DNA from: Tabrizicola caldifontis
GTDB lineage: Bacteria; Pseudomonadota; Alphaproteobacteria; Rhodobacterales; Rhodobacteraceae
Direction of reading: 5' to 3'
DNA length: 64,000 nucleotides
Assembly (NCBI RefSeq): GCF_004762095.1
Contig: NZ_SIJH01000004.1
Location: 124,001-188,000, forward strand
Shown here: piece by piece, positions 1 to 64,000 of the stretch
How positions within the stretch are numbered: the first letter of the stretch is position 1
Layout of the letters: the number at the start of each line of letters is the position of its first letter
Notes under the pieces: model-generated
Told to the model about the DNA's origin: nothing
What the model saw: only the letters and a program-made list of their open reading frames with translations
Databases searched by the model: none
Position numbers and translations under genes: made by a program

Positions 1-1
1 C

Positions 2-343
2 CTGGTCCGGCGTCTGCGCGAAGAGCTGGGCGTGAACACCACCTGCGGTGCCTCGAACATATCGTTCGGCCTGCCGCACCGCCACGGCATCAACGCGGCC
101 TTCCTGCCCATGGCGATCTGCGCCGGCATGACGTCGGCGATCATGAACCCCGTCCGCCAGCAGGAGATGGAGGCGATCCGCGCCGCCAACTTCCTGATGA
201 ACCACGACCCGAACGGCGGCGAATGGATCCGCTTCGCCAAGGTTCTGGAAGCCGTCGAGGGTGGCATGAGCTTCTCCGAAGCCTCCGCCGCCGCCTCCCA
301 GGCCGCCGGCGGGCGTCGCGGCGGCCGCCGCGGTCGGGCCTGA
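2..343 (+). CDS. Methyltetrahydrofolate:corrinoid methyltransferase, C-terminal fragment
   Basis: The left edge of the window cuts this gene, leaving 113 residues of the C-terminus. The motif TTCGASNISFGLP, followed by a HG-N-AFL segment and SAIMNP, matches the end of the TIM-barrel pterin-binding domain of methyltetrahydrofolate cobalamin methyltransferases. In Rhodobacteraceae these enzymes move methyl groups between a corrinoid protein and tetrahydrofolate during methylamine or betaine demethylation. That role is inferred from family knowledge because the corrinoid partner would lie off the edge. The last 15 or so residues are a Gly/Arg-rich tail, a common lineage-specific extension. An internal GTG at 32 is not the start, since the frame is open to the edge. 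Confidence 0.82.
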   Translation: MVRRLREELGVNTTCGASNISFGLPHRHGINAAFLPMAICAGMTSAIMNPVRQQEMEAIRAANFLMNHDPNGGEWIRFAKVLEAVEGGMSFSEASAAASQAAGGRRGGRRGRA

Positions 344-353
344 GCGCCTCCCT

Positions 354-376
354 GCCCCCTTGCCAGCCAAGGGGGC
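354..376 (+). terminator. Rho-independent-like hairpin after the methyltransferase gene
   Basis: A perfect 9-bp stem (354-362 pairing with 368-376) with a five-base loop CCAGC lies 11 bases past the stop codon. No clear T-run follows, so termination efficiency is uncertain. Confidence 0.55.
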
Positions 377-573
377 TCGCGCGCCTTCCCTTCTTCTGTT
401 CCGCAATGTCCCGGCCAGAGGCGCGCGTGCGGAGCTGCGTCCCCGACGCAACTCCGCGCAACACCTGCCGTGGTGCGGAACGCGCGGCCGCCGTGCTGCG
501 CGGCGCTTCACCTTTGCGACAGTGCACCCGAAGGCCCGTTGCACCCCGGCCCCGGCCTTGGCACCTTGCCGCC

Positions 574-1110
574 ATGCCGCGCCGTCTTGCCCTCGCGCTC
601 TGTCTGCTTGCCGCCCCGGCCTCTGCCCAGGGCAGCGGCCTGACCATGCCCTTCGATGCCACTGGCCGCGCCGCGCTGGAAACGGCGCTTGATATGGCGG
701 CGGCATCTCTGGCCAATTCCCTGGTCCTGTCCCGCGACGCGGCCTGGGCCGCCGGCACCCGGCCAATGCCGCCCCATATCCGGCAGGCGCTGCTTGCCTG
801 GTATCCGGCAGACCTCCTCGACAGCATCGAATACCGCGTGGGCATCGCCGAGGATTCGACGCTGCAATCCCTGGCCATCCGCCATGGCCGGGCCAATGCC
901 ATCACCCTGATCGACACCATCGTCTTTGCCGACCCGCGCGAGGCCGAGACCGACATTGCGCTTTGGGCGCATGAGGTCAAGCACGTGGAACAGTTCCGTC
1001 GCTGGGGCCTTTCGGGCTTTGCCCGTCGCTACGTCCTCGACCACGCAACGGTCGAGGCCGAGGCCTATGCGATCGGCGACGTGGTGAAGGCCATCCACGG
1101 CGGCGGATGA
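574..1110 (+). CDS. Exported HExxH protein, DUF4157-like putative metallopeptidase
   Basis: This is a 178-residue protein starting at the ATG at 574. The frame is open further upstream, but only this start yields a clean signal peptide (RRLALALCLLAAPASAQG, cleavage near residue 19). The mature part contains HEVKHVEQFRRWG around residue 138, an HExxH zinc motif followed by Q-F-R/W. This is the arrangement seen in the DUF4157 (eCIS-core) type of metallopeptidase-like domain, here as a stand-alone periplasmic protein. A second acid, needed as third zinc ligand, may be one of the Glu residues in VEAEAYAIGD about 25 residues later. No toxin, pore or injection-system gene is adjacent. The substrate is unknown and peptidase activity is inferred only from the motif. 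Confidence 0.72.
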   Translation: MPRRLALALCLLAAPASAQGSGLTMPFDATGRAALETALDMAAASLANSLVLSRDAAWAAGTRPMPPHIRQALLAWYPADLLDSIEYRVGIAEDSTLQSLAIRHGRANAITLIDTIVFADPREAETDIALWAHEVKHVEQFRRWGLSGFARRYVLDHATVEAEAYAIGDVVKAIHGGG

Positions 1111-1196
1111 GACCGGTCGAAGGGTCCGGGCCGCCTGGAGGGCCTGGCATGATCCGCCAACCTTTTTCGCACGGAAGGTCCGCCCGACACGAACCG

Positions 1197-1898
1197 CTAA
1201 CCCGCCACCGCACGCAAGGAGGCCGCCCTGGCCGGCGGAACCCGGTCCACCTCGACACAGGTGAAGACATGCAGCGTGTCCAGCTCCCTGTCCACCACCG
1301 CATGATCCGACACCCAGCCCCCCATGCCCAGATAGGTGCGCAGCAGCGGTGGCAGCGCAGCAAGCGATGTACGGCGGTCGGCAACCGGCCCGGCCAGCGC
1401 CGGATAGTCCACCACCTCCGCTGCCCTCTGCCGCGGCAGATGCTCCGCAGGGCCTACGAACTCTGCCGCAAGCAGCGCCAGCCCCGCCCGATGCGCCTGC
1501 CATTCCGCCCCACGAAAGCTGGTACAGCCAACCAGCAGCCCCGCCTGGCCTTCATCCACGATCCGCGTCATCGCGCCCCACGCCAGGCGCAGCACGTCAG
1601 GGTGCACGCCGCCCGAGGCCACACAGAAGCGCCCCATCTCGGCGATGGGCCTGGCATAACCCGCCAGTGGCGCCACATCGTAAAAGCGCGCCGCATAGCC
1701 CTGAGCCAGCCCCGCCCCCCAGCCGAACAGCATGACCCGGAAATAGGCAAGCAGCACCCCGTCGCTCTCGACCACGACATGGGCGGAGAGCGCGTCCTGG
1801 GCATCCCCTTCCCGGCCGGCCCGTCGGGGGAAGGCCGCGCTGCGAAAGGCCATCACGCGGGCCATGTCGGCCCGGCCCCGCGCCAACCGCGCCACCAT
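1197..1898 (-). CDS. OlsB-like GNAT N-acyltransferase
   Basis: This 233-residue protein resembles L-ornithine N-alpha-acyltransferase (OlsB, hemolysin-like GNAT fold), which transfers 3-hydroxyacyl groups from ACP to ornithine, the first step of ornithine-lipid synthesis. Diagnostic segments are [19 protein letters not shown] around residues 87-105, GCTSFRG in the middle, and [17 protein letters not shown] near the C-terminus, the usual OlsB LPPL..Y...G.W block. The second enzyme, OlsA, is not adjacent. A GTG at 1922 would add eight residues; I prefer the ATG at 1898 because the GGGG upstream is better spaced, but this is not decisive. The gene is divergent from msrB. Substrate assignment to ornithine is inference. 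Confidence 0.72.
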
Positions 1899-1975
1899 AC
1901 CGCCCCGCTGAAGTGGCTCCACGCCCCTTTACCCCGCCCCGTCACACTATAGACTGCGTCTCAAAGGAGACCCCG

Positions 1976-2368
1976 ATGGAAAAGATCGTCAAGTCCGATG
2001 CCGAATGGAAGGCGCAGCTGTCCGACCTCGCCTATCGCGTGACGCGCAAGCACGCGACAGAACGCGCCTTCACGCACGACAACTTTCCGAAGGGCCCAGG
2101 CACGTTCCGCTGCATCTGCTGCGACGCGCCGCTGTTCGATGCGGCGACGAAATTCGACAGCGGCACCGGCTGGCCCAGTTTCTATGCCCCGATCGACCCC
2201 GAAAGCGTCGGCGAACAGGCCGACAACAGCTGGTTCATGCGGCGCACCGAGGTGCATTGCAACCGCTGCGATGCCCACCTCGGCCATGTCTTTCCAGACG
2301 GCCCGCCCCCCACGGGGCTGCGCTACTGCATCAACGGAGTGGCGCTGAAGTTCGACCCGGCCGCCTGA
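1976..2368 (+). CDS. msrB: Peptide-methionine (R)-S-oxide reductase
   Basis: This is a 130-residue MsrB, which reduces methionine-R-sulfoxide in proteins using thioredoxin. Both zinc CxxC pairs are present (C46/C49 and C95/C98) and the catalytic cysteine is C118 in RYCINGVAL. The core motif [10 protein letters not shown] is intact. Length is that of a single-domain cytosolic MsrB without MsrA fusion. An ATG at 1976 preceded by AAAGGAGA sets the start; the longer upstream frame has no homology. It converges on bamE with a 15-base gap. Confidence 0.96.
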
Positions 2369-2383
2369 CCAAAAGGCCCCGCG

Positions 2384-2866
2384 TCACAGAACGTCGCCCG
2401 CCTGGATGCGGCCGAAGTTGCCCAGAAGCTGACGGATCAGGCCAAGGCCCTTGATGTTGGTCTGCGTGATACGACGCGAGATTTCCACCACCTTGCCGTC
2501 CTCAAGCCCGAAGCGGGCGATGTTCTCCACCCGGCCAGAACTGTCGAAGGTCACGGCCACGACCTGCCGCTCGATTTCCTGCGGCTCGCGCGGGCCGAAA
2601 TGGCGGTATCGGCTTTGTACGTAATACCAGCCCTCGTCGTTCAGCAGACCCGAAGTGGAAGGGCGCCCGATCTTTTCGCCGACGCTTTCCCGGGTATCGA
2701 CACCAACCTCGATCTTGGCAAGTTCGTCATCTGCCGGGACGTATCCGTGATTGCGGAACACCGGTGAGCAAGCGATCAGCGCGCCAACCAGCATCAGGGC
2801 AATGGCCTTTCGGAGAAACCCTGTGCGGGCCGCTCCGACCATCCGCGTCAACCGGAAATCTGCCAT
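2384..2866 (-). CDS. bamE: Outer-membrane assembly lipoprotein BamE
   Basis: This is a 160-residue lipoprotein of the SmpA/OmlA (BamE) family, an accessory component of the BAM complex that inserts outer-membrane beta-barrel proteins. An N-terminal hydrophobic stretch ends in the lipobox LIAC with the lipidated cysteine at residue 33. Downstream is the family pattern V(D)TRESVGEKIGRPST..LLND..WYYV, then a V.V.FD..G.V strand. It is divergent from yceD, with a shared promoter region of 128 bases. The pairing of bamE with yceD-rpmF-plsX-fabH is the usual alphaproteobacterial neighbourhood. Confidence 0.93.
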   Translation of the reverse strand: MADFRLTRMVGAARTGFLRKAIALMLVGALIACSPVFRNHGYVPADDELAKIEVGVDTRESVGEKIGRPSTSGLLNDEGWYYVQSRYRHFGPREPQEIERQVVAVTFDSSGRVENIARFGLEDGKVVEISRRITQTNIKGLGLIRQLLGNFGRIQAGDVL

Positions 2867-2994
2867 ACCTGCCCTCTTGCCCCTGAAACGCCGGCACGCG
2901 GCGCGGGTGCTTCAAAACCTCTGGCTTTCCCGATAACAGAAGGGCAGCCCATTGTTCAAGAATGGAACGCCGCAGCCATGGGAATTGGCACCCG

Positions 2995-3570
2995 ATGACC
3001 GACCCTGCCCCCAACAGCCCGACCCGGTTCCGCACCGGTGGACTGAGCCCACGCAAGCCGACGCGCTTCGACTATGCCCCGGATGGCTCGGCGCGCGCCG
3101 AACTGGCCCGGCAACTTGGTCTTTTGGCCCTGAAGCGGCTTCACCTTGCCGGAGAGATCCGGCCCGTGGGTCGTGATGAACTTGTTCTGACCGCCCGGCT
3201 GACAGCGGCAGCCGACCAATCCTGCGTCGTGACGCTGAAGCCGGTGGCCGCCGCCATCGACGAGGAAATCCACCGCCGCTACGTCGCGGGACTTACCGAA
3301 CCGCAGGGCGAAGAGGTCGAAATGCCCGAAGACGACACGCTGGAGCCGATGCCCGAGGTGATCGACCTTGCCGAGATCGCTGCCGAGGCGCTGGCCCTGG
3401 CCCTGCCCTTGTATCCCCGCGCCCCGGGCGCGGAACTGGGCGAAATGGTGCACAGCGCAGAGGGCGTCGAGCCACTGCGGGATGACGACATGAAGCCTTT
3501 TGCGGGTCTTTCCGCACTGGCTGCCCGCCTTGGGACGAAAGGCAAGCCAGACAACGAAACCGACGACTGA
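2995..3570 (+). CDS. yceD: YceD/DUF177 family protein
   Basis: This 191-residue acidic protein of the DUF177 (YceD) family is encoded, as usual, immediately before rpmF. It has the conserved GEIRPVGRDELVLTARLTA strand region and an acidic middle section with the family's E.I.DL.EI..E.L.LALPL.PR motif, ending in PFAGLSALAARLG. The family is linked to 23S rRNA maturation by co-occurrence and plant homologues; its biochemical role is not settled. An ATG at 2995 was chosen over one 33 bases upstream because homologues begin near here. Confidence 0.9.
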   Translation: MTDPAPNSPTRFRTGGLSPRKPTRFDYAPDGSARAELARQLGLLALKRLHLAGEIRPVGRDELVLTARLTAAADQSCVVTLKPVAAAIDEEIHRRYVAGLTEPQGEEVEMPEDDTLEPMPEVIDLAEIAAEALALALPLYPRAPGAELGEMVHSAEGVEPLRDDDMKPFAGLSALAARLGTKGKPDNETDD

Positions 3571-3744
3571 GAACTGCTGCGCGCCCGGCAAAAGGGGGCT
3601 TGCGCCCGGACGGAATCCGAGTATGTTCCGCGCCTCGTTCAAGCTGCGAAACAGCGCCGTTCGGCTATTGCCGCAAGCATGGGCCAAGGTGCTGGATCGA
3701 TAAGGAAAACAGGGGCACGTGTCCCCACTGCCCGAGGTTTAGAC

Positions 3745-3951
3745 ATGGCTGTCCCGCAGAACCGCACCACCCGCTCCCGCCGCAACATGCGCCGTGCACA
3801 TGATGCTCTGGTTGCAGCGAACCCGAACGAATGCCCGAACTGTGGCGAACTGAAGCGCCCGCATCATGTTTGCAGCGCCTGTGGCCACTACGATTCGCGC
3901 GAAGTCGTATCGATGGCGCGCGAAGTCGATGTCGACGAGGACGCGGCGTAA
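3745..3951 (+). CDS. rpmF: Large ribosomal subunit protein bL32
   Basis: This 68-residue ribosomal protein has the L32 N-terminus [20 protein letters not shown]. It retains a zinc-binding set of four cysteines (C30, C33, C43, C46), so this is the zinc-containing (C+) paralogue type rather than a zinc-independent one. The ATG at 3745 gives the invariant MAVP start. It lies 174 bases after yceD and 24 bases before plsX, the standard order. Confidence 0.97.
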
Positions 3952-3975
3952 TCCAACGCCCGCGCGACCGTGAAG

Positions 3976-5112
3976 ATGGCCACCGGACCCGAGTCTGCCT
4001 CTGTCACGGCCCTCACTCCGGCGTCCGAACGCGTCGTGATTTCCGTTGACGCGATGGGTGGAGACCAGGGACCGGCAGCAGTTGTTGCCGGTCTTGTCGA
4101 TTCGATGGTCGAGCACCCAGACATGCAGGTGATCCTGCACGGGGATGAGGCAAGCCTCAGGCCCCTGCTTGCCCGTCACCCTGAACTGGCTTCCCGCATC
4201 ACCCTGCGCCATGCCGATCGTGTCGTCACCATGGAGGACAAGCCCGCCCAGGTGATGCGTCACGGTCAGGGCACCTCGATGTGGTCGGCCATTGATGCCG
4301 TGAAGAACGGCGAGGCCTCTGTTGCCGTATCCTGCGGCAACACTGGGGCGCTCATGGCGGTCAGCATGCTGCGGCTTCGCAAGCTGCCGGGGGTCAACCG
4401 TCCGGCAATCGCCTGTCTGTGGCCCTCGCGCAATCCGGGCGGGTTCAACCTCATGCTCGACGTGGGCGCCGACGTGAAGGCAGAAGCCGACGATCTGCTG
4501 CAGTATGCCACAATGGGTGCCTCGTATGCGCGCAATGGCCTGGGGCTGAAGCGGCCGCGCATCGGCCTGCTGAACGTCGGCACCGAGGATCACAAGGGCC
4601 GCGCCGAACTGAAAGAGGCGCATGAGCGCATGGGGCCGATCGCGAAGGCGGGGGATTTCGACTATGTCGGTTTCGTCGAGGGCGGAGACCTGCCCTCTGA
4701 CCGGGTCGATGTGATCGTGACCGATGGCTTCACCGGCAACGTCGCGCTGAAGACCGGCGAGGGCACGGCAAAGCTTATTGCCGACTTCCTGCGCGAGGCG
4801 TTCGGTGCGGGCATCCTGTCGAAGTTCGCGGCGCTTCTGGCGATGAATTCGCTCAAGCGACTGCAACGCCGGATCGACCCGCGCCGGGTGAACGGGGGGG
4901 TGTTTCTCGGGCTGAATGGCACCGTGGTGAAATCACACGGTGCCGCGGATGCAACAGGGGTGTCTGCAGCCGTCAGCCTTGCCTATCAGCTGGCGCGCGC
5001 ACGGTTCATCGAACGGCTGGCTGCACGGGTTGCATCCGCCGGGCGAGCGGGGCAGGATGCCGCACAGGCAAGCCCCGACGCACATGGGGCGGGGGGCAGT
5101 CCGACCGAATGA
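3976..5112 (+). CDS. plsX: Phosphate acyltransferase PlsX
   Basis: This 378-residue protein makes acyl-phosphate from acyl-ACP for the PlsX/PlsY route to lysophosphatidic acid. Diagnostic motifs are ISVDAMGGDQGP near the N-terminus, VSCGNTGALMA, LDVGADV, LLNVGTEDHKG and VTDGFTGNVALK. A GTG at 3970 would add two residues; I take the ATG at 3976. Its stop codon overlaps the fabH start (ATGA at 5109-5112), implying translational coupling of membrane-lipid and fatty-acid initiation enzymes. Confidence 0.96.
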   Translation: MATGPESASVTALTPASERVVISVDAMGGDQGPAAVVAGLVDSMVEHPDMQVILHGDEASLRPLLARHPELASRITLRHADRVVTMEDKPAQVMRHGQGTSMWSAIDAVKNGEASVAVSCGNTGALMAVSMLRLRKLPGVNRPAIACLWPSRNPGGFNLMLDVGADVKAEADDLLQYATMGASYARNGLGLKRPRIGLLNVGTEDHKGRAELKEAHERMGPIAKAGDFDYVGFVEGGDLPSDRVDVIVTDGFTGNVALKTGEGTAKLIADFLREAFGAGILSKFAALLAMNSLKRLQRRIDPRRVNGGVFLGLNGTVVKSHGAADATGVSAAVSLAYQLARARFIERLAARVASAGRAGQDAAQASPDAHGAGGSPTE

Positions 5113-6080
5113 GTTTACGCGCGGCAGTCAAGGGCGTCGGGCATTATCTTCCCGACCGCATCGTTCCGAACAGTGAGTTCGAATCCATCGTCGAGACTTC
5201 GGACGAGTGGATCCGCAGCCGCTCGGGGATCGAGCGGCGCCACTTTGCGGCCGAAGGCCAGCTGACCAGCGACCTTGCCGCCCGTGCCGCTCGCGCGGCG
5301 CTGACTGATGCGGGTCTGACAGCCGACGACATCGATGCGATCATCGTGGCGACCTCGACACCGGACCTGACCTTCCCCTCGGTTGCGACCATGGTTCAGG
5401 CAGAACTGGGCATGACACGCGGCTTTGCCTTCGATGTTCAGGCAGTCTGCGCCGGATTCGTCTTTGCGCTGGCGAACGCAAATGCACTGATTCTCACCGG
5501 TCAGGCGAACCGGGTGCTGGTGATCGGTGCGGAAACCTTCAGCCGCCTGATGAACTGGAAGGACCGCACGACTTGCGTCCTGTTCGGCGACGGGGCTGGC
5601 GCACTGGTGCTTGAGGCAGCCCAGGGCGAAGGCACACCGGCGGATCGCGGCATCCTGGCAAGCGATCTGAACTCGGACGGGCGTTACCGCAACATCCTTT
5701 ATGTGGACGGCGGCACCTCGACGGGCACGACGGGACATCTGGTGATGGAAGGCAAGGAAGTCTTCCGCCATGCCATTGAAAAACTTGCCGAAACCGCACA
5801 CCGCGCCTTGGACAAGGCCGGACTGACCCCTGACGACGTGGATTGGATCGTGCCGCATCAGGCCAATATCCGCATCATTGAGGGCACCGCGAAACGGATG
5901 CAGGTGCCGATGGACCGCGTGGTCGTCACCGTGCAGGACCACGGCAACACCTCGGCCGCATCGATCCCGCTGGCGCTGTCGGTCGGCAAGGCGCGCGGCC
6001 AGATCAGGCCTGGCGACCTGCTTGTGACCGAGGCGATCGGCGGCGGGCTTGCCTGGGGTTCGGTCGTCCTGCGCTGGTAG
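5109..6080 (+). CDS. fabH: 3-oxoacyl-ACP synthase III
   Basis: This is a 323-residue KAS III, which condenses acetyl-CoA with malonyl-ACP to start fatty-acid synthesis. The full catalytic triad is visible: C114 in QAVCAGF, H250 in VPHQANIRI and N280 in DHGNTSAAS. The N-terminal dimer segment ETSDEWIRSRSGI is typical. The gene is translationally coupled to plsX and followed by ihfA 90 bases downstream. Confidence 0.97.
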   Translation: MSLRAAVKGVGHYLPDRIVPNSEFESIVETSDEWIRSRSGIERRHFAAEGQLTSDLAARAARAALTDAGLTADDIDAIIVATSTPDLTFPSVATMVQAELGMTRGFAFDVQAVCAGFVFALANANALILTGQANRVLVIGAETFSRLMNWKDRTTCVLFGDGAGALVLEAAQGEGTPADRGILASDLNSDGRYRNILYVDGGTSTGTTGHLVMEGKEVFRHAIEKLAETAHRALDKAGLTPDDVDWIVPHQANIRIIEGTAKRMQVPMDRVVVTVQDHGNTSAASIPLALSVGKARGQIRPGDLLVTEAIGGGLAWGSVVLRW

Positions 6081-6170
6081 ACGCCTTCAACCACGCGGTC
6101 CAAGTGGTTGATATTGACTCGGAAATCCAACGGTCGCATGGTCGTTCAAACAACCTCGTGGGGGGACGAG

Positions 6171-6473
6171 ATGAGCGACAAGACCTTGACCCGGATGGAT
6201 CTGAGCGAAGCTGTGTTCCGCGAGGTAGGACTGAGCCGCAATGAATCGGCCGCACTGGTGGAAAGTGTGCTCCGGCACATGTCCGACGCACTGGTCGCAG
6301 GCGAGACGGTGAAGATCTCGTCCTTCGGCACCTTCTCGGTCCGGTCCAAGACGGCGCGGATCGGTCGCAACCCCAAGACGGGCGAGGAAGTTCCGATCTC
6401 GCCGCGCCGGGTTCTGACCTTCCGCCCCTCGCATCTGATGAAGGACCGCGTCGCCGCGGGCAAGAAGCGCTGA
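6171..6473 (+). CDS. ihfA: Integration host factor alpha subunit
   Basis: This 100-residue HU/IHF-fold protein pairs with IhfB (not in this window) to bend DNA. It shows the IHF-alpha pattern [19 protein letters not shown], the beta-arm with [12 protein letters not shown] (the DNA-intercalating proline region), and a Lys-rich C-terminus. The ATG at 6171 follows a GGGGGGACGAG ribosome-binding site; the longer upstream frame is not family sequence. In R. capsulatus and relatives IHF affects photosynthesis and GTA gene expression; that is family knowledge only. Confidence 0.95.
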
Positions 6474-6487
6474 GGGGCTGACCCCAT

Positions 6488-7174
6488 ATGGACAAGTCGC
6501 CGGACGCCTTTCGCACCATCAGCGAAGTCGCCGAGGTGCTGAACACGCCCGCCCATGTGCTGCGCTTCTGGGAAAGCCGGTTCACGCAAGTGCGTCCGGT
6601 CAAGCGAGCCGGCGGCAGACGCTATTATCGCCCGTCGGACGTGGCGCTTCTGGCCGGGATAAAGCGGCTGCTGCACGACGAAGGTATGACGATCCGGGGC
6701 GTACAGAAGATGCTGCGCGACAAGGGCGTGCGGCATGTGGCCAGCCTGGCGGACGGTGCGGTTCCGCTGGTCGGCCCGCAGGATGCCGAGGAACCGGTCT
6801 CAGCCGCGAATTGGCAGGACGAGGTGCCCGAAGCCGGCTTCATTGCCGTCGAGGATGAGGATGAAGAGCCCGAAGCCGCGCCGCCGCCCGCGAAGCCCGC
6901 GACGCGCGCCAGACCCGAACAGCCGTCGCTGCCGCTGTTCGATGCCGTGGTCGAGGTTTCACCCGCTGCCCCGGCTCCCGAGCCTGCGCCTGCCCCGCCG
7001 GCACCCGTAGCGCCTGCCCAGCGCGTGCAGCGCGACGACGTGACCCTTGCCGGCCTGATCCGTGCCCTGCCCGCCGGATATCCCGGCACGGCACGACCGG
7101 AAGTCGCCGCCCTGGCCCGCCGGCTAGCCGCGCTGCGGGCCCGGCTAGCCGACCGCGCCGAAGGTCTGGGATAA
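6488..7174 (+). CDS. MerR-family transcriptional regulator
   Basis: This 228-residue protein has an N-terminal MerR winged helix-turn-helix: [20 protein letters not shown] at about residues 8-27, then [20 protein letters not shown] Pro/Ala-rich linker (roughly residues 128-180) and a short Leu/Arg-rich C-terminal helix follow. There is no effector-binding domain and no conserved metal-binding cysteine, unlike metal-sensing MerR proteins. It starts 14 bases after ihfA and is probably co-transcribed. This ihfA-MerR pair is a conserved alphaproteobacterial arrangement; the regulated genes are unknown. Confidence 0.9.
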
Positions 7175-7241
7175 GTCGGTGCCCCGCCATGCGCTTTCCC
7201 GCTTGCCCCTGCCCGGAATATCGGTATGTATCGCCCCGTGT

Positions 7242-7319
7242 CGGGCCGTAGCGCAGCCTGGTTAGCGCGTCCGTCTGGGGGGCGGGAGGTCGAGAGTTCG
7301 AATCTCTCCGGCCCGACCA
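7242..7319 (+). tRNA. tRNA-Pro (anticodon GGG)
   Basis: A full cloverleaf is visible: acceptor CGGGCCG (7242-7248) pairing with CGGCCCG (7309-7315), D-arm GCGC/GCGC, anticodon loop CTGGGGG giving anticodon GGG, and T-arm GAGAG-TTCGAAT-CTCTC. The discriminator is A and CCA is encoded (7317-7319). GGG anticodon corresponds to tRNA-Pro reading CCC/CCT. Confidence 0.95.
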
Positions 7320-7327
7320 TCGAAAAC

Positions 7328-7359
7328 CTGCCCGCCTGCCGCCACGGCAGAGCGGGCAG
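7328..7359 (+). terminator. tRNA-Pro terminator
   Basis: A long stem begins eight bases after the tRNA: outer CTGCCCGC (7328-7335) with GCGGGCAG (7352-7359), continuing into inner CTGCCG/CGGCAG with loop CCA and one bulged A. TTTCAT follows. Confidence 0.8.
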
Positions 7360-7389
7360 TTTCATATCCGGGGCCAGGGAGAGACAGAC

Positions 7390-8469
7390 ATGACGACCGG
7401 AGTGCTTCCCGCACAGGCCCTGCGCCGGCTGATTGCCAACGGCGCGCTTTCGGCCGCCCCCGCGATCCGTGAGGACCAGATCCAGCCCGCCAGCCTTGAC
7501 CTGCGCCTGGGGCCGGTGGCCTATCGCGTGCGCGCATCGTTCCTGGCCGGCAGGGGACGCAAGGTCGCCGACCGTCTGGAGGAATTCACCATGCACCAGG
7601 TGAATCTTGCCGGGGGTGCGGTTCTGGAAAAGAACTGCGTCTATGTGATTCCGTTGGCGGAACACCTGTCGCTTCCACGGGGCATCACGGCGGTTGCCAA
7701 TGCCAAAAGCTCTTCCGGCCGGCTGGACCTGCTGACCCGTACGATCACCGACGGCGGAATAGAATTCGACCGCATTCCAGAAGGTTACACCGGTCCCCTA
7801 TATGCCGAGGTCTGCCCGCGCAGCTTCTCGGTGCTGGTGCGGGAAGGGCAAAGGCTGAATCAGATCCGATTCCGCCACGGCCAGGCCGTGCTGTCGGATG
7901 CCGAACTTGCCGCACTTCATGCGCGCGAACCGCTGGTGACGGGCGAGGCCGTGATTTCGGAAGGTCTGGGCTTCTCGGTCGATCTGCGCCCGGCGCAGGG
8001 CACTCTGGTCGGCTACCGCGCCAAACCGCATGCCGGCGTGATCGATCTGGACCGGATCGGCCATTACCCGGCCTCGGACTTCTGGGAAGAGTTGCACACC
8101 CGTGACGGCCGCATCATCCTGGACCCGGGGGCCTTCTACATCCTTGTCAGCCGCGAGGCGGTGACGATCCCACCCGATTATGCCGCCGAGATGGCGCCCT
8201 ATCTGGCAATGGTGGGCGAGTTCCGGGTGCATTACGCGGGTTTCTTCGACCCCGGCTTTGGCCATGCCTCGGCCGGTGGCGCAGGGTCGCGCGGCGTGCT
8301 GGAGGTGCGCTGCCACGAGGCACCCTTCGTGCTGGAACACGGGCAGGTCGTGGGCCGGCTGGTCTATGAACGCATGGCAGAGCGGCCGGAAACACTTTAT
8401 GGCGCGGGGATCGCCTCAAACTATCAGGGGCAAGGGCTGAAACTGGCAAAGCAGTTCCGGCCGGGCTGA
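7390..8469 (+). CDS. dcd: 2'-deoxycytidine 5'-triphosphate deaminase, double-domain type
   Basis: This 359-residue protein is the long alphaproteobacterial dCTP deaminase, about twice the size of E. coli Dcd because two dUTPase-fold domains are fused. The first half carries IQPASLDLRLG and the active-site region NAKSSSGRLDLLTRTITDGG. The second half begins around residue 190 (GFSVDLRP...) and repeats the strand pattern. The enzyme converts dCTP to dUTP to feed dTTP synthesis. The start at 7390 follows GGGAGAGACAGAC. It stands alone after tRNA-Pro and converges with the small gene downstream of scpB. Confidence 0.93.
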   Translation: MTTGVLPAQALRRLIANGALSAAPAIREDQIQPASLDLRLGPVAYRVRASFLAGRGRKVADRLEEFTMHQVNLAGGAVLEKNCVYVIPLAEHLSLPRGITAVANAKSSSGRLDLLTRTITDGGIEFDRIPEGYTGPLYAEVCPRSFSVLVREGQRLNQIRFRHGQAVLSDAELAALHAREPLVTGEAVISEGLGFSVDLRPAQGTLVGYRAKPHAGVIDLDRIGHYPASDFWEELHTRDGRIILDPGAFYILVSREAVTIPPDYAAEMAPYLAMVGEFRVHYAGFFDPGFGHASAGGAGSRGVLEVRCHEAPFVLEHGQVVGRLVYERMAERPETLYGAGIASNYQGQGLKLAKQFRPG

Positions 8470-8538
8470 CGCGCCGCCGGAAGCGCGGGTCTTTCAAGAC
8501 GGCGCAAAGTCCCCGGACGGTCTTTGCCGGTGGCATTC

Positions 8539-8739
8539 CTAGCGAAAAAATCGCCGGCCCAGCCGTGCCAGCTTCTGCGCCTTCCTTGCGGTTTCCTTTG
8601 CGTCCCGGGCCTGCCTGCGTTCTTCGGGTGTGAGCTTTGAGTCGGGCTTGCCCCGGCGCGCTGCGAAATCGACCCCGGTGTTCACCGCGCTGCGGACAAA
8701 CATCCGCGTCAGCATGCCGAAAAGCCGGTTCAGGTCCAT
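8539..8739 (-). CDS. Small basic hypothetical protein downstream of scpB
   Basis: This encodes a 66-residue protein with no recognised domain. The N-terminal half is a moderately hydrophobic helix (MDLNRLFGMLTRMFVRSAV); the C-terminal half is highly charged and Lys/Arg-rich (EERRQARDAKETARKAQK), suggesting an amphipathic peripheral membrane or nucleic-acid-associated protein. A GTG at 8748 would add three residues. It lies about 10 bases after scpB and is likely the last gene of the argS-SPOR-nagZ-scpA-scpB operon. Function unknown. Confidence 0.65.
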   Translation of the reverse strand: MDLNRLFGMLTRMFVRSAVNTGVDFAARRGKPDSKLTPEERRQARDAKETARKAQKLARLGRRFFR

Positions 8740-8749
8740 TTGCTTCACC

Positions 8750-9388
8750 CTAGTCCTCGAACAGCTCGCTCTGGCCGGTCATGGCATCGTCATCCTCGCT
8801 TGTGGCCGCCTGGCCCGGCAGGGGGCGGCTGTCCAGCAGCCCGGCAGCGCGCAACTCCTTCAGGCCCGGCAGGTCGCGGGCCGATTCCAGACCAAAATGA
8901 TCCAGGAACCGTTCGGTCACCACGAAAGTCACCGGTCGGCCCGGGGTCATGCGTCGGCGGCCCAGGCGGATCCACTCCAGTTCCATCAACTGGTCGATGG
9001 TGCCGCGGCTGACCGCGACGCCGCGGATCTCTTCAATCTCGGCCCGCGTCACCGGCTGATGATAGGCGATGATCGCCAGGGTCTCGATTGCCGCACGGCT
9101 GAGCTTTCGCGTCTCTACCGTCTCGCGGCGCATCAGGAAGCCGAGGTCCGGCGCGGTGCGCATTGCCCAGGCATCACCCACCCTGACCAGATTGACGCCC
9201 CGCCCCTGATAGCGTTTGCGCAGCCTGACCAGCGCCTCGGCCGGGTCGCAGCCATGCGGCATCCGGGCCTGAAGTTCGGCCACGGTCACGGGCTCGGCCG
9301 TCGCAAACAGGATCGCCTCTACCATCCGCTCCTGTTCGCCCATAGGCGGTGCATCGAAAAGGCTTTGTTCTTCCCCGGTGTCCATCAT
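8750..9388 (-). CDS. scpB: Segregation and condensation protein B
   Basis: This 212-residue kleisin-associated subunit of the SMC-ScpAB condensin acts in chromosome compaction and segregation. It shows two winged-helix domains: MVEAILFATAEPVTVAELQARM, then ETLAIIAYHQPVTRAEIEEIRGVAVSRG, the ScpB signature. The C-terminal tail is acidic (SEDDDAMTGQSELFED). It overlaps scpA by four bases. Confidence 0.95.
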   Translation of the reverse strand: MMDTGEEQSLFDAPPMGEQERMVEAILFATAEPVTVAELQARMPHGCDPAEALVRLRKRYQGRGVNLVRVGDAWAMRTAPDLGFLMRRETVETRKLSRAAIETLAIIAYHQPVTRAEIEEIRGVAVSRGTIDQLMELEWIRLGRRRMTPGRPVTFVVTERFLDHFGLESARDLPGLKELRAAGLLDSRPLPGQAATSEDDDAMTGQSELFED

Positions 9389-10176
9389 CCCTCCCGGCGG
9401 CGCAGTTCGATGGGCGCGAAGGTCTCGCCCTGGCGCAGGGTGACCTGACCGCGCTTGGCCAGCTCCAGAACGGCGGCGAAATGCGCGGCAAGGGCCGAGC
9501 GGCGGGCCATAGGCGTCACGTCCCAGCCTTCAGGCAGGAAGCTGGTCAGGCTCGCCCAGTCCCCGGCGTAACCGATCAGGCCGCGCAGACGATCCAGCGC
9601 CTGCTCCATTGTATAGACATGTTCACGGTCCAGCACGAAGGGACGGAACTCGTCCTTCGTACGGATCATTGCATAGGCGCGCATCAGGTCCAGAAGCGTG
9701 GCGGTGTAGACGACCTTGCGGTGATGCGTCACTTCCTCGGGGACGCCGCGGGCGAAAAAGTCGCGCCCCAACTGGTCACGCCCCATCAGCCGGGCCGCTG
9801 CGTCTCGCATGGCCTGCAGGCGCTCCAGCTGGAAGGCCAGATGCGCGGCCAGGTCTTCGGCGGAAGGCCCTGCCTCGCCGGGCTCGGGCGGCAGCAGAAG
9901 GCGTGATTTCAGGAAGGCAAGCCAGGCCGCCATCACAAGGTAATCAGCGGCCAGTTCGATCCGCAGCGTCCGGGCGCGTTCGACGAAGCCCAGGTATTGC
10001 TCGGCCAGTTTCAGGACGGAAATCCTGCGCAGGTCCACCTTCTGCGTGCGGGAAAGCGTCAGCAGCAGGTCAAGCGGCCCCTCGAACCCATCGACATCGA
10101 CGATCAGCGCCTCGGCGGCAAGGCGGTCGTCGATGGGCAGACGTTCCGGCTGATCCCAGTCGTCGGGCTCAGCCAT
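9385..10176 (-). CDS. scpA: Segregation and condensation protein A
   Basis: This is a 263-residue kleisin of the SMC complex. The N-terminal signature DGFEGPLDLLLTLSRTQKVDLRRIS is split here only by a few residues from the start. The middle has YLVMAAWLAFLKSRLLLP, and the C-terminal winged helix ends in RQGETFAPIELRR. The ATG at 10176 lies inside the end of nagZ (eight-base overlap); the longer frame upstream is nagZ shadow. Confidence 0.95.
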   Translation of the reverse strand: MAEPDDWDQPERLPIDDRLAAEALIVDVDGFEGPLDLLLTLSRTQKVDLRRISVLKLAEQYLGFVERARTLRIELAADYLVMAAWLAFLKSRLLLPPEPGEAGPSAEDLAAHLAFQLERLQAMRDAAARLMGRDQLGRDFFARGVPEEVTHHRKVVYTATLLDLMRAYAMIRTKDEFRPFVLDREHVYTMEQALDRLRGLIGYAGDWASLTSFLPEGWDVTPMARRSALAAHFAAVLELAKRGQVTLRQGETFAPIELRRREG

Positions 10177-11161
10177 CGGCAAGGTCCGCAAGGGCTGCGT
10201 CCAAGGGCAACGGCGCAGTGCGGGCGGCAAGCGCCGCACGGGCGCGGTCGGCTGCTGCGGGCGTCATGTCCCCAGCCGCCTCGGCCACAGCCTGCATTTC
10301 CGCCAGATCGCCCTTGCAGTGCAGCGCGATATCCACGCCTGCGGCCATCGTTCGCGCGGTGCGATCGGCAAGGCTGCCTTTCAGCGCCTCCATGTTCAGA
10401 TCGTCGCTCATCAACAGGCCCTGAAAACCGATCTCGTCCCGGATCAGCCGGATCATGGTTGGCGACTGTGTGGCAGGCAAGCCCGGATCGACCGCCGCAA
10501 AGACCAGATGCGCGGTCATCGCCATCGGCAGATCGTTCAGGGCGCGGAAGGGGGCGAAATCGACGGCGCGCAACTCGTCCAGGGGGGCATCCACCGTCGG
10601 CAGGGCAAGATGGGTGTCCAGATGCGACAGGCCGTGGCCCGGCAGATGTTTGACGACCGGCAGGACGCCGGCCTCTTTCAGCCCCTCGGCCACGGCGCGT
10701 GCAATGATTGCCACTGTTTCGGGGTCCGATCCATAGCAGCGGTTGCGAAGAAAAGGATGCGTTCCGGGCCGGGCCACATCGCCTAGCGGCGCACAGTTCG
10801 CGTCGATGCCGACCGCGCGCAATTCGGCGCCGATCACCCGCATCCGCGCCCGCATCGCGCGCGCGGCGACCGCAACCGAGCCGGCCCGTTCGACGGTGTC
10901 CAGTGGCGGATCCCATTCGCGCCAGTGCGGAGCCCGCAGGCGCTGCACGCGACCGCCTTCCTGATCCACAAGGATCGGGGCATCGCGGCCCACGGCCGCG
11001 CGCAGGTCGGCGGTCAGACGCCGCAACTGATCCGGCGACTCGATGTTGCGGGCAAAAAGGATGAAGCCGAAGGGGTCTGCCTCGCGGAAAAAGGCGCGTT
11101 CGTCCTGCAACAGGACCGGGCCGGCGCAGCCGAAGATCGTCGCCCCGCGGCCGATGGTCAT
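10169..11161 (-). CDS. nagZ: Beta-N-acetylhexosaminidase, glycoside hydrolase family 3
   Basis: This 330-residue cytosolic GH3 enzyme removes GlcNAc from anhydromuropeptides in cell-wall recycling. Family motifs are ILVDQEGGRVQRL, KHLPGHG near residue 180 (substrate-binding loop with the catalytic His-containing region) and LLMSDDLNMEAL with the Asp nucleophile. Length is normal for proteobacterial NagZ. It overlaps the SPOR gene by four bases and scpA by eight, making a tightly coupled operon. Confidence 0.95.
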   Translation of the reverse strand: MTIGRGATIFGCAGPVLLQDERAFFREADPFGFILFARNIESPDQLRRLTADLRAAVGRDAPILVDQEGGRVQRLRAPHWREWDPPLDTVERAGSVAVAARAMRARMRVIGAELRAVGIDANCAPLGDVARPGTHPFLRNRCYGSDPETVAIIARAVAEGLKEAGVLPVVKHLPGHGLSHLDTHLALPTVDAPLDELRAVDFAPFRALNDLPMAMTAHLVFAAVDPGLPATQSPTMIRLIRDEIGFQGLLMSDDLNMEALKGSLADRTARTMAAGVDIALHCKGDLAEMQAVAEAAGDMTPAAADRARAALAARTAPLPLDAALADLADG

Positions 11162-12162
11162 CGCTGCGGCACCGGGATGCAGGTGGCGTTCTGCGCAACA
11201 AAGGCGGAACAGAAGCGGCGCGCGTCTGCCTCGTCGTCGAAGCCATGGGCGCGCAAGCGATAAAAGGTGCGCCCACCGCTTTCGGCCGGTTGCAGCACCA
11301 GCCGCTTGCTAGCCATCAACTCGCCAAACTGACCCGAAAGACGTGCCCATTCGGCCCGCGCCTCGTCCATCGTGTCGAAGGCGCCGAACTGAACCAGCCG
11401 GGTACCGACAGGAATGGTGGCCGGGTCGATCTCTTCAGGGGCTGACATCGCGACCGCTGGCGCCGGCGCCGCTGCGGCAGACCTGCTGCCCGGGCGCGAT
11501 TTTGGCCGCGGAGAGACGGCAATTCCGCCATCATCAGGCAACTCGGGCGCGAACTCCGGGCCCAGGTCGCCCAGTGCAAGAATGCTGTCGTCGTCCTCGA
11601 CCGGATCGGCAATCCCTGCAGAGACCGTCTCCGGCGCCAGACCCAGGGCTTCGGCGATCGCGGCATCCACAGCGATGGCGGTAGGACTGGCGCTTTCCGT
11701 CGGCGGCGCCGCAGCCAGGGCAAGATCCGGATTCTCGACCCCTGCCCCGCCCAGCGAAGGCAAGGGCGCAGCCACTGCGGCCAGGGCCGAACCGCCGGGT
11801 CCGGCCAGACCAGCCTCGTCCTCTGGTTCAAGTTCCTGTGGGCGGGGGGCCAGAACCAGACGATCGGGCACCTCTGCCGCCACGCCAGAGGCGGCCACCT
11901 CGTTCACGGCAAGGCCACGATGATTGGCGATCTCGCCGCCCGGATCCTCGGGCGCCACCCGAAGCGGCCCTTCCATCGCCTTGATGACAGGCACACCACG
12001 CACATCGCGCACGGCCAGCTTGTAGCCCCAGATGGAAAGGCCCACCACAAGGCCGAGAGAGACCAGCGCCCCTGCGAGATTGACATACCGCCGGGCCACG
12101 ACCGGCGCCCCCCCGTGCCCGCCGTCATAGCTGCCGTAGCCGTCGTAGTCCGCGTCCGCCAT
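11158..12162 (-). CDS. SPOR-domain membrane protein
   Basis: This 334-residue protein has a short cytosolic N-terminus (about 25 residues), one transmembrane helix (LAGALVSLGLVVGLSIWGYKL) and a long, low-complexity Ala/Pro/Glu periplasmic linker. A C-terminal SPOR domain (about residues 255-334: VGTRLVQFGAFDTMDEARAE ... FYRLRAHGF) follows. SPOR domains bind denuded glycan strands at division sites. Its place between argS and nagZ is conserved in alphaproteobacteria. The ATG at 12162 (MADADYDGYGSYDGG) is chosen over one 45 bases upstream. Confidence 0.9.
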   Translation of the reverse strand: MADADYDGYGSYDGGHGGAPVVARRYVNLAGALVSLGLVVGLSIWGYKLAVRDVRGVPVIKAMEGPLRVAPEDPGGEIANHRGLAVNEVAASGVAAEVPDRLVLAPRPQELEPEDEAGLAGPGGSALAAVAAPLPSLGGAGVENPDLALAAAPPTESASPTAIAVDAAIAEALGLAPETVSAGIADPVEDDDSILALGDLGPEFAPELPDDGGIAVSPRPKSRPGSRSAAAAPAPAVAMSAPEEIDPATIPVGTRLVQFGAFDTMDEARAEWARLSGQFGELMASKRLVLQPAESGGRTFYRLRAHGFDDEADARRFCSAFVAQNATCIPVPQR

Positions 12163-12235
12163 GTGCTGCCCCTGCCTGCGGGACGGTTCGTCCGCCCCTG
12201 CATACACGCCTCATAGCCGGCGGGGCGCAATTGTT

Positions 12236-13978
12236 TCAGCGCATTTCCTCAACCGGTGTAACACCAAGGATACCAAGACCGGCGCAAATGACAACGCCCA
12301 CGGCCCTTGCAAGGGCGATTTTCGCCTGCGACACGGCCACGTCCTCCTGGATGAAGCGCAGGCTGTCATCGTCGTTGCCCTTGTTCCACAGACCGTGGAA
12401 GTCGGAGGCCAGTTCGTAAAGGTAGAAGGCCACCCGGTGGGGCTCGTGCCCCTTGGCGGCAATCTCCACCAGCCTTGGCCATTCACCCAGCTTGCGGATC
12501 ACCTCAAGCTCGGCCGGATGCCCGAGATGGGCAAGATGCGCCAGCGACAGCGCCGCATCCGACACATCCAGTCCCGCCTCGCGCGCCTTGCGCAGAATAC
12601 TGTTCACCCGGGCATTGGCATACTGGACGTAGAAGACCGGGTTGTCTTTCGACTGTTCGGTCACCTTGTCGAAATCGAAATCCAGTGCGACGTCGTTCTT
12701 GCGCGTCAGCATGACGAAGCGCACCACGTCAGGCCCGACCTCGTCGATCAGATCGCGCAGCGTGACGAAGGTGCCCGCGCGCTTGGACATCTTGACGATC
12801 TCGCCGCCCTTCAGAAGCTTGACGAGCTGGATCAGCTTGATGTCGAGGTTGACCCGGTTCTCGGACAGGGCCGAGACGACCGCCTTCAGCCGCTTGACAT
12901 AGCCGGAATGGTCGGCGCCGAAAATGTTGATCAGTTCGTCGAAGCCGCGCTGCACCTTGTTGAAGTGATAGGCGATGTCGGGGGCGAAGTAGGTCCAGCT
13001 GCCATCCGACTTCTTCACCGGGCGGTCGACATCGTCGCCGAAGGCGGTGGAACGGAACAGCGTCTGCACGCGCGGCTCCCAGTCCTCGGGCGCCTTGCCT
13101 TTGGGCGGCTCAAGGATACCTTCGTAGATCAGCCCCTTGGCGCGCAGCGCCTCGATCGCGGCCTCGATCTGGCCTGTGCCGTAAAGCGCCTTCTCGCTGG
13201 AATAGACATCCATCGTGACGCCCAGCGCCGCCAGGTCATCGCGGATCATTGCCATCATCATGTCGGTGGCGAAGGTGCGCACATCGGCCAGCCACACGCT
13301 TTCGGGCTGTTCCAGAAGGCTGTCGCCGTATTTTTCCTTCAGCGCCTGACCCACCGGGATCAGATAATCGCCGGGATAAAGCCCCTCGGCGATCTCGGGC
13401 GACAGGCCATGCGCCTCGCGATAGCGTTCATAGGCAGAGCGTGCCAGCACATCGACCTGGCCGCCACCATCGTTTATGTAATATTCGCGCGTGACCTGCC
13501 AGCCTGCAAAGGCAAGCAGCGAAGAAAGCGCATCGCCCACCACCGCGCCCCGCGCATGGGCCACATGCATAGGCCCGGTCGGGTTGGCGCTTACGAACTC
13601 CACGTTCACCTTGCGGCCCTGTCCGATGGTCGAGCGGCCGAAATCGGTGCCTTCGGTCAGGATGTCGCGCACCAGGGCCTGCCATGCGGCCGGCTCAAGC
13701 CGCAGGTTCAGGAACCCCGGGCCCGCCACATCCGCGCCCGCCACGCGCGGATCCTCCATCAGCCGCACGGCCAGTGCCTCGGCAATCGCGCGGGGTTGCA
13801 TGCCGGCCGGTTTCGCCAGCACCATCGCCGCGTTCGTCGCCATCTCGCCATGCCCCGCATCGCGCGGCGGCTCGACCGCGACATTCGACAGGTCGAGGCC
13901 TTGGGGCAGCACGCCCTCGGCCATCAGCGCCTGCAACTCGGCGACCACTAGCTCACGGATATCGGCGAACAGGTTCAT
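12236..13978 (-). CDS. argS: Arginyl-tRNA synthetase
   Basis: This 580-residue class I aminoacyl-tRNA synthetase carries the ArgRS N-terminal Add-1 domain, the HIGH-equivalent HVAHARG in [17 protein letters not shown], and KMSKR in [10 protein letters not shown]. It has the C-terminal DALR anticodon-binding domain ([16 protein letters not shown]...). The ATG at 13978 gives [11 protein letters not shown], the usual start. It is first gene of the operon running into the SPOR gene, nagZ and scpAB. Confidence 0.97.
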
Positions 13979-14039
13979 TTGATCACATCCTTTCCCCGAA
14001 CAGGCCATGCCAGAGGCCCGGCCCGTGGTCAAGGATGGC

Positions 14040-14513
14040 TCACGACCGCCGCCAATCCTCCAGCGCCGCATTCTCTTCGGCCGCCGCCTGTGGCGCTGCG
14101 GACGCGGACGTCACGGCGTGATTGCGGAAGTAATGCGTCTCGCGCGCGCCGAAATAGAAGGCGACGATCGCGCCCAGCAGCCACCACAGCGGCTCGGGCA
14201 CCGCATTCAGCCCCGCCATCCGGTCAGCGAAGGCCCTCGGGTCCACCATGGCGTAGACGAACAACCCGATTGTGCCGAAGGCAAGAAACGGCCGCGGCAG
14301 CCGGTTCAGCCCGTTCACCATCCGGTCGAACCGGGACAGGGCGGGATGCTGATACTCCTCGCCCAACTGGCGCAAGGCGGCCATCTGCGCCTCTGCCGAA
14401 TATTCCATGCGCTTCGTGGCGCTGGGCACGAAGACCTCGGCCACGCCCTTCGCAGCCTCGCCCAGCGCCGTGACCGTGCCGGGGGAACCAATCAGCCTGC
14501 CGATCATACCCAT
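14040..14513 (-). CDS. GTA-type holin (3TM holin family)
   Basis: This 157-residue protein resembles the 3TM holins used for gene transfer agent release in Rhodobacterales. It has a weakly amphipathic N-terminus, then two clear membrane helices, [15 protein letters not shown] (about 77-91) and [18 protein letters not shown] (about 107-124), and a charged C-terminal tail. Its start overlaps the end of the endolysin gene by 10 bases; an alternative ATG at 14507 would form an ATGA overlap. No capsid, portal or tail gene is near, which fits the separate lysis locus known for R. capsulatus GTA. The GTA link is inference from family and pairing. Confidence 0.82.
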
Positions 14514-15115
14514 CGCGCCACCCGCGCCCGGTGCTGCGCCTCGGTCAGATGGTATTTCGGAGAGATGAATTCCTCTGCACGCAGGATCCAGCCGCCCTTT
14601 CCGCCGTCCTTGCGCCTGGCAAACTTGCGGCTGGCGGGGCGGCTGTCGGCCAGCGCGTAGTAATAGTTCCGACGCGCGATTCCGTAGGCATCGGCCAGAT
14701 GCGCAGGCGCCGCCTCATGGGCCAGCTGCGCCGCGCGAATCGTCTTCGGCCCGATCACCCCGTCCGGCTCGCAGGGAAAGCCCATCTCGGTCAGCAGCCG
14801 CTGCAGTATTCTCACCGCATTGGCCCCGCCATTCACATACATGTCGAAGACACTGGCCTGGATCGGCTCGGGCAGGGCTGCGATGCCGGGACGGCGATAG
14901 TAATGTTCCAGATAGATCTCCACCGCCTGGGCGCGGGTCAAGGCCTTCACATCGGCCACATCGATCCGCCTGTCGCGGTTCACGTCGATCCCCAGCCGCC
15001 TCAGCGTGCCGATGGTGACCCCGTGGTTCGTGGCCCCGCCCGGATCGTCCGGGTCGTTCACGAAACCGCCCTCGCGGGCGACGATCTCTTCGGCAATCCG
15101 TCGGACATCCGGCAT
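14504..15115 (-). CDS. GTA-type endolysin, GH108 N-acetylmuramidase with peptidoglycan-binding domain
   Basis: This 203-residue holin-associated muramidase has the GH108 catalytic segment IVAREGGFVNDPDDPGGATN (Glu in REGG is the predicted catalytic acid). The C-terminal half is a PG_binding_3 domain containing DGVIGPKTIRAAQ. There is no signal peptide, so it would need the adjacent holin to reach the wall. An ATG at 15115 is chosen; one four codons upstream is possible. A CtrA-like half site TTAA lies about 43 bases upstream (15158-15161). It is co-transcribed with the holin downstream. Confidence 0.86.
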   Translation of the reverse strand: MPDVRRIAEEIVAREGGFVNDPDDPGGATNHGVTIGTLRRLGIDVNRDRRIDVADVKALTRAQAVEIYLEHYYRRPGIAALPEPIQASVFDMYVNGGANAVRILQRLLTEMGFPCEPDGVIGPKTIRAAQLAHEAAPAHLADAYGIARRNYYYALADSRPASRKFARRKDGGKGGWILRAEEFISPKYHLTEAQHRARVARWV

Positions 15116-15184
15116 GCTGACCCCCATTTCAGACAGGGATAGCCTGACAAGGCGGCATTAACGCCCCCCTGATGCAGCGCGCGC

Positions 15185-15667
15185 TCAGCTGTCGGGCTGG
15201 GCCTTCGGATCGACGTAAACCCCCTGCTCCTTCAGCGCGTCGACCACTTCCTTCGGCATGTAGGTCTCGTCATGCTTGGCCAGGACTTCGGTCGCAACGA
15301 AGGTGCCGCCCTCCAGCCGACCCAGGGCAACCACGCCTTCGCCCTCGCGGAACAGGTCGGGCAGGATGCCGGTATAGCGCACCGGAACGGTGGCATTTGT
15401 GTCTGTGACGGCGAAGGCGATCTCTGTCCCCTCCCCCCGGACGATCGAGCCTTCGACCACCAGACCACCGATGCGGAACGTCTCGCCGGGGCCGGGCGGA
15501 TTCTCCATGACCTGGCTGGGCGAACGGAAGAAGTTGATCCCGTCGCGCATGGCGTAACCGACCAGCCCCGTCGCGCCGATCAGCGCCACCGCGGCCAGGG
15601 CGACGATCTGGATGCGCCGTTGCTTCTTCAGCCCCTTCAGGCCCCGGAACGCCTGCTTTTCGGTCAT
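15185..15667 (-). CDS. ccmE: Cytochrome c maturation protein CcmE
   Basis: This 160-residue periplasmic heme chaperone is anchored by one N-terminal helix ([20 protein letters not shown]). It binds heme covalently through H132 and axially through Y136, both visible in [10 protein letters not shown]. The OB-fold strands [10 protein letters not shown] and [17 protein letters not shown] are typical. Other ccm genes are not in the window, so ccmE is separated from the rest of System I. Confidence 0.96.
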
Positions 15668-15766
15668 GCCTCTCTCCCCGCCCGATGCCGGGCCAGCGCC
15701 TCCAACTTGGGCATGGCACCCGTCCAGTCAAGCCCCCAGGCAGCGACACGGTGCCATAGGCGGGGC

Positions 15767-16795
15767 TCAGGGGAAGACCGGCGCCAGCATCAGACCCTCG
15801 GTCTCGGGCAGGCCCAGCATGAGATTGGCGTTCTGGATCGCCTGTCCCGAGGATCCCTTGGTCAGGTTGTCCAGAACCGCAACCACCACAGCCCGGCCGG
15901 GAATCCGGTCGCCCACAACCCCCAGATGGCAGAAGTTCGACCCTGCGATGTCGCGCGTCGATGGCAGCGCCCCGAAGGGCAAGACCTTGAGGAACGGCTC
16001 ATTTTCGTAAGCCTTTTCCAAAACCTCGTGAACGATCGTCGCATCGCCCTTGACATAGACCGTCGCCAGGATTCCCCGGTTCATCGGAAGAAGGTGGGGC
16101 GTGAACTGCACCCGCACCGGCCGGCCGGCGATTTTCGAGAACTCCTGATCGAACTCTCCCAGATGCCGGTGCTTGCCGCCCGCGGAATAGGCATGGGTGC
16201 CGCCGGACAATTCCGCGTGAAGCAGGTTTTCCTTCAGGCTGCGCCCCGCGCCGGACACGCCGGCCTTCAGGTCGATCAGGATGTCGTCCAAGTCGATCAC
16301 CCCCGCCGCGATCAGCGGGCGCAGGGCGTATTGGCCGGTCGCTGCGTTGCAGCCCGTGCCCGCCACCAGCCGAGCCCGGCGGATCTCGGCCCGGTAGAAC
16401 TCGGTCAGGCCATAGACCGCTTCCTTCTGGATTTCCACCGCGGCATGGGGTTGGCCATACCATTTCTGGTATTCCGCCGGATCGCGCAACCGGAAGTCGG
16501 CCGACAGGTCCACGATCCGCAGATCGTGCGGCAGGCGGGCCACAACCTCTTGCGTCGTGGCATGAGGAAGTGCACAGAAGCACATGTCTACATTGGAAAA
16601 ATCTATCTCGTCGATCTTCGCCAGCCGCGGCAGGTCCAGATGTCGCAGGAAGGGAAAGACCTCGGCCATCGTCATCCCTGCCTTGCGGTCGGCCGACAGG
16701 GCCACGATGCGCATTCCCGGATGCGTCGCGATCAGGCGGACAAGCTCGGCTCCCGTGTAGCCTGAAGCCCCAAGAATGGCGATGCGATGGGTCAT
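15767..16795 (-). CDS. argC: N-acetyl-gamma-glutamyl-phosphate reductase
   Basis: This 342-residue NADPH enzyme performs the third step of arginine synthesis. The N-terminal Rossmann motif [15 protein letters not shown] is intact. The catalytic Cys is C149 in [12 protein letters not shown], which differs from the more familiar NPGCYPT form but fits Rhodobacteraceae homologues. GPLPMNRG-like substrate loop appears as [12 protein letters not shown]. The ATG at 16795 is used; the frame upstream is not family sequence. Confidence 0.95.
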
Positions 16796-17008
16796 TGCGC
16801 GGCTCCTGTCAAAACCGCGCCCTCTTTGCGCGGTTGGCCGTGACAATGCAAGTCTGCCGGTTGTCCTTCCTCTCTGCGGAAATATCCTCCGGGGGTCCGG
16901 GGGGGGGAAAGCCCCGGCACGCGAGCCAGTTGGCCGAAGGCCAGAGGCGAGACACTGCCTTGCGGCGCCAGCCGCTCAATTCGTCAGCCCTTTCAAACCG
17001 CGATGAGG
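16796..17008 (-). other. Intergenic region between epmA and argC with G-tract and small hairpin
   Basis: No credible gene is visible in these 213 bases. It holds a G-rich element (two G-runs, the second of nine G at 16899-16907, next to GCGGAAATATCCTCC) and a small perfect hairpin TGGCC-GAA-GGCCA (16931-16943). Both look like pieces of a dispersed Rhodobacteraceae intergenic element; that identity is a memory-based suspicion, not shown here. Confidence 0.35.
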
Positions 17009-18049
17009 TCAGGGCACCGGGGTCCACATCACATCGTCGATCCGCGGCGCAGCCGTCGCCAGCATCACAAGGCGATCGAAACCCAGCGCGATGCCGGCAG
17101 CGGGTGGCATGAGCGCAAGCGCCGCGAGGAAATCCTCGTCCAGCGGGTAGCTTTCGCCATAGACGCGCGCCTTCTCGGCCATCTCGGCCTCGAACCGCCG
17201 GCGCTGTTCCTCGGGGTCGGTCAGTTCGCCGAAGCCGTTCGCCAGTTCCACCCCGCAGGCATATACCTCGAACCGTTCGGAAACCCTTGCATCTCCGGGC
17301 ACCTTTCGCGCCAGGGCGGCCTCTGCTGCGGGATAATGGTCAAGGATCGTCACCCTGCCCTGCCCCAGATGCGGCTCGACCTTCGCTGAAAGCACCCGGC
17401 TGAACATGTCCGACCAGGTATCATCGGCCGCCCGGCGCAAACCGATCCGGTCCAGCTCTGCCCCCAGGCGTGCGGCATCGGTGGTTCCGTCAGGACGGAT
17501 CGAAGCCATCAGATCCACCCCGGCATGCCTGCCGAAGGCGTCGGCCACCGTCAGCCGCTCGGCTTCGGCGAAGGGGTCGCAGGCAAGGTCGCGGAAGCGC
17601 AGCAGCTTTACCCCCGCCTCGTCGGCGGCAAGGCGCAGGAACACAAGCGTATCGTTCATCAGCGCCTCATACCCCTCGCCCGCCCGATACCACTCCAGCA
17701 TGGTGAACTCGGGGGAATGCAGCGGCCCGCGCTCGCGGTTGCGCCAGACATGCGAAAAGGCGTGAATGCGTGTCTCGCCGGCGGCCAGCAGCTTCTTCAT
17801 CGCGAACTCGGGCGATGTGTGCAGATACATCCGGCGACGCTGCCCGTCATTGCCGATGGCTTCGGTGGCAAAGCCGTGAAGATGCGCCTCGTTGCCAGGG
17901 CTGACCGCAAGCGCCGCCGGATCGACCTCCACGAAAGCCTCCTTCGCCAGGTAGCGCCGGATTGCGGCCTGGATACGGTTGCGCGCCATCAGCACGGGGC
18001 GGCGGTCGGCATGAACGGCTGGGTTCCACCATTGGGACGAGGGATTCAT
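17009..18049 (-). CDS. epmA: EF-P lysine aminoacylase EpmA (GenX/PoxA)
   Basis: This 346-residue paralogue of the lysyl-tRNA synthetase catalytic core lacks the anticodon-binding domain. It attaches (R)-beta-lysine to the conserved lysine of EF-P. Motif 2 is visible as HVWRNRERGPLHSPEFTMLE and motif 3 as GIALGFDRLVM. The gene is divergent from efp with an 87-base gap, so enzyme and substrate share a control region. The beta-lysine-producing aminomutase EpmB is not in the window. Confidence 0.93.
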   Translation of the reverse strand: MNPSSQWWNPAVHADRRPVLMARNRIQAAIRRYLAKEAFVEVDPAALAVSPGNEAHLHGFATEAIGNDGQRRRMYLHTSPEFAMKKLLAAGETRIHAFSHVWRNRERGPLHSPEFTMLEWYRAGEGYEALMNDTLVFLRLAADEAGVKLLRFRDLACDPFAEAERLTVADAFGRHAGVDLMASIRPDGTTDAARLGAELDRIGLRRAADDTWSDMFSRVLSAKVEPHLGQGRVTILDHYPAAEAALARKVPGDARVSERFEVYACGVELANGFGELTDPEEQRRRFEAEMAEKARVYGESYPLDEDFLAALALMPPAAGIALGFDRLVMLATAAPRIDDVMWTPVP

Positions 18050-18136
18050 CTGGAAATTCCGGTCGGGATCGGTTAGGGGCGCGTGCAGATGCCGGTCCGT
18101 GGGACCGGGCCCCGGGATATAGCAAGGACCAGACCT

Positions 18137-18703
18137 TTGAAAGTCATCGCCTCAAGCCTTCGCAAGGGCAATGTCGTCGAGATGGACGGCAAGCTCTACG
18201 TTGTTCTTACCGCCTCGAACTTCCACCCCGGCAAGGGCACGCCCACGACCAGCGTGGACATGCGCCGGATTTCCGATGGGGTTAAGGTCTCCGAACGCTG
18301 GCGGACGACCGAGATGGTGGAAAAGGCCACCGTCGACGAACGCGAATACGACTTTCTCTATGAAGACAGCGAAGGCTTCCATTTCATGGAGCCGAACACC
18401 TACGAACAGGTCGTCGTGACCGAGGACGTGATGGGCGGCAACAAGCCCTACCTTCAGGAAGGCATGCGCTGCTATCTCAAGACCTTCGAGGGCGTGCCGA
18501 TCGCGATCGAGGTGCCCCAGAAGATCACGGTGGAAATCGTCGAGACCGAGCCGGTGGTGAAGGGGCAGACCGCCTCCTCGAGCTACAAGCCCGCAATCAC
18601 CTCGAACGGGCTGCGCGTGATGGTGCCGCCGCACATCGGGCCCGGCACCCGTATCGTGATCAACACCGACGACGATTCCTACGTCGAACGCGCCAAGGAC
18701 TGA
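18137..18703 (+). CDS. efp: Translation elongation factor P
   Basis: EF-P relieves ribosome stalling at polyproline stretches. With a TTG start at 18137 (ribosome-binding site AAGGA eight bases upstream) the protein is 188 residues, exactly the usual length and N-terminus ([19 protein letters not shown]). Upstream ATGs add unrelated sequence. The modification loop is FHPGKG with K33, the target of EpmA-type beta-lysylation. The rest shows [19 protein letters not shown] and a typical C-terminal OB domain. Confidence 0.95.
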
Positions 18704-18735
18704 GGCTACAAGCCCGGACCACGGCTGAACCATGT

Positions 18736-18763
18736 GCAGGGCGGGCAGCAATGCCCGCCCTGC
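18736..18763 (+). terminator. Terminator between convergent efp and murI
   Basis: A perfect 12-bp stem (18736-18747 with 18752-18763) with GCAA tetraloop lies 33 bases past efp. No strong T-run on either side, but the hairpin is very stable and could serve both convergent genes. Confidence 0.8.
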
Positions 18764-18778
18764 TTGAGTTTGCGGGGT

Positions 18779-19591
18779 TCAGGCTGCCTCGAAAGTGATC
18801 TTCCGGCGCAGGAACTGGGTGGCCTTGTTCGAAACACTTGCAGGATCGCCCGTGGTCAGGAACTTCGCCTCGGTGCCTGGCCCAAGAAACTCTGGCCGGC
18901 GCTGCAGATAGTCGGCCAGGGCCTCGGCCACCAGGTTTGCCTGGGAATAGACCTTGACCTCCTCGCCCAGCGCCTCCTGAAAAGCCTTTTCCATCAGGGG
19001 GTAATGCGTACAGCCCAGGATCGCCGCCTCGGGATGCGGCATGCGGCGCTTCAGTGCCTCGACATGGCTGCGCACCAAGGCCTCGGCCAGAATCTCGTCG
19101 CCCTGCTCGATGGCATCCACAACGCCGCCGCAGGGCTGGGCCTCGACATCCACTCCGATGGCGCGGAAGGCCAGCTCGCGCTGGAAGGCACGGCTTGCAA
19201 CGGTGGCAGGGGTGGCAAAAAGGGCGACATGCTTCACCGCAACCTCGCGCGGGGGCGAGTTGTCGCCCCATTGCCGTTCGGTCAGCGCCTCGATCAGCGG
19301 CACGAAGACGCCCAGAACACGCTTGTGGGGCGGCAACCAGGTTTCCTGCATCCGCTTCAGCGCGGCCGCGCTGGCGGTATTGCAGGCCAGGATCACCAGA
19401 TCGCAACCCTCGGCCCACAGCCGTTCCACTGCGGCGCAGGTCAGATGAAAGATGTCATCCGCCGTGCGCACACCATAGGGCGCGTGGGCATTGTCGCCAA
19501 AATAGACAAAGGGAACATCCGGCAACCGTTTTGTCACCGCCTCAAGAACGGTCAAGCCGCCGAGGCCCGAATCGAAGATACCTACCGCCAT
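18779..19591 (-). CDS. murI: Glutamate racemase
   Basis: This 270-residue enzyme makes D-glutamate for peptidoglycan. Both catalytic cysteines are present: C70 in LACNTAS and C194 in LGCTHYP. The N-terminal [12 protein letters not shown] and [11 protein letters not shown] motifs are complete. The gene is divergent from the VtlR-like regulator; nothing suggests they are functionally linked. Confidence 0.96.
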
Positions 19592-19778
19592 GCCTGCCCC
19601 TTTCCTCGGCCGTCGCGTTCTGCGCGTCTTGCCTTCATTTCATCATACGGCGGGTGTCGGTGGCGTGAAAGGGGCAAGCGCTGGCGCAAGATGCGGTAAA
19701 GCCCCATTCACTTGCATTCGCATTTCCCTATCTAGGGGCGGTCGTGTTAGGGTCACGGCTGATTTCGCGAGGTGCTTC

Positions 19779-20684
19779 ATGGACTGGGACAAGCTGAGAA
19801 TCTTTCACGCCGTCGCGGAAAAGGGCAGCCTGACCCATGCCGGCGAGGTGCTGCACTTGTCGCAGTCCGCCGTCAGCCGGCAGATCCGCGCGCTGGAGGA
19901 AAGCCTGTCGGTCACGCTGTTCCACCGCCATGCGCGCGGGCTGATCCTGACGGAACAGGGCGAACTGCTGTTCGACGCCACGACCCAGATGGTCAAGCGG
20001 CTGGATGCCACGGCCGCACGCATCCGCGACAGCGAGGATGAAGTCTTCGGCGAATTGCGCGTGACCACCACCACGGGCTTCGGCACACTGTGGCTGGCCC
20101 CGCGCCTCGCCCGGCTGTACGAGAAATACCCGGCGCTGAAGATCGACCTGATGCTGGAAGAGCGCGTTCTGGACTTGCCGATGCGCGAGGCGGACGTCGC
20201 AATCCGCATGAAAGAGCCCAGCCAGGCCGACCTGATCCGCAAGCGGCTGATGAACATCAGGATGCAGCTATTCGCGACGCCCGAATACCTGGCCGCCCAC
20301 GGCACGCCCGAGACGATGGACGATCTCAGCGCCCACCGGCTGATCAGCCAGCACGCCGGCACGCCGCAGGTCGCGGCAGGTGCGCTTCTGGTGGCGGAAC
20401 TCATGACGCATGACATCCCCTCGACCCTGACGGTGAACAACTATTTCGGAGTCTTGCAGGCGGTGCTGAACCATCTGGGCGTGGGCGTCCTGCCCGACTA
20501 TCTGACCGAGGATTTTCCCAACCTCGTCAGGGTCTTGCCGGATGTCCAGAGCGCCGAGGTGCCAGTGTTCCTGGCCTATCCCGAAGAGTTGCGCCATTCC
20601 AAGCGCGTGGCCGCCTTCCGCGACTTCGTGACCGACGAGATCATGTCCTTCCGCCGCCGTCAGCAGGAGGAGGCCGCGGCCTGA
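19779..20684 (+). CDS. LysR-family regulator of the VtlR/LsrB type
   Basis: This 302-residue LysR protein has the winged HTH in residues 1-60 (DKLRIFHAVAEKGSLTHAGE...SQSAVSRQIRALEE) and a full effector-binding domain (TTTTGFGTLWLAPRLARLYEKYP, then READVAIRMKEPSQADLIRK). The N-terminus MDWDKLRIFHAVAE, HRHARGLILTEQGELLF and the VAIR-RxP-QPDLI-like stretch resemble the VtlR (Brucella) / LsrB (Sinorhizobium, Agrobacterium) group. In those bacteria the gene sits beside an AbcR-type sRNA. Here too an intergenic RNA candidate follows 105 bases downstream on the same strand. Assignment to the group rests on my reading of sequence and synteny, not on an alignment. Confidence 0.85.
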   Translation: MDWDKLRIFHAVAEKGSLTHAGEVLHLSQSAVSRQIRALEESLSVTLFHRHARGLILTEQGELLFDATTQMVKRLDATAARIRDSEDEVFGELRVTTTTGFGTLWLAPRLARLYEKYPALKIDLMLEERVLDLPMREADVAIRMKEPSQADLIRKRLMNIRMQLFATPEYLAAHGTPETMDDLSAHRLISQHAGTPQVAAGALLVAELMTHDIPSTLTVNNYFGVLQAVLNHLGVGVLPDYLTEDFPNLVRVLPDVQSAEVPVFLAYPEELRHSKRVAAFRDFVTDEIMSFRRRQQEEAAA

Positions 20685-20711
20685 ACGCAAGGGTGGGATG
20701 CCGCCATGCAG

Positions 20712-20730
20712 CATTTGCATATCGGCAATG
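20712..20730 (+). promoter_or_regulatory. Candidate LysR-type operator upstream of the sRNA
   Basis: An imperfect inverted repeat CATTTGC-N6-GCAATG is centred near 20721, about 67 bases before the predicted RNA start. LysR recognition sites typically sit near -65 with a T-N11-A dyad, and the TTGC...GCAA core fits that pattern. Confidence 0.45.
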
Positions 20731-20753
20731 CTTAAACGTCGGGCAATCCAGAC

Positions 20754-20782
20754 TTGTTTGCGCAAGCACAGGGCACTATCTG
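20754..20782 (+). promoter_or_regulatory. Predicted sigma-70-type promoter of the sRNA
   Basis: A -35 TTGTTT (20754-20759) and a -10 TATCTG (20777-20782) are separated by 17 bases, placing the start at about 20789. No ribosome-binding site or ORF start follows at a suitable distance. Confidence 0.5.
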
Positions 20783-20788
20783 AACGCT

Positions 20789-20869
20789 CGAAGCGACGCT
20801 GAGCCTGGCTCGCGTTCCTTCGTACCTCCCTGTTGGACTTGGCCGAGCGGAAGCTCGGCCTTTTTTTTT
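20789..20869 (+). ncRNA. Candidate trans-acting sRNA (AbcR/ar15-like position)
   Basis: About 80 nt are predicted between the promoter and a strong terminator. The 5' part folds into an imperfect stem-loop: GAAG (20790-20793) with CTTC, ACGC with GCGT, and GAGC-CTG-GCTC at the tip. A single-stranded pyrimidine-rich linker follows with ACCTCCCTG (20824-20832), complementary to Shine-Dalgarno sequences, as expected for an Hfq-dependent repressor of translation. The 3' end is a textbook terminator hairpin. Position directly after a VtlR/LsrB-like gene is where AbcR-family sRNAs lie in Rhizobiales. RNA homology itself is untested, and the candidate is shorter than AbcR RNAs with two hairpins rather than three. 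Confidence 0.6.
20841..20869 (+). terminator. Rho-independent terminator of the sRNA
   Basis: A perfect 8-bp stem GGCCGAGC/GCTCGGCC (20841-20848, 20853-20860) with GGAA loop is followed by nine T (20861-20869). This is the clearest intrinsic terminator in the window. Confidence 0.95.
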
Positions 20870-21075
20870 CGAACGTCGCCATGCCGGGGCCGGGTCGCGG
20901 CGGCCCGGATGATGCCTCCTGGCTCATGTCCCCCGGCCCGGTCTCGTGCCCGTGCGGCCGCAGCCGCAGCCCATGGCATCCCGGGCAAAGAATTTTCGAC
21001 CCGGACGGGCTGCGGCGGTTTGCCCTTCCTCGGCCTTTCCCTTATGAGGCGGGCCAAGCCGCCAGAGGGGATGCC

Positions 21076-23237
<2,162 letters not shown>

Positions 23238-23238
<1 letters not shown>

Positions 23239-23726
23239 TGCTGCGCCCGGCAACAGCGGCGGACATCGGCTTCATCCGCAGCCTGACAACGCGGCCCGAC
23301 TATGCGCCCTTCATCGGCGATGCGGACGAGGCGCAGCTGCGGGCCTGGATCGACGATCCCTCGGTAAGGGTGCTGATCTGGGAAGGCGTGGCGCGCGGCT
23401 TTGCGATCTTCCGCAGCGCCGATCAGCCGGTGGTCGAACTGTTCCGCATCGCGCTCGACCGCGCGGGCGGCGGGCATGGCGACGCCTTCTTTCGCGCGCT
23501 GGTGGACCATGCCTTCCGCGACCTCGGCGCGGAACGGCTATGGCTGGACGCCAGCGCCGAGAACGCACGCGCAATCAAGGTCTATACGCGTGCCGGTTTC
23601 CGTCAGGAGGGGCGGCTTCGCGCGCACTGGTTCCGCCCTGCCCTCGGCCGGGCGGTGGACCTGATCCTGATGGGAATGCTGCGCAGCGAGTGGCAGGCCC
23701 TTGAAGCGACTTCAGCGCGGGCCTAG
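23238..23726 (+). CDS. GNAT-family N-acetyltransferase
   Basis: This 162-residue single-domain GNAT has its start overlapping the purL stop. The acetyl-CoA-binding region appears as LDRAGGGHGDAFFRALVDHAF (about 75-95), a degenerate form of the Q/RxxGxG/A loop. The C-terminal LDASAENARAIKVYTRAGFRQEG is the usual GNAT motif B. The substrate is unknown; similarity to RimJ-like or small-molecule acetyltransferases is not diagnostic. Confidence 0.88.
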
Positions 23727-23757
23727 GTTGAAGCCAGACAGAAAGGAGGCGTCTGCG

Positions 23758-23994
23758 ATGCCCATTGAAGCCCGCGACATCGAAGCCCTGATCCGGGAAG
23801 CCTTTCCGAATGCCAGGATCAGCGTCCAGGGCGATGACGGCGCGCATTTCGCGGCCGAGGTGATCGACGAAAGCTTCCGGGGAATGAACCGGGTTCAGCA
23901 GCAGCGCGCGGTCTATGCGGCGCTGAAGGGCAAGATGGATGGTGCCAACGGCGAGCTTCATGCGCTGGCGCTGACCACCAAGGCGCCTGACTGA
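23758..23994 (+). CDS. bolA: BolA-family protein
   Basis: This 78-residue BolA/IbaG-type protein has residues EALIREAFPNARI at the start, then HFAAEVIDESFRGMNRVQQQRAVYAAL and the HALALTT C-terminus carrying the conserved His. BolA proteins partner CGFS monothiol glutaredoxins to bind or transfer 2Fe-2S clusters; the glutaredoxin gene grxD lies 237 bases downstream in the same operon. Start ATG at 23758 has an AAAGGAGG site eight bases upstream. Confidence 0.95.
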   Translation: MPIEARDIEALIREAFPNARISVQGDDGAHFAAEVIDESFRGMNRVQQQRAVYAALKGKMDGANGELHALALTTKAPD

Positions 23995-23995
23995 C

Positions 23996-24235
23996 ATGGC
24001 CGCGGGTTCTGGTCTTGGCGGGCTTGTCCCGGTAGCGATGACACTGGTCGGCATCGTGACCATGGCCCGGGCCCGGTCTAAGCGGCGGGCGGGTCCACCC
24101 GCCCGCGACGAAGAATTCGAACGGCGGCGGGCCGAAGCTGCGGAAATGGAACGGCGCATGGCATCCTATTTGGCCCAGCGCGATGCAGGGCGGCACCATG
24201 CCGCCATCGAAGACGAACGGGAGAACGGGCGATGA
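23996..24235 (+). CDS. Small single-pass membrane protein between bolA and grxD
   Basis: This 79-residue hypothetical protein has one N-terminal hydrophobic helix ([21 protein letters not shown]) followed by a strongly basic and then Glu/Arg-rich cytosolic tail likely to form a helix. It starts one base after the bolA stop and overlaps the grxD start by four bases, so all three are translationally linked. No known domain. Position suggests a role near the Fe-S trafficking pair, but this is only context. Confidence 0.75.
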
Positions 24236-24591
24236 GCGCGGAAGCGACGATCAGGGATCTGATCGAGAACAACGATGTGGTGCTGTTCATGAAAGGCACC
24301 AAGTTGATGCCACAGTGCGGATTTTCGTCGCGTGTGGCGGGTGTGCTGAACTACATGTCGGTGGAATATCGGGACGTGAACGTGCTGGCCGACCCCGAAA
24401 TCCGTCAGGGGATCAAGGACTTCAGCGACTGGCCAACGATCCCGCAGCTTTATGTGAAGGGCGAATTCGTCGGCGGTTGCGACATCGTGACCGAGATGAC
24501 CCTTTCGGGCGAACTTGACCAGCTTCTGGAATCGAAGGGCATCGCCTTCGACAAGGCTGCCGCGGACAAGATCCGCGAAGCCAACGCATGA
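24232..24591 (+). CDS. grxD: Monothiol glutaredoxin, Grx4/GrxD type
   Basis: This 119-residue protein has the CGFS active site (C29 in MPQCGFSS), the glutathione-binding [19 protein letters not shown] region and normal length. It binds 2Fe-2S with glutathione and forms heterodimers with BolA. Last gene of the purL-GNAT-bolA-membrane protein-grxD run. Confidence 0.97.
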
Positions 24592-24598
24592 CTTCGTG

Positions 24599-24626
24599 GC
24601 AGGGCGGGCCAGCTTGTCCGCCCTGC
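24599..24626 (+). terminator. Terminator after grxD
   Basis: A 9-bp perfect stem GCAGGGCGG/CCGCCCTGC (24599-24607, 24618-24626) with a 10-base loop starts eight bases past the grxD stop and also separates the convergent mliC gene. Its stem resembles the efp terminator. Confidence 0.75.
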
Positions 24627-24635
24627 AAACGCCTT

Positions 24636-24953
24636 TCAGGACAGGCAGGTCAGGATCGGCGTCTCGCCCTCGGGCGTCTTCCAGTAGAGCGTGGCTTCCT
24701 GTCCCTTGGTCCACCACACATAGGTCGAGCCGTCCGAGGGCCATCCGTAGCGTGCGCCCGAGGCGGCCTCTTCGCCCACAAGTGTGATCTGCCGGCCATC
24801 GACCATCAGCACCACAAGGCTGCCTTCCGGCATGTTGACATAGGTCGCCGGTACCTGCACCCCGCGGTCGCAGAAATAGGTGACTGCCTGGAACTCCGGT
24901 GCAGCGGCAACGGCGCTCGGCAGCAGCGCCGCGATCAGGGACAGCCGGATCAT
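24636..24953 (-). CDS. MliC-family lysozyme inhibitor-like protein
   Basis: This 105-residue exported protein has a signal peptide of about 17 residues and no lipobox, so it is probably periplasmic rather than a lipoprotein. The mature part matches the MliC/PliC fold: VTYFCDRGVQVPATYVN, SLVVLMVDGRQITL, SGARYG and VWWTKGQEATLYW with a closing Cys near the end. MliC proteins inhibit c-type lysozymes; the stand-alone role here is inferred. Its start overlaps the end of zapA by four bases. Confidence 0.88.
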   Translation of the reverse strand: MIRLSLIAALLPSAVAAAPEFQAVTYFCDRGVQVPATYVNMPEGSLVVLMVDGRQITLVGEEAASGARYGWPSDGSTYVWWTKGQEATLYWKTPEGETPILTCLS

Positions 24954-25315
24954 GCCCGCACCTGCTCTTCCACCTTTGCCGCCATCGCCTCGGCCCGCGC
25001 GGCGATTTCGGCCAGGGTCTCGGTCACCTGCTGCGGCACCACGGGCACGTCGCGGGTTGCCACAGGCCTTGCTTCAAGTTCGGCCACCCTGGCGCGCAAC
25101 AAACGCAATTCATCCTCGACCGCGGCGGTCTTGTCGGCAAGCATCAGGCCCGCCATCAGCAGCATCTTGGCCTCGGGCAACCGCCCAAGTTGGGCGATCA
25201 GCGGCTGAGCCTCGGCGTCCAGCATGGCCGCGGCCGACCGCAGGAAATGTTCTTCTCCGGCCTGGCAGGCGACCTGAAAGCCCTTGCCACCGATCATCAC
25301 CTCAAGTTCGGGCAT
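24950..25315 (-). CDS. zapA: Cell division protein ZapA
   Basis: This 121-residue FtsZ-binding protein has the globular head [30 protein letters not shown], the M-AGLMLADK helix, then a C-terminal coiled coil (VEDELRLLRARVAELEARP). Its start overlaps the coiled-coil gene upstream by 14 bases. Alphaproteobacterial zapA often has this coiled-coil neighbour. Confidence 0.9.
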   Translation of the reverse strand: MPELEVMIGGKGFQVACQAGEEHFLRSAAAMLDAEAQPLIAQLGRLPEAKMLLMAGLMLADKTAAVEDELRLLRARVAELEARPVATRDVPVVPQQVTETLAEIAARAEAMAAKVEEQVRA

Positions 25316-25808
25316 TTCCAGCCTCCATCAGATGCGGTTCAAGCGCGGCCAGGATCTCGTCCATTTCCGCCATTTCGCTGAGGCGCAGCGCACGCAGGGC
25401 ATCCAGCTCTGCCGCCATGGCCTTGTTGATCAGCTGAGGTTCAGTCACGCCGGCCGCCTGGGCTGCGGTCAGGGCCGCAAGCTGCTCGCGCAGATTGGCG
25501 GCTGTGCGGCGAAGACGCTGCAACTCCAGCCCCTGGACGTCCAGCTGCTGGGTCAACCGGTCGATCCTGGCCTGCAGGTCGGACTTCGACTCACGTTCTC
25601 TCAGGTTGCGCAGACGTTCCTGCAACTGGGCGTTCAGCGCCTTCTCCTCCTCCAGCTGGGCACGCAGGGCGGCGTCGCCACCGGCGGCTGCGGCAGGGGC
25701 TGGTGCGGGTGCCGGCGCGCGCGGGGCGGCGCGGATCCGGTCAAGCCCCTTGCCGATCCGTTCCAGCGCAGCGGTGATCCGCTGTTCCAGTTCCGCGATG
25801 TCCTGCAT
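25302..25808 (-). CDS. Coiled-coil protein, putative ZapA partner
   Basis: This 168-residue protein of unknown family has a short N-terminal helix, an Ala/Pro linker (residues 28-45) and a long heptad-rich coiled coil from about 47 to 120, ending in an acidic Leu-rich helix. No signal peptide or membrane helix. It overlaps zapA and precedes it in the same operon, so it may act with ZapA at the division site, as ZapB does in E. coli. Sequence similarity to ZapB is not evident. Confidence 0.72.
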
Positions 25809-26020
25809 TCCCTACCCCTTGCAGCTTGCGCACGACCCGGCTCCGGGCCGCTGACCGCCAATGTCCGAATCGGGCGCGGCGGGTCAAGACCGATCTTAAC
25901 GTGAAAGCCGGGAAAGGCGACCGGCCTTTCTTCCCAAGGCCTTGGGGTCCAAGCTTGATCTTGCCGGTCGTGCTGGATAGGACGCAGGTCAAGCCCAGCC
26001 CTTGCCGAAGGAACGCCGCC

Positions 26021-28036
26021 TTGGACATTCAGACCCTGCGCCAGACCCATCCCGACCACTGGATGCGCGCCACCGCGATCCGCGCGCTTGCGCTTGACGC
26101 CGTGGCCGCCGCGAATTCGGGCCACTCGGGCATGCCGATGGGCATGGCCGATGTGGCCACCGTGCTGTTCGAGAAGCACCTGAAGTTCGACCCGAAGGCC
26201 CCGCGCTGGCCGGACCGCGACCGCTTCATCCTGTCGGCCGGGCACGGCTCGATGCTGCTTTACGCGATCCTGTACCTGACCGGCTACGAGGACATGACGC
26301 TGGATCAGATCAAGGCCTTCCGCCAGTGGGGCGCGATCACGGCGGGACACCCGGAATACGGCCATGCTGCGGGGGTAGAGACAACAACCGGCCCGCTGGG
26401 TCAGGGCATCTCGAACGCCGTGGGCTTTGCGATTGCCGAGGAACACCTGCGCGCCCGCTGGGGTGCGAAGATCCAGGACCATTACACCTGGGTCATCGCC
26501 GGCGACGGCTGCCTGATGGAAGGCGTAAGCCAGGAGGCTATCGGCCTTGCGGGCAAGCAGCAACTGAGCCGCCTGATCGTTCTTTGGGACAACAACGGCA
26601 TCACCATCGACGGCAAGGTGTCGATCGCCGACATCACCGACCAGAAGGCGCGGTTCACCGCCTCGGGCTGGGACGTGTTCGAGTGTGACGGTCATGATCC
26701 GGTGGACATCGACCGGGCGCTGACGGCAGCCAAGGCCAGCGCTCGCCCCGCGATGGTCGCCTGCAGGACGCATATTGCTCTTGGCCATGCGGCGCAGGAC
26801 ACCTCGAAGGGCCACGGCGCGCTGACCGACAAGGCGCAGTTGCAGGCGGCCAAGGACGCCTATGGCTGGCCGGGCGGACCTTTCGAGGTGCCGGCCGACA
26901 TCAAGCAGTGGTGGGAAGGCCTGGGCGCGCGCGGCGCGAAGGCCCGCGCGGACTGGGAGGCGCGGCTGGCCGCGCTTTCGCCCGCGAAACAGGCCGAATT
27001 CGCCCGCATCTTCGCCGGCGATGCCCCGACGAAACTGGGCGCGGCGATCCGGGCGGTGAAGAAGCAGGCGGTGGCCGATGCGCCGAAACTGGCCACCCGC
27101 GCGGCCTCGGAAAAGGTGCTGACGGCGGTGAATCCGGTCATGACCGAGACCATCGGCGGCTCGGCCGACCTGACGGGGTCGAACAACACCAAGACGCCGG
27201 ACCTGGGCGTCTTTACCCCCGAGGACCGCAAGGGCCGCTACGTCTATTACGGTATCCGCGAACACGGCATGGCCGCCGCGATGAACGGCATGGCGCTGCA
27301 TGGCGGCGTGCGCCCCTATGGCGGCACCTTCATGTGCTTTACCGACTATGCCCGGCCTTCGATGCGGCTTTCGGCGCTGATGGGGATTCCGGTCGTCTAT
27401 GTCATGACGCATGATTCGATCGGTCTGGGCGAGGACGGGCCGACCCACCAGCCGGTCGAACATCTGGCGATCAGCCGGGCGACGCCCAACACGCTGGTGA
27501 TTCGCCCCGCCGATCTGGTCGAGGTGGCCGAGGCTTGGGAGATCGCGCTGACCCAGAAGACCCGGCCCACGGTCCTGGCGCTGAGCCGCCAGAACCTGCC
27601 CGCGGTGCGCAAGACCCACACCAACGCCAACATGGTCTCGAAAGGCGCCTATGTGCTGGCCGAGGCCACAGGCAAACGCCAGGCGATCCTGATTGCCACC
27701 GGTTCGGAGGTGGAGATCGCCCTGAAGGCGCGTGCGGCGCTCGAGGCAGAAGGCATCGGCACCCGCGTCGTCTCGATGCCCTCGATGGAGCTTTTTGCCG
27801 AACAGGACGAGGCGTATCGCCGCAAGATCCTGCCGCCCGGCCCGGTCCGCGTGGCCGTCGAGGCGGGAGTCCGGCAGGGTTGGGACCGCTGGCTTCTGGG
27901 CGAACGCGGACGCGAGGCGAAGGCCGGTTTCGTCGGCATGTCCACCTTTGGCGCCTCGGCCCCGATGGAGCGGCTTTACGCCGAGTTCGGCATCACCGCC
28001 GAGGCAACGGTAGCGAAGGTCAAGACGCTGCTCTGA
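26021..28036 (+). CDS. tkt: Transketolase
   Basis: This 671-residue thiamine-diphosphate enzyme works in the pentose phosphate and Calvin cycles. A TTG at 26021 with AAGGA eight bases upstream is the most likely start, giving [21 protein letters not shown]; the 65-residue upstream extension is not family sequence. The ThDP motif [13 protein letters not shown]...[20 protein letters not shown] and [15 protein letters not shown] are intact. The usual GHPG loop reads GHSG, a substitution I believe is common in this clade. It stands alone, divergent from the zapA cluster. Confidence 0.95.
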
Positions 28037-28045
28037 TCCAGGAAG

Positions 28046-28075
28046 CCCAGGAATTTCTCGGTGAAAATTCCTGGG
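28046..28075 (+). terminator. Terminator after tkt
   Basis: A perfect 11-bp stem CCCAGGAATTT/AAATTCCTGGG (28046-28056, 28065-28075) with an eight-base loop is followed by TTTGCC. It is 9 bases past the tkt stop. Confidence 0.85.
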
Positions 28076-28108
28076 TTTGCCTTCTACGCCCCGGTGAGGT
28101 CGCACCGA

Positions 28109-29083
28109 TCAGTCCGTGCCGGCCTTGCCCACGGTGATCGTGGCCCAGATCGGCCCGATCACCCGCGTTGCCACCGGAATCAGCAGCACACCAAGGACCA
28201 GACCGAACACCCCGTCCAGCGCGGCGGTGGTCAGCCAGCCCACCACGCCCGGCGCGGCGGGCACGGCATGGGCGGCGACCTCGGCGATGTGGTGAATGGT
28301 CTGATAGGGCCAAGGCCAGAAATGCGTGACCTCAAGCCCGTGGATCACGATATTACCCCCGACCCACAGCATCGCCGCAGTTCCCACCGCAGAAAGCAGC
28401 GCCATCAACTTCGGCATGCCAAGCACCAGCCCCCGGCCCAGCGCCCTGCCCGCCCCGGTCCGGCCCGTGGCAGCCAGGTGCAGGCCCACGTCATCCATCT
28501 TCACGATCAGCGCCACGGCGCCATAGACCGCGACCGTGATCAGCGTGCCCACCACCGCCAGCGTGGCGGCCTGAAGCCAGAGGTTTGGCGCCTCGATGGC
28601 AGCCAGTGCGATGGTCATGATCTCGGCCGACAGGATGAAATCGGTCTTGATTGCGCCGGCCACCTTGTCCTCTTCCAGATGCACCGGATCCTTCGTATCG
28701 AAGTCGGCCTCCACTGCCTCGTCGGCATGGGGGGCAAGCGCATGAACCAGTTTCTCGGCACCCTCGAAGCACAGGTAGGCCCCGCCCAGCATCAGCAAGG
28801 GGATGATCGCCTGCGGCAGGAAGGCATCCAGTGCCAGAAGGCCCGGCAACAGGATCAGCAGCTTGTTGCGCAGACTACCAAGCGCAATTCGCCAGATGAT
28901 CGGCAGTTCCCGGTCGGCCGAAAAGCCATGGACGTATTTTGGCGTGACCGCCGCATCGTCGATCACCACGCCCGCGGCCTTTGCCCCCGCCTTGGCCGCC
29001 GCACCGGCGATGTCGTCCACCGAGGCCGCCGCCACCTTGGCGATGGCGGCAACGTCGTCAAGAAGGGCAAGCAGTCCGCTCAT
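28109..29083 (-). CDS. DUF808 family membrane protein (YedI-like)
   Basis: This 324-residue inner-membrane protein of the DUF808/YedI family has the signature MSGLLALLDDVAAIAKVAAAS at the N-terminus, DDAAVTPKYVHGFSADRELPIIWRI, and five to six hydrophobic helices. Function of the family is not established. The ATG at 29083 matches the family N-terminus; 35 extra residues upstream are not conserved. It is divergent from gap1 and shares the control region containing two palindromes. Confidence 0.9.
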   Translation of the reverse strand: MSGLLALLDDVAAIAKVAAASVDDIAGAAAKAGAKAAGVVIDDAAVTPKYVHGFSADRELPIIWRIALGSLRNKLLILLPGLLALDAFLPQAIIPLLMLGGAYLCFEGAEKLVHALAPHADEAVEADFDTKDPVHLEEDKVAGAIKTDFILSAEIMTIALAAIEAPNLWLQAATLAVVGTLITVAVYGAVALIVKMDDVGLHLAATGRTGAGRALGRGLVLGMPKLMALLSAVGTAAMLWVGGNIVIHGLEVTHFWPWPYQTIHHIAEVAAHAVPAAPGVVGWLTTAALDGVFGLVLGVLLIPVATRVIGPIWATITVGKAGTD

Positions 29084-29154
29084 TGGCATCGGCTCCGTCG
29101 GCTGAGGTCTCACGCGTAACCCGGAACTGGGGGATTCGGCAAAGCCCCGCCCCA

Positions 29155-29168
29155 GGTTAGCGCAAACA
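29155..29168 (+). promoter_or_regulatory. Palindromic operator 1 upstream of gap1 (CceR-type)
   Basis: GGTTAGCGCAAACA matches 12 of 14 positions of the palindrome TGTTAGCGCTAACA. It lies about 104 bases before the gap1 start, 19 bases centre to centre from the second copy. The LacI-type CceR regulator of Rhodobacter central carbon metabolism is the likely ligand, from my knowledge of its motif. Confidence 0.6.
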
Positions 29169-29173
29169 GGCGA

Positions 29174-29187
29174 AGATTGCGCTAACA
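29174..29187 (+). promoter_or_regulatory. Palindromic operator 2 upstream of gap1 (CceR-type)
   Basis: AGATTGCGCTAACA matches 11 of 14 positions of the same palindrome, with the right half perfect (GCGCTAACA). Two centres 19 bases apart are about two helical turns, suitable for cooperative binding between DUF808 and gap1. Confidence 0.6.
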
Positions 29188-29271
29188 TTATGATTTTGTG
29201 TCGCTTTATGCCTTTGCAGGGCGGGCGGTAGCGGTTATGGCGCGGCAGAGACTGTGAACCGGAGGGGCGAC

Positions 29272-30273
29272 ATGACCATCACCATCGGCATCAACGGCTT
29301 CGGAAGGATCGGACGCTGCACGCTGGCCCATATCGCGGAATCCAACCGCAACGACGTGCAGGTGGTTGCGATCAACGCGACCGGCCCGGTGGAAACCAAC
29401 GCGCATCTGCTCAAATACGACAGCGTGCACGGCCGCTTTCCCGGCGTGGTGAAGGTCACGGATGGCGGGCTTGACCTCGGTCGCGGGCCGATCCGGGTGA
29501 TGTCCACCTACAATCCTGAGGAGCTGGACTGGGAAGGCGTGGACGTGGTGCTGGAATGCACCGGCAAGTTCAACGACCGTGACAAGGCCGCCGTGCATCT
29601 GGGTCGCGGGGCAAAGCGGGTTCTGGTCTCGGCCCCGGCCAAGCGGGCCGACATGACGGTGGTCTACGGCGTGAACCACCGCAGCCTGTTGCCGGAACAT
29701 CTCGTCGTTTCGAACGGATCCTGCACGACGAACTGCCTTGCACCCCTGGCCAAGGTGCTGAACGACGCCATCGGCATCGAAAGCGGCATCATGACCACGA
29801 TCCACAGCTATACTGGCGACCAGCCGACGCTCGACCGCCGCCACAAGGATCTGTATCGCGCCCGTGCCGCTGCCATGGCGATGATCCCGACCTCGACCGG
29901 TGCCGCAAAGGCGTTGGGCGAGGTTCTGCCGGAGCTGAAGGGCAAGCTGGACGGCAGCGCGATCCGCGTTCCCACCCCGAACGTCAGCGCCGTGGATCTG
30001 ACCTTCATTGCACAGAAGTCGGTGACCGCAGAGGAGGTGAACCAGATCGTGCGCGAGGCCTGCCAGGGCTACATGGGCATGGTCATGGCCTATGATCCCG
30101 AACCCAAGGTCTCGATCGACTTCAACCACACGCCGCAATCGTCGATCTTCGCGCCGGATCAAACCAAGGTCGTGGGCCGTTCCGTTCGCGTGCTGGCGTG
30201 GTATGACAACGAATGGGGCTTCTCCTGCCGGATGGCCGATGTGGCCGGCGTCATGGGGCGGCTTGCACAATAG
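29272..30273 (+). CDS. gap: Glyceraldehyde-3-phosphate dehydrogenase, anabolic/NADP-tolerant type
   Basis: This 333-residue GAPDH has catalytic C151 in NGSCTTNC and H178 in TIHSYTG. The Rossmann motif INGFGRIGR is intact. At residue 36 it has Ala (VVAINATGPV) where the downstream paralogue has Asp ([10 protein letters not shown]). The Asp normally binds the NAD ribose, so loss suggests acceptance of NADP and a gluconeogenic or Calvin-cycle role. It is preceded by a GGAGGGG ribosome-binding site and two palindromes. The pair is a tandem duplication about 280 bases apart. Confidence 0.95.
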   Translation: MTITIGINGFGRIGRCTLAHIAESNRNDVQVVAINATGPVETNAHLLKYDSVHGRFPGVVKVTDGGLDLGRGPIRVMSTYNPEELDWEGVDVVLECTGKFNDRDKAAVHLGRGAKRVLVSAPAKRADMTVVYGVNHRSLLPEHLVVSNGSCTTNCLAPLAKVLNDAIGIESGIMTTIHSYTGDQPTLDRRHKDLYRARAAAMAMIPTSTGAAKALGEVLPELKGKLDGSAIRVPTPNVSAVDLTFIAQKSVTAEEVNQIVREACQGYMGMVMAYDPEPKVSIDFNHTPQSSIFAPDQTKVVGRSVRVLAWYDNEWGFSCRMADVAGVMGRLAQ

Positions 30274-30307
30274 GCGGGGCGCGGCAGGCCCCGCAGGAGG
30301 GGCGGGC

Positions 30308-30451
30308 TTGACCAACCGTATCGCGCTGTGGCTGGGGCTGGTCCTGCTGGCAGGCATCGGCGCCGACCTGGCCCTCAATGATGCAGCCGCGCTGGTCTTC
30401 CTGGCGCGCAAGTTCCTTGAGCTGATCGAATGGGTGGCTTTCTGGCGCTGA
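30308..30451 (+). CDS. 47-residue membrane microprotein between the two gap genes
   Basis: A TTG start at 30308 with a strong AGGAGG site seven bases upstream gives a 47-residue peptide: TNRIALWLGLVLLAGIGADLAL, a loop, then AALVFLARKFLELIEWVAFWR. It reads as one transmembrane helix plus a second amphipathic or re-entrant helix ending in Trp/Arg. No domain known to me, but I recall similar short ORFs between gap genes in related genomes. It lies 34 bases after gap1 and 103 before gap2, so is probably co-transcribed with gap1. Confidence 0.7.
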   Translation: MTNRIALWLGLVLLAGIGADLALNDAAALVFLARKFLELIEWVAFWR

Positions 30452-30491
30452 CCGCGTCAAACTGAGGTTGCATTTCCATGCGATATCGCTT

Positions 30492-30505
30492 TGTTAGCGC
30501 TATCG
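30492..30505 (+). promoter_or_regulatory. Palindromic operator upstream of gap2 (CceR-type)
   Basis: TGTTAGCGCTATCG matches 12 of 14 positions of the palindrome, with a perfect left half and core (TGTTAGCGCTA). It lies 49 bases before the gap2 start, so gap2 probably has its own regulated promoter. Confidence 0.6.
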
Positions 30506-30554
30506 GGCGGTCACGGGACCGCCGCAATGGATCTGAGCTTCGGAGGACGAGGAC

Positions 30555-31556
30555 ATGGCGGTCAGGGTTGGCATCAACGGGTTTGGACGCATCGGGCGCA
30601 ACGTCTTGCGCGCCATCATCGAATCGGGGCGTACCGATATCGAGGTGGTGGCGATCAACGATCTTGGGCCGGTGGAAACCAACGCTCATCTTCTGCGCTA
30701 CGACTCGGTCCACGGGAAGTTTCCCGCCCCGGTGATCACTGGCACAGACACGATCGACGTGGGCCGCGGCCCGATCCGGGTGACTGCCATGAAGAACCCC
30801 GCCGACCTGCCCTGGTCGGACGTGGACATCGTGATGGAATGCACGGGCATCTTCACCTCGAAGGAAAAATGCCAGCCGCATCTGGAAAACGGCGCAAAGC
30901 GGGTGCTGATATCGGCGCCTGGCGACGGGGCGGACAAGACCATCGTCTATGGCGTGAACCACGACACCCTGACCAGTGACGACATCGTGGTGTCGAACGC
31001 TTCCTGCACCACGAACTGCCTTGCCCCTGTCGCCCAGGTCCTGCACCAGGCAATCGGGATCGAGAAGGGCATGATGACCACGATCCATAGCTACACTGGT
31101 GACCAGCCGACGCTGGACACGATGCACAAGGATCTTTACCGCGCCCGTGCTGCGGCGCTGTCCATGATTCCCACATCGACCGGCGCGGCCAAGGCGGTGG
31201 GTCTGGTTCTGCCCGAGTTGAAGGGCAAGCTGGACGGATTTGCGATGCGCGTCCCCACGCCGAACGTGTCTGTCGTGGACCTGAAGTTCATCGCCAAGCG
31301 TCCGACTACCGTGGAAGAGGTCAACGCCGCGATCAAGGAAGCGGCCGAGGGGCGGCTGAAGGGGATCCTCGGCTATACCAACGAAAAGCTCGTGTCGTCC
31401 GACTTCAACCACGACCCGCATTCATCGGTGTTCCACATGGATCAGACCAAGGTCATGGACGGCACCTTCGTGTCGATCCTGTCCTGGTATGATAACGAAT
31501 GGGGCTTCTCGAACCGCATGGCCGATACGGCCGTGGCGATGGGCAGACTGCTCTGA
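30555..31556 (+). CDS. gap: Glyceraldehyde-3-phosphate dehydrogenase, NAD-type
   Basis: This 333-residue GAPDH has C151 in NASCTTNC, H178 in TIHSYTG and Asp36 in [10 protein letters not shown], the NAD-selective residue. The mid-sequence [19 protein letters not shown] is typical of alphaproteobacterial class I enzymes. The GGAGGACGAGG site precedes the ATG. Together with gap1 it gives the cell two isozymes, presumably for opposite flux directions. Confidence 0.95.
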
Positions 31557-31577
31557 TCTCTTGCGATCCGGTATTTG

Positions 31578-31597
31578 GGGGCGCCTTCGGGCGCCCC
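31578..31597 (+). terminator. Terminator after gap2
   Basis: Perfect GGGGCGCC-TTCG-GGCGCCCC hairpin followed by TTCATTTTT, 21 bases past the gap2 stop. A stable UUCG tetraloop. Confidence 0.93.
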
Positions 31598-31653
31598 TTC
31601 ATTTTTGCGCAAGCCATGCGACCGACGCATAGCCGCATCGCAGCATTGGCCGT

Positions 31654-31667
31654 TGTTGGCGCTAACA
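31654..31667 (+). promoter_or_regulatory. Palindromic operator upstream of the DUF1127-like gene (CceR-type)
   Basis: TGTTGGCGCTAACA matches 13 of 14 positions of TGTTAGCGCTAACA, the best copy in the window. It lies 63 bases before the 56-residue DUF1127-like gene and downstream of the gap2 terminator. Confidence 0.62.
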
Positions 31668-31729
31668 TCATCCCCACATACTGACCATGCGAGGAGGACA
31701 AGCAGACCCCCGCACGAAAGGATGAAGAG

Positions 31730-31900
31730 ATGATTGCCGTGATCGACATGCTGAAGACCGCTGCCGCGAATTACGCGCGCTATCGGCAGACCCGCGACGA
31801 GATCGCGAACCTGCCGCTGAATGTGGCCCTGGACCTGGGGATCTACCCCGGCGACGCCGAGAGGATTGCCCGCGAGGCGGTCTACGGCAAAGCCGCATGA
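31730..31900 (+). CDS. 56-residue DUF1127-like small protein
   Basis: An ATG with AAGGATGAAGAG upstream opens a 56-residue frame: MIAVIDMLKTAAANYARYRQ, then TRDEIANLPLNVALDLGIYP and GDAERIAREAVYG. The YRxTRDEIAxLPxxxALDLGI pattern resembles DUF1127 small proteins of alphaproteobacteria. Some members in Rhodobacter and Brucella bind RNA or act in sRNA-linked stress and transport control; for this one nothing is known. It has its own promoter region with a near-perfect palindrome and its own terminator. Confidence 0.75.
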   Translation: MIAVIDMLKTAAANYARYRQTRDEIANLPLNVALDLGIYPGDAERIAREAVYGKAA

Positions 31901-31921
31901 CACCCTGACCAGTCCAGACGC

Positions 31922-31937
31922 GGGGCCTTCGGGCCCC
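31922..31937 (+). terminator. Terminator between the DUF1127-like gene and coaD
   Basis: GGGGCC-TTCG-GGCCCC, a 6-bp perfect stem with UUCG loop, followed by TCTTGCGTTT. It lies 21 bases after the small gene and before the convergent coaD end. Confidence 0.85.
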
Positions 31938-31965
31938 TCTTGCGTTTCCGAAATCCGATCGCGCC

Positions 31966-32457
31966 TCAGCCGAATTTCCGTTGCAGCGCCGCTACGACAG
32001 GTTCCGGCACGAAACTCGAGACATTGCCGCCAAGCCGCGCAATTTCCTTCACCAGTTTCGAGGCAATCGCCTGCCGCCGGGCATCGGCCATCATGAAGAC
32101 GGTCTCGATGCTGGAATCCAGCGCCCGGTTCATGCCGACCATCTGGAATTCATACTCGAAATCCGCAACAGCCCGCAGGCCGCGGATGATGATGCCCGCA
32201 CCCACATCACGCGCGCAGTCGATCAGCAGGTTCTCGAACGGATGCACCACGATCTCGCCGCCGGTTCGGGACGCGATCGCGCGGCATTCGGCATCGACCA
32301 TCGCCACACGCTCTTCCAGGGTGAACAACGGCCCCTTGTCCCGGTTGATCGCCACACCGATCACCAGCCGGTCGACCAGTGCCATCGCGCGCTGGATGAT
32401 GTCCACATGGCCCAGCGTGATCGGATCGAAGGTTCCCGGATAAAGCCCGATGCGCAT
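31966..32457 (-). CDS. coaD: Phosphopantetheine adenylyltransferase
   Basis: This 163-residue enzyme performs the penultimate step of coenzyme A synthesis. Nucleotidyltransferase motif GLYPGTFDPITLGHVDII includes the T/HxGH-type catalytic segment. IIRGLRAVADFEYEFQMVGMN and the C-terminal SSFVPEPVVAAL are typical. The ATG at 32457 gives the normal MRIGLYPGTFDP start. Confidence 0.97.
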   Translation of the reverse strand: MRIGLYPGTFDPITLGHVDIIQRAMALVDRLVIGVAINRDKGPLFTLEERVAMVDAECRAIASRTGGEIVVHPFENLLIDCARDVGAGIIIRGLRAVADFEYEFQMVGMNRALDSSIETVFMMADARRQAIASKLVKEIARLGGNVSSFVPEPVVAALQRKFG

Positions 32458-32600
32458 GGCCAGCTGCCCCCTGCCCTGTCTCTGCCCGCGCACGCAACAA
32501 TATTGCGCCAACCTGTGCAAGCGGAAAGCTGTCGCTTGCCTGCGGGCACACGCCACTGCGCCCCAACCCGGGATCCGGCCAGACAGATGAACGCGGGCGC

Positions 32601-33035
32601 TCAGAACCCCTTGATCATCCCTTCCAGCGCGTCCTTTTCGGCCGCAAGCTCCATCAGACGCGCCTTCACCACATCACCGATCGAGATCAGGCCGATCATC
32701 TCGTCGCCCTCGACCACCGGCATGTGACGAAAACGACCGTCGGTCATCCGGCCCAGCACTTCGTCGGTGCTTTCGCCGCGGGTGCAGGAAACGATCTTCG
32801 CGGTCATAAGCGATTCCACCGGCTCCGACAGGCAGGCCGGACCGCGCCGCCCGATTTCGCGCACGATGTCGCGTTCCGACACAATGCCCTGTGCGCGCTT
32901 GCCGTCGGCCGATACGATGACCGCCCCGATGCGGCGGGCCGACAGAAGCTCGGCAGTTTTCAGAACGCTGGTGCCGGGCGGCACGGTGACCACGCCATCG
33001 TCACCCTTGGACTTGAGGATCTGCTGAACGAGCAT
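32601..33035 (-). CDS. CBS-domain protein
   Basis: This 144-residue protein is made of two CBS motifs: residues about 14-65 (GTSVLKTAELLSARRIGAV ... GIVSERDIVREI) and about 78-135 (MTAKIVSC ... GRFRHMPVVEGDEMIGLISI, GDVVKARL). CBS pairs sense adenosyl nucleotides. There is no attached enzyme or channel domain, so partner is unknown. The ATG at 33035 follows a GGAGGGG site; twenty upstream residues are unlikely. Confidence 0.92.
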   Translation of the reverse strand: MLVQQILKSKGDDGVVTVPPGTSVLKTAELLSARRIGAVIVSADGKRAQGIVSERDIVREIGRRGPACLSEPVESLMTAKIVSCTRGESTDEVLGRMTDGRFRHMPVVEGDEMIGLISIGDVVKARLMELAAEKDALEGMIKGF

Positions 33036-33091
33036 GGGACGGCCCCTCCTCCTGACCGGACGACAAGGGTCGGACCGCAACGGGGATTCTG

Positions 33092-34000
33092 TCAAGCCTG
33101 CTGTTCGGCTTGCGCCAGTGCCGCTTCCAGCCGCGCCATCTCGGCCCGCGCCTCGCGGACCAGCTGGTCGGCAAAACGGTTCAGCCTGTCCAGCCGCGCG
33201 TCGCTTTCGTGACGGATCAGCCAGAAGGCCCGCGTCAGGCTGATCCGGTCGGTCAGGATGCGGGTCAGGCCAGGGGCGGCGGGCAACGCAAAGTCATGCA
33301 CCACCCCGATCCCCGCCCCGTGCCGCAGCCAGTTCAGCTGAACCGAGACCGAATTCGATGTCAGACTGGCCGGACCGATCCCGATTTCGGCCAGATAGTC
33401 CAGTTCCTTGTCAAAGATCATGTCGGGGATGTAACCCACCACCCGGTGCCCGGTCAGATCCGCCGGCACACGGATCGGCGGATGCGTCGCCAGATAGTTG
33501 CGGCTGGCGGCCAGATGCAGCCGGTAATCGGTCAGCTTTTGCACAGTCAGCCGCCCGGCCTCGGGGCGCGAGACGGCGATTGCCATGTCGGCCTCGCGCT
33601 TCGACAGGTTGAACACGCGGGGCAGCGCGACGATCTGCACCTCCAGTCCGGGGTTCGCGTCGCAGATCCGCGCCAGGATCTGCGGCAGCAGATAGTTCGC
33701 GCAGCCATCCGGCGCCCCGATGCGGACCAGGCCGGTCAGCCCACCGGGGCCGGACAGGCTTTCCTGTGCCCCCAGTGCGGCGTGCTCGGCCGCTTCGGCG
33801 TGAGGGAAAAGCCGCGCACCCTCTTCGGTGAGAGCATAGCCTTGGGGAGATTTGGTGAACAGACGCGCGCGCGTCGCCTCCTCCAGACGGGCGATGCGGC
33901 GTCCGACCGTGGCCGGGTCGATCTTCAGCCGCTTGGCGGCCGCCGAAAGGCTTTCTGTCCGCGCCACCGCCAGAAAGACGCGCAGATCGTCCCAGTCCAT
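33092..34000 (-). CDS. LysR-family regulator, divergent from mmsA
   Basis: This 302-residue LysR protein has HTH residues 1-58 (DDLRVFLAVARTESLSAAAK...DPATVGRRIARLEE), then RIGAPDGCANYLLPQILARI and the effector domain. The DPATVGRRIARLE variant belongs to the subgroup that often controls a divergent dehydrogenase gene. The 93-base gap to mmsA is the likely operator region. Target and inducer (probably a valine or propanoyl metabolite) are inference from context. Confidence 0.88.
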   Translation of the reverse strand: MDWDDLRVFLAVARTESLSAAAKRLKIDPATVGRRIARLEEATRARLFTKSPQGYALTEEGARLFPHAEAAEHAALGAQESLSGPGGLTGLVRIGAPDGCANYLLPQILARICDANPGLEVQIVALPRVFNLSKREADMAIAVSRPEAGRLTVQKLTDYRLHLAASRNYLATHPPIRVPADLTGHRVVGYIPDMIFDKELDYLAEIGIGPASLTSNSVSVQLNWLRHGAGIGVVHDFALPAAPGLTRILTDRISLTRAFWLIRHESDARLDRLNRFADQLVREARAEMARLEAALAQAEQQA

Positions 34001-34093
34001 TCATGCATTCCTGCAAGACCCTTTTGGCAGATTGCTTCTTTGTCTGGCGTTTCCGCAAGAGTAAAAGCGCCTCAGCTCATTCGGGAGGATACC

Positions 34094-35593
34094 ATGCAAG
34101 AGATCGGTCACTGGATTAACGGCAAGCTTGTCCCCGGAACCTCCGGCCGCTTTGCCGAAGTGATGAACCCCGCCACCGGCGAAGTGCAGGCCCGCGTCGC
34201 GCTGGCGACCACGGCGGAACTTGACCACGCGATCCGCGAGGCCGCGAAGGCCCAGGCGGCATGGGCCGCGACCAACCCGCAGCGTCGCGCGCGGGTGATG
34301 ATGGCCTTTGGCCAGCTGATCAACCGCGACATGGACAAGCTGGCCGAAATGGTCGCACGCGAACATGGCAAGACCCTCCCCGATGCCAGGGGCGACGTGC
34401 AGCGGGGCCTCGAGGTCGTCGAGGTCTGCATGGGTGCGCCGGCAATGCTGAAGGGCGAATACATGGACTCGGCCGGCCCTGGCATCGACCTTTACGCCAT
34501 GCGCCAGCCGCTGGGCGTCGTCGCAGGCATCACGCCCTTCAACTTCCCGGCCATGATCCCGCTGTGGAAGATGGCCCCGGCGCTTTCCTGCGGGAACGCG
34601 ATGATCCTGAAACCCAGCGAACGTGTGCCCTCGACCTCGCTGTATCTTGCGCAGCTTCTGCAAGAGGCGGGGCTGCCGGATGGTGTGCTTCAGGTGGTCA
34701 ACGGCGACAAGGAAGTGGTGGACGGCATTCTTGACCATCCGGTAATCCAGGGCGTGGGCTTCGTCGGATCGACCCCGATCGCGCAATACATCTATGGCCG
34801 CGCCGCGACAAACGGCAAGCGCGCGCAGTGCTTCGGCGGTGCGAAAAACCACATGATCATCATGCCCGATGCCGATCTGGACAAGGCGGCCGATGCGCTG
34901 GTTGGCGCGGGCTACGGCGCGGCGGGCGAACGCTGCATGGCGATCTCGGTTGCGGTGCCGGTGGGCGAAAAGACGGCCGATGCGCTGATCGAACGCCTGA
35001 TCCCGCGGATCGAAAAGTTGAAGGTCGGCCCCTATACCGCTGGAAACGATGTTGATTTTGGGCCGCTGATCACCCGCCAGGCGCAAGAGCGCGTGAAAGG
35101 CCTGATCGACAGCGGCGTGGCACAGGGCGCCAAGCTGGTGGTCGATGGCCGCGGGCTGAAGATTCAGGGCTACGAGAACGGCTTCTTCGTGGGCGCCACG
35201 CTGTTTGACCATGTGACGCCCGACATGGACATCTACAAGCAGGAAATCTTCGGGCCGGTCCTGTCCACCGTCCGCGCAAGATCCTACGACGACGCGCTGA
35301 AGCTGGTGATGGACAACGACTACGGCAATGGCACCGCGATCTTCACCGCCGACGGCGACACCGCGCGCGACTTCGCCTCGCGTGTCAACGTCGGGATGGT
35401 CGGCATCAACTTCCCGATCCCGGTGCCGCTGTCCTACTTCAGCTTCGGCGGATGGAAGAAGTCGGCCTTCGGCGACCTGAACCAGTACGGGCCTGACGCC
35501 TTCCGCTTCTACACCAAGACCAAGACCGTGACCGCCCGCTGGTTCAGCGGCATCAAGGAAGGTGCAAGCCTGAACTTCAAGGCTCTGGACTAG
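34094..35593 (+). CDS. mmsA: Methylmalonate-semialdehyde dehydrogenase (CoA-acylating)
   Basis: This 499-residue aldehyde dehydrogenase converts methylmalonate semialdehyde to propanoyl-CoA in valine and inositol catabolism. Signature parts are GVVAGITPFNFPAMIPLWK, FGGAKNHMIIMPDAD, catalytic Cys in AAGERCMAIS, and SFGGWKKSAFGDLNQYG near the end. The CoA-acylating subfamily is shown by GAKNH in place of the usual ELGGK. Start ATG at 34094 has GGGAGGAT upstream. Divergent LysR gene probably controls it. Confidence 0.96.
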   Translation: MQEIGHWINGKLVPGTSGRFAEVMNPATGEVQARVALATTAELDHAIREAAKAQAAWAATNPQRRARVMMAFGQLINRDMDKLAEMVAREHGKTLPDARGDVQRGLEVVEVCMGAPAMLKGEYMDSAGPGIDLYAMRQPLGVVAGITPFNFPAMIPLWKMAPALSCGNAMILKPSERVPSTSLYLAQLLQEAGLPDGVLQVVNGDKEVVDGILDHPVIQGVGFVGSTPIAQYIYGRAATNGKRAQCFGGAKNHMIIMPDADLDKAADALVGAGYGAAGERCMAISVAVPVGEKTADALIERLIPRIEKLKVGPYTAGNDVDFGPLITRQAQERVKGLIDSGVAQGAKLVVDGRGLKIQGYENGFFVGATLFDHVTPDMDIYKQEIFGPVLSTVRARSYDDALKLVMDNDYGNGTAIFTADGDTARDFASRVNVGMVGINFPIPVPLSYFSFGGWKKSAFGDLNQYGPDAFRFYTKTKTVTARWFSGIKEGASLNFKALD

Positions 35594-35617
35594 GCAGATC
35601 GCAGTCTGAAACCGGCA

Positions 35618-35650
35618 GGGGGCGCAGGCAGTTCCGGCGCCCCCCCTTTT
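35618..35650 (+). terminator. Terminator after mmsA
   Basis: An 8-bp stem GGGGGCGC/GCGCCCCC (35618-35625, 35637-35644) with an 11-base loop is followed by CCTTTT, about 24 bases after the mmsA stop. Confidence 0.82.
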
Positions 35651-35763
35651 GCTTTGAACTTCTGCCGGCAAGGATCTGCCGGTCGCCGTCCGTCATCGCA
35701 ATGCGCCATCGACCTTGGTGCGGAAATACGGCAGACCGTCCCGGCAACGCAGAGATGCAAGAC

Positions 35764-36114
35764 ATGCCCAGACTGACCCTGATCCTGACCGCCGCCCTGA
35801 CTGCGGGTTGCCTTCTGGGAACCCTTCCCGCCGCAGCAGAGCCCAGGCATTGCCCGCCGGGGCTGGCAAAGAAGGCAGTTCCCTGCGTTCCCCCCGGCCA
35901 AGCCAAGAAAAAGCACCGCAAGTCCTGGCATTACGGAGAGCCGATCTATGGCGACTACGTCCTGATTCCGCGCGCCGACTGGGAACGCCTTGCCCTTCGG
36001 GACTATCGCGATGGCAGCACTTACCTGCGCATCGACAACCAGATCCTCAGGGTCGCGCGCGATACGCTGACAGTGATCGAAGCTATCCGGATTCTGGACC
36101 GCGCCCTGAACTGA
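35764..36114 (+). CDS. Small secreted hypothetical protein (RcnB-like region)
   Basis: This 116-residue protein has a signal peptide (LTLILTAALTAGCLLGTLPAAA). The mature part is basic (CPPGLAKKAVPCVPPGQAKK), followed by YGDYVLIPRADWERLALRDYRDGSTYLRIDNQILRVARDTL. The PPGxAKK and YRDG..Y pattern resembles RcnB-type periplasmic proteins. An ATG at 35755 would add three residues. Genes like this are sometimes mislabelled as excinuclease subunit because of the neighbouring uvrA; there is no such similarity. Two cysteines in the mature part could form a disulfide. Confidence 0.75.
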   Translation: MPRLTLILTAALTAGCLLGTLPAAAEPRHCPPGLAKKAVPCVPPGQAKKKHRKSWHYGEPIYGDYVLIPRADWERLALRDYRDGSTYLRIDNQILRVARDTLTVIEAIRILDRALN

Positions 36115-36115
36115 C

Positions 36116-38980
<2,865 letters not shown>

Positions 38981-39046
38981 GGCCGGCCCCATAGGTGCAG
39001 GCGCAAGACATAGGACGGTTTGGCCGAGTCTCCAACCGGAAAAAGT

Positions 39047-39061
39047 GAACATATAGCGAAC
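39047..39061 (-). promoter_or_regulatory. LexA SOS box of uvrA
   Basis: On the minus strand the sequence reads GTTC-GCTATAT-GTTC, an exact match to the alphaproteobacterial SOS box GTTC-N7-GTTC. It lies 67 bases before the uvrA start and probably covers its promoter. Confidence 0.85.
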
Positions 39062-39080
39062 AGCGAAAATCGCGGGAAGG

Positions 39081-39120
39081 GGTTTACATTGTCATCTTTT
39101 AATGTATATAGGTGTAAACC
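39081..39120 (+). promoter_or_regulatory. Rhodanese-gene promoter inside an inverted repeat
   Basis: A perfect 8-bp inverted repeat GGTTTACA (39081-39088) and TGTAAACC (39113-39120) flanks an AT-rich spacer. The -35 TTTACA (39083-39088) and -10 TATATA (39105-39110), 16 bases apart, lie within it. The right arm would sit near the start site, a layout expected for repressor-controlled promoters. Confidence 0.6.
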
Positions 39121-39137
39121 CAAACGAGAGGTTTTCC

Positions 39138-39497
39138 ATGTTCTCCTTCTTCCCCACTGGCGCTGGCGCGCAGCGCATCGACATTGCTGAAATTGCCCGC
39201 GAGGTCGCCTCGGAACGGATGGTGCTGATCGACGTGCGCGAGTTCGCCGAGGCGAGGGCCTCCGGCGTGGCCCAGGGGGCGCGGGTGATCCCGCTGTCAC
39301 TGCTGCCGCTGAAGGCCGACCCGCGCCAGCCGGGCTGCGAAGTGCCGCAAGGGCTGCCGATCGCGGTCTATTGCGCCTCGGGCGGGCGGTCGGCCTCGGC
39401 GGCCGATCTGCTGAAGCGGCTGGGCTATGGCCCGGTCACCAACCTTGGCGGCCTGCGCGACTGGGCGGCGGGCGGCGGCCGGGTCGTCGCCTACTGA
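39138..39497 (+). CDS. Rhodanese-like sulfurtransferase
   Basis: This 119-residue single-domain rhodanese has catalytic C79 in the six-residue loop CASGGRS. The N-terminal VLIDVREFAEARASG and IPLSLLP motifs are typical. No signal peptide or fused domain is present, so it is cytosolic. Such proteins often serve sulfide or thiosulfate detoxification. The AT-rich, dyad-containing promoter suggests it is strongly regulated. It converges on an MFS gene with a seven-base gap. Confidence 0.92.
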   Translation: MFSFFPTGAGAQRIDIAEIAREVASERMVLIDVREFAEARASGVAQGARVIPLSLLPLKADPRQPGCEVPQGLPIAVYCASGGRSASAADLLKRLGYGPVTNLGGLRDWAAGGGRVVAY

Positions 39498-39504
39498 TCC
39501 CGGG

Positions 39505-40662
39505 TCAGAGCCGCGCGCGCCGGGCCTTCTGCACGGCGTGAATGGCAAGCCCCAGCGCCGAAAGCGTGACGGCCGCGGCGGTCAGCCCGGCCGGCCCGGC
39601 GTTGGCCAGCAGCGCGGCCAGGACCGGCGTGCCCGTCGTCGTGCCCAGATTGCCCAGCTGCGCCACCGCCCCGGCGGCGCGGGCGCGGTCGTCGGGGCTG
39701 GCGTTCAGCTCGGGGATCGCGGCAAAGCTCGCCCCCTGCACGATGCCGAGCGCGGCCGAAAGCAGGAAGCCCCCCGCCACCATCCCGGCCCCCTGCCCCC
39801 AGAAGACCCAGAGGATCAGGAAGCCGGGGATCGCTACGGCATAGCCGGTCTGCACCAGCGCAACCGCGCTCATCCGCCCCAGCAGCCAGACCCCCAGCGT
39901 CAGCGAGACCGCGATCGAGACCAGCGGCATCCCCGCCGCGATCAGCGCGCGGTGCGTCGCGGGGGTTTCGGGCGGCAGCAGGGTCAGGACGGCGACGTAA
40001 AGGAAGGTATAGCAGCAGAACCCCATCGCCGGGGCGGCAAGGCGGGGCGAGGCGTAGATCCGGGCGTGCTGGGCCAGAAGGTTGTCCATCGGCAGCGCAT
40101 GGCCCCGTGGGTCGGGCGGCAGGGTCAGGGCGAGGATCGCGGCCAGCGCGCCCATCCAGGCGGCGTGGCCGAGGAAAAGCCCGGTCGGGCCGGCATGGGG
40201 GCCGATCAGCGCCAGGATCGTGTAGGTCACCCCGAAGAACGACGACCAGAGCGTCATCGCCAGCGGCCGGCGATGTTCGGGGGCAAGCGTAGCGATCATC
40301 GTCGGGCCGACGACGACGATGGCGAGGTGGCTCGCCCCTTCCACGATGCGGCTGGCCAGCATCAGCGGATAGGGCGGCAGCAGGGCTTGCAGCGCCGACA
40401 TCGCCGCCCCCGCCGCCAGCGCCGCGACAATGGCCCGGCGTGGGCCGATCCGGGCGACCAGAAGGCCGGCGGTGGTGCCGAAGATCAACCCGACCATGCC
40501 GACGATCGACACGACAAGGCCAAGCGCGACTTCTCCCCCGCCGCCGTAGGTGGTGCGCAGGGTCTCGTAGAGGATCGAGATCTTGCCGAACTGGGCCGCT
40601 GCGCCAAGGCCGGCGCACCACAAGAGCAGGACCAGAAACATGGGGGAAAGGCTGCGCATCAT
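39505..40662 (-). CDS. MFS transporter
   Basis: This 385-residue major facilitator has about 12 hydrophobic helices. The loop 2-3 motif appears as GLLVARIGPRRAIVAA. Start codon at 40662 (MMRSLSPMFLVLLLWC) is chosen because it begins just before the first helix; a longer N-terminal extension is soluble and unlikely. The substrate is unknown. The GC-rich codon use is normal for the window. Confidence 0.88.
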   Translation of the reverse strand: MMRSLSPMFLVLLLWCAGLGAAAQFGKISILYETLRTTYGGGGEVALGLVVSIVGMVGLIFGTTAGLLVARIGPRRAIVAALAAGAAMSALQALLPPYPLMLASRIVEGASHLAIVVVGPTMIATLAPEHRRPLAMTLWSSFFGVTYTILALIGPHAGPTGLFLGHAAWMGALAAILALTLPPDPRGHALPMDNLLAQHARIYASPRLAAPAMGFCCYTFLYVAVLTLLPPETPATHRALIAAGMPLVSIAVSLTLGVWLLGRMSAVALVQTGYAVAIPGFLILWVFWGQGAGMVAGGFLLSAALGIVQGASFAAIPELNASPDDRARAAGAVAQLGNLGTTTGTPVLAALLANAGPAGLTAAAVTLSALGLAIHAVQKARRARL

Positions 40663-40767
40663 CGAGGGATAGCGCGGCCGGGGTAGCTCGTCGATGACTT
40701 CATGAGTTCGCGCCGCAGTACACCGACGCGAAGAGGAAGTCGTGCGAACAGGCAAACCCTGCCGCGA

Positions 40768-42165
40768 TCAGAAATGCAGCGCACGTCCGTAGGCATCTAG
40801 CACGGCTTCGTGCATCATCTCGGACAGGGTCGGGTGCGGGAAGACGGTGTTCATCAGCTCGACTTCGGTCGTCTCCAGCGTGCGGCCGATGACATAGCCC
40901 TGGATCAGCTCGGTCACTTCGGCGCCGACCATGTGGGCGCCGAGAAGCTCACCCGTCCTTGCGTCGAACACGGTTTTCACCATGCCCTCGGGTTCCCCCA
41001 GCGCGATGGCCTTGCCGTTGCCGATGAAGGGGAAGCGGCCGACCTTGACCGTGTAGCCCGCGTCTTTCGCCTTCTGCTCGGTCAGGCCGACCGAGGCCAC
41101 CTGCGGGTGGCAATAGGTGCAGCCGGCGATGGAGTTCGGCTTGATCGGGTGCGGATGGCCGCCCGCGATCAGTTCGGCAACCATCACGCCCTCGTGGCTG
41201 GCCTTGTGCGCCAGCCAGGGCGCGCCGGCGATGTCGCCAATGGCGTAAAGCCCGGGAACCCCGGTGCGGCAGTATTCGTCCGTCACCACATGGGTGCGGT
41301 CGATCTTCACCCCCAGCGCCTCGAGCCCGAGGTTTTCCACGTTGCCGACGATGCCCACGGCCGAGATGACGGTGTCGAAGTCCTGCGTGGTGATCTTGCC
41401 GTCCTGTTCGATATGGGCGGTCACGCCCTTGCCGGGATGGCGGTCGAGCTTCTTGACCGCGGCCTTTTCCAGGATCTTCATGCCCTGCTTGACGAACTGC
41501 TTCTTGGCGAAGGCGCTGATCTCGGCGTCTTCCACGGGAAGGATGCGGTCCATTACCTCGACCACGGTGGTGTCCGCGCCCAGCGTGTTGAAGAAGCTGG
41601 CGAATTCGATCCCGATCGCGCCCGAGCCGATGACCAGAAGCTTCTTCGGCATCCTGCTGGCGACCAGTGCGTGCTTGTAGGACCAGACCAGATCGCCGTC
41701 GGCCTCGAGCCCCGGCAGTTCGCGCGCGCGAGCGCCGGTGGCAAGGATGATGTGCTTCGCCGTCAACTCCTCGGTGCCCTTGTCGGTCTTGACCGAGACG
41801 GTCCCGGCCTTGGGCAGGGTCGCGGTGCCCATGAACACCGTGACCTTGTTCTTCTTCATCAGGTGGCCGATCCCGCCCGAAAGCTGCTTTGCCACCGCGC
41901 GGCTGCGCGCGACGACGGCGGGCAGGTCATAGCCGATCGCGTCCGCCTTCAGACCGAATTCCTTGGCGCGGTGCATCAGGTGGAAGACCTCAGCGCTGCG
42001 CAGAAGCGCCTTCGTCGGGATGCAGCCCCAGTTCAGGCAGATGCCGCCCAGGTGTTCGCGTTCGACGATGGCGACCTTGAGGCCCAGCTGGCTGGCGCGG
42101 ATGGCGGCGACATAGCCCCCCGGTCCGGCGCCGATCACGATCACGTCGAAGCTTTGGGCAGCCAT
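40768..42165 (-). CDS. lpdA: Dihydrolipoyl dehydrogenase
   Basis: This 465-residue flavoprotein is the E3 component of 2-oxoacid dehydrogenase complexes. The redox disulfide is in GGICLNWGCIPTK, the FAD motif is VIGAGPGGYVAA, the NAD motif is IGSGAIGIEFA, and the catalytic His-Glu pair is in HPHPTLSEMMHE. It has no N-terminal lipoyl domain. E1 and E2 genes are not in the window, so which complex it serves is unknown. Confidence 0.96.
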   Translation of the reverse strand: MAAQSFDVIVIGAGPGGYVAAIRASQLGLKVAIVEREHLGGICLNWGCIPTKALLRSAEVFHLMHRAKEFGLKADAIGYDLPAVVARSRAVAKQLSGGIGHLMKKNKVTVFMGTATLPKAGTVSVKTDKGTEELTAKHIILATGARARELPGLEADGDLVWSYKHALVASRMPKKLLVIGSGAIGIEFASFFNTLGADTTVVEVMDRILPVEDAEISAFAKKQFVKQGMKILEKAAVKKLDRHPGKGVTAHIEQDGKITTQDFDTVISAVGIVGNVENLGLEALGVKIDRTHVVTDEYCRTGVPGLYAIGDIAGAPWLAHKASHEGVMVAELIAGGHPHPIKPNSIAGCTYCHPQVASVGLTEQKAKDAGYTVKVGRFPFIGNGKAIALGEPEGMVKTVFDARTGELLGAHMVGAEVTELIQGYVIGRTLETTEVELMNTVFPHPTLSEMMHEAVLDAYGRALHF

Positions 42166-42210
42166 CTTTCCCTCCTCCAGAAAAAGTAGTTTGCCATTAA
42201 ACTATCTTGA

Positions 42211-42232
42211 AACCCCAGGCAACGCTGGGGTT
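42211..42232 (-). terminator. Terminator after the DUF924 gene
   Basis: A perfect 8-bp stem AACCCCAG/CTGGGGTT (42211-42218, 42225-42232) with loop GCAACG starts 10 bases past the DUF924 stop; on the minus strand it is followed by TC-AAG-ATAGTTT. Confidence 0.7.
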
Positions 42233-42241
42233 GCCGTGGCC

Positions 42242-42823
42242 CTATGCATCGGGCGCATGGCTTTTCAGCCGTTTGACCACGGCCATGTAACCGCCCTGAT
42301 CGAGATAGGCCTGCTCTTCCGGTGTGCTGGTCCTCCCCAGCGCCTCGTTGCGGGTGGGAAACCGGCCAAAGCGGGCGATCACCTCCTGATGCGCGCGGGC
42401 GTGCAGCGCCATTTCCGGGTCCGAGGCCACCCGCTCGGTCAGGTAATTCACCGCCAGCTCCTGGTCGGCCGGATCCTCGGAATGCTCGAAGGGCATGTAG
42501 AAGAACTGGCGTTCAGGTTCGGGGGCATTCATGTCCCAGCCGGCCTCCAGCGCCTTGCGGGCGGCGGCGCGGGCCTGCGGGTCGGTTGCGAAGGCCAGCG
42601 CGGTGCCACGATGGATGTTGCGCGGGATCTGGTCGGTCAGGATCAGGTAGGCAAGCGTGCCGACCGTCCCTTCGGCCCAGTGCTCGAGCCCGCCGTCACG
42701 CGCTGCCTGCCAGAGACCAGCAAAGCGGGTGCAGGCCAGGTCAATATCTTCCCCGCCGGAATACCAGCCCTCCGGTCCGATCTCGTGCAGCCAGAACTCC
42801 AGAACCTCGATCGGGTCCGACAT
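42242..42823 (-). CDS. DUF924 family protein
   Basis: This 193-residue protein of the DUF924 family has an all-helical fold distantly like tetratricopeptide proteins. Signature segments are VLEFWLHEIGPEGWY, LAYLILTDQIPRNIHRGTALAF, and FFYMPFEHSEDPADQELAV. The function is not established for the family. It stands alone between lpdA and an MFS gene. Confidence 0.92.
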   Translation of the reverse strand: MSDPIEVLEFWLHEIGPEGWYSGGEDIDLACTRFAGLWQAARDGGLEHWAEGTVGTLAYLILTDQIPRNIHRGTALAFATDPQARAAARKALEAGWDMNAPEPERQFFYMPFEHSEDPADQELAVNYLTERVASDPEMALHARAHQEVIARFGRFPTRNEALGRTSTPEEQAYLDQGGYMAVVKRLKSHAPDA

Positions 42824-42877
42824 GGGCGCCTCCGTGCTGCGGCAAGCCTTGCAGGGAATGGCGCGGGCCGCAACCGC

Positions 42878-44140
42878 CTATGTCTGCCCAGCCCCAGCCT
42901 GCACCTCTGCCTGCACCTCGACCGAGGCGTCGTCCAGCACAGCCCCAACGGCCAGCGGCGAGGCCGTCGGCGTCACCGTGCGGAAGGCACCCGTCACCTG
43001 CGGCGCGGCGCGGCGGGTCATCCGGTACAGCGCATAGGCCGCCAGCGCGACATAGAGGATGCCGATGAACAGGAAGAATCCGCGTGGGCCAACGGTCTCC
43101 ATCATCCAGCCGGTGGCGGTGGGGCCGAAGATCGCCCCGAAACCGTTCAGGAAGATCAGCCCCGCCGAAGCTGCGGCCATCTGCTCGCGGGTCAGGAAGT
43201 CGTTGGTATAGGCGATCAGCAGGGCATAGACCGGGTTTGTGATTCCGCCCAGAAGCAGCGCCACCAGAATAAGCGCGACAAAGGGAAGCGGCACGAAGGC
43301 GGCAACCAGCATGGTCAGCGCCGCCATGGCCGACAGCCCCATGATCAGCGTGCGCCGGTCCATCCGGTCTGATGCCCAGCCGATCGGGTATTGCAGCACC
43401 AGCCCACCGACGTAGAGCGCGCCCACGAAGATCGAGATCTCGCGCACCGTCAGCCCCTCCTGCGCGCCCCAGACTGCGGCCATGCCGAACATTGCGGAAA
43501 ACACGCCCCCAGTCAGCAGCATGCCCGCACAGCCCAGGGGCGAGATACGGAACAGATCCGCAAAGGGCAGGCGGCGGGTGGTGTCGAAGGCGGGCACGGG
43601 CGTGGGGGCAAGCAGGATGGGCATGAAGGCCAGCGAGACCAGCACCGAAGGGATGATGAACAGTGCAAAACCCGAAGGATCCGGCAGATTCAGGATTACC
43701 TGCGATGCGATGATCCCCAGCATCTGGACGATCATGTAGGCAGAAAGCGCCTGACCCCGGGTCTCGTTCCCGGAGGTATTGTTGATCCAGCTTTCCGCGG
43801 TGATGTAGACGCAGGAAAAGCAGAATCCTGCCAGAACCCGCAGCAACGTCCAGGCCATCCAGTCAGGATAGACCGGGTAGATCACCAGCACCGCCGAGAT
43901 CAGCGACCCCATGGCCGCAAAGACCCGCACATGCCCCACACGCCGGATCATCCGCGGCGCGGCCCATGATCCGAACAGGAAACCCACGAAATAGGCCGCC
44001 ATCACATAGGACAGTTGATAGGTCGTGAACCCTTCCAGATTGCCGCGAATACCCAGCAGCGTGCCCTGGATGCCGTTGCCGACCATCAGCAGCATTACGC
44101 CCATCAGCAGCGGCCAGGACTGGGTAAGAACGCGCAGCAT
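42878..44140 (-). CDS. MFS transporter (YcaD-like)
   Basis: This 420-residue major facilitator has 12 predicted helices. Start ATG at 44140 gives [20 protein letters not shown]; the sequence upstream in this frame is queA shadow. SSY-AAYFVGFLFGSWAAPRMIRRVGHVR and AESWINNTSGNETRGQALSAYM resemble the YcaD/CynX-type exporters. Overlaps the queA stop by one base (ATGA), so is translationally coupled to queA. Substrate unknown. Confidence 0.88.
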   Translation of the reverse strand: MLRVLTQSWPLLMGVMLLMVGNGIQGTLLGIRGNLEGFTTYQLSYVMAAYFVGFLFGSWAAPRMIRRVGHVRVFAAMGSLISAVLVIYPVYPDWMAWTLLRVLAGFCFSCVYITAESWINNTSGNETRGQALSAYMIVQMLGIIASQVILNLPDPSGFALFIIPSVLVSLAFMPILLAPTPVPAFDTTRRLPFADLFRISPLGCAGMLLTGGVFSAMFGMAAVWGAQEGLTVREISIFVGALYVGGLVLQYPIGWASDRMDRRTLIMGLSAMAALTMLVAAFVPLPFVALILVALLLGGITNPVYALLIAYTNDFLTREQMAAASAGLIFLNGFGAIFGPTATGWMMETVGPRGFFLFIGILYVALAAYALYRMTRRAAPQVTGAFRTVTPTASPLAVGAVLDDASVEVQAEVQAGAGQT

Positions 44141-45180
44141 CAGGGCTCCGGGATCAGAAGCGAGCTGTCGCCGTAAGAAAAGAAGCGATAGCCCTTTTGG
44201 ATCGCATGTTGATAGATCCTGTCGATCCGGCTCTTTCCCATAAGCGCCGCAACCAGCATCATCAGCGTCGATTTCGGCAGGTGGAAGTTTGTCATCAGCG
44301 CGTCGGTTACGCGGAAGCGGTAGCCGGGATAGATGAAGATGTCGGTTTCGGCCTCGAAGGGGTGCAGGACGCCGGCCTCGTCGGCTGCGCTTTCGATCAG
44401 ACGCAACGCGGTGGTGCCGACCGGAATCACCCGTCCCCCTGCCCGCCTGGTTGCATTGATCTCTGCCGCCGCCGCCGCGGTGACGCGACCCCATTCGGCG
44501 TGCATCCGGTGGGTTGTCACGTCCTCGACCTTTACCGGCAGGAAGGTACCGGCACCGACATGCAGGGTGACCTCGGTGAAATCCACCCCCTTCGCCGCCA
44601 GCGCCCGCAACAGCGGTTCGTCGAAGTGAAGGCTGGCAGTGGGGGCAGCCACCGCCCCCGCATGGCGGGCAAAGACGGTCTGATAGTCGGTCTTGTCCTG
44701 GTCATCCGCTGCGCGCTTGGCGGCGATGTAGGGCGGCAGGGGCATGACACCTGCCTCGGCCAGTGCGGCGTCGAAATCCTCGCCCGTCAGGTCAAAGGCC
44801 AGCGTCAGATCAGTTTCGGACTTCGAGGCCACGGTTGCGGACAGACGGTCAGAAAAGCGGATCACCTCGCCCGCCTGCACCTTGCGCAGGGGCTTGGCCA
44901 GCGCGCGCCAGCCCTGCGAAACGGGCTCCAGCAGCGTCACCTCTATCCTGGCGACAGCGTCGCCACGTTGCCGCGTGCCGAACAGGCGGGCGGGCAGAAC
45001 CTTGGTGTTGTTCAGCACCAGCCGGTCGCCGGGGCGGAAGATCTCCACCAGGTCAAAGACATGCCGGTCGCTGATCCGGTCGCCTTCGGCCAGCAGCAGC
45101 CGTGCATGGGTGCGCGGCCGCGCAGGCCGGGTGGCGATCAGATGCTCCGGCAGGTCGAAATCGAAATCGGAAAGTTTCAT
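44140..45180 (-). CDS. queA: tRNA preQ1(34) S-adenosylmethionine ribosyltransferase-isomerase
   Basis: This 346-residue enzyme transfers ribose from SAM to preQ1 in tRNA, the penultimate step of queuosine formation. Family motifs are [61 protein letters not shown] and [16 protein letters not shown]. It overlaps the large AsmA-like gene by four bases and the MFS gene by one. Confidence 0.97.
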
Positions 45181-48100
45181 CCGGCATCCTTCAGATTCGG
45201 CGGGGGCTGACGAAAGATTTCGCGGAACATGCCGGGCGTGAAGACCGAGAGGGGATTGACCGACACGTTCGGCGCCTCGGCTGTCCCTGTCACCCGGTAG
45301 TTGAAGCCGAAAAGCCCCTCGCCCCGGCGCGAAAAGATCTGTCCGACCCCATTGACCAGATAGATCGGAGAGATCACGCCCTGCAGGTCCATCCGTCCGC
45401 TTCCGGTCTGATAGAGCCCGGCAAAGGAAATGCCAAGCGAGGCACCCACGGCCGAGCCCTGGCTTATCTCCACCGCCTCTGGCGTCAGGATGAAGCTGAC
45501 CTGGCCATTGTTGAAGGCCAGCCCCTCTCCGCCCATCTGCTCCAGCAGACCCACGACCGAAATCGCCGACAGAAGCTCGGCCAGCGCCGGCGCACCCTGC
45601 ACCCGCATCCGGGTAAATGTGGCGCGGCCGTCATACTGGCCCGCCGGCCCGCGCGGCAAAAGCGTCAAGTCCAGTTCGCCCCCGCGGCCCTTGTCGAAGA
45701 TGCCGGCCGCCGCCATCACCGTGCCCGCATTCCGCGAGGTGATGCGGAAGGCGCTGCCACCAACGGCCGGCGCCATGGTGCCCAGAACCTCGCCCTGGCC
45801 GTTGACGCCGGCGCGGAACTGGCCGTTCAACCCGCCGCGTTGCCGGAATTCACCGCTGAACCCGGTCAGACTGATCCCGTCGCTGATCACCAGCCGGTCC
45901 AGGGCCAGCCGGATCGTTCCGCCCAGGCCCGCCCCGCTGCCAGTGCTGCCGTCCGGCATGCGACGGATGTCGATCCGCCCACTGGTCACGGCCACATCCA
46001 GCGCCCCGCCCCGACCGCCGCCTTTCAGTGTCACGGGCGCGTCCAGCCAGTCGCCTGCCCTGACCCGCGTGAACTGCGCAGTATCGAGGCCGCCGCCCTC
46101 GCGCGTGGTGATCCGGCCCTCGGCCTGCAGACCAGGCGCCGAAAACTTGAGCCGCTCCACCTCGGGCGTGCGGGTCAGGCGCGCCTCCAGGTCCAGGGAA
46201 CCGCGGGTACCTGCGGGCTTGGACCAGTCCAACGCATCCAGCCGCAGCGCAAGGCCGGCCAGGGTCGAGGTCAGCGTCAGTTGCGGCGGCTGGTCCTTGA
46301 CCAGCGCGATATCGATCGCCGCCGGCCCTTCGCCGCGAACGCTGCCCTCGGGCAATTCGACCCCCAGATCCCTGAGTGCCACATCGGACAGCATCACCGT
46401 GCCATTCACCCGCGCGCGTCCGTTCTGGTCGGGGCCGAAGCCCTGCACATAGGTCAGATCGACGGGCATGCGGTCCAGCACACCCCTGCCCGACAGCTCC
46501 ATTCCGTCGGTGTCCACCGCAACCGCGATCTCGTCAGACCGCAGGATACGGCCCGGCACCAGCGACGGCGAGGTGAAGTCAACGATCCTGCCAGTCACGA
46601 CAAAATCGACATCCGGCAGGTCGATCCGCGGCTTCAGCGGCAGATACATCGTCGTGACAAGTTCGGCCCGGCCATTACCCAGGTTCACCGGCTGTCCGGC
46701 CTTGGAAAAGAAGCTGAACGGCGGCTGGTCCAGCAGCGACAGCGTGGCTGTCAGCGGCGAGGAGGTGCGCAGGATGATCTTTGCCGTGGCCGGGCGCTGC
46801 GTGACGTCCAGCACCTGGAAGATGGATCCATCCGCCTCGATCCGCCCACCCTCGGGCGGCACGACATGGCCGCGCTCAAGCCGCACGGTATAGACGTTGT
46901 TTTCCAGCATGGCATGTCCACGCGCGCCCAGGACTTCTGGCAGAGTGCGGACAAAGCGCACCCGCGCCTCCGAGAATTCGTAGCCAAGCGCCAGCCGCGG
47001 CTGCCCGCCTGGCGACAGGCGCAGCGCGGCGCGCACGTTGCTCAGACTGGCGGCGCCGACATTGCTGGCAAACCAGTCCCGCGTCTTCGGCACCGCCGAT
47101 AGCGGCCAGAGCTTAAGCAGCCTGTCGGCATCGATACGGTCGAGCTGAACGTCCAGCGCCCCGTCCCAGCCTTGTGGGGTGGCGGTGACCGCACCGCTCA
47201 GGTGCAGCCGCTCTCCGGCGTCCACCAGGGCAAGCTGGCCGATCTCCACCCGGAACGGATCCAGCCGCAACCGCAGGTCCAGCGCGCCCTGACCAAAGCG
47301 AACGGGTTCCTCAAAAAGACCCTCGGGATCGACCATCACCTCAGACGCGGCCATCTGCATCACCAGCATCTGTGGCAGGTTTCCCGACGCCAGAGGCGCC
47401 CCCTGCGAATCCTGCAGAAAGCCGAAGCCGGTTGCCCGCAACCGCAGCGATGGGCTTTCCACCGAAAGGTCGGTCAGGCTAAGCCGCGCCGTCTCGGGAT
47501 CGAAGCGCAGCGCCAGCCTCGCGCGGTCAAAGGCAACGGGCCGCGCCGCGCCACCGGGCGCCAGGCTGCCGGCGGCCAGTTCCAGTTCGGCCGACAGATC
47601 GGAAATCGCGCCGGCGCCGGAAATGGCGACATCAAGCCCGCCCGAGATCGGCGCATCGACTGCGGCCAGAAAGGCCAGCGGCGGCGCAAGGGCAGCCAGG
47701 TCGCCCGCTGCCAGATTGTCCATCGAGGCGGAAAAGCTGGCCGCCCCGTCTGCCTTGTCCAGATTCAGCCGCAGCGTCGCCTGCGCCGCGGCCTGTCCGT
47801 CCAGCAGCGTCAGGCCAAGTTCGCCCGAGATCCTGTCACGCTGGCTTTCGACCGTCAGGCGCCCATCGCCCACCTCCCAGGTCCGACGGGCGCGATCGTC
47901 GGTCAGGCTGAGGGTCAGCGCCTCGGCCTCGATCGTGCGCAGCGCGGCAAGTGCGGGGGTGGAAAACAGTGCCGCCGCCCCGTCCAGCACGTCGGCAACC
48001 GTCTGCGGCCCTGCCGCGCCCCCCCCTCCGAAATCCAGATCCAGCCGACCGGCGCTGTCGCGACGCACGGCAAGCCGGGCGCCGACCAGGCGGACCGAGA

Positions 48101-48560
48101 CAGGCCGAACCCTGCCCTCGGCCAGCGAGGCAAGATCGAAGGCAACCAGGGCTTCGGGCAGGGTCAGCAGCGACCGGCCCGAAGCAGACAGCAGCCTGAT
48201 GTCCTGCAGCCGGAAGCGCGGCGCAAAGTGATCGTCCACGGCAACTTCCACCGCCCCCAGCGATACCGCGCTTCCCGCTGGAAGGTTGTCTCCGGCAAGC
48301 CCGGCGTTCAGACGCGCCTCGATCTCGGCCACCGCGGCCGTGGGAAGGCGCAGTGCCTTGCCGGTGTAGGCCATGGCAAGATAGCCGAAACCAAGCGCAA
48401 GCCCGACGAGGGTCAGCACCACCGTCAGGCTGAAGCGAACACGCTTCGCCCCGCGCGCAGGGCGGCGCGGGGGCCCCACCGGGGCCGTGGCGACCTCGGC
48501 TGTCTGCCTGTTGCGTTCAGGCACCTTGTCCGCCAGATGGGCCGCCCTTCCGTCCTCCAT
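45177..48560 (-). CDS. AsmA/YhdP-like envelope protein
   Basis: This 1127-residue protein has one membrane helix near residues 44-66 ([23 protein letters not shown]). A long periplasmic repeat-rich beta domain follows, with many short L-x-L-x and G-x-L strands. The C-terminal portion ([20 protein letters not shown] ... [23 protein letters not shown] ... SIGYLVN-like) resembles the YhdP/DUF3971 and AsmA_2 domains. Such proteins bridge inner and outer membranes and are proposed to carry phospholipids. The C-terminal end reads [16 protein letters not shown]. It is the first gene of the asmA-queA-MFS operon; the ATG at 48560 is chosen because the frame above is the promoter side of bcp. Confidence 0.88.
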
Positions 48561-48688
48561 ACCTGCCCGTGCGCACCTTGCCCCTATCCTGCGACCCCTG
48601 CCGAAAGTCACCGGGTTCCTTGCCTTTGACTTTGGCAGAAGGCAACTAGAACGGAAGTCACATTCCCTAAAAAGGCAAGGAGCCGCCC

Positions 48689-49150
48689 ATGATTTCCGCC
48701 GGCGATACCGCCCCCGATTTCACCCTGCCGCGCGATGGCGGCGCCACGGTCACGCTGTCTGCCCTGCGGCCCAGTAAGGTCGTGCTCTACTTCTACCCCA
48801 AGGACGACACCCCCGGCTGCACGCTAGAGGCGCAGGACTTCAACGCGCGACTCGCCGACTTCACCGCCGCCGGGGCCACGGTGATCGGAATTTCCAAGGA
48901 CAGCGTGAAAAGCCATGACAAGTTCTGCAAGAAGCATGGCCTCGGCATCATCCTGGCCTCGGACGAAGGCGGCACCACCTGCGAAGACTACGGCGTATGG
49001 GTCGAAAAAAGCATGTATGGCCGCACCTACATGGGCATCGAACGTTCGACCTTCCTGATCGACGGCACAGGCAAGGTCGTGCGCGTCTGGCCCAAGGTCA
49101 GCGTCAAGGGCCACGCCGACGAGGTGCTGGCGGCGGTCAAGGCCCTGTGA
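48689..49150 (+). CDS. bcp: Thioredoxin-dependent peroxiredoxin Bcp
   Basis: This 153-residue peroxiredoxin has peroxidatic C44 in DDTPGCTLEAQDF. The cysteine five residues later in E. coli Bcp is replaced by Gln, so resolving function must come from another Cys (C80 or C98) or an external thiol. FYPKDDTPG and GISKDSVKSHDKF are typical. It is 71 bases upstream of a ferritin-like gene, with a structured leader between. Confidence 0.95.
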   Translation: MISAGDTAPDFTLPRDGGATVTLSALRPSKVVLYFYPKDDTPGCTLEAQDFNARLADFTAAGATVIGISKDSVKSHDKFCKKHGLGIILASDEGGTTCEDYGVWVEKSMYGRTYMGIERSTFLIDGTGKVVRVWPKVSVKGHADEVLAAVKAL

Positions 49151-49163
49151 GATAAGGCCGGGC

Positions 49164-49213
49164 GCAAATTCTCACGCCGGAATTTGCAAGTCTTTCGGAA
49201 AGATTTGCAGGAG
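49164..49213 (+). promoter_or_regulatory. Tandem overlapping hairpins between bcp and the DUF455 gene
   Basis: Hairpin A is GCAAATTC/GAATTTGC (49164-49171, 49180-49187), 8 bp. Hairpin B is GCAAGTCTTT/AAAGATTTGC (49186-49195, 49199-49208) with a CGG loop and one G-T pair, 10 bp. They overlap by two bases and the ribosome-binding site AGGAG (49209-49213) directly abuts hairpin B. Confidence 0.55.
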
Positions 49214-49221
49214 CCTGCCCG

Positions 49222-50037
49222 ATGCCCTTGTCCCTTGCCGAAATGGCCGTCGATGTGCTGACCACCCCTGACGGTCGCGCCAAGACGGCGCTTTCGCGCG
49301 CACATGCCGCAGCATGGTTCGCCGCGCGCGCCCAGGGGCAGCCCCTGCCGATCGGGCGCGCAAACCCTCCCCTGCGCCCGGCCCGTCCGGCGCGGCCCGA
49401 ACTTCTGGCGCCGAAGGACGTTCCCCGCCGCCGCCCCGGCACGTTACAGGGGCGGATCGCGCTGCTGCATGCCGTCGCCCACATCGAACTGAACGCGGTC
49501 GATCTGCACTGGGACATCATCGCGCGTTTCGCCGACCAGCCGATGCCGATGGGTTTCTACGATGACTGGGTAAAGGCCGCGGACGAAGAAGCCAAGCATT
49601 TCAACCTGGTCTGCGACTGTCTGGAAGGCATGGGCAGCCATTATGGCGCCCTGCCCGCCCATGCCGGAATGTGGCGCGCGGCCGAGGATACGGCATCCGA
49701 CCTGCAAGGCCGACTTGCCGTCGTGCCCATGGTGCTGGAAGCGCGGGGCCTCGACGTGACGCCGGGCATGATCGAGATCTTCCGCAAAGCGGGCGAAACC
49801 GCAGCAGTCTCGGCGCTTGAGATGATCTATGCCGAAGAGGTCGGCCATGTCGCCTATGGCTCGAAATGGTTCAACTGGCTTTGTGGACGGGACGGCACCG
49901 ACCCGAAGGAGGTGTTCCACACGCTGGTCCGACGCTACTTCCACGGCGCGCTGAAGCCACCCTTCAACGAGGAAAAGCGCGCAGACGCGGGCCTTCCACC
50001 CGACTTCTACTGGCCGCTGGCCGAGGCCGCCGACTGA
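49222..50037 (+). CDS. DUF455 ferritin-like protein
   Basis: This 271-residue protein of the DUF455 family has a ferritin-like four-helix fold. Metal-ligand-type motifs are visible: HIELNAVDLHWDI, DDWVKAADEEAKHFNL, and EEVGHVAYGSKWF, each with Glu/His suitable for a di-iron site. Function is not established; a relation to tRNA hydroxylase MiaE-type diiron enzymes is only structural. Start at the ATG following AGGAG, which lies against hairpin B. Confidence 0.9.
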   Translation: MPLSLAEMAVDVLTTPDGRAKTALSRAHAAAWFAARAQGQPLPIGRANPPLRPARPARPELLAPKDVPRRRPGTLQGRIALLHAVAHIELNAVDLHWDIIARFADQPMPMGFYDDWVKAADEEAKHFNLVCDCLEGMGSHYGALPAHAGMWRAAEDTASDLQGRLAVVPMVLEARGLDVTPGMIEIFRKAGETAAVSALEMIYAEEVGHVAYGSKWFNWLCGRDGTDPKEVFHTLVRRYFHGALKPPFNEEKRADAGLPPDFYWPLAEAAD

Positions 50038-50227
50038 TCGGCGGTTTCTTGCCGATGAAATCACGAGACCGGGCAGGAAAACCCACCCTGTGGTCAAAAT
50101 CGTTGCGGCGCTGAAACAGGCTGGCTAATCAAACGGCACCCGACGCCGCCTCACGCGCTGGACGGGACCAGCTGACGGCAGAAACGCCTGTCACCCGCAA
50201 CAAGGGCATGAAACGGATGACCAAGAC

Positions 50228-51565
50228 GTGCTGAACCGCCTCGCCTACCGGTTTCACCAGACACTGGAGCACCATTTTCCCGAACAGCGGTTGTTCCTCA
50301 AGTCGGACACCGAAACCCGCTTCATCCGCCTGCGCCCGGCCACCCAGCTGATCGCGCTGGTGGGGGGCACACTGGCGCTGGCCTGGACCATCGTCGCTAC
50401 CGCAGTGATCATGATGGATACGATCGGTGCGGGGTCGGCGCGCGAACAGTCGGCGCGCGCCCAGGCACGTTATGAAGAGCGGCTGAACGCGCTGTCGGCC
50501 GATCGCGACCTGCGCGCCGAGGAAGCGGCCCGTGCGCAGGAACGATACAACCTTGCCCTGGCGCAGGTATCGGACATGCAGGAACGGCTTCTTGCTTCCG
50601 AGGACCGCCGGCGCGAACTGGAAACCGGAATCGACGCCATTCAGGAAACGCTCCGCCGGACCATCAAGGAACGGGACGAGGCGCGGGCCGAGGCGGAAAG
50701 GGCTACGCTGGCGCTGAACGAACAGCACGGCGGGGCAACCGAAATCGGTCGCATCCGTGACGCAGTGGCAACACTGGAATTCCTGGTGAATGCGCTTGGT
50801 CTGACCGCCGAGGAACGGGACGAGATGCTTGCCGCCGCGGACGCCGCGCGCGAGGAAGCCCGTCTGATCGCGGAAGAAAAGCGCGCTCTGGAACAGCGCA
50901 ACGATCTCATCTTCTCACGGCTGGAAGAGGCCGTCACCGTGTCGATGGAGCCGCTGAACAGGATGTTCCGCGAGGCCGGCATGTCGCCAGAGGACCTGTT
51001 AAAGACCATCCGGCGCGGCTATTCCGGCCAGGGCGGGCCGCTTACGCCGATTTCGATGTCGACTTCGGGCGCGGTGCCGACACCCGAGGAACTGCGTGCA
51101 AACGCAATTCTGGACGGTCTGGACGAGATGAACATGTATCGCATCGCTGCCTTCAAGCTGCCGTTCGCGATGCCGGTCAAGGACCGCTTCCGCTGGACAT
51201 CGGGATTCGGCTACCGTCGTGACCCCAAGGGTGCGGGCACCCGCATGCACGAAGGCACCGACATGGCCGGCGCCTACGGCACCCCGATCTACGCCACGGC
51301 GGACGGTGTGGTGGTTCATGCCGGATGGGACAACGGCTATGGCCGGCTTGTGACCATCCGCCACGATTTCGGCGTCGAGACGCGCTATGCACATCTTAGT
51401 CAGATCCGCGTCGAGGTAGGCCAAAGGGTCTCGCGCGGGGACCGGATCGGTGATATGGGCAATTCAGGCCGGTCGACTGGCACCCACCTTCACTACGAGG
51501 TGCGTCTGAACGGATCGCCCGTGAACCCGATGACCTTCATAAAGGCAGCGAAAAATGTTTTCTAA
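50228..51565 (+). CDS. M23 family peptidoglycan endopeptidase with coiled coil
   Basis: This 445-residue protein has a single N-terminal membrane helix (LIALVGGTLALAWTIVATAVIMM, about 39-61), a long Arg/Glu-rich coiled coil (about 75-240), and a C-terminal M23 (LytM) domain. The zinc site is complete: H in GTRMHEGTDMAG and HLH in GTHLHYEVRLNG. The start is GTG at 50228; upstream ATGs are out of frame. It overlaps the bactofilin gene by 11 bases. In Hyphomonas a similar peptidase, LmdC, acts with bactofilin BacA. Confidence 0.92.
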   Translation: MLNRLAYRFHQTLEHHFPEQRLFLKSDTETRFIRLRPATQLIALVGGTLALAWTIVATAVIMMDTIGAGSAREQSARAQARYEERLNALSADRDLRAEEAARAQERYNLALAQVSDMQERLLASEDRRRELETGIDAIQETLRRTIKERDEARAEAERATLALNEQHGGATEIGRIRDAVATLEFLVNALGLTAEERDEMLAAADAAREEARLIAEEKRALEQRNDLIFSRLEEAVTVSMEPLNRMFREAGMSPEDLLKTIRRGYSGQGGPLTPISMSTSGAVPTPEELRANAILDGLDEMNMYRIAAFKLPFAMPVKDRFRWTSGFGYRRDPKGAGTRMHEGTDMAGAYGTPIYATADGVVVHAGWDNGYGRLVTIRHDFGVETRYAHLSQIRVEVGQRVSRGDRIGDMGNSGRSTGTHLHYEVRLNGSPVNPMTFIKAAKNVF

Positions 51566-52073
51566 GAGCCGCATCAACGAGCCCGGCCCCAAGGCTGAAG
51601 CAGATAAGGCCAAAGCCCCGGAGGCCCCGATGACCAAACCCGCGATGGACTTCACTGCCTCGGCGCCGAAGGGCAAGGCGGCTGTGTCGGTTCTGTCCTC
51701 TGACCTGACAGTGGTCGGCAACCTGCGCACCACCGGCGACATCCAGGTGGAGGGCACCGTCGAAGGCGACATCCGCGCCCACCTGCTGACCGTGGGCGAA
51801 AGCGCCACCATTCGCGGCGAGATCGTGGCCGACGACATCGTGGTGAACGGGCGCGTGATCGGGCGCGTGCGCGGGCTGAAGGTTCGCCTGACATCGACTG
51901 CACGGGTCGAAGGCGACATCATCCACAAGACCATCGCCATCGAATCCGGCGCGCATTTCGAGGGCTCTGTTCAGCGGCAGGAAGATCCGCTGGCCACCGG
52001 CCGGCCGACGACCGCCGGTTCCGCAAGGCCTGACGCGGCGGCCGTCGCACCGGCGCCGGGCGACGCAGGCTGA
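51555..52073 (+). CDS. bacA: Bactofilin
   Basis: This 172-residue cytoskeletal protein has the bactofilin (DUF583) core from about residue 45 to 140: SVLSSDLTVVGNLRTTGDI, QVEGTVEGDIRAHLLTVGES, ADDIVVNGRVIGRVRG, then IIHKTIAIESGAHFEGS. The N- and C-termini are unstructured and Pro/Ala-rich. It forms beta-helical polymers without nucleotide. Its start lies within the M23 gene, so the two are made together. Confidence 0.94.
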   Translation: MFSKSRINEPGPKAEADKAKAPEAPMTKPAMDFTASAPKGKAAVSVLSSDLTVVGNLRTTGDIQVEGTVEGDIRAHLLTVGESATIRGEIVADDIVVNGRVIGRVRGLKVRLTSTARVEGDIIHKTIAIESGAHFEGSVQRQEDPLATGRPTTAGSARPDAAAVAPAPGDAG

Positions 52074-52086
52074 GATTGAACCGCGC

Positions 52087-53541
52087 ATGCGGCTTTCAAG
52101 GGCATCGGGGCACCCCTCGGTGCCCGTTTCATTTTGTGCGCCCGCCGACCGCGGGCTGGTTCTGGCAGCGGCAATTCTGGCTTCGTCCATGGGGTTCATC
52201 GATTCCTCGGTGACCGCCATCGCCATGCCCGCGATGCGCACCGGGCTGGGGGCAAGCCTTGTCCAGGCGCAATGGATCAACGCGACCTATCTTCTGGCCC
52301 TGTCCTCGCTGGTGCTGGCCGGCGGCGCGCTGGGGGACCGCTTCGGCACGGCTCGGGTCTTCGCCGCCGGGATCCTGATCTTTGTCGCCGGGTCGGTCGC
52401 CTGTGCGCTGGCACTTGACCCCGGTCAGATGATCGCGGCCCGCGCTGTCAAGGGCATCGGCGCCGCGCTCATGGTGCCAGGCTCGATGGCGCTGGTCTCG
52501 CGCGCCTATCCGGTCGCCGATCGCGGTCGGGCGCTTGGCCTCTGGGCTGCCGCCTCGACGATGACGACCGCGCTGGGGCCGGTGCTGGGCGGCATGATGA
52601 TCACATGGGGCGGTGAGGCAGGCTGGCGGATGATCTTCGGGCTGAATCTGCCTCTGGGCCTGGCCGCTCTGGCGCTGATCCGGGGCCGGACCGCAGGGGA
52701 TCGCGGCGCAGCCGTGCTGCGGGTGGACTGGGTGGGGGTGGTGCTGGCGACGCTTGGCCTGGGGCTTCTGGCCTGGGCGCTGACGCAGCCGGGGGCGCCT
52801 CTGGGGCTGTGGCTTCTGACGGCCCTGACACTTGCCGCCTTCCTGGTCTGGCAGGCCATGGCGCCTGCGCCGATGTTGCGGCTGGGAATGTTCCGCTCGC
52901 GTCTCTTCAGCCTGACGAATCTGGTCACGCTGTTCCTGTATTTCGCGTTGAACGGCGTGATGTTCTATCTGCCGATGACCGCGGTTTCGGCCTGGGGCGT
53001 GACGGAACTGCAGGTGACGGCGGCCTTCCTGCCGATCTCGGTTCTGATCGGGCTGCTTTCGGCGCCAGCCGGTCGCTGGGCCGATCGTATCGGGCCCGGC
53101 CCACTGATGGCGGCGGGATCGGCGCTGGTCGCCTGCGCCTATGCCGGGCTGTGGTGGACCGCCGCATCCGGCGATTTCTGGGGCCATGTGGTGCCCCTCA
53201 TGGCCCTTGGCGGACTGGGCCTGGGCCTTGCGGTCGCGCCGCTTACAGCTGCAGCGATGCAGGTAGCGGAAGACGGCGAACAGGGCGCGGCCTCGGGCGT
53301 GAACAATGCCGTGGCGCGGGTCGCCGGGCTGATCGCGATTGCCGCCCTTGGGCAGGTCGCCGAGCGCGCCTACGGATCGGGGACGCCAGGCTTCGGCTTG
53401 CCCGGTGCCGGACCCGTGCACCTGGCGGCCACCGGCGCAGCGTTCGGCAGCGTCGCGCTGATCGGGGCAATCATGGCCGGGCTTGCCGCCCTGCTTGCCA
53501 TGGGGATCGGGGGGAAGGCTCAGGTGATCGCGCGCCGGTAA
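52087..53541 (+). CDS. MFS drug exporter, DHA2 (EmrB/QacA) family
   Basis: This 484-residue transporter has about 14 helices. The MFS signatures are LGGALGDRFGTARVF in loop 2-3 and the motif C-like ALGPVLGGMMI. SSMGFIDSSVTAIAMPAM is the usual first-helix DxxxxNxALP-like motif. The ATG at 52087 is provisional because an in-frame GTG at 52120 lies just after a terminator-like hairpin; neither has a strong ribosome-binding site. Substrate unknown. The end overlaps DUF2189 convergently by 22 bases. Confidence 0.88.
   Translation: MRLSRASGHPSVPVSFCAPADRGLVLAAAILASSMGFIDSSVTAIAMPAMRTGLGASLVQAQWINATYLLALSSLVLAGGALGDRFGTARVFAAGILIFVAGSVACALALDPGQMIAARAVKGIGAALMVPGSMALVSRAYPVADRGRALGLWAAASTMTTALGPVLGGMMITWGGEAGWRMIFGLNLPLGLAALALIRGRTAGDRGAAVLRVDWVGVVLATLGLGLLAWALTQPGAPLGLWLLTALTLAAFLVWQAMAPAPMLRLGMFRSRLFSLTNLVTLFLYFALNGVMFYLPMTAVSAWGVTELQVTAAFLPISVLIGLLSAPAGRWADRIGPGPLMAAGSALVACAYAGLWWTAASGDFWGHVVPLMALGGLGLGLAVAPLTAAAMQVAEDGEQGAASGVNNAVARVAGLIAIAALGQVAERAYGSGTPGFGLPGAGPVHLAATGAAFGSVALIGAIMAGLAALLAMGIGGKAQVIARR
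52108..52125 (+). terminator. Terminator-like hairpin at the start of the MFS gene
   Basis: GGGCAC/GTGCCC (52108-52113, 52120-52125) with loop CCCTCG is followed by GTTTCATTTTG. It is 34 bases past the bactofilin stop but inside the first codons of the next gene if that starts at 52087. Confidence 0.6.
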
Positions 53542-54287
53542 AGGTGCCAGCTTGCGTGGCCGAACAGCGGCAGCACGACGAACAGGCCGACGAAACCGGG
53601 AAGCATGCCGACAAACAGGCAGGCCCCGATCAGCGCGCCCCAGCCCAGCATGACGACCGGGTTTTCTCGCACCAGGGCAAAGCTGGTCAGCATTGCGGTG
53701 ACGAAATCCACCTCGCGGTCCAGAAGCATCGGCAGGCTGACCACCGTCAGGCTGAACAGCAGCGCCGCAAAGACTGCGCCAACCGCTGTGCCGAAGGCCA
53801 GCATCGCCAGCCCCTGCGCCGACAGGAACACCGCCAGCGAGGACGAGACATTGGTCATCGTCGCATTGCCAAGGAACAGCGCGAAGATCATGTGCGCGAG
53901 GAAGTTCCAGAACAGGAAATAGACCACGATCACCGCGGCGATGGCCGGGATCTGGCGGTCCTTCTGGCGGAAGATGACGCCGAAGATCTCGGTCGCGCGC
54001 AGGGGTTCGCCCGCCTCGAGCCGCCGCGATATTTCATAGAAGCCGCAGGCGATGAAAGGCCCCAGGATCGGAAAGCCAGCGCTGGCCGGCAGGGTCCACC
54101 AGACCTGGCCCTTCGTCGTCATCGCCCAGACGATCAGCCAGCCCCCCAGCACATAGACCAGCGAAAAGATGAAGCCCAGCAACGGCGCACGGCGGAAATC
54201 CTGCCAGCCAAGGGCAAGGCTGGCCTTCAGGTCAGAAAGATCGACCTGGTTGATTTCGGGCGTGGCAGTGGCGGTGGCGTCGTTCAT
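53520..54287 (-). CDS. DUF2189 membrane protein
   Basis: This 255-residue inner-membrane protein of the DUF2189 family has about five to six helices. Typical segments are ASLALGWQDFRRAPLLGFIF near the N-terminus and SLPMLLDREVDFVTAMLTS, family hallmark around residue 185. Function unknown. It overlaps the end of the MFS gene convergently. Confidence 0.9.
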   Translation of the reverse strand: MNDATATATPEINQVDLSDLKASLALGWQDFRRAPLLGFIFSLVYVLGGWLIVWAMTTKGQVWWTLPASAGFPILGPFIACGFYEISRRLEAGEPLRATEIFGVIFRQKDRQIPAIAAVIVVYFLFWNFLAHMIFALFLGNATMTNVSSSLAVFLSAQGLAMLAFGTAVGAVFAALLFSLTVVSLPMLLDREVDFVTAMLTSFALVRENPVVMLGWGALIGACLFVGMLPGFVGLFVVLPLFGHASWHLYRRAIT

Positions 54288-54439
54288 GCCGAAAGATTAG
54301 GCGGCACGACAAGGATCTGGCAAGCGGGATCCGCCATGGCGCAGGCCGACCGCCGCGGCTGCGACTGTCTGCTTGCCGGCCTGCGCCTGAAGGCTTTCCG
54401 GGCAAGGCCATGCCTACCGACCGGCGGACATGGCCGGCC

Positions 54440-55567
<1,128 letters not shown>

Positions 55568-55657
55568 CTTCGGGTCGTGTCCTGAGGTTTCAGCGGGCGG
55601 TCATAAGGCTTTGGCCGCGCGCCGGCAAGGGCGCGGGCAGCGCCAGGGGGGGATGTG

Positions 55658-58207
55658 TCAGTACAGGCCGCCAGAGGAAACCGTGCCGAAATCGGCCTTC
55701 TTCGGCACGACGACGGTCTGGCCCTCGGCATTGGTGACGGTGGTGCCACTGTCACCCTCGCCCTCGCCATAGGCGAAGAGCGGCAGGTTCGAACCCATTG
55801 CAAAGCCGCCATCCACCATCGCCCCAAGGCCGAAGATCGGCGTCTCGCCGTCGCGGAAATATTCGGCCACCACATGATCGCCGGTCGCATCGTCGGGCAG
55901 CGGCTGGCCGGTAAAGCGGTCGATCTTGATGAAATAGCCACCTGGCGGCACGGCAAACTTGCCGCCGCCATATTTCTTGATCGCTTCCCGCATGAAGCTT
56001 TCGAACACCGGCCCGCAGAAGCCCCCGCCCGAGGCGCCAGCCATGGTGCGCGGCTGATCATAGCCGATGTAGCAGCCGGCCGCGATGTTCGAGGTGTAAC
56101 CGATGAACCAGACGTCCTTCGAATCGTTCGTCGTCCCGGTCTTGCCCGCCACCGGGACCGGCAGGTTGATGCCGCGCGCCGTGCCGCGCTGGACGACCCC
56201 CTCCATCATGCTGGTCAACTGATAGGCGGTGATCGCGTTCATCACCCGCTCGCGGTTGGTGCGGATGGTGACGCCCCTGCCCTGCGGCAGATCGGCGGCG
56301 CTGCAGTTTTCGCAGACGCGCTGGTCGTGGCGATAGATCGTCCGGCCGTAGCGGTCCTGCACCCTGTCCACAAGCGTTGGCTCGACCCGCTCGCCGCCAT
56401 TGGCGAACATGGCATAGGCCGCGACCATCTTGAACAGCGTCGTTTCCTGCGCCCCCAGCGAATTGGCAAGGAACGGGCCCATCCGGTCATAGACCCCGAA
56501 GCGCTCAGCATAGGCCGCCACCGTCTGCATGCCGATTTCCTGCGCGATGCGCACGGTCATCAGGTTGCGGCTCTGCTCGATGCCGGTGCGCAACGGCGTG
56601 GGGCCGTAGTATTTGCCCGAGGCATTCTTCGGCGTCCAAAGACCCTGCGGCGTGTCCACCTCGATCGGCGCATCGACGACGATTGTCGCCGGGGTAAAGC
56701 CCGAATCCAGTGCCGCGGCATAGACGAAGGGCTTGAAGCTCGACCCAGGCTGCCGCGTGGCCTGCGTCGCCCGGTTGAACACCGAATCCTGATAGCTGAA
56801 CCCGCCCTGCATCGCCAGAACCCGGCCCGAGTTCACGTCCATGGCCATGAAGGCACCCTGCACCTCCGGCACCTGGCGCAGCGACCAGCGCCGGAAGGTG
56901 CCATCGTCGTTCGTCACCGCGCGAACCAGAACCACATCGCCGACCTCGACCAGATCGCCGGCGACCTTGGCGCGCGGCCCCAGCGTCCCGTCGGCGCGGC
57001 GTTTGCGCGCCCAGGTCACATCCTCGGCAGGGATGAAATGGCCGTCCTCGTCCTCGGCGACGCCCTCGATGCCGATGCGCGCGCTGTTGCTGCCAACCTC
57101 CAGCACGACGGCCGGAAACCAGGTGGCCACGTCGCGCGGCACCTCGACCTCCGCCAGAGCGGCGCGCCAGTCGGCTTCCGAGGTCAGCCGATCGGCCGGG
57201 ATCTTCTTGCCGGTTCCGCGCCAGACCCCCTGGGATCGATCGTATTTCTCCAACCCCTCGCGCAGGGCCGCGGCGGCGGCGGCCTGAAGATCAGGGTCTA
57301 CCGTAGCGCGGATCGTCAGACCGCCCGAAAAGAACTCTTCTTCCCCGAAGGTGCCTGAAAGCTGGCGCCGGATTTCGTCGGTGAAGTAGTCTCGCGGCGG
57401 CAGCGCCTCGCGGAATGCCTCGTAGTGGCCGCCCTGGACCGTCAGCAGCGGTTCGTTGCGCGCTGCCTCATAGGTCGCGTCGTCGATGTAGCCGTTGTCT
57501 CGCATCTCGCGCAGCACATAGTTCCGCCGGGCGATGGCTTCCTTTTCCTGGCGGACCGGATGCAGGTTGCCGGGCCTTTGTGCCAGCGCGGCCAGATAGG
57601 CGACCTCGGCAACCGACAGCTGCGCCAGGGTCTTGTTGAAATAGGTCTGCGCCGCCGCCGCCACGCCATACGAGTTCTGACCGAGGAAGATCTCGTTCAG
57701 ATAGAGTTCCAGGATCTTTTCCTTGCTCATTGCGCCTTCGACGCGGGCGGCCAGGATGATTTCCTTGATCTTGCGTTCCGCCGTCCGGTCCGAGGACAGC
57801 AGGAAGTTCTTCATCACCTGCTGGGTGATGGTCGAGGCACCCCGAACCCTTTCGCCCCGCGTGCGCACGGCCTCGACCACGGCGGCGATCATCCCGCGCG
57901 TGTCATAGCCGTGGTGGGTATAGAAGTTCTTGTCCTCTGCGCTGATGAAGGCCTGCTTCACCAGATCGGGGATATCCTCGGCTGGCACGAACAGGCGGCG
58001 TTCGCGGGCGAATTCGTCGATGATCTCGCCTTCGCCGGAATAAATGCGGCTGATCGTGGCAGGCGTGTATTGCGCCAGGCTTTCATAGCTGGGCAAGTCA
58101 CGGGAATACATGTAGAAAATGCCGCCCAGCGTGAGCGCGGCAAAGACCAGGCCCAGCGTCACCGCCGAAAAGATGCCGCCCAGAACATTGCCGACGAAAC
58201 GAAGCAC
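55658..58207 (-). CDS. mrcA: Penicillin-binding protein 1A
   Basis: This class A PBP has about 849 residues. The N-terminal helix (IFSAVTLGLVFAALTLGGIFY) is followed by a GT51 transglycosylase domain (EDKNFYTHHG, ASTITQQVMKN) and a transpeptidase domain: SSFK (active Ser), SRN and KTGTT. The start is uncertain: a TTG at 58261 is open, but a GTG at 58207 (VLRFVGNVLGG) fits homologues better and is used. It follows amiC with about 110 bases between. Confidence 0.93.
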   Translation of the reverse strand: MLRFVGNVLGGIFSAVTLGLVFAALTLGGIFYMYSRDLPSYESLAQYTPATISRIYSGEGEIIDEFARERRLFVPAEDIPDLVKQAFISAEDKNFYTHHGYDTRGMIAAVVEAVRTRGERVRGASTITQQVMKNFLLSSDRTAERKIKEIILAARVEGAMSKEKILELYLNEIFLGQNSYGVAAAAQTYFNKTLAQLSVAEVAYLAALAQRPGNLHPVRQEKEAIARRNYVLREMRDNGYIDDATYEAARNEPLLTVQGGHYEAFREALPPRDYFTDEIRRQLSGTFGEEEFFSGGLTIRATVDPDLQAAAAAALREGLEKYDRSQGVWRGTGKKIPADRLTSEADWRAALAEVEVPRDVATWFPAVVLEVGSNSARIGIEGVAEDEDGHFIPAEDVTWARKRRADGTLGPRAKVAGDLVEVGDVVLVRAVTNDDGTFRRWSLRQVPEVQGAFMAMDVNSGRVLAMQGGFSYQDSVFNRATQATRQPGSSFKPFVYAAALDSGFTPATIVVDAPIEVDTPQGLWTPKNASGKYYGPTPLRTGIEQSRNLMTVRIAQEIGMQTVAAYAERFGVYDRMGPFLANSLGAQETTLFKMVAAYAMFANGGERVEPTLVDRVQDRYGRTIYRHDQRVCENCSAADLPQGRGVTIRTNRERVMNAITAYQLTSMMEGVVQRGTARGINLPVPVAGKTGTTNDSKDVWFIGYTSNIAAGCYIGYDQPRTMAGASGGGFCGPVFESFMREAIKKYGGGKFAVPPGGYFIKIDRFTGQPLPDDATGDHVVAEYFRDGETPIFGLGAMVDGGFAMGSNLPLFAYGEGEGDSGTTVTNAEGQTVVVPKKADFGTVSSGGLY

Positions 58208-58319
58208 GCGCGCCCCCGCAGATTGCCAGCCTCCCCTATACCAGACGCCGGGGCCCGTCAAAACCTTGACCGGTCACTTTTTCAGCAGCAGCGGGCTTTT
58301 GCGCCGATGCCGGGCGCAC

Positions 58320-59528
58320 TCAGGGGGCAACCAGTGCGCGCAGTTCGGCATCCTCTTGTGCCCATGCCACCAGGGCGCTGCGCAGGGCCTCGGCCATCTG
58401 GGCCCGCCACTTTGCATCGGTAAGCCGCGCAAAGTCGCGTTCCGATGACAGGAACCCCAGTTCCAGCAGAACCGAAGGGATATCGGGGGATTTCAGAACA
58501 GAGAAGCTGCCGGTCTGGCGCGGCCGGCGATGCATCCGCAGACCTTCCGCCCGGATCGCTTCCACGATGGCACCGGCCAGTCTATCGGTCCTGGGCGAGG
58601 TTTCGGTGCGGGCCATGTCCATGAGCACCTGCGCTACCACGTCATCCTGATCCGACAGGTCAAGTCCCGCCAGAAGATCGTCGCGGTCGTGCCGTTCGGC
58701 GAGCGCCGCGCTTGCGGCATCTGTCGCCTTCTCGTCCAGCGTATAGACCGTAGCCCCGATCGCATCGCCCTGCGCCAGAGAATCGGCGTGAAGCGATATG
58801 AACAGGTCGGCGCGGGCATCGCGCGCCACCGAAGTCCGGGTTTCAAGCGGCACGAAGATGTCTTCCTCGCGGGTCATCACAACGCGGAAGCGGCCGTCCC
58901 GGACAAGCACCTCCTTCAGCTCACGCGCGAAGGTCAGCATCAGTGCAGCCTCGGTATAGCCCTCACGCTCGGCCCCGGGGTCGATGCCGCCGTGGCCGGG
59001 ATCAAGGACCACGGTGATCGGCCCGGCGCCTTCAGGCAAGGGGGGCGGCAGGTCGGCAGCGGCAGGCGCCACCCATTCGGGCAGCTCCGGCTGGGCGGCA
59101 AGCGCGGCAAAACTTTCCGGGTCGGTCGCGGCCAGCCGCACCCGGATTGCCGTGCCGCCTTCGGTGGTCATCTCGGACGACACGATCCTGCTGGGTGCGG
59201 ACAGCTCGACCACCAGCCGGGACCAGCCCGGCCGGAAGCTGCCCGCCCGCAACGCAACCACCCCTTCGGGCAGGTCAAGATCGGCCGCGCCGGTCCAGTC
59301 CACCTCACGGGTGTCGATGACCAGACGCGGCGGCCCGTCAAGGAAGCGCATCCGCCACGGAACGGGCTGGCTGAGCGACAGCACAAGATCGACCTCATCC
59401 CCCGACCGGGTGACCGACGAGGCGGCGCGGTCAAGGCGGGCCAGCGCCGAAAGCCCCTGCGCCTGCACCGGCAGGACCAGCGAAAGCAGCAGAAGAACGA
59501 ACCAGAGGGCGCGGAACGGGATCGGCAT
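58320..59528 (-). CDS. amiC: N-acetylmuramoyl-L-alanine amidase (AmiC type)
   Basis: This 402-residue periplasmic zinc amidase has a signal peptide (about residues 1-24), an AMIN-type beta domain (about 30-150) and an Amidase_3 catalytic domain. The zinc motif appears in VVLDPGHGGIDPG and the second His in LFISLHADS; catalytic Glu lies in LLELGFLSSERD. The amidase domain may be under control of an EnvC-like partner. The ATG at 59528 gives the signal peptide. Confidence 0.93.
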   Translation of the reverse strand: MPIPFRALWFVLLLLSLVLPVQAQGLSALARLDRAASSVTRSGDEVDLVLSLSQPVPWRMRFLDGPPRLVIDTREVDWTGAADLDLPEGVVALRAGSFRPGWSRLVVELSAPSRIVSSEMTTEGGTAIRVRLAATDPESFAALAAQPELPEWVAPAAADLPPPLPEGAGPITVVLDPGHGGIDPGAEREGYTEAALMLTFARELKEVLVRDGRFRVVMTREEDIFVPLETRTSVARDARADLFISLHADSLAQGDAIGATVYTLDEKATDAASAALAERHDRDDLLAGLDLSDQDDVVAQVLMDMARTETSPRTDRLAGAIVEAIRAEGLRMHRRPRQTGSFSVLKSPDIPSVLLELGFLSSERDFARLTDAKWRAQMAEALRSALVAWAQEDAELRALVAP

Positions 59529-59712
59529 GGCTGGACTTATTCCCGCCCGGAAAGGAAAAGTAAATTCCGCACCGCAAGGCCATCGGCACCGTTCACAAAC
59601 CGGCGATGGGCAATGCCCTGCCTTGATCTTTGCCGGCAGCCACCGCATCCTCCGCCCGACGACGCAGGGGTGTCCTTGTCTTGCATCCCGCCGCGAGCAG
59701 AAAGGATTACCC

Positions 59713-60453
59713 ATGCGCCGCCTTGCCGCCATCGCCGCCCTGGCAACCGGCCTTCTTGCGCCGCCCGCCGTGGCCGAGATCACCGACCTTGATCGTGCTG
59801 CCCTGCGCGAAGAGATCCGGGCCTATCTTCTGGAAAATCCCGAAGTGCTGATCGAGGCGATGAACGTGCTGCAAACGCGCGAGCAGGACGCCATGGCGCA
59901 GCGCGACCTGATGCTTCTGGCCGAAAATGCCGACGCAATCTTTGCCAGCCCCGATGACTGGGTGGGCGGTAACCCGGACGGCGACGTGACGCTGGTGGAA
60001 TTCATGGACTACCGCTGCGGCTACTGCCGCAAGGCCTATGCCGAGGTGGCGGAGCTGGTGGAATCCGACGGCAACATCCGCTTTGTCGTGAAGGAATTCC
60101 CGATCCTGGGTGAGGCCTCGCTGCAGTCTGCGCAGTTCGCCATTGCCGTCCGGCAGCTGCATGGCGATGCCGCCTACGAGACAGTGCATGACGCCCTGAT
60201 CGCCCTGCGGGGCGAGCCGAACACCGAAACGCTTTCCCGCCTGGCAACGGATCTAGGCCTTGATCCACAGCCGATCCTGCATCGCATGGGTTCGGAGGAG
60301 GTGATGGCGGTCATCAAGGCGAACCATGCACTGGCCGACACGCTGGAGATTTCAGGGACGCCGACCTTCGTGCTGAAGAACATGATGCTGCGCGGCTACA
60401 TCCCGCTGGATGCGATGCGAAACATCGTGGCCGAAGTGCGGGCCGACGGCTGA
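59713..60453 (+). CDS. DsbA-family thiol:disulfide oxidoreductase
   Basis: This 246-residue exported thioredoxin-fold protein has a signal peptide (about 1-21), an N-terminal helical extension (about 25-80), and a Com1/DsbA-like domain. Active site CGYC is C102-C105 in MDYRCGYCRK; the cis-proline loop is SGTPTF. This resembles BdbD/ScsC-type oxidoreductases. Start ATG at 59713 follows AAAGGATTACCC. Divergent from amiC, which may be a substrate only by context. Confidence 0.92.
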   Translation: MRRLAAIAALATGLLAPPAVAEITDLDRAALREEIRAYLLENPEVLIEAMNVLQTREQDAMAQRDLMLLAENADAIFASPDDWVGGNPDGDVTLVEFMDYRCGYCRKAYAEVAELVESDGNIRFVVKEFPILGEASLQSAQFAIAVRQLHGDAAYETVHDALIALRGEPNTETLSRLATDLGLDPQPILHRMGSEEVMAVIKANHALADTLEISGTPTFVLKNMMLRGYIPLDAMRNIVAEVRADG

Positions 60454-60544
60454 AGCGACAAGGCAGCACGCGTGCCGCCCTGAGACAGCCGCCCGGCGGT
60501 AGCCTGCGTCTAGCGCCCTGCCGCGTGTGCGGCAACTGGCCGCG

Positions 60545-61669
60545 CTATTCCGCCGCCAGTTTCTCTGCCGCCTCGATTTCGGCTGCCTTCTTCTCGACCA
60601 GTTCGACGATATGGTCGATCATCCGGTCGTTGGACAGCGTATGGTCCTGCTTGCCGGCGATGTAGACCATTCCCTTGCCCGCCCCGCCCCCGGTGAAGCC
60701 GATGTCGGTCATCAGGGCTTCGCCAGGGCCGTTCACCACGCAACCGATGATCGACAGGCTGATCGGCGTCTTGATGTGTTCCAGCCGCTTCTCCAGCGCC
60801 TCGACCGTCCTGATCACGTCGAACCCCTGCCGCGCACAGCTGGGGCAGCTGATGATCTGCACGCCCCGCGTGCGCAGGCCAAGGCTCTTGAGGATTTCGT
60901 AGCCGACCTTCACCTCTTCCACCGGGTCGGCCGACAGCGACACGCGGATCGTGTCGCCGATGCCGAACCACAGAAGGCTGCCCAGACCGATGGCCGATTT
61001 CACCGTGCCGGACATCAGCCCCCCGGCCTCGGTGATGCCCAGGTGGATCGGCGCGTCGGTGGCAATGGCAAGCTGCTGGTAGGCTGCCGCCGCCAGGAAC
61101 ACGTCGCTGGCCTTGCAGCTGATCTTGAACTCGTGGAAATCGTTGTCCTGCAGCAGCTTGATGTGATCCAGGGCCGACTCCACCATCGCATCCGGGCAGG
61201 GCTCGCCGTATTTCTCAAGCGGATGCTTTTCAAGGCTGCCCGCATTCACCCCGATGCGGATGCTGCACCCGTGGTCCCTGGCGGCCCGCACCACCTCGGC
61301 CACGCGCTTCGCGTCGCCGATGTTGCCGGGGTTGATCCGCAGGCAGGCTGCACCGGCCTCGGCCGCCTCGATGGCGCGCTTGTAGTGGAAATGGATGTCC
61401 GCGACGATCGGGACCGGGCTCTCGCTGACGATCTTGCGAAGGGCGCGCGTGCTGTCCTCGTCCGGGGTCGAGACACGAACGATGTCGGCCCCGGCGATCG
61501 CGCAACGCTGGATCTGTTCGATGGTCGCCGACACGTCCGTGGTCAGCGTATTGGTCATGGTCTGCACGCTGATCGGGGCATCGCCGCCCACCAGCACCTT
61601 TCCGACCCGGATCTGCCGCGACTTGCGCCGGTCGATATTGCGCCATGGACGGATCGGATTGTGGGTCAT
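60545..61669 (-). CDS. ispG: 4-hydroxy-3-methylbut-2-enyl diphosphate synthase
   Basis: This 374-residue 4Fe-4S enzyme catalyses the sixth step of the MEP isoprenoid pathway. Iron-sulfur cysteines are in SCPSCARQG and [10 protein letters not shown]. [22 protein letters not shown] and the substrate loop [10 protein letters not shown] are typical. The ATG at 61669 is used; the 59-residue upstream frame is not family sequence. It lies 82 bases after rodZ. Confidence 0.97.
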
Positions 61670-61751
61670 CTTGAAGCCTTGGCTGCACCTTCCCCGAAAG
61701 GATAGGGTCTGCCGGGCGCGGCGGCAACCAGCCTGACGCCTCGGCAGATGC

Positions 61752-62963
61752 TTATTCGGTGGCGCCTTCAGCCGGAGCCAGCGCGCCCGCATCGGCCGTG
61801 GCGAAGCGCGCAAGGTCGTCATCGCGACCCGGATCGGCCTGCGCAAAGGTCTGGGTCAGGGTCTCGGCCGACAGCGAGATGTCACGTACCACATTCGCCC
61901 CCGGCGCAGCAGGGCCGTATGTCTTACCATCGACGACGAAGTACACGGCACCGGAATTTCCGGTGCGGAACACCGGCGGCTCTTCCAGAGCGGGCACGGC
62001 GTAACGTTCGCCTGCATCCAGGATCTTCTCGAACAGGACGGTGCCATCCGCCGCATTCACCCGAACCCAGGCTGGACGCACGGCAAGAACCTCGATGCCC
62101 TGCTTGGCTTCGGCCACGACCTGCACATCGCTTCCCAAGGCCTCGGCAAGGGCCGCATCCACGGCCGAGGCCGTGCTGGCCGCGCCCGCCAGAACGCCCG
62201 CCTCGCGCGGGTTGATCGCCGCGATCGGACCGTCACGCGAGGTCAGCACCGGAACGTCCAGCGCCTGCGGACGGTAGAGTCGGTCCATCACCTCGGCGGA
62301 TGCGGTGCCCTGGGCAACCGTTTCCGCCGCGGGACGTGTGGCAACCAGGTTCGTCGCCGCCGGGCCGATACTTTCCAGCGGGTCGATCTGCGCCACGACC
62401 TTCGGCGCCTCGTCCACCGGGGCAAGCTGCACGCGTTGCACCTCTTGCAGGACCGACCAGCCACCGTAGCCAAGGGCAGCGATCAGAGCAACAAGCACCG
62501 CCACCGAACCAACGGCACCGGGTTCGATCTGCGACCAGACAGCCTCGGCACGCGGAATGAAGGTCGCGTTCGGATTGGCCAGCGGCTCGGAAAATTCGGT
62601 CCGCGGGCGGGTCTTGACGATCATCTGCGGTGCCGCAGCCGACGACAGACCGTGCGACACGGTATAGCCGGCCTCTGCGCAGAACCGCTCGAACGCCCAC
62701 TCCGGGTCCATGCCCAGGTAACGCGCATAAGACCGGACATAGCCTGCAACGAAACCGGGGGTCTCGAAGGCCGAAAGGTCGGCATTCTCGATTGCGGCGA
62801 TGTAGGTGGCCTTGATCTTCAGCTCGCGCTGCACGTCGAGCAGGGACTTGCCCAGCGTGGCACGCTCGCCGCGCATGAGATCCCCCAGCCGCAACTCAAA
62901 GTCGTCAAAGCCTTTCGGCTTGTCCTCTTCGGTTGTCGAAGGTTTCGACCTCCAACCGATCAT
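61752..62963 (-). CDS. rodZ: RodZ-like cytoskeleton protein
   Basis: This 403-residue membrane protein has a cytosolic Xre-type HTH at about residues 22-100 ([20 protein letters not shown]...[16 protein letters not shown]), one helix near 148-167 ([20 protein letters not shown]), and a periplasmic DUF4115 domain near 290-375 ([20 protein letters not shown]...). RodZ anchors MreB and sets rod shape. The tail after about 375 is Ala/Asp-rich. Adjacent to ispG, as is usual for rodZ. Confidence 0.9.
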
Positions 62964-63083
62964 GTCCGCCCTGTCCCCTTAGGTGCGCCGATTTCGTGAA
63001 GTCGCCTTCCCGAACGACTCACTCATTTTTCGTATTGGCGAAACGGTAGCATACGGCAAGGCCTTTTGCACACGCAGTATGGC

Positions 63084-64000
63084 TCAGGCAACCGCTTCGG
63101 CGCGATTCAGCGCACAGTGGCTCCACAGCTCATCCATGGCCTTCACAAGGCGGTCGATGTCCTTCGGACCATGCACCGGAGACGGGGTGAACCGCAGCCG
63201 TTCCGTGCCCCGCGGGACGGTGGGGAAATTGATCGGCTGGACATAGATTCCATGCCGTTCAAGCAGCATGTCCGAGATCAGCTTGCAGTGCACAGGGTCG
63301 CCGACATGGACCGGCACGATGTGGCTTTTGTGGTCTATGATCGGCAGCCCCATGGCCTTCAACCGTGCCTTCAGGATCCTTGCCTGCGTCTGATGCCGTT
63401 CGCGCAGCACCTGCCCGCCCTGCCCCTTCAGGAAGCGGACCGAAGCCGCCGCCCCCGCCGCCACCGTCGGCGGCAGCGAAGTGGTGAAGATGAACCCCGG
63501 CGCGTAGGAACGCACGGCATCCACCATCTTCGCGCTGGCGGCGATATACCCGCCGAACACGCCATAGGCCTTGGCCAGGGTGCCGTTGATGATGTCGATG
63601 CGATGCATCTGGCCGTCGCGTTCCGCAACACCTGCCCCGCGCGGGCCATACATGCCGACGGCATGCACCTCGTCGATATAGGTCAGCGCGCCGAACTCAG
63701 CCGCCAGATCGCAGATTTCGGCGATCGGGCCGAAGTCGCCATCCATGGAATAGACCGATTCGAAGGCGATCAGCTTCGGCGCCTGCGGGTCGTCCCTGGA
63801 CAGCAGCTCGCGCAGATGGGCCACGTCGTTGTGGCGGAAGATGCGCTTCTCGCCGCCCCCGCGGCGGACGCCCTCGATCATCGAGGCGTGGTTCAGCGCG
63901 TCGGAATAGATGATCAGGCCGGGAAAGATCGTCCTGAGGGTGGAAAGCGTCGCGTCATTGGCGATGTAGGCGCTGGTAAAGACGAGAGCGGCTTCCTTCC
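63084..64000 (-). CDS. hemA: 5-aminolevulinate synthase, C-terminal part
   Basis: This gene runs off the right edge, so its N-terminus is missing; about 305 residues are visible. It condenses succinyl-CoA and glycine to 5-aminolevulinate, the alphaproteobacterial route into heme and bacteriochlorophyll. The PLP lysine is in [14 protein letters not shown], preceded by [12 protein letters not shown]. The C-terminal [16 protein letters not shown] is typical. An ATG at 63881 is internal. Confidence 0.95.

Follow-up and report, generated by a model that had tools for sequence, protein, structure and literature searches.

A putative LsrB/VtlR-SorY regulator and small RNA pair in the AbcR position in Tabrizicola caldifontis

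LsrB/VtlR, its small RNAs and the Tabrizicola locus

The AbcR small RNAs (sRNAs) are known from nutrient uptake and host interaction in Rhizobiales and SorY from photooxidative stress in Rhodobacter, and the two have so far been treated separately. In Brucella, VtlR is reported to activate AbcR2 together with three DUF1127 genes (PMC12595884). The published VtlR/LsrB box is GCAT-N3-TG-N3-T (PMC7486931; PMC8844928), and its removal reportedly lowered the activity of the S. meliloti abcR1 promoter more than 22-fold (PMC8844928). LsrB of A. tumefaciens, the protein of structure 9HH1, is described as having a redox switch formed by the cysteine pair C144/C273 and was stated, from a small set of species, to be unique to Rhizobiales (PMC11975290). 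SorY of R. sphaeroides is described as a singlet oxygen-induced RNA that represses a malate transporter mRNA, interacts with Hfq, is transcribed directly and unprocessed, and sits in the RpoE/RpoHI/RpoHII network (PMC8307010). A library search, with most subscription papers outside its scope, returned no modern text naming SorY and AbcR together, no paper joining LysR, sRNA, Rhodobacterales and anti-Shine-Dalgarno, and no report of LysR acting on SorY, the last of which counts against the mechanism proposed below.

The window analysed here is a stretch of 64,000 nucleotides from the 3.48 Mb genome of Tabrizicola caldifontis (Rhodobacteraceae). It holds, in this order, murI (minus strand), a LysR gene (plus strand), an intergenic sRNA and purL (plus strand), and the sRNA starts 104 nt behind the LysR stop codon on the same strand. 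An earlier note on this DNA had described a LysR gene followed on its own strand by a promoter, a stem-loop, an anti-Shine-Dalgarno linker and a terminator, and all of these elements are present:

18779..19591, minus strand: murI, divergent neighbour and synteny marker (NCBIfam glutamate racemase)
19779..20684, plus strand: LysR-type regulator, predicted LsrB/VtlR orthologue (Pfam HTH_1 and LysR_substrate; 301 aa, no cysteine)
20706..20731, plus strand: proposed LsrB-type operator ATGC-N7-GCAT-N4-G-N2-ATGC (exact match; conserved columns)
20753..20781, plus strand: core promoter CTTG-N19-CTATCT, with -35 at 20753-20758 and -10 at 20776-20781 (conservation footprint)
20789..20869, plus strand: SorY-orthologous sRNA of about 81 nt (Rfam SorY and SorX matches below cut-off, fold z -4.0, class model R1)
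20789..20822, plus strand: 5' hairpin (structure conserved, sequence variable)
20825..20838, plus strand: anti-Shine-Dalgarno core CCTCCCTGTTGGAC, 14 nt (exact search, 107/110 loci)
20841..20869, plus strand: intrinsic terminator, 8-bp stem GGCCGAGC/GCTCGGCC and T9 (fold, terminator scan)
21076..23238, plus strand: purL neighbour and synteny marker (NCBIfam PurL, 954 bits)

The 5' end of the sRNA is a predicted one, placed from the promoter and the Rfam alignment. A protein search with the LysR sequence gave 80 named loci, the best 80 of 575. Within these, in stretches that end at 2.5 kb or at contig ends, purL is present in 55 and murI in 37.

The best solved-structure match of the regulator is A. 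tumefaciens LsrB (9HH1) at 245 bits, with the next at 109, and the two proteins are 41% identical. In the reverse search, LsrB retrieved the window LysR from its genome at 244 bits, with the next LysR at 128. By this reciprocal best hit the window LysR is a predicted LsrB/VtlR orthologue, which bears out its earlier assignment to the VtlR/LsrB type; a tree with seven paralogues had long paralogue branches and left monophyly unsettled. An even sample of 192 genomes across Alphaproteobacteria gave matches to LsrB orthologues in 117 (E<=1e-55; one match in 114, two in 3). Such a spread is at odds with the published claim of a protein restricted to Rhizobiales (PMC11975290), and the broad distribution of LsrB-type proteins is already known.

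The likenesses to LsrB/VtlR are the reciprocal best hit, the operator, and a set of candidate targets made up of the sRNA and DUF1127 genes. The protein differs in that the C144/C273 pair of the Agrobacterium protein is missing. It has no cysteine at all, as is also the case for 24 of the 80 named orthologues (best 80 of 575), the remainder having mostly one cysteine near position 191. The locus differs in its linkage, as no operon with trxB was found in the window, where the upstream neighbour is the divergent murI. Of the matched class loci 80 were fetched, 78 of them outside the window's family, and in 68 of these 78 a trxB-type CxxC motif is encoded upstream in the same orientation, a layout that resembles the trxB-lsrB order of Rhizobiales.

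The small RNA and its relatives

The stretch 20789-20869 folds with a minimum free energy (MFE) of -37.1 kcal/mol (z -4.0), and none of 200 shuffles was equally stable. The linker CCTCCCTG (20825-20832) is unpaired in the centroid structure and forms two weak pairs in the MFE structure. Of 101 distinct sequences, 99 have z<=-1 in the 40 nt 5' of the core, and the mean z is -3.15; the 40-nt comparison region (mean z -1.13) shares bases with the palindromic operator and cannot count as neutral.

Conservation was followed in 110 loci, made up of the 80 named loci (best 80 of 575) and 30 from the genus, with strains partly shared. In 107 of them an exact search found the core CCTCCCTGTTGGAC within 450 nt behind the LysR stop codon. 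This agrees with what the earlier note had proposed to look for, namely synteny across Rhodobacterales and a linker conserved in relatives. Two further loci (L040 and L067) have the core displaced to about 1.1-1.3 kb behind LysR, and in L109, unlike the other 109, no core was seen. The sRNA stretch matches 31/32 genus genomes, including 23/23 of those of good quality. In alignment A2 the core is invariant, although its 57 sequences were themselves chosen by the same 14-mer.

At gathering thresholds the sole Rfam hit in the whole window is a tRNA. With permissive settings, the stretch 20600-21000 gave matches to SorY (RF02651; 46.5 bits, E 2.2e-8), below the gathering cut-off of 111 bits, and to SorX (RF02784; 44.9 bits, E 7.3e-10), below that of 46.6 bits. 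The SorY cut-off is very high, and even Luteovulum azotoformans (L064) reaches just 111.4 bits, in the order LysR-RNA-purL. Since both cut-offs were missed and L064 carries SorY over its cut-off in this order, the window RNA is best described as a predicted syntenic orthologue of SorY and not as a member of either Rfam family. The LysR-sRNA-purL locus is common to the window and L064, and it is through L064, rather than R. sphaeroides, that the position between LysR and purL was judged. The SorY core ACCUCCCUGUUGGACUU was found in the window RNA by alignment and is identical in SorY (RF02651); a 5' hairpin, a linker, a terminator and a length of about 80 nt are also shared. The sequences of the 5' hairpins are not alike, and the window RNA scores 46.5 bits where the cut-off is 111.

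The AbcR RNAs (ar15, RF02345) offer a second comparison. In a family in which one genome has a 92%-identical LsrB, ar15 scored over its cut-off of 40 bits in 25/41 genomes. LsrB lies within the fetched stretch in 21 of these 25 loci, and in 20 of the 21 the AbcR RNA starts 80-442 nt behind it. The window RNA shares this context, as it adjoins LsrB/VtlR directly on the 3' side, has an LsrB-type box (6/7 fixed bases) in its promoter, within the same operator shifted by 11 bp, and carries anti-Shine-Dalgarno motifs. It differs in its body, AbcR being described by a 112-position model with three hairpins and two anti-Shine-Dalgarno motifs of other sequence (PMC3712013; PMC8844928). The strings TCCTCCC and TTCCCCTC, which stand for aSD1 (UCCUCCC) and aSD2 (UUCCCCUC), are missing from 20789-20869. 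With stricter filters the ar15 model had no match in the window's genome at E<=0.01, and the stretch 20600-21000 stayed without a match even at E<=10; in the 192 class genomes, again with the stricter filters, it had three weak matches and none over cut-off. Membership of the window RNA in ar15/AbcR was rejected on these grounds: a silent model, absent strings and an unlike body. Thus the AbcR reading of the earlier note stands for the position and the operator type and fails for ar15 membership, the covariance-model search that it had named having come back empty.

The same position was then read in other Alphaproteobacteria. Outside the family, 49 of the 78 class loci have CCTCCCTGT(T/A/C) less than 900 nt behind LysR; CTCCCAGACGT occurs as well in 39 of them. 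The common form in other orders is ACGTCTCCCAGACGTGAAGCCTCCCTGTT followed by a terminator, and 37 such sequences were aligned as A1. RNAalifold predicts from A1 a 6-pair hairpin that is mostly invariant and therefore offers little covariation evidence. At its cut-offs Rfam named no sRNA in the 20 class loci given to it, from some of which the RNA is absent, and the ACGTCTCCCAGACGTGAAGCCTCCCTGTT-type RNA was unmatched in the loci given. At E<=1, SorX/SorY matched behind LysR in 5/11 class loci (L119, L131, L142, L151 and L161) and further away in L118 and L129.

A covariance model, R1, was built from the 37 A1 sequences; its E-values are rough. R1 matches the window sRNA at 28.6 bits (E 4.8e-5). 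Of the 80 named Rhodobacterales loci (best 80 of 575), 57 were scanned with it; the sRNA position was matched in 56 (18.7-39.9 bits, E 3.9e-8 to 0.024), and L109 alone had no match. Nineteen of 40 further class loci matched at E<=0.1, two of them displaced and one weak. Among 45 unrelated control loci (operator sites, paralogous LysR, DUF1127, trxB) there were two matches, with E 0.04 and 0.38. Given 56/57 matches in Rhodobacterales against few in the control, the SorY RNA is recognisably homologous to the LysR-adjacent RNAs elsewhere in Alphaproteobacteria. The earlier note had listed no name for the RNA, which corresponds to the already studied SorY; of the two forms that the note offered, a diverged or an independent member of the pair, either may apply.

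Whether this relationship extends to AbcR itself can be weighed with the same model. AbcR and SorY might derive from a single RNA gene behind LsrB, with SorY being an AbcR that lacks a stem and has a changed body, and this can be entertained tentatively, at somewhat less than an even chance. Neighbour, operator and anti-Shine-Dalgarno type are common to both RNAs, and R1 matches 14/25 ar15 loci at E<=0.041 (15-25.5 bits, compared with 28.6 for the window) versus 1/45 unrelated loci at E<=0.05. However, in the ten ar15 alignments shown, R1 passes over its core and its CTCCC hairpin and aligns through the terminator, in some loci through a short AACU-like stretch, and through a 5' part that carries little information. 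The silence of ar15 at the window locus and the absence of TCCTCCC and TTCCCCTC from 20789-20869 also speak against it. The best reading remains that SorY would take the place of AbcR in an LsrB-sRNA module found across the class.

Promoter, operator and candidate regulon

An E. coli-type scan gave no promoter for the sRNA region, and the predicted sRNA promoter emerges from conservation instead. The footprint was drawn from LysR-orthologue loci, many of them from the window's genus, and comprises 100 distinct sequences lying 5' of the RNA core. In these, CTTG (20753-20756), TA (20777-20778) and T20781 are 93-98% identical, and no base in between exceeds 70% identity. The operator columns 20706-20708, 20718-20720, 20723, 20725 and 20729-20730 are 92-99% conserved, and the footprint runs from the ATGC, GCAT and ATGC blocks to CTTG, then TA..T and then the RNA. 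The position of the window promoter is compatible with both alphaproteobacterial consensus sequences, CTTGAC-N17-CTATAT for RpoD and CTTGAA-N16-CCTATAT for RpoH1 (PMC8844928). The reported RpoHI/RpoHII dependence of SorY may therefore be compatible with the proposed LysR control.

The operator in the sRNA promoter is the new point. The operator contains a candidate box, GCAT-N3-GG-N3-T, with 6/7 fixed bases of the published VtlR/LsrB box; the mismatch, G for the published T in the window and in 78% of sequences, counts against LysR control. With at most 1/13 mismatches the operator was found at 83/99 Rhodobacterales loci versus 0.1% of shuffles. With at most two mismatches it was found in 12/20 Rhizobiaceae abcR promoters (0 shuffles), in 25/49 other class loci with the RNA core (1.0% of shuffles) and, to be counted against, in 6/29 class loci without the core (0.7%). 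The pattern was fixed after viewing Rhodobacterales and Rhizobiaceae promoters alike, so the class loci and the non-sRNA sites are the more independent evidence. The distance from the operator end to TTG in Rhodobacterales is 22 nt in 73/96 loci, 21 nt in 19 and 16 nt in 2, with none found in 2; in Rhizobiaceae it is 11 nt in 12/12, under a looser -10 criterion. The operator is thus shifted between the two by 11 bp, one helical turn; elsewhere in the class the core promoter was recognised in just 1/25 loci.

From this, a mechanism is proposed that we consider probable: an LsrB/VtlR orthologue would activate the promoter of a SorY-type sRNA through the operator, and the RNA would repress mRNAs. 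The orthology of LysR and RNA and the conservation of operator, promoter, hairpin, core and terminator were computed here; LysR binding and activation, Hfq dependence, repression and targets we infer. LysR would bind ATGC-N7-GCAT-N4-G-N2-ATGC at 20706-20731, about 57-83 bp before the transcription start, and activate the CTTG-N19-CTATCT promoter, which a heat-shock-type sigma factor may read too. The predicted RNA consists of the 5' hairpin, an exposed CCUCCCUGUUGGAC and the terminator. Through its core stretch (CCUCCCUGUUGGAC; CCUCCCUG) it would base-pair with mRNAs at their ribosome-binding sites, probably assisted by Hfq, and reduce translation. By analogy with SorY and AbcR, the most probable targets are transporter mRNAs; within the window, the sole occurrence of the target motif ACAGGGAGG is the complement of the sRNA itself.

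It is unlikely, although conceivable, that the SorY orthologue is driven by RpoHI/RpoHII only, with another factor bound to the palindrome and LysR as a mere syntenic neighbour. SorY is listed among the RpoE/RpoHI/RpoHII-controlled sRNAs (PMC8307010), and the majority -10 over 100 sequences, CCTAATT, is close to the CCTATAT of RpoH1 (PMC8844928). Yet 6/7 fixed bases of the VtlR/LsrB box, which has experimental support, are present in the palindrome; this palindrome recurs in front of abcR and DUF1127 genes, and LysR and RNA are adjacent at 107/110 loci.

Operator sites elsewhere outline a candidate regulon. The exact pattern occurs in 27/32 genus genomes and, read backwards, gave 0 in the genomes listed; this control is weak, since words that arise on reversal, like TACG, may be less frequent there, and shuffles are better. 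Thirteen genus sites were read, of which five precede a DUF1127-type gene (Pfam on one protein), three a small open reading frame with LEQMYAYWGSD and two a thioredoxin-reductase gene. The rest precede a DUF6280-type gene (L251) and a substrate-binding-protein-like frame (L228) or are the sorY site (L252). The window's genome has 11 sites with at most one mismatch, and five of them are accounted for, two by DUF1127 genes and one each by sorY, a DUF6280 gene and the small LEQMYAYWGSD frame. The remaining six are unexplained, which counts against LysR control; two of these are a single position found once per strand, and the one in L259 lies 119 nt before a small membrane-protein-like frame. Of the five DUF1127 genes over cut-off in this genome, two have a site within 350 nt and the other three have 4-5 mismatches.

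The missing cysteines of the Agrobacterium redox switch and the place given to SorY in the RpoE/RpoHI/RpoHII network (PMC8307010) weigh against LysR control as well. Two promoters also count against LysR control. Upstream of lysR itself no operator was found, the best site having 5/13 mismatches. Upstream of trxB, at most three mismatches were seen in 28/30 genus loci (4.8% of shuffles), whereas trxB of the window's genome is without the operator (six mismatches). In the wider family the exact operator occurs in 54/80 genomes. Among 30 of these loci that were read, motif search assigned 11 to sorY and one to DUF1127, and by eye three more were DUF1127-like and seven DUF6280-like, with eight unassigned. 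The shared pairing of sRNA and DUF1127 genes with the Brucella VtlR targets is the strongest sign that operator and LysR would belong together.

These observations suggest that SorY and AbcR, studied apart in purple bacteria and rhizobia, belong to one old control circuit. The chances appear evenly balanced that LsrB/VtlR, the ATGC-N7-GCAT-N4-G-N2-ATGC operator, an anti-Shine-Dalgarno sRNA and DUF1127 proteins form an ancient, class-wide module in which the RNA body changed by lineage. The bodies, in an equally balanced proposal, would be AbcR in Rhizobiaceae, the ACGTCTCCCAGACGTGAAGCCTCCCTGTT type in many families and a shortened SorY in Rhodobacterales. With the same even confidence, SorY could join in one promoter the LsrB and RpoH inputs that S. 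meliloti splits between AbcR1 and AbcR2. If regulator, operator and DUF1127 genes are indeed common to both, results from the SorY and AbcR fields would be transferable.

SorX and the 3' end of lysR

That the RNA of this locus belongs to SorX and not to SorY is improbable. Core and terminator type are common to both, the SorX E-value is slightly better (7.3e-10 versus 2.2e-8), and 44.9 bits is near the cut-off of 46.6. Moreover, of ten LysR loci run through Rfam, four pass SorX (L040, L067, L093 and L096), one passes SorY (L064) and five pass neither. Synteny argues for SorY, however, as the LysR-purL position of L064 carries SorY over its cut-off, and SorX is described as 3'-UTR-derived in a title cited in PMC8307010. 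A second match to the core-terminator part was found in 24/32 genus genomes and, at E<=0.001, not in the window's genome.

The weakest alternative, that the element is merely the lysR terminator and 3' UTR with no promoter or function of its own, is suggested by its location 104 nt past the stop codon on the strand of lysR and by the empty E. coli-type scan but was rejected as highly improbable, because operator, -35 and -10 are conserved between gene and RNA, the hairpin is conserved as structure, the RNA lies about 1 kb further downstream in L040 and L067, and SorY is reported to be transcribed directly and unprocessed (PMC8307010). The earlier note had said that a terminator serving only read-through from lysR would overturn its reading, and this did not hold given the conserved promoter.

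The SorY-type RNA ends in a terminator whose 8-bp stem is of G+C, followed by T9. A consensus terminator scan detects it, with a regional count that is not above shuffles (2 versus a mean of 1.7). Among 101 distinct sequences, no stem was found in 3, another perfect stem in 27 and GGCCGAGC in 71.

Copies of the proposed operator away from the LysR gene

Degenerate copies of the operator, the proposed LsrB-type site ATGC-N7-GCAT-N4-G-N2-ATGC, were found ~84–102 nt upstream of trxB in 28 of 30 loci from the genus (L309–L338; at most three mismatches). In these loci trxB does not adjoin the gene for the LysR regulator, an LsrB/VtlR orthologue, yet the degenerate operator is present. At the same threshold, no such site was found upstream of trxB in the T. 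caldifontis genome.

The operator also precedes a gene of the DUF6280 type, an assignment based on a protein scan of locus L255, and here it is exact in genomes of the genus and family and carries one mismatch in T. caldifontis. Loci with this arrangement are L251, L255, L264, L265, L266, L273, L277, L278, and L279. In four others (L235, L238, L248, and L263), the operator lies upstream of a small conserved reading frame with LEQMYAYWGSD close to its end; a Pfam scan of one copy returned no match.

Further sRNA copies and relatives

In 24 of 32 genus genomes the core-terminator part of the sRNA occurs a second time, in a SorX-like form, and two of these 24 have two such places. In the T. caldifontis genome, no second copy was found at E ≤ 0.001.

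A class-wide sRNA behind LysR (L117–L194) carries, in this order, the hairpin ACGTCT-CCC-AGACGT, GAAGCCTCCCTGTT and a terminator. An Rfam scan of 20 of these loci gave no sRNA family at its cut-off. R1, a covariance model built from 37 LysR-adjacent sRNAs of other Alphaproteobacteria, matches three times in tandem in a single genome (L133:3553–4190). Matches to an sRNA model also occur 1.8–2.4 kb behind LysR on the same strand (L118:5741–5850 and L129:594–698).

Other genes of the window

Three further genes were annotated:
14504–15127, minus strand: endolysin-type gene with Glycosyl hydrolase 108 and peptidoglycan-binding domains
17009–18049, minus strand: short class II tRNA-synthetase-like gene
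18083–18703, plus strand: elongation factor P gene

The latter two are divergent, and from its position we take the synthetase-like gene to be EpmA-like.
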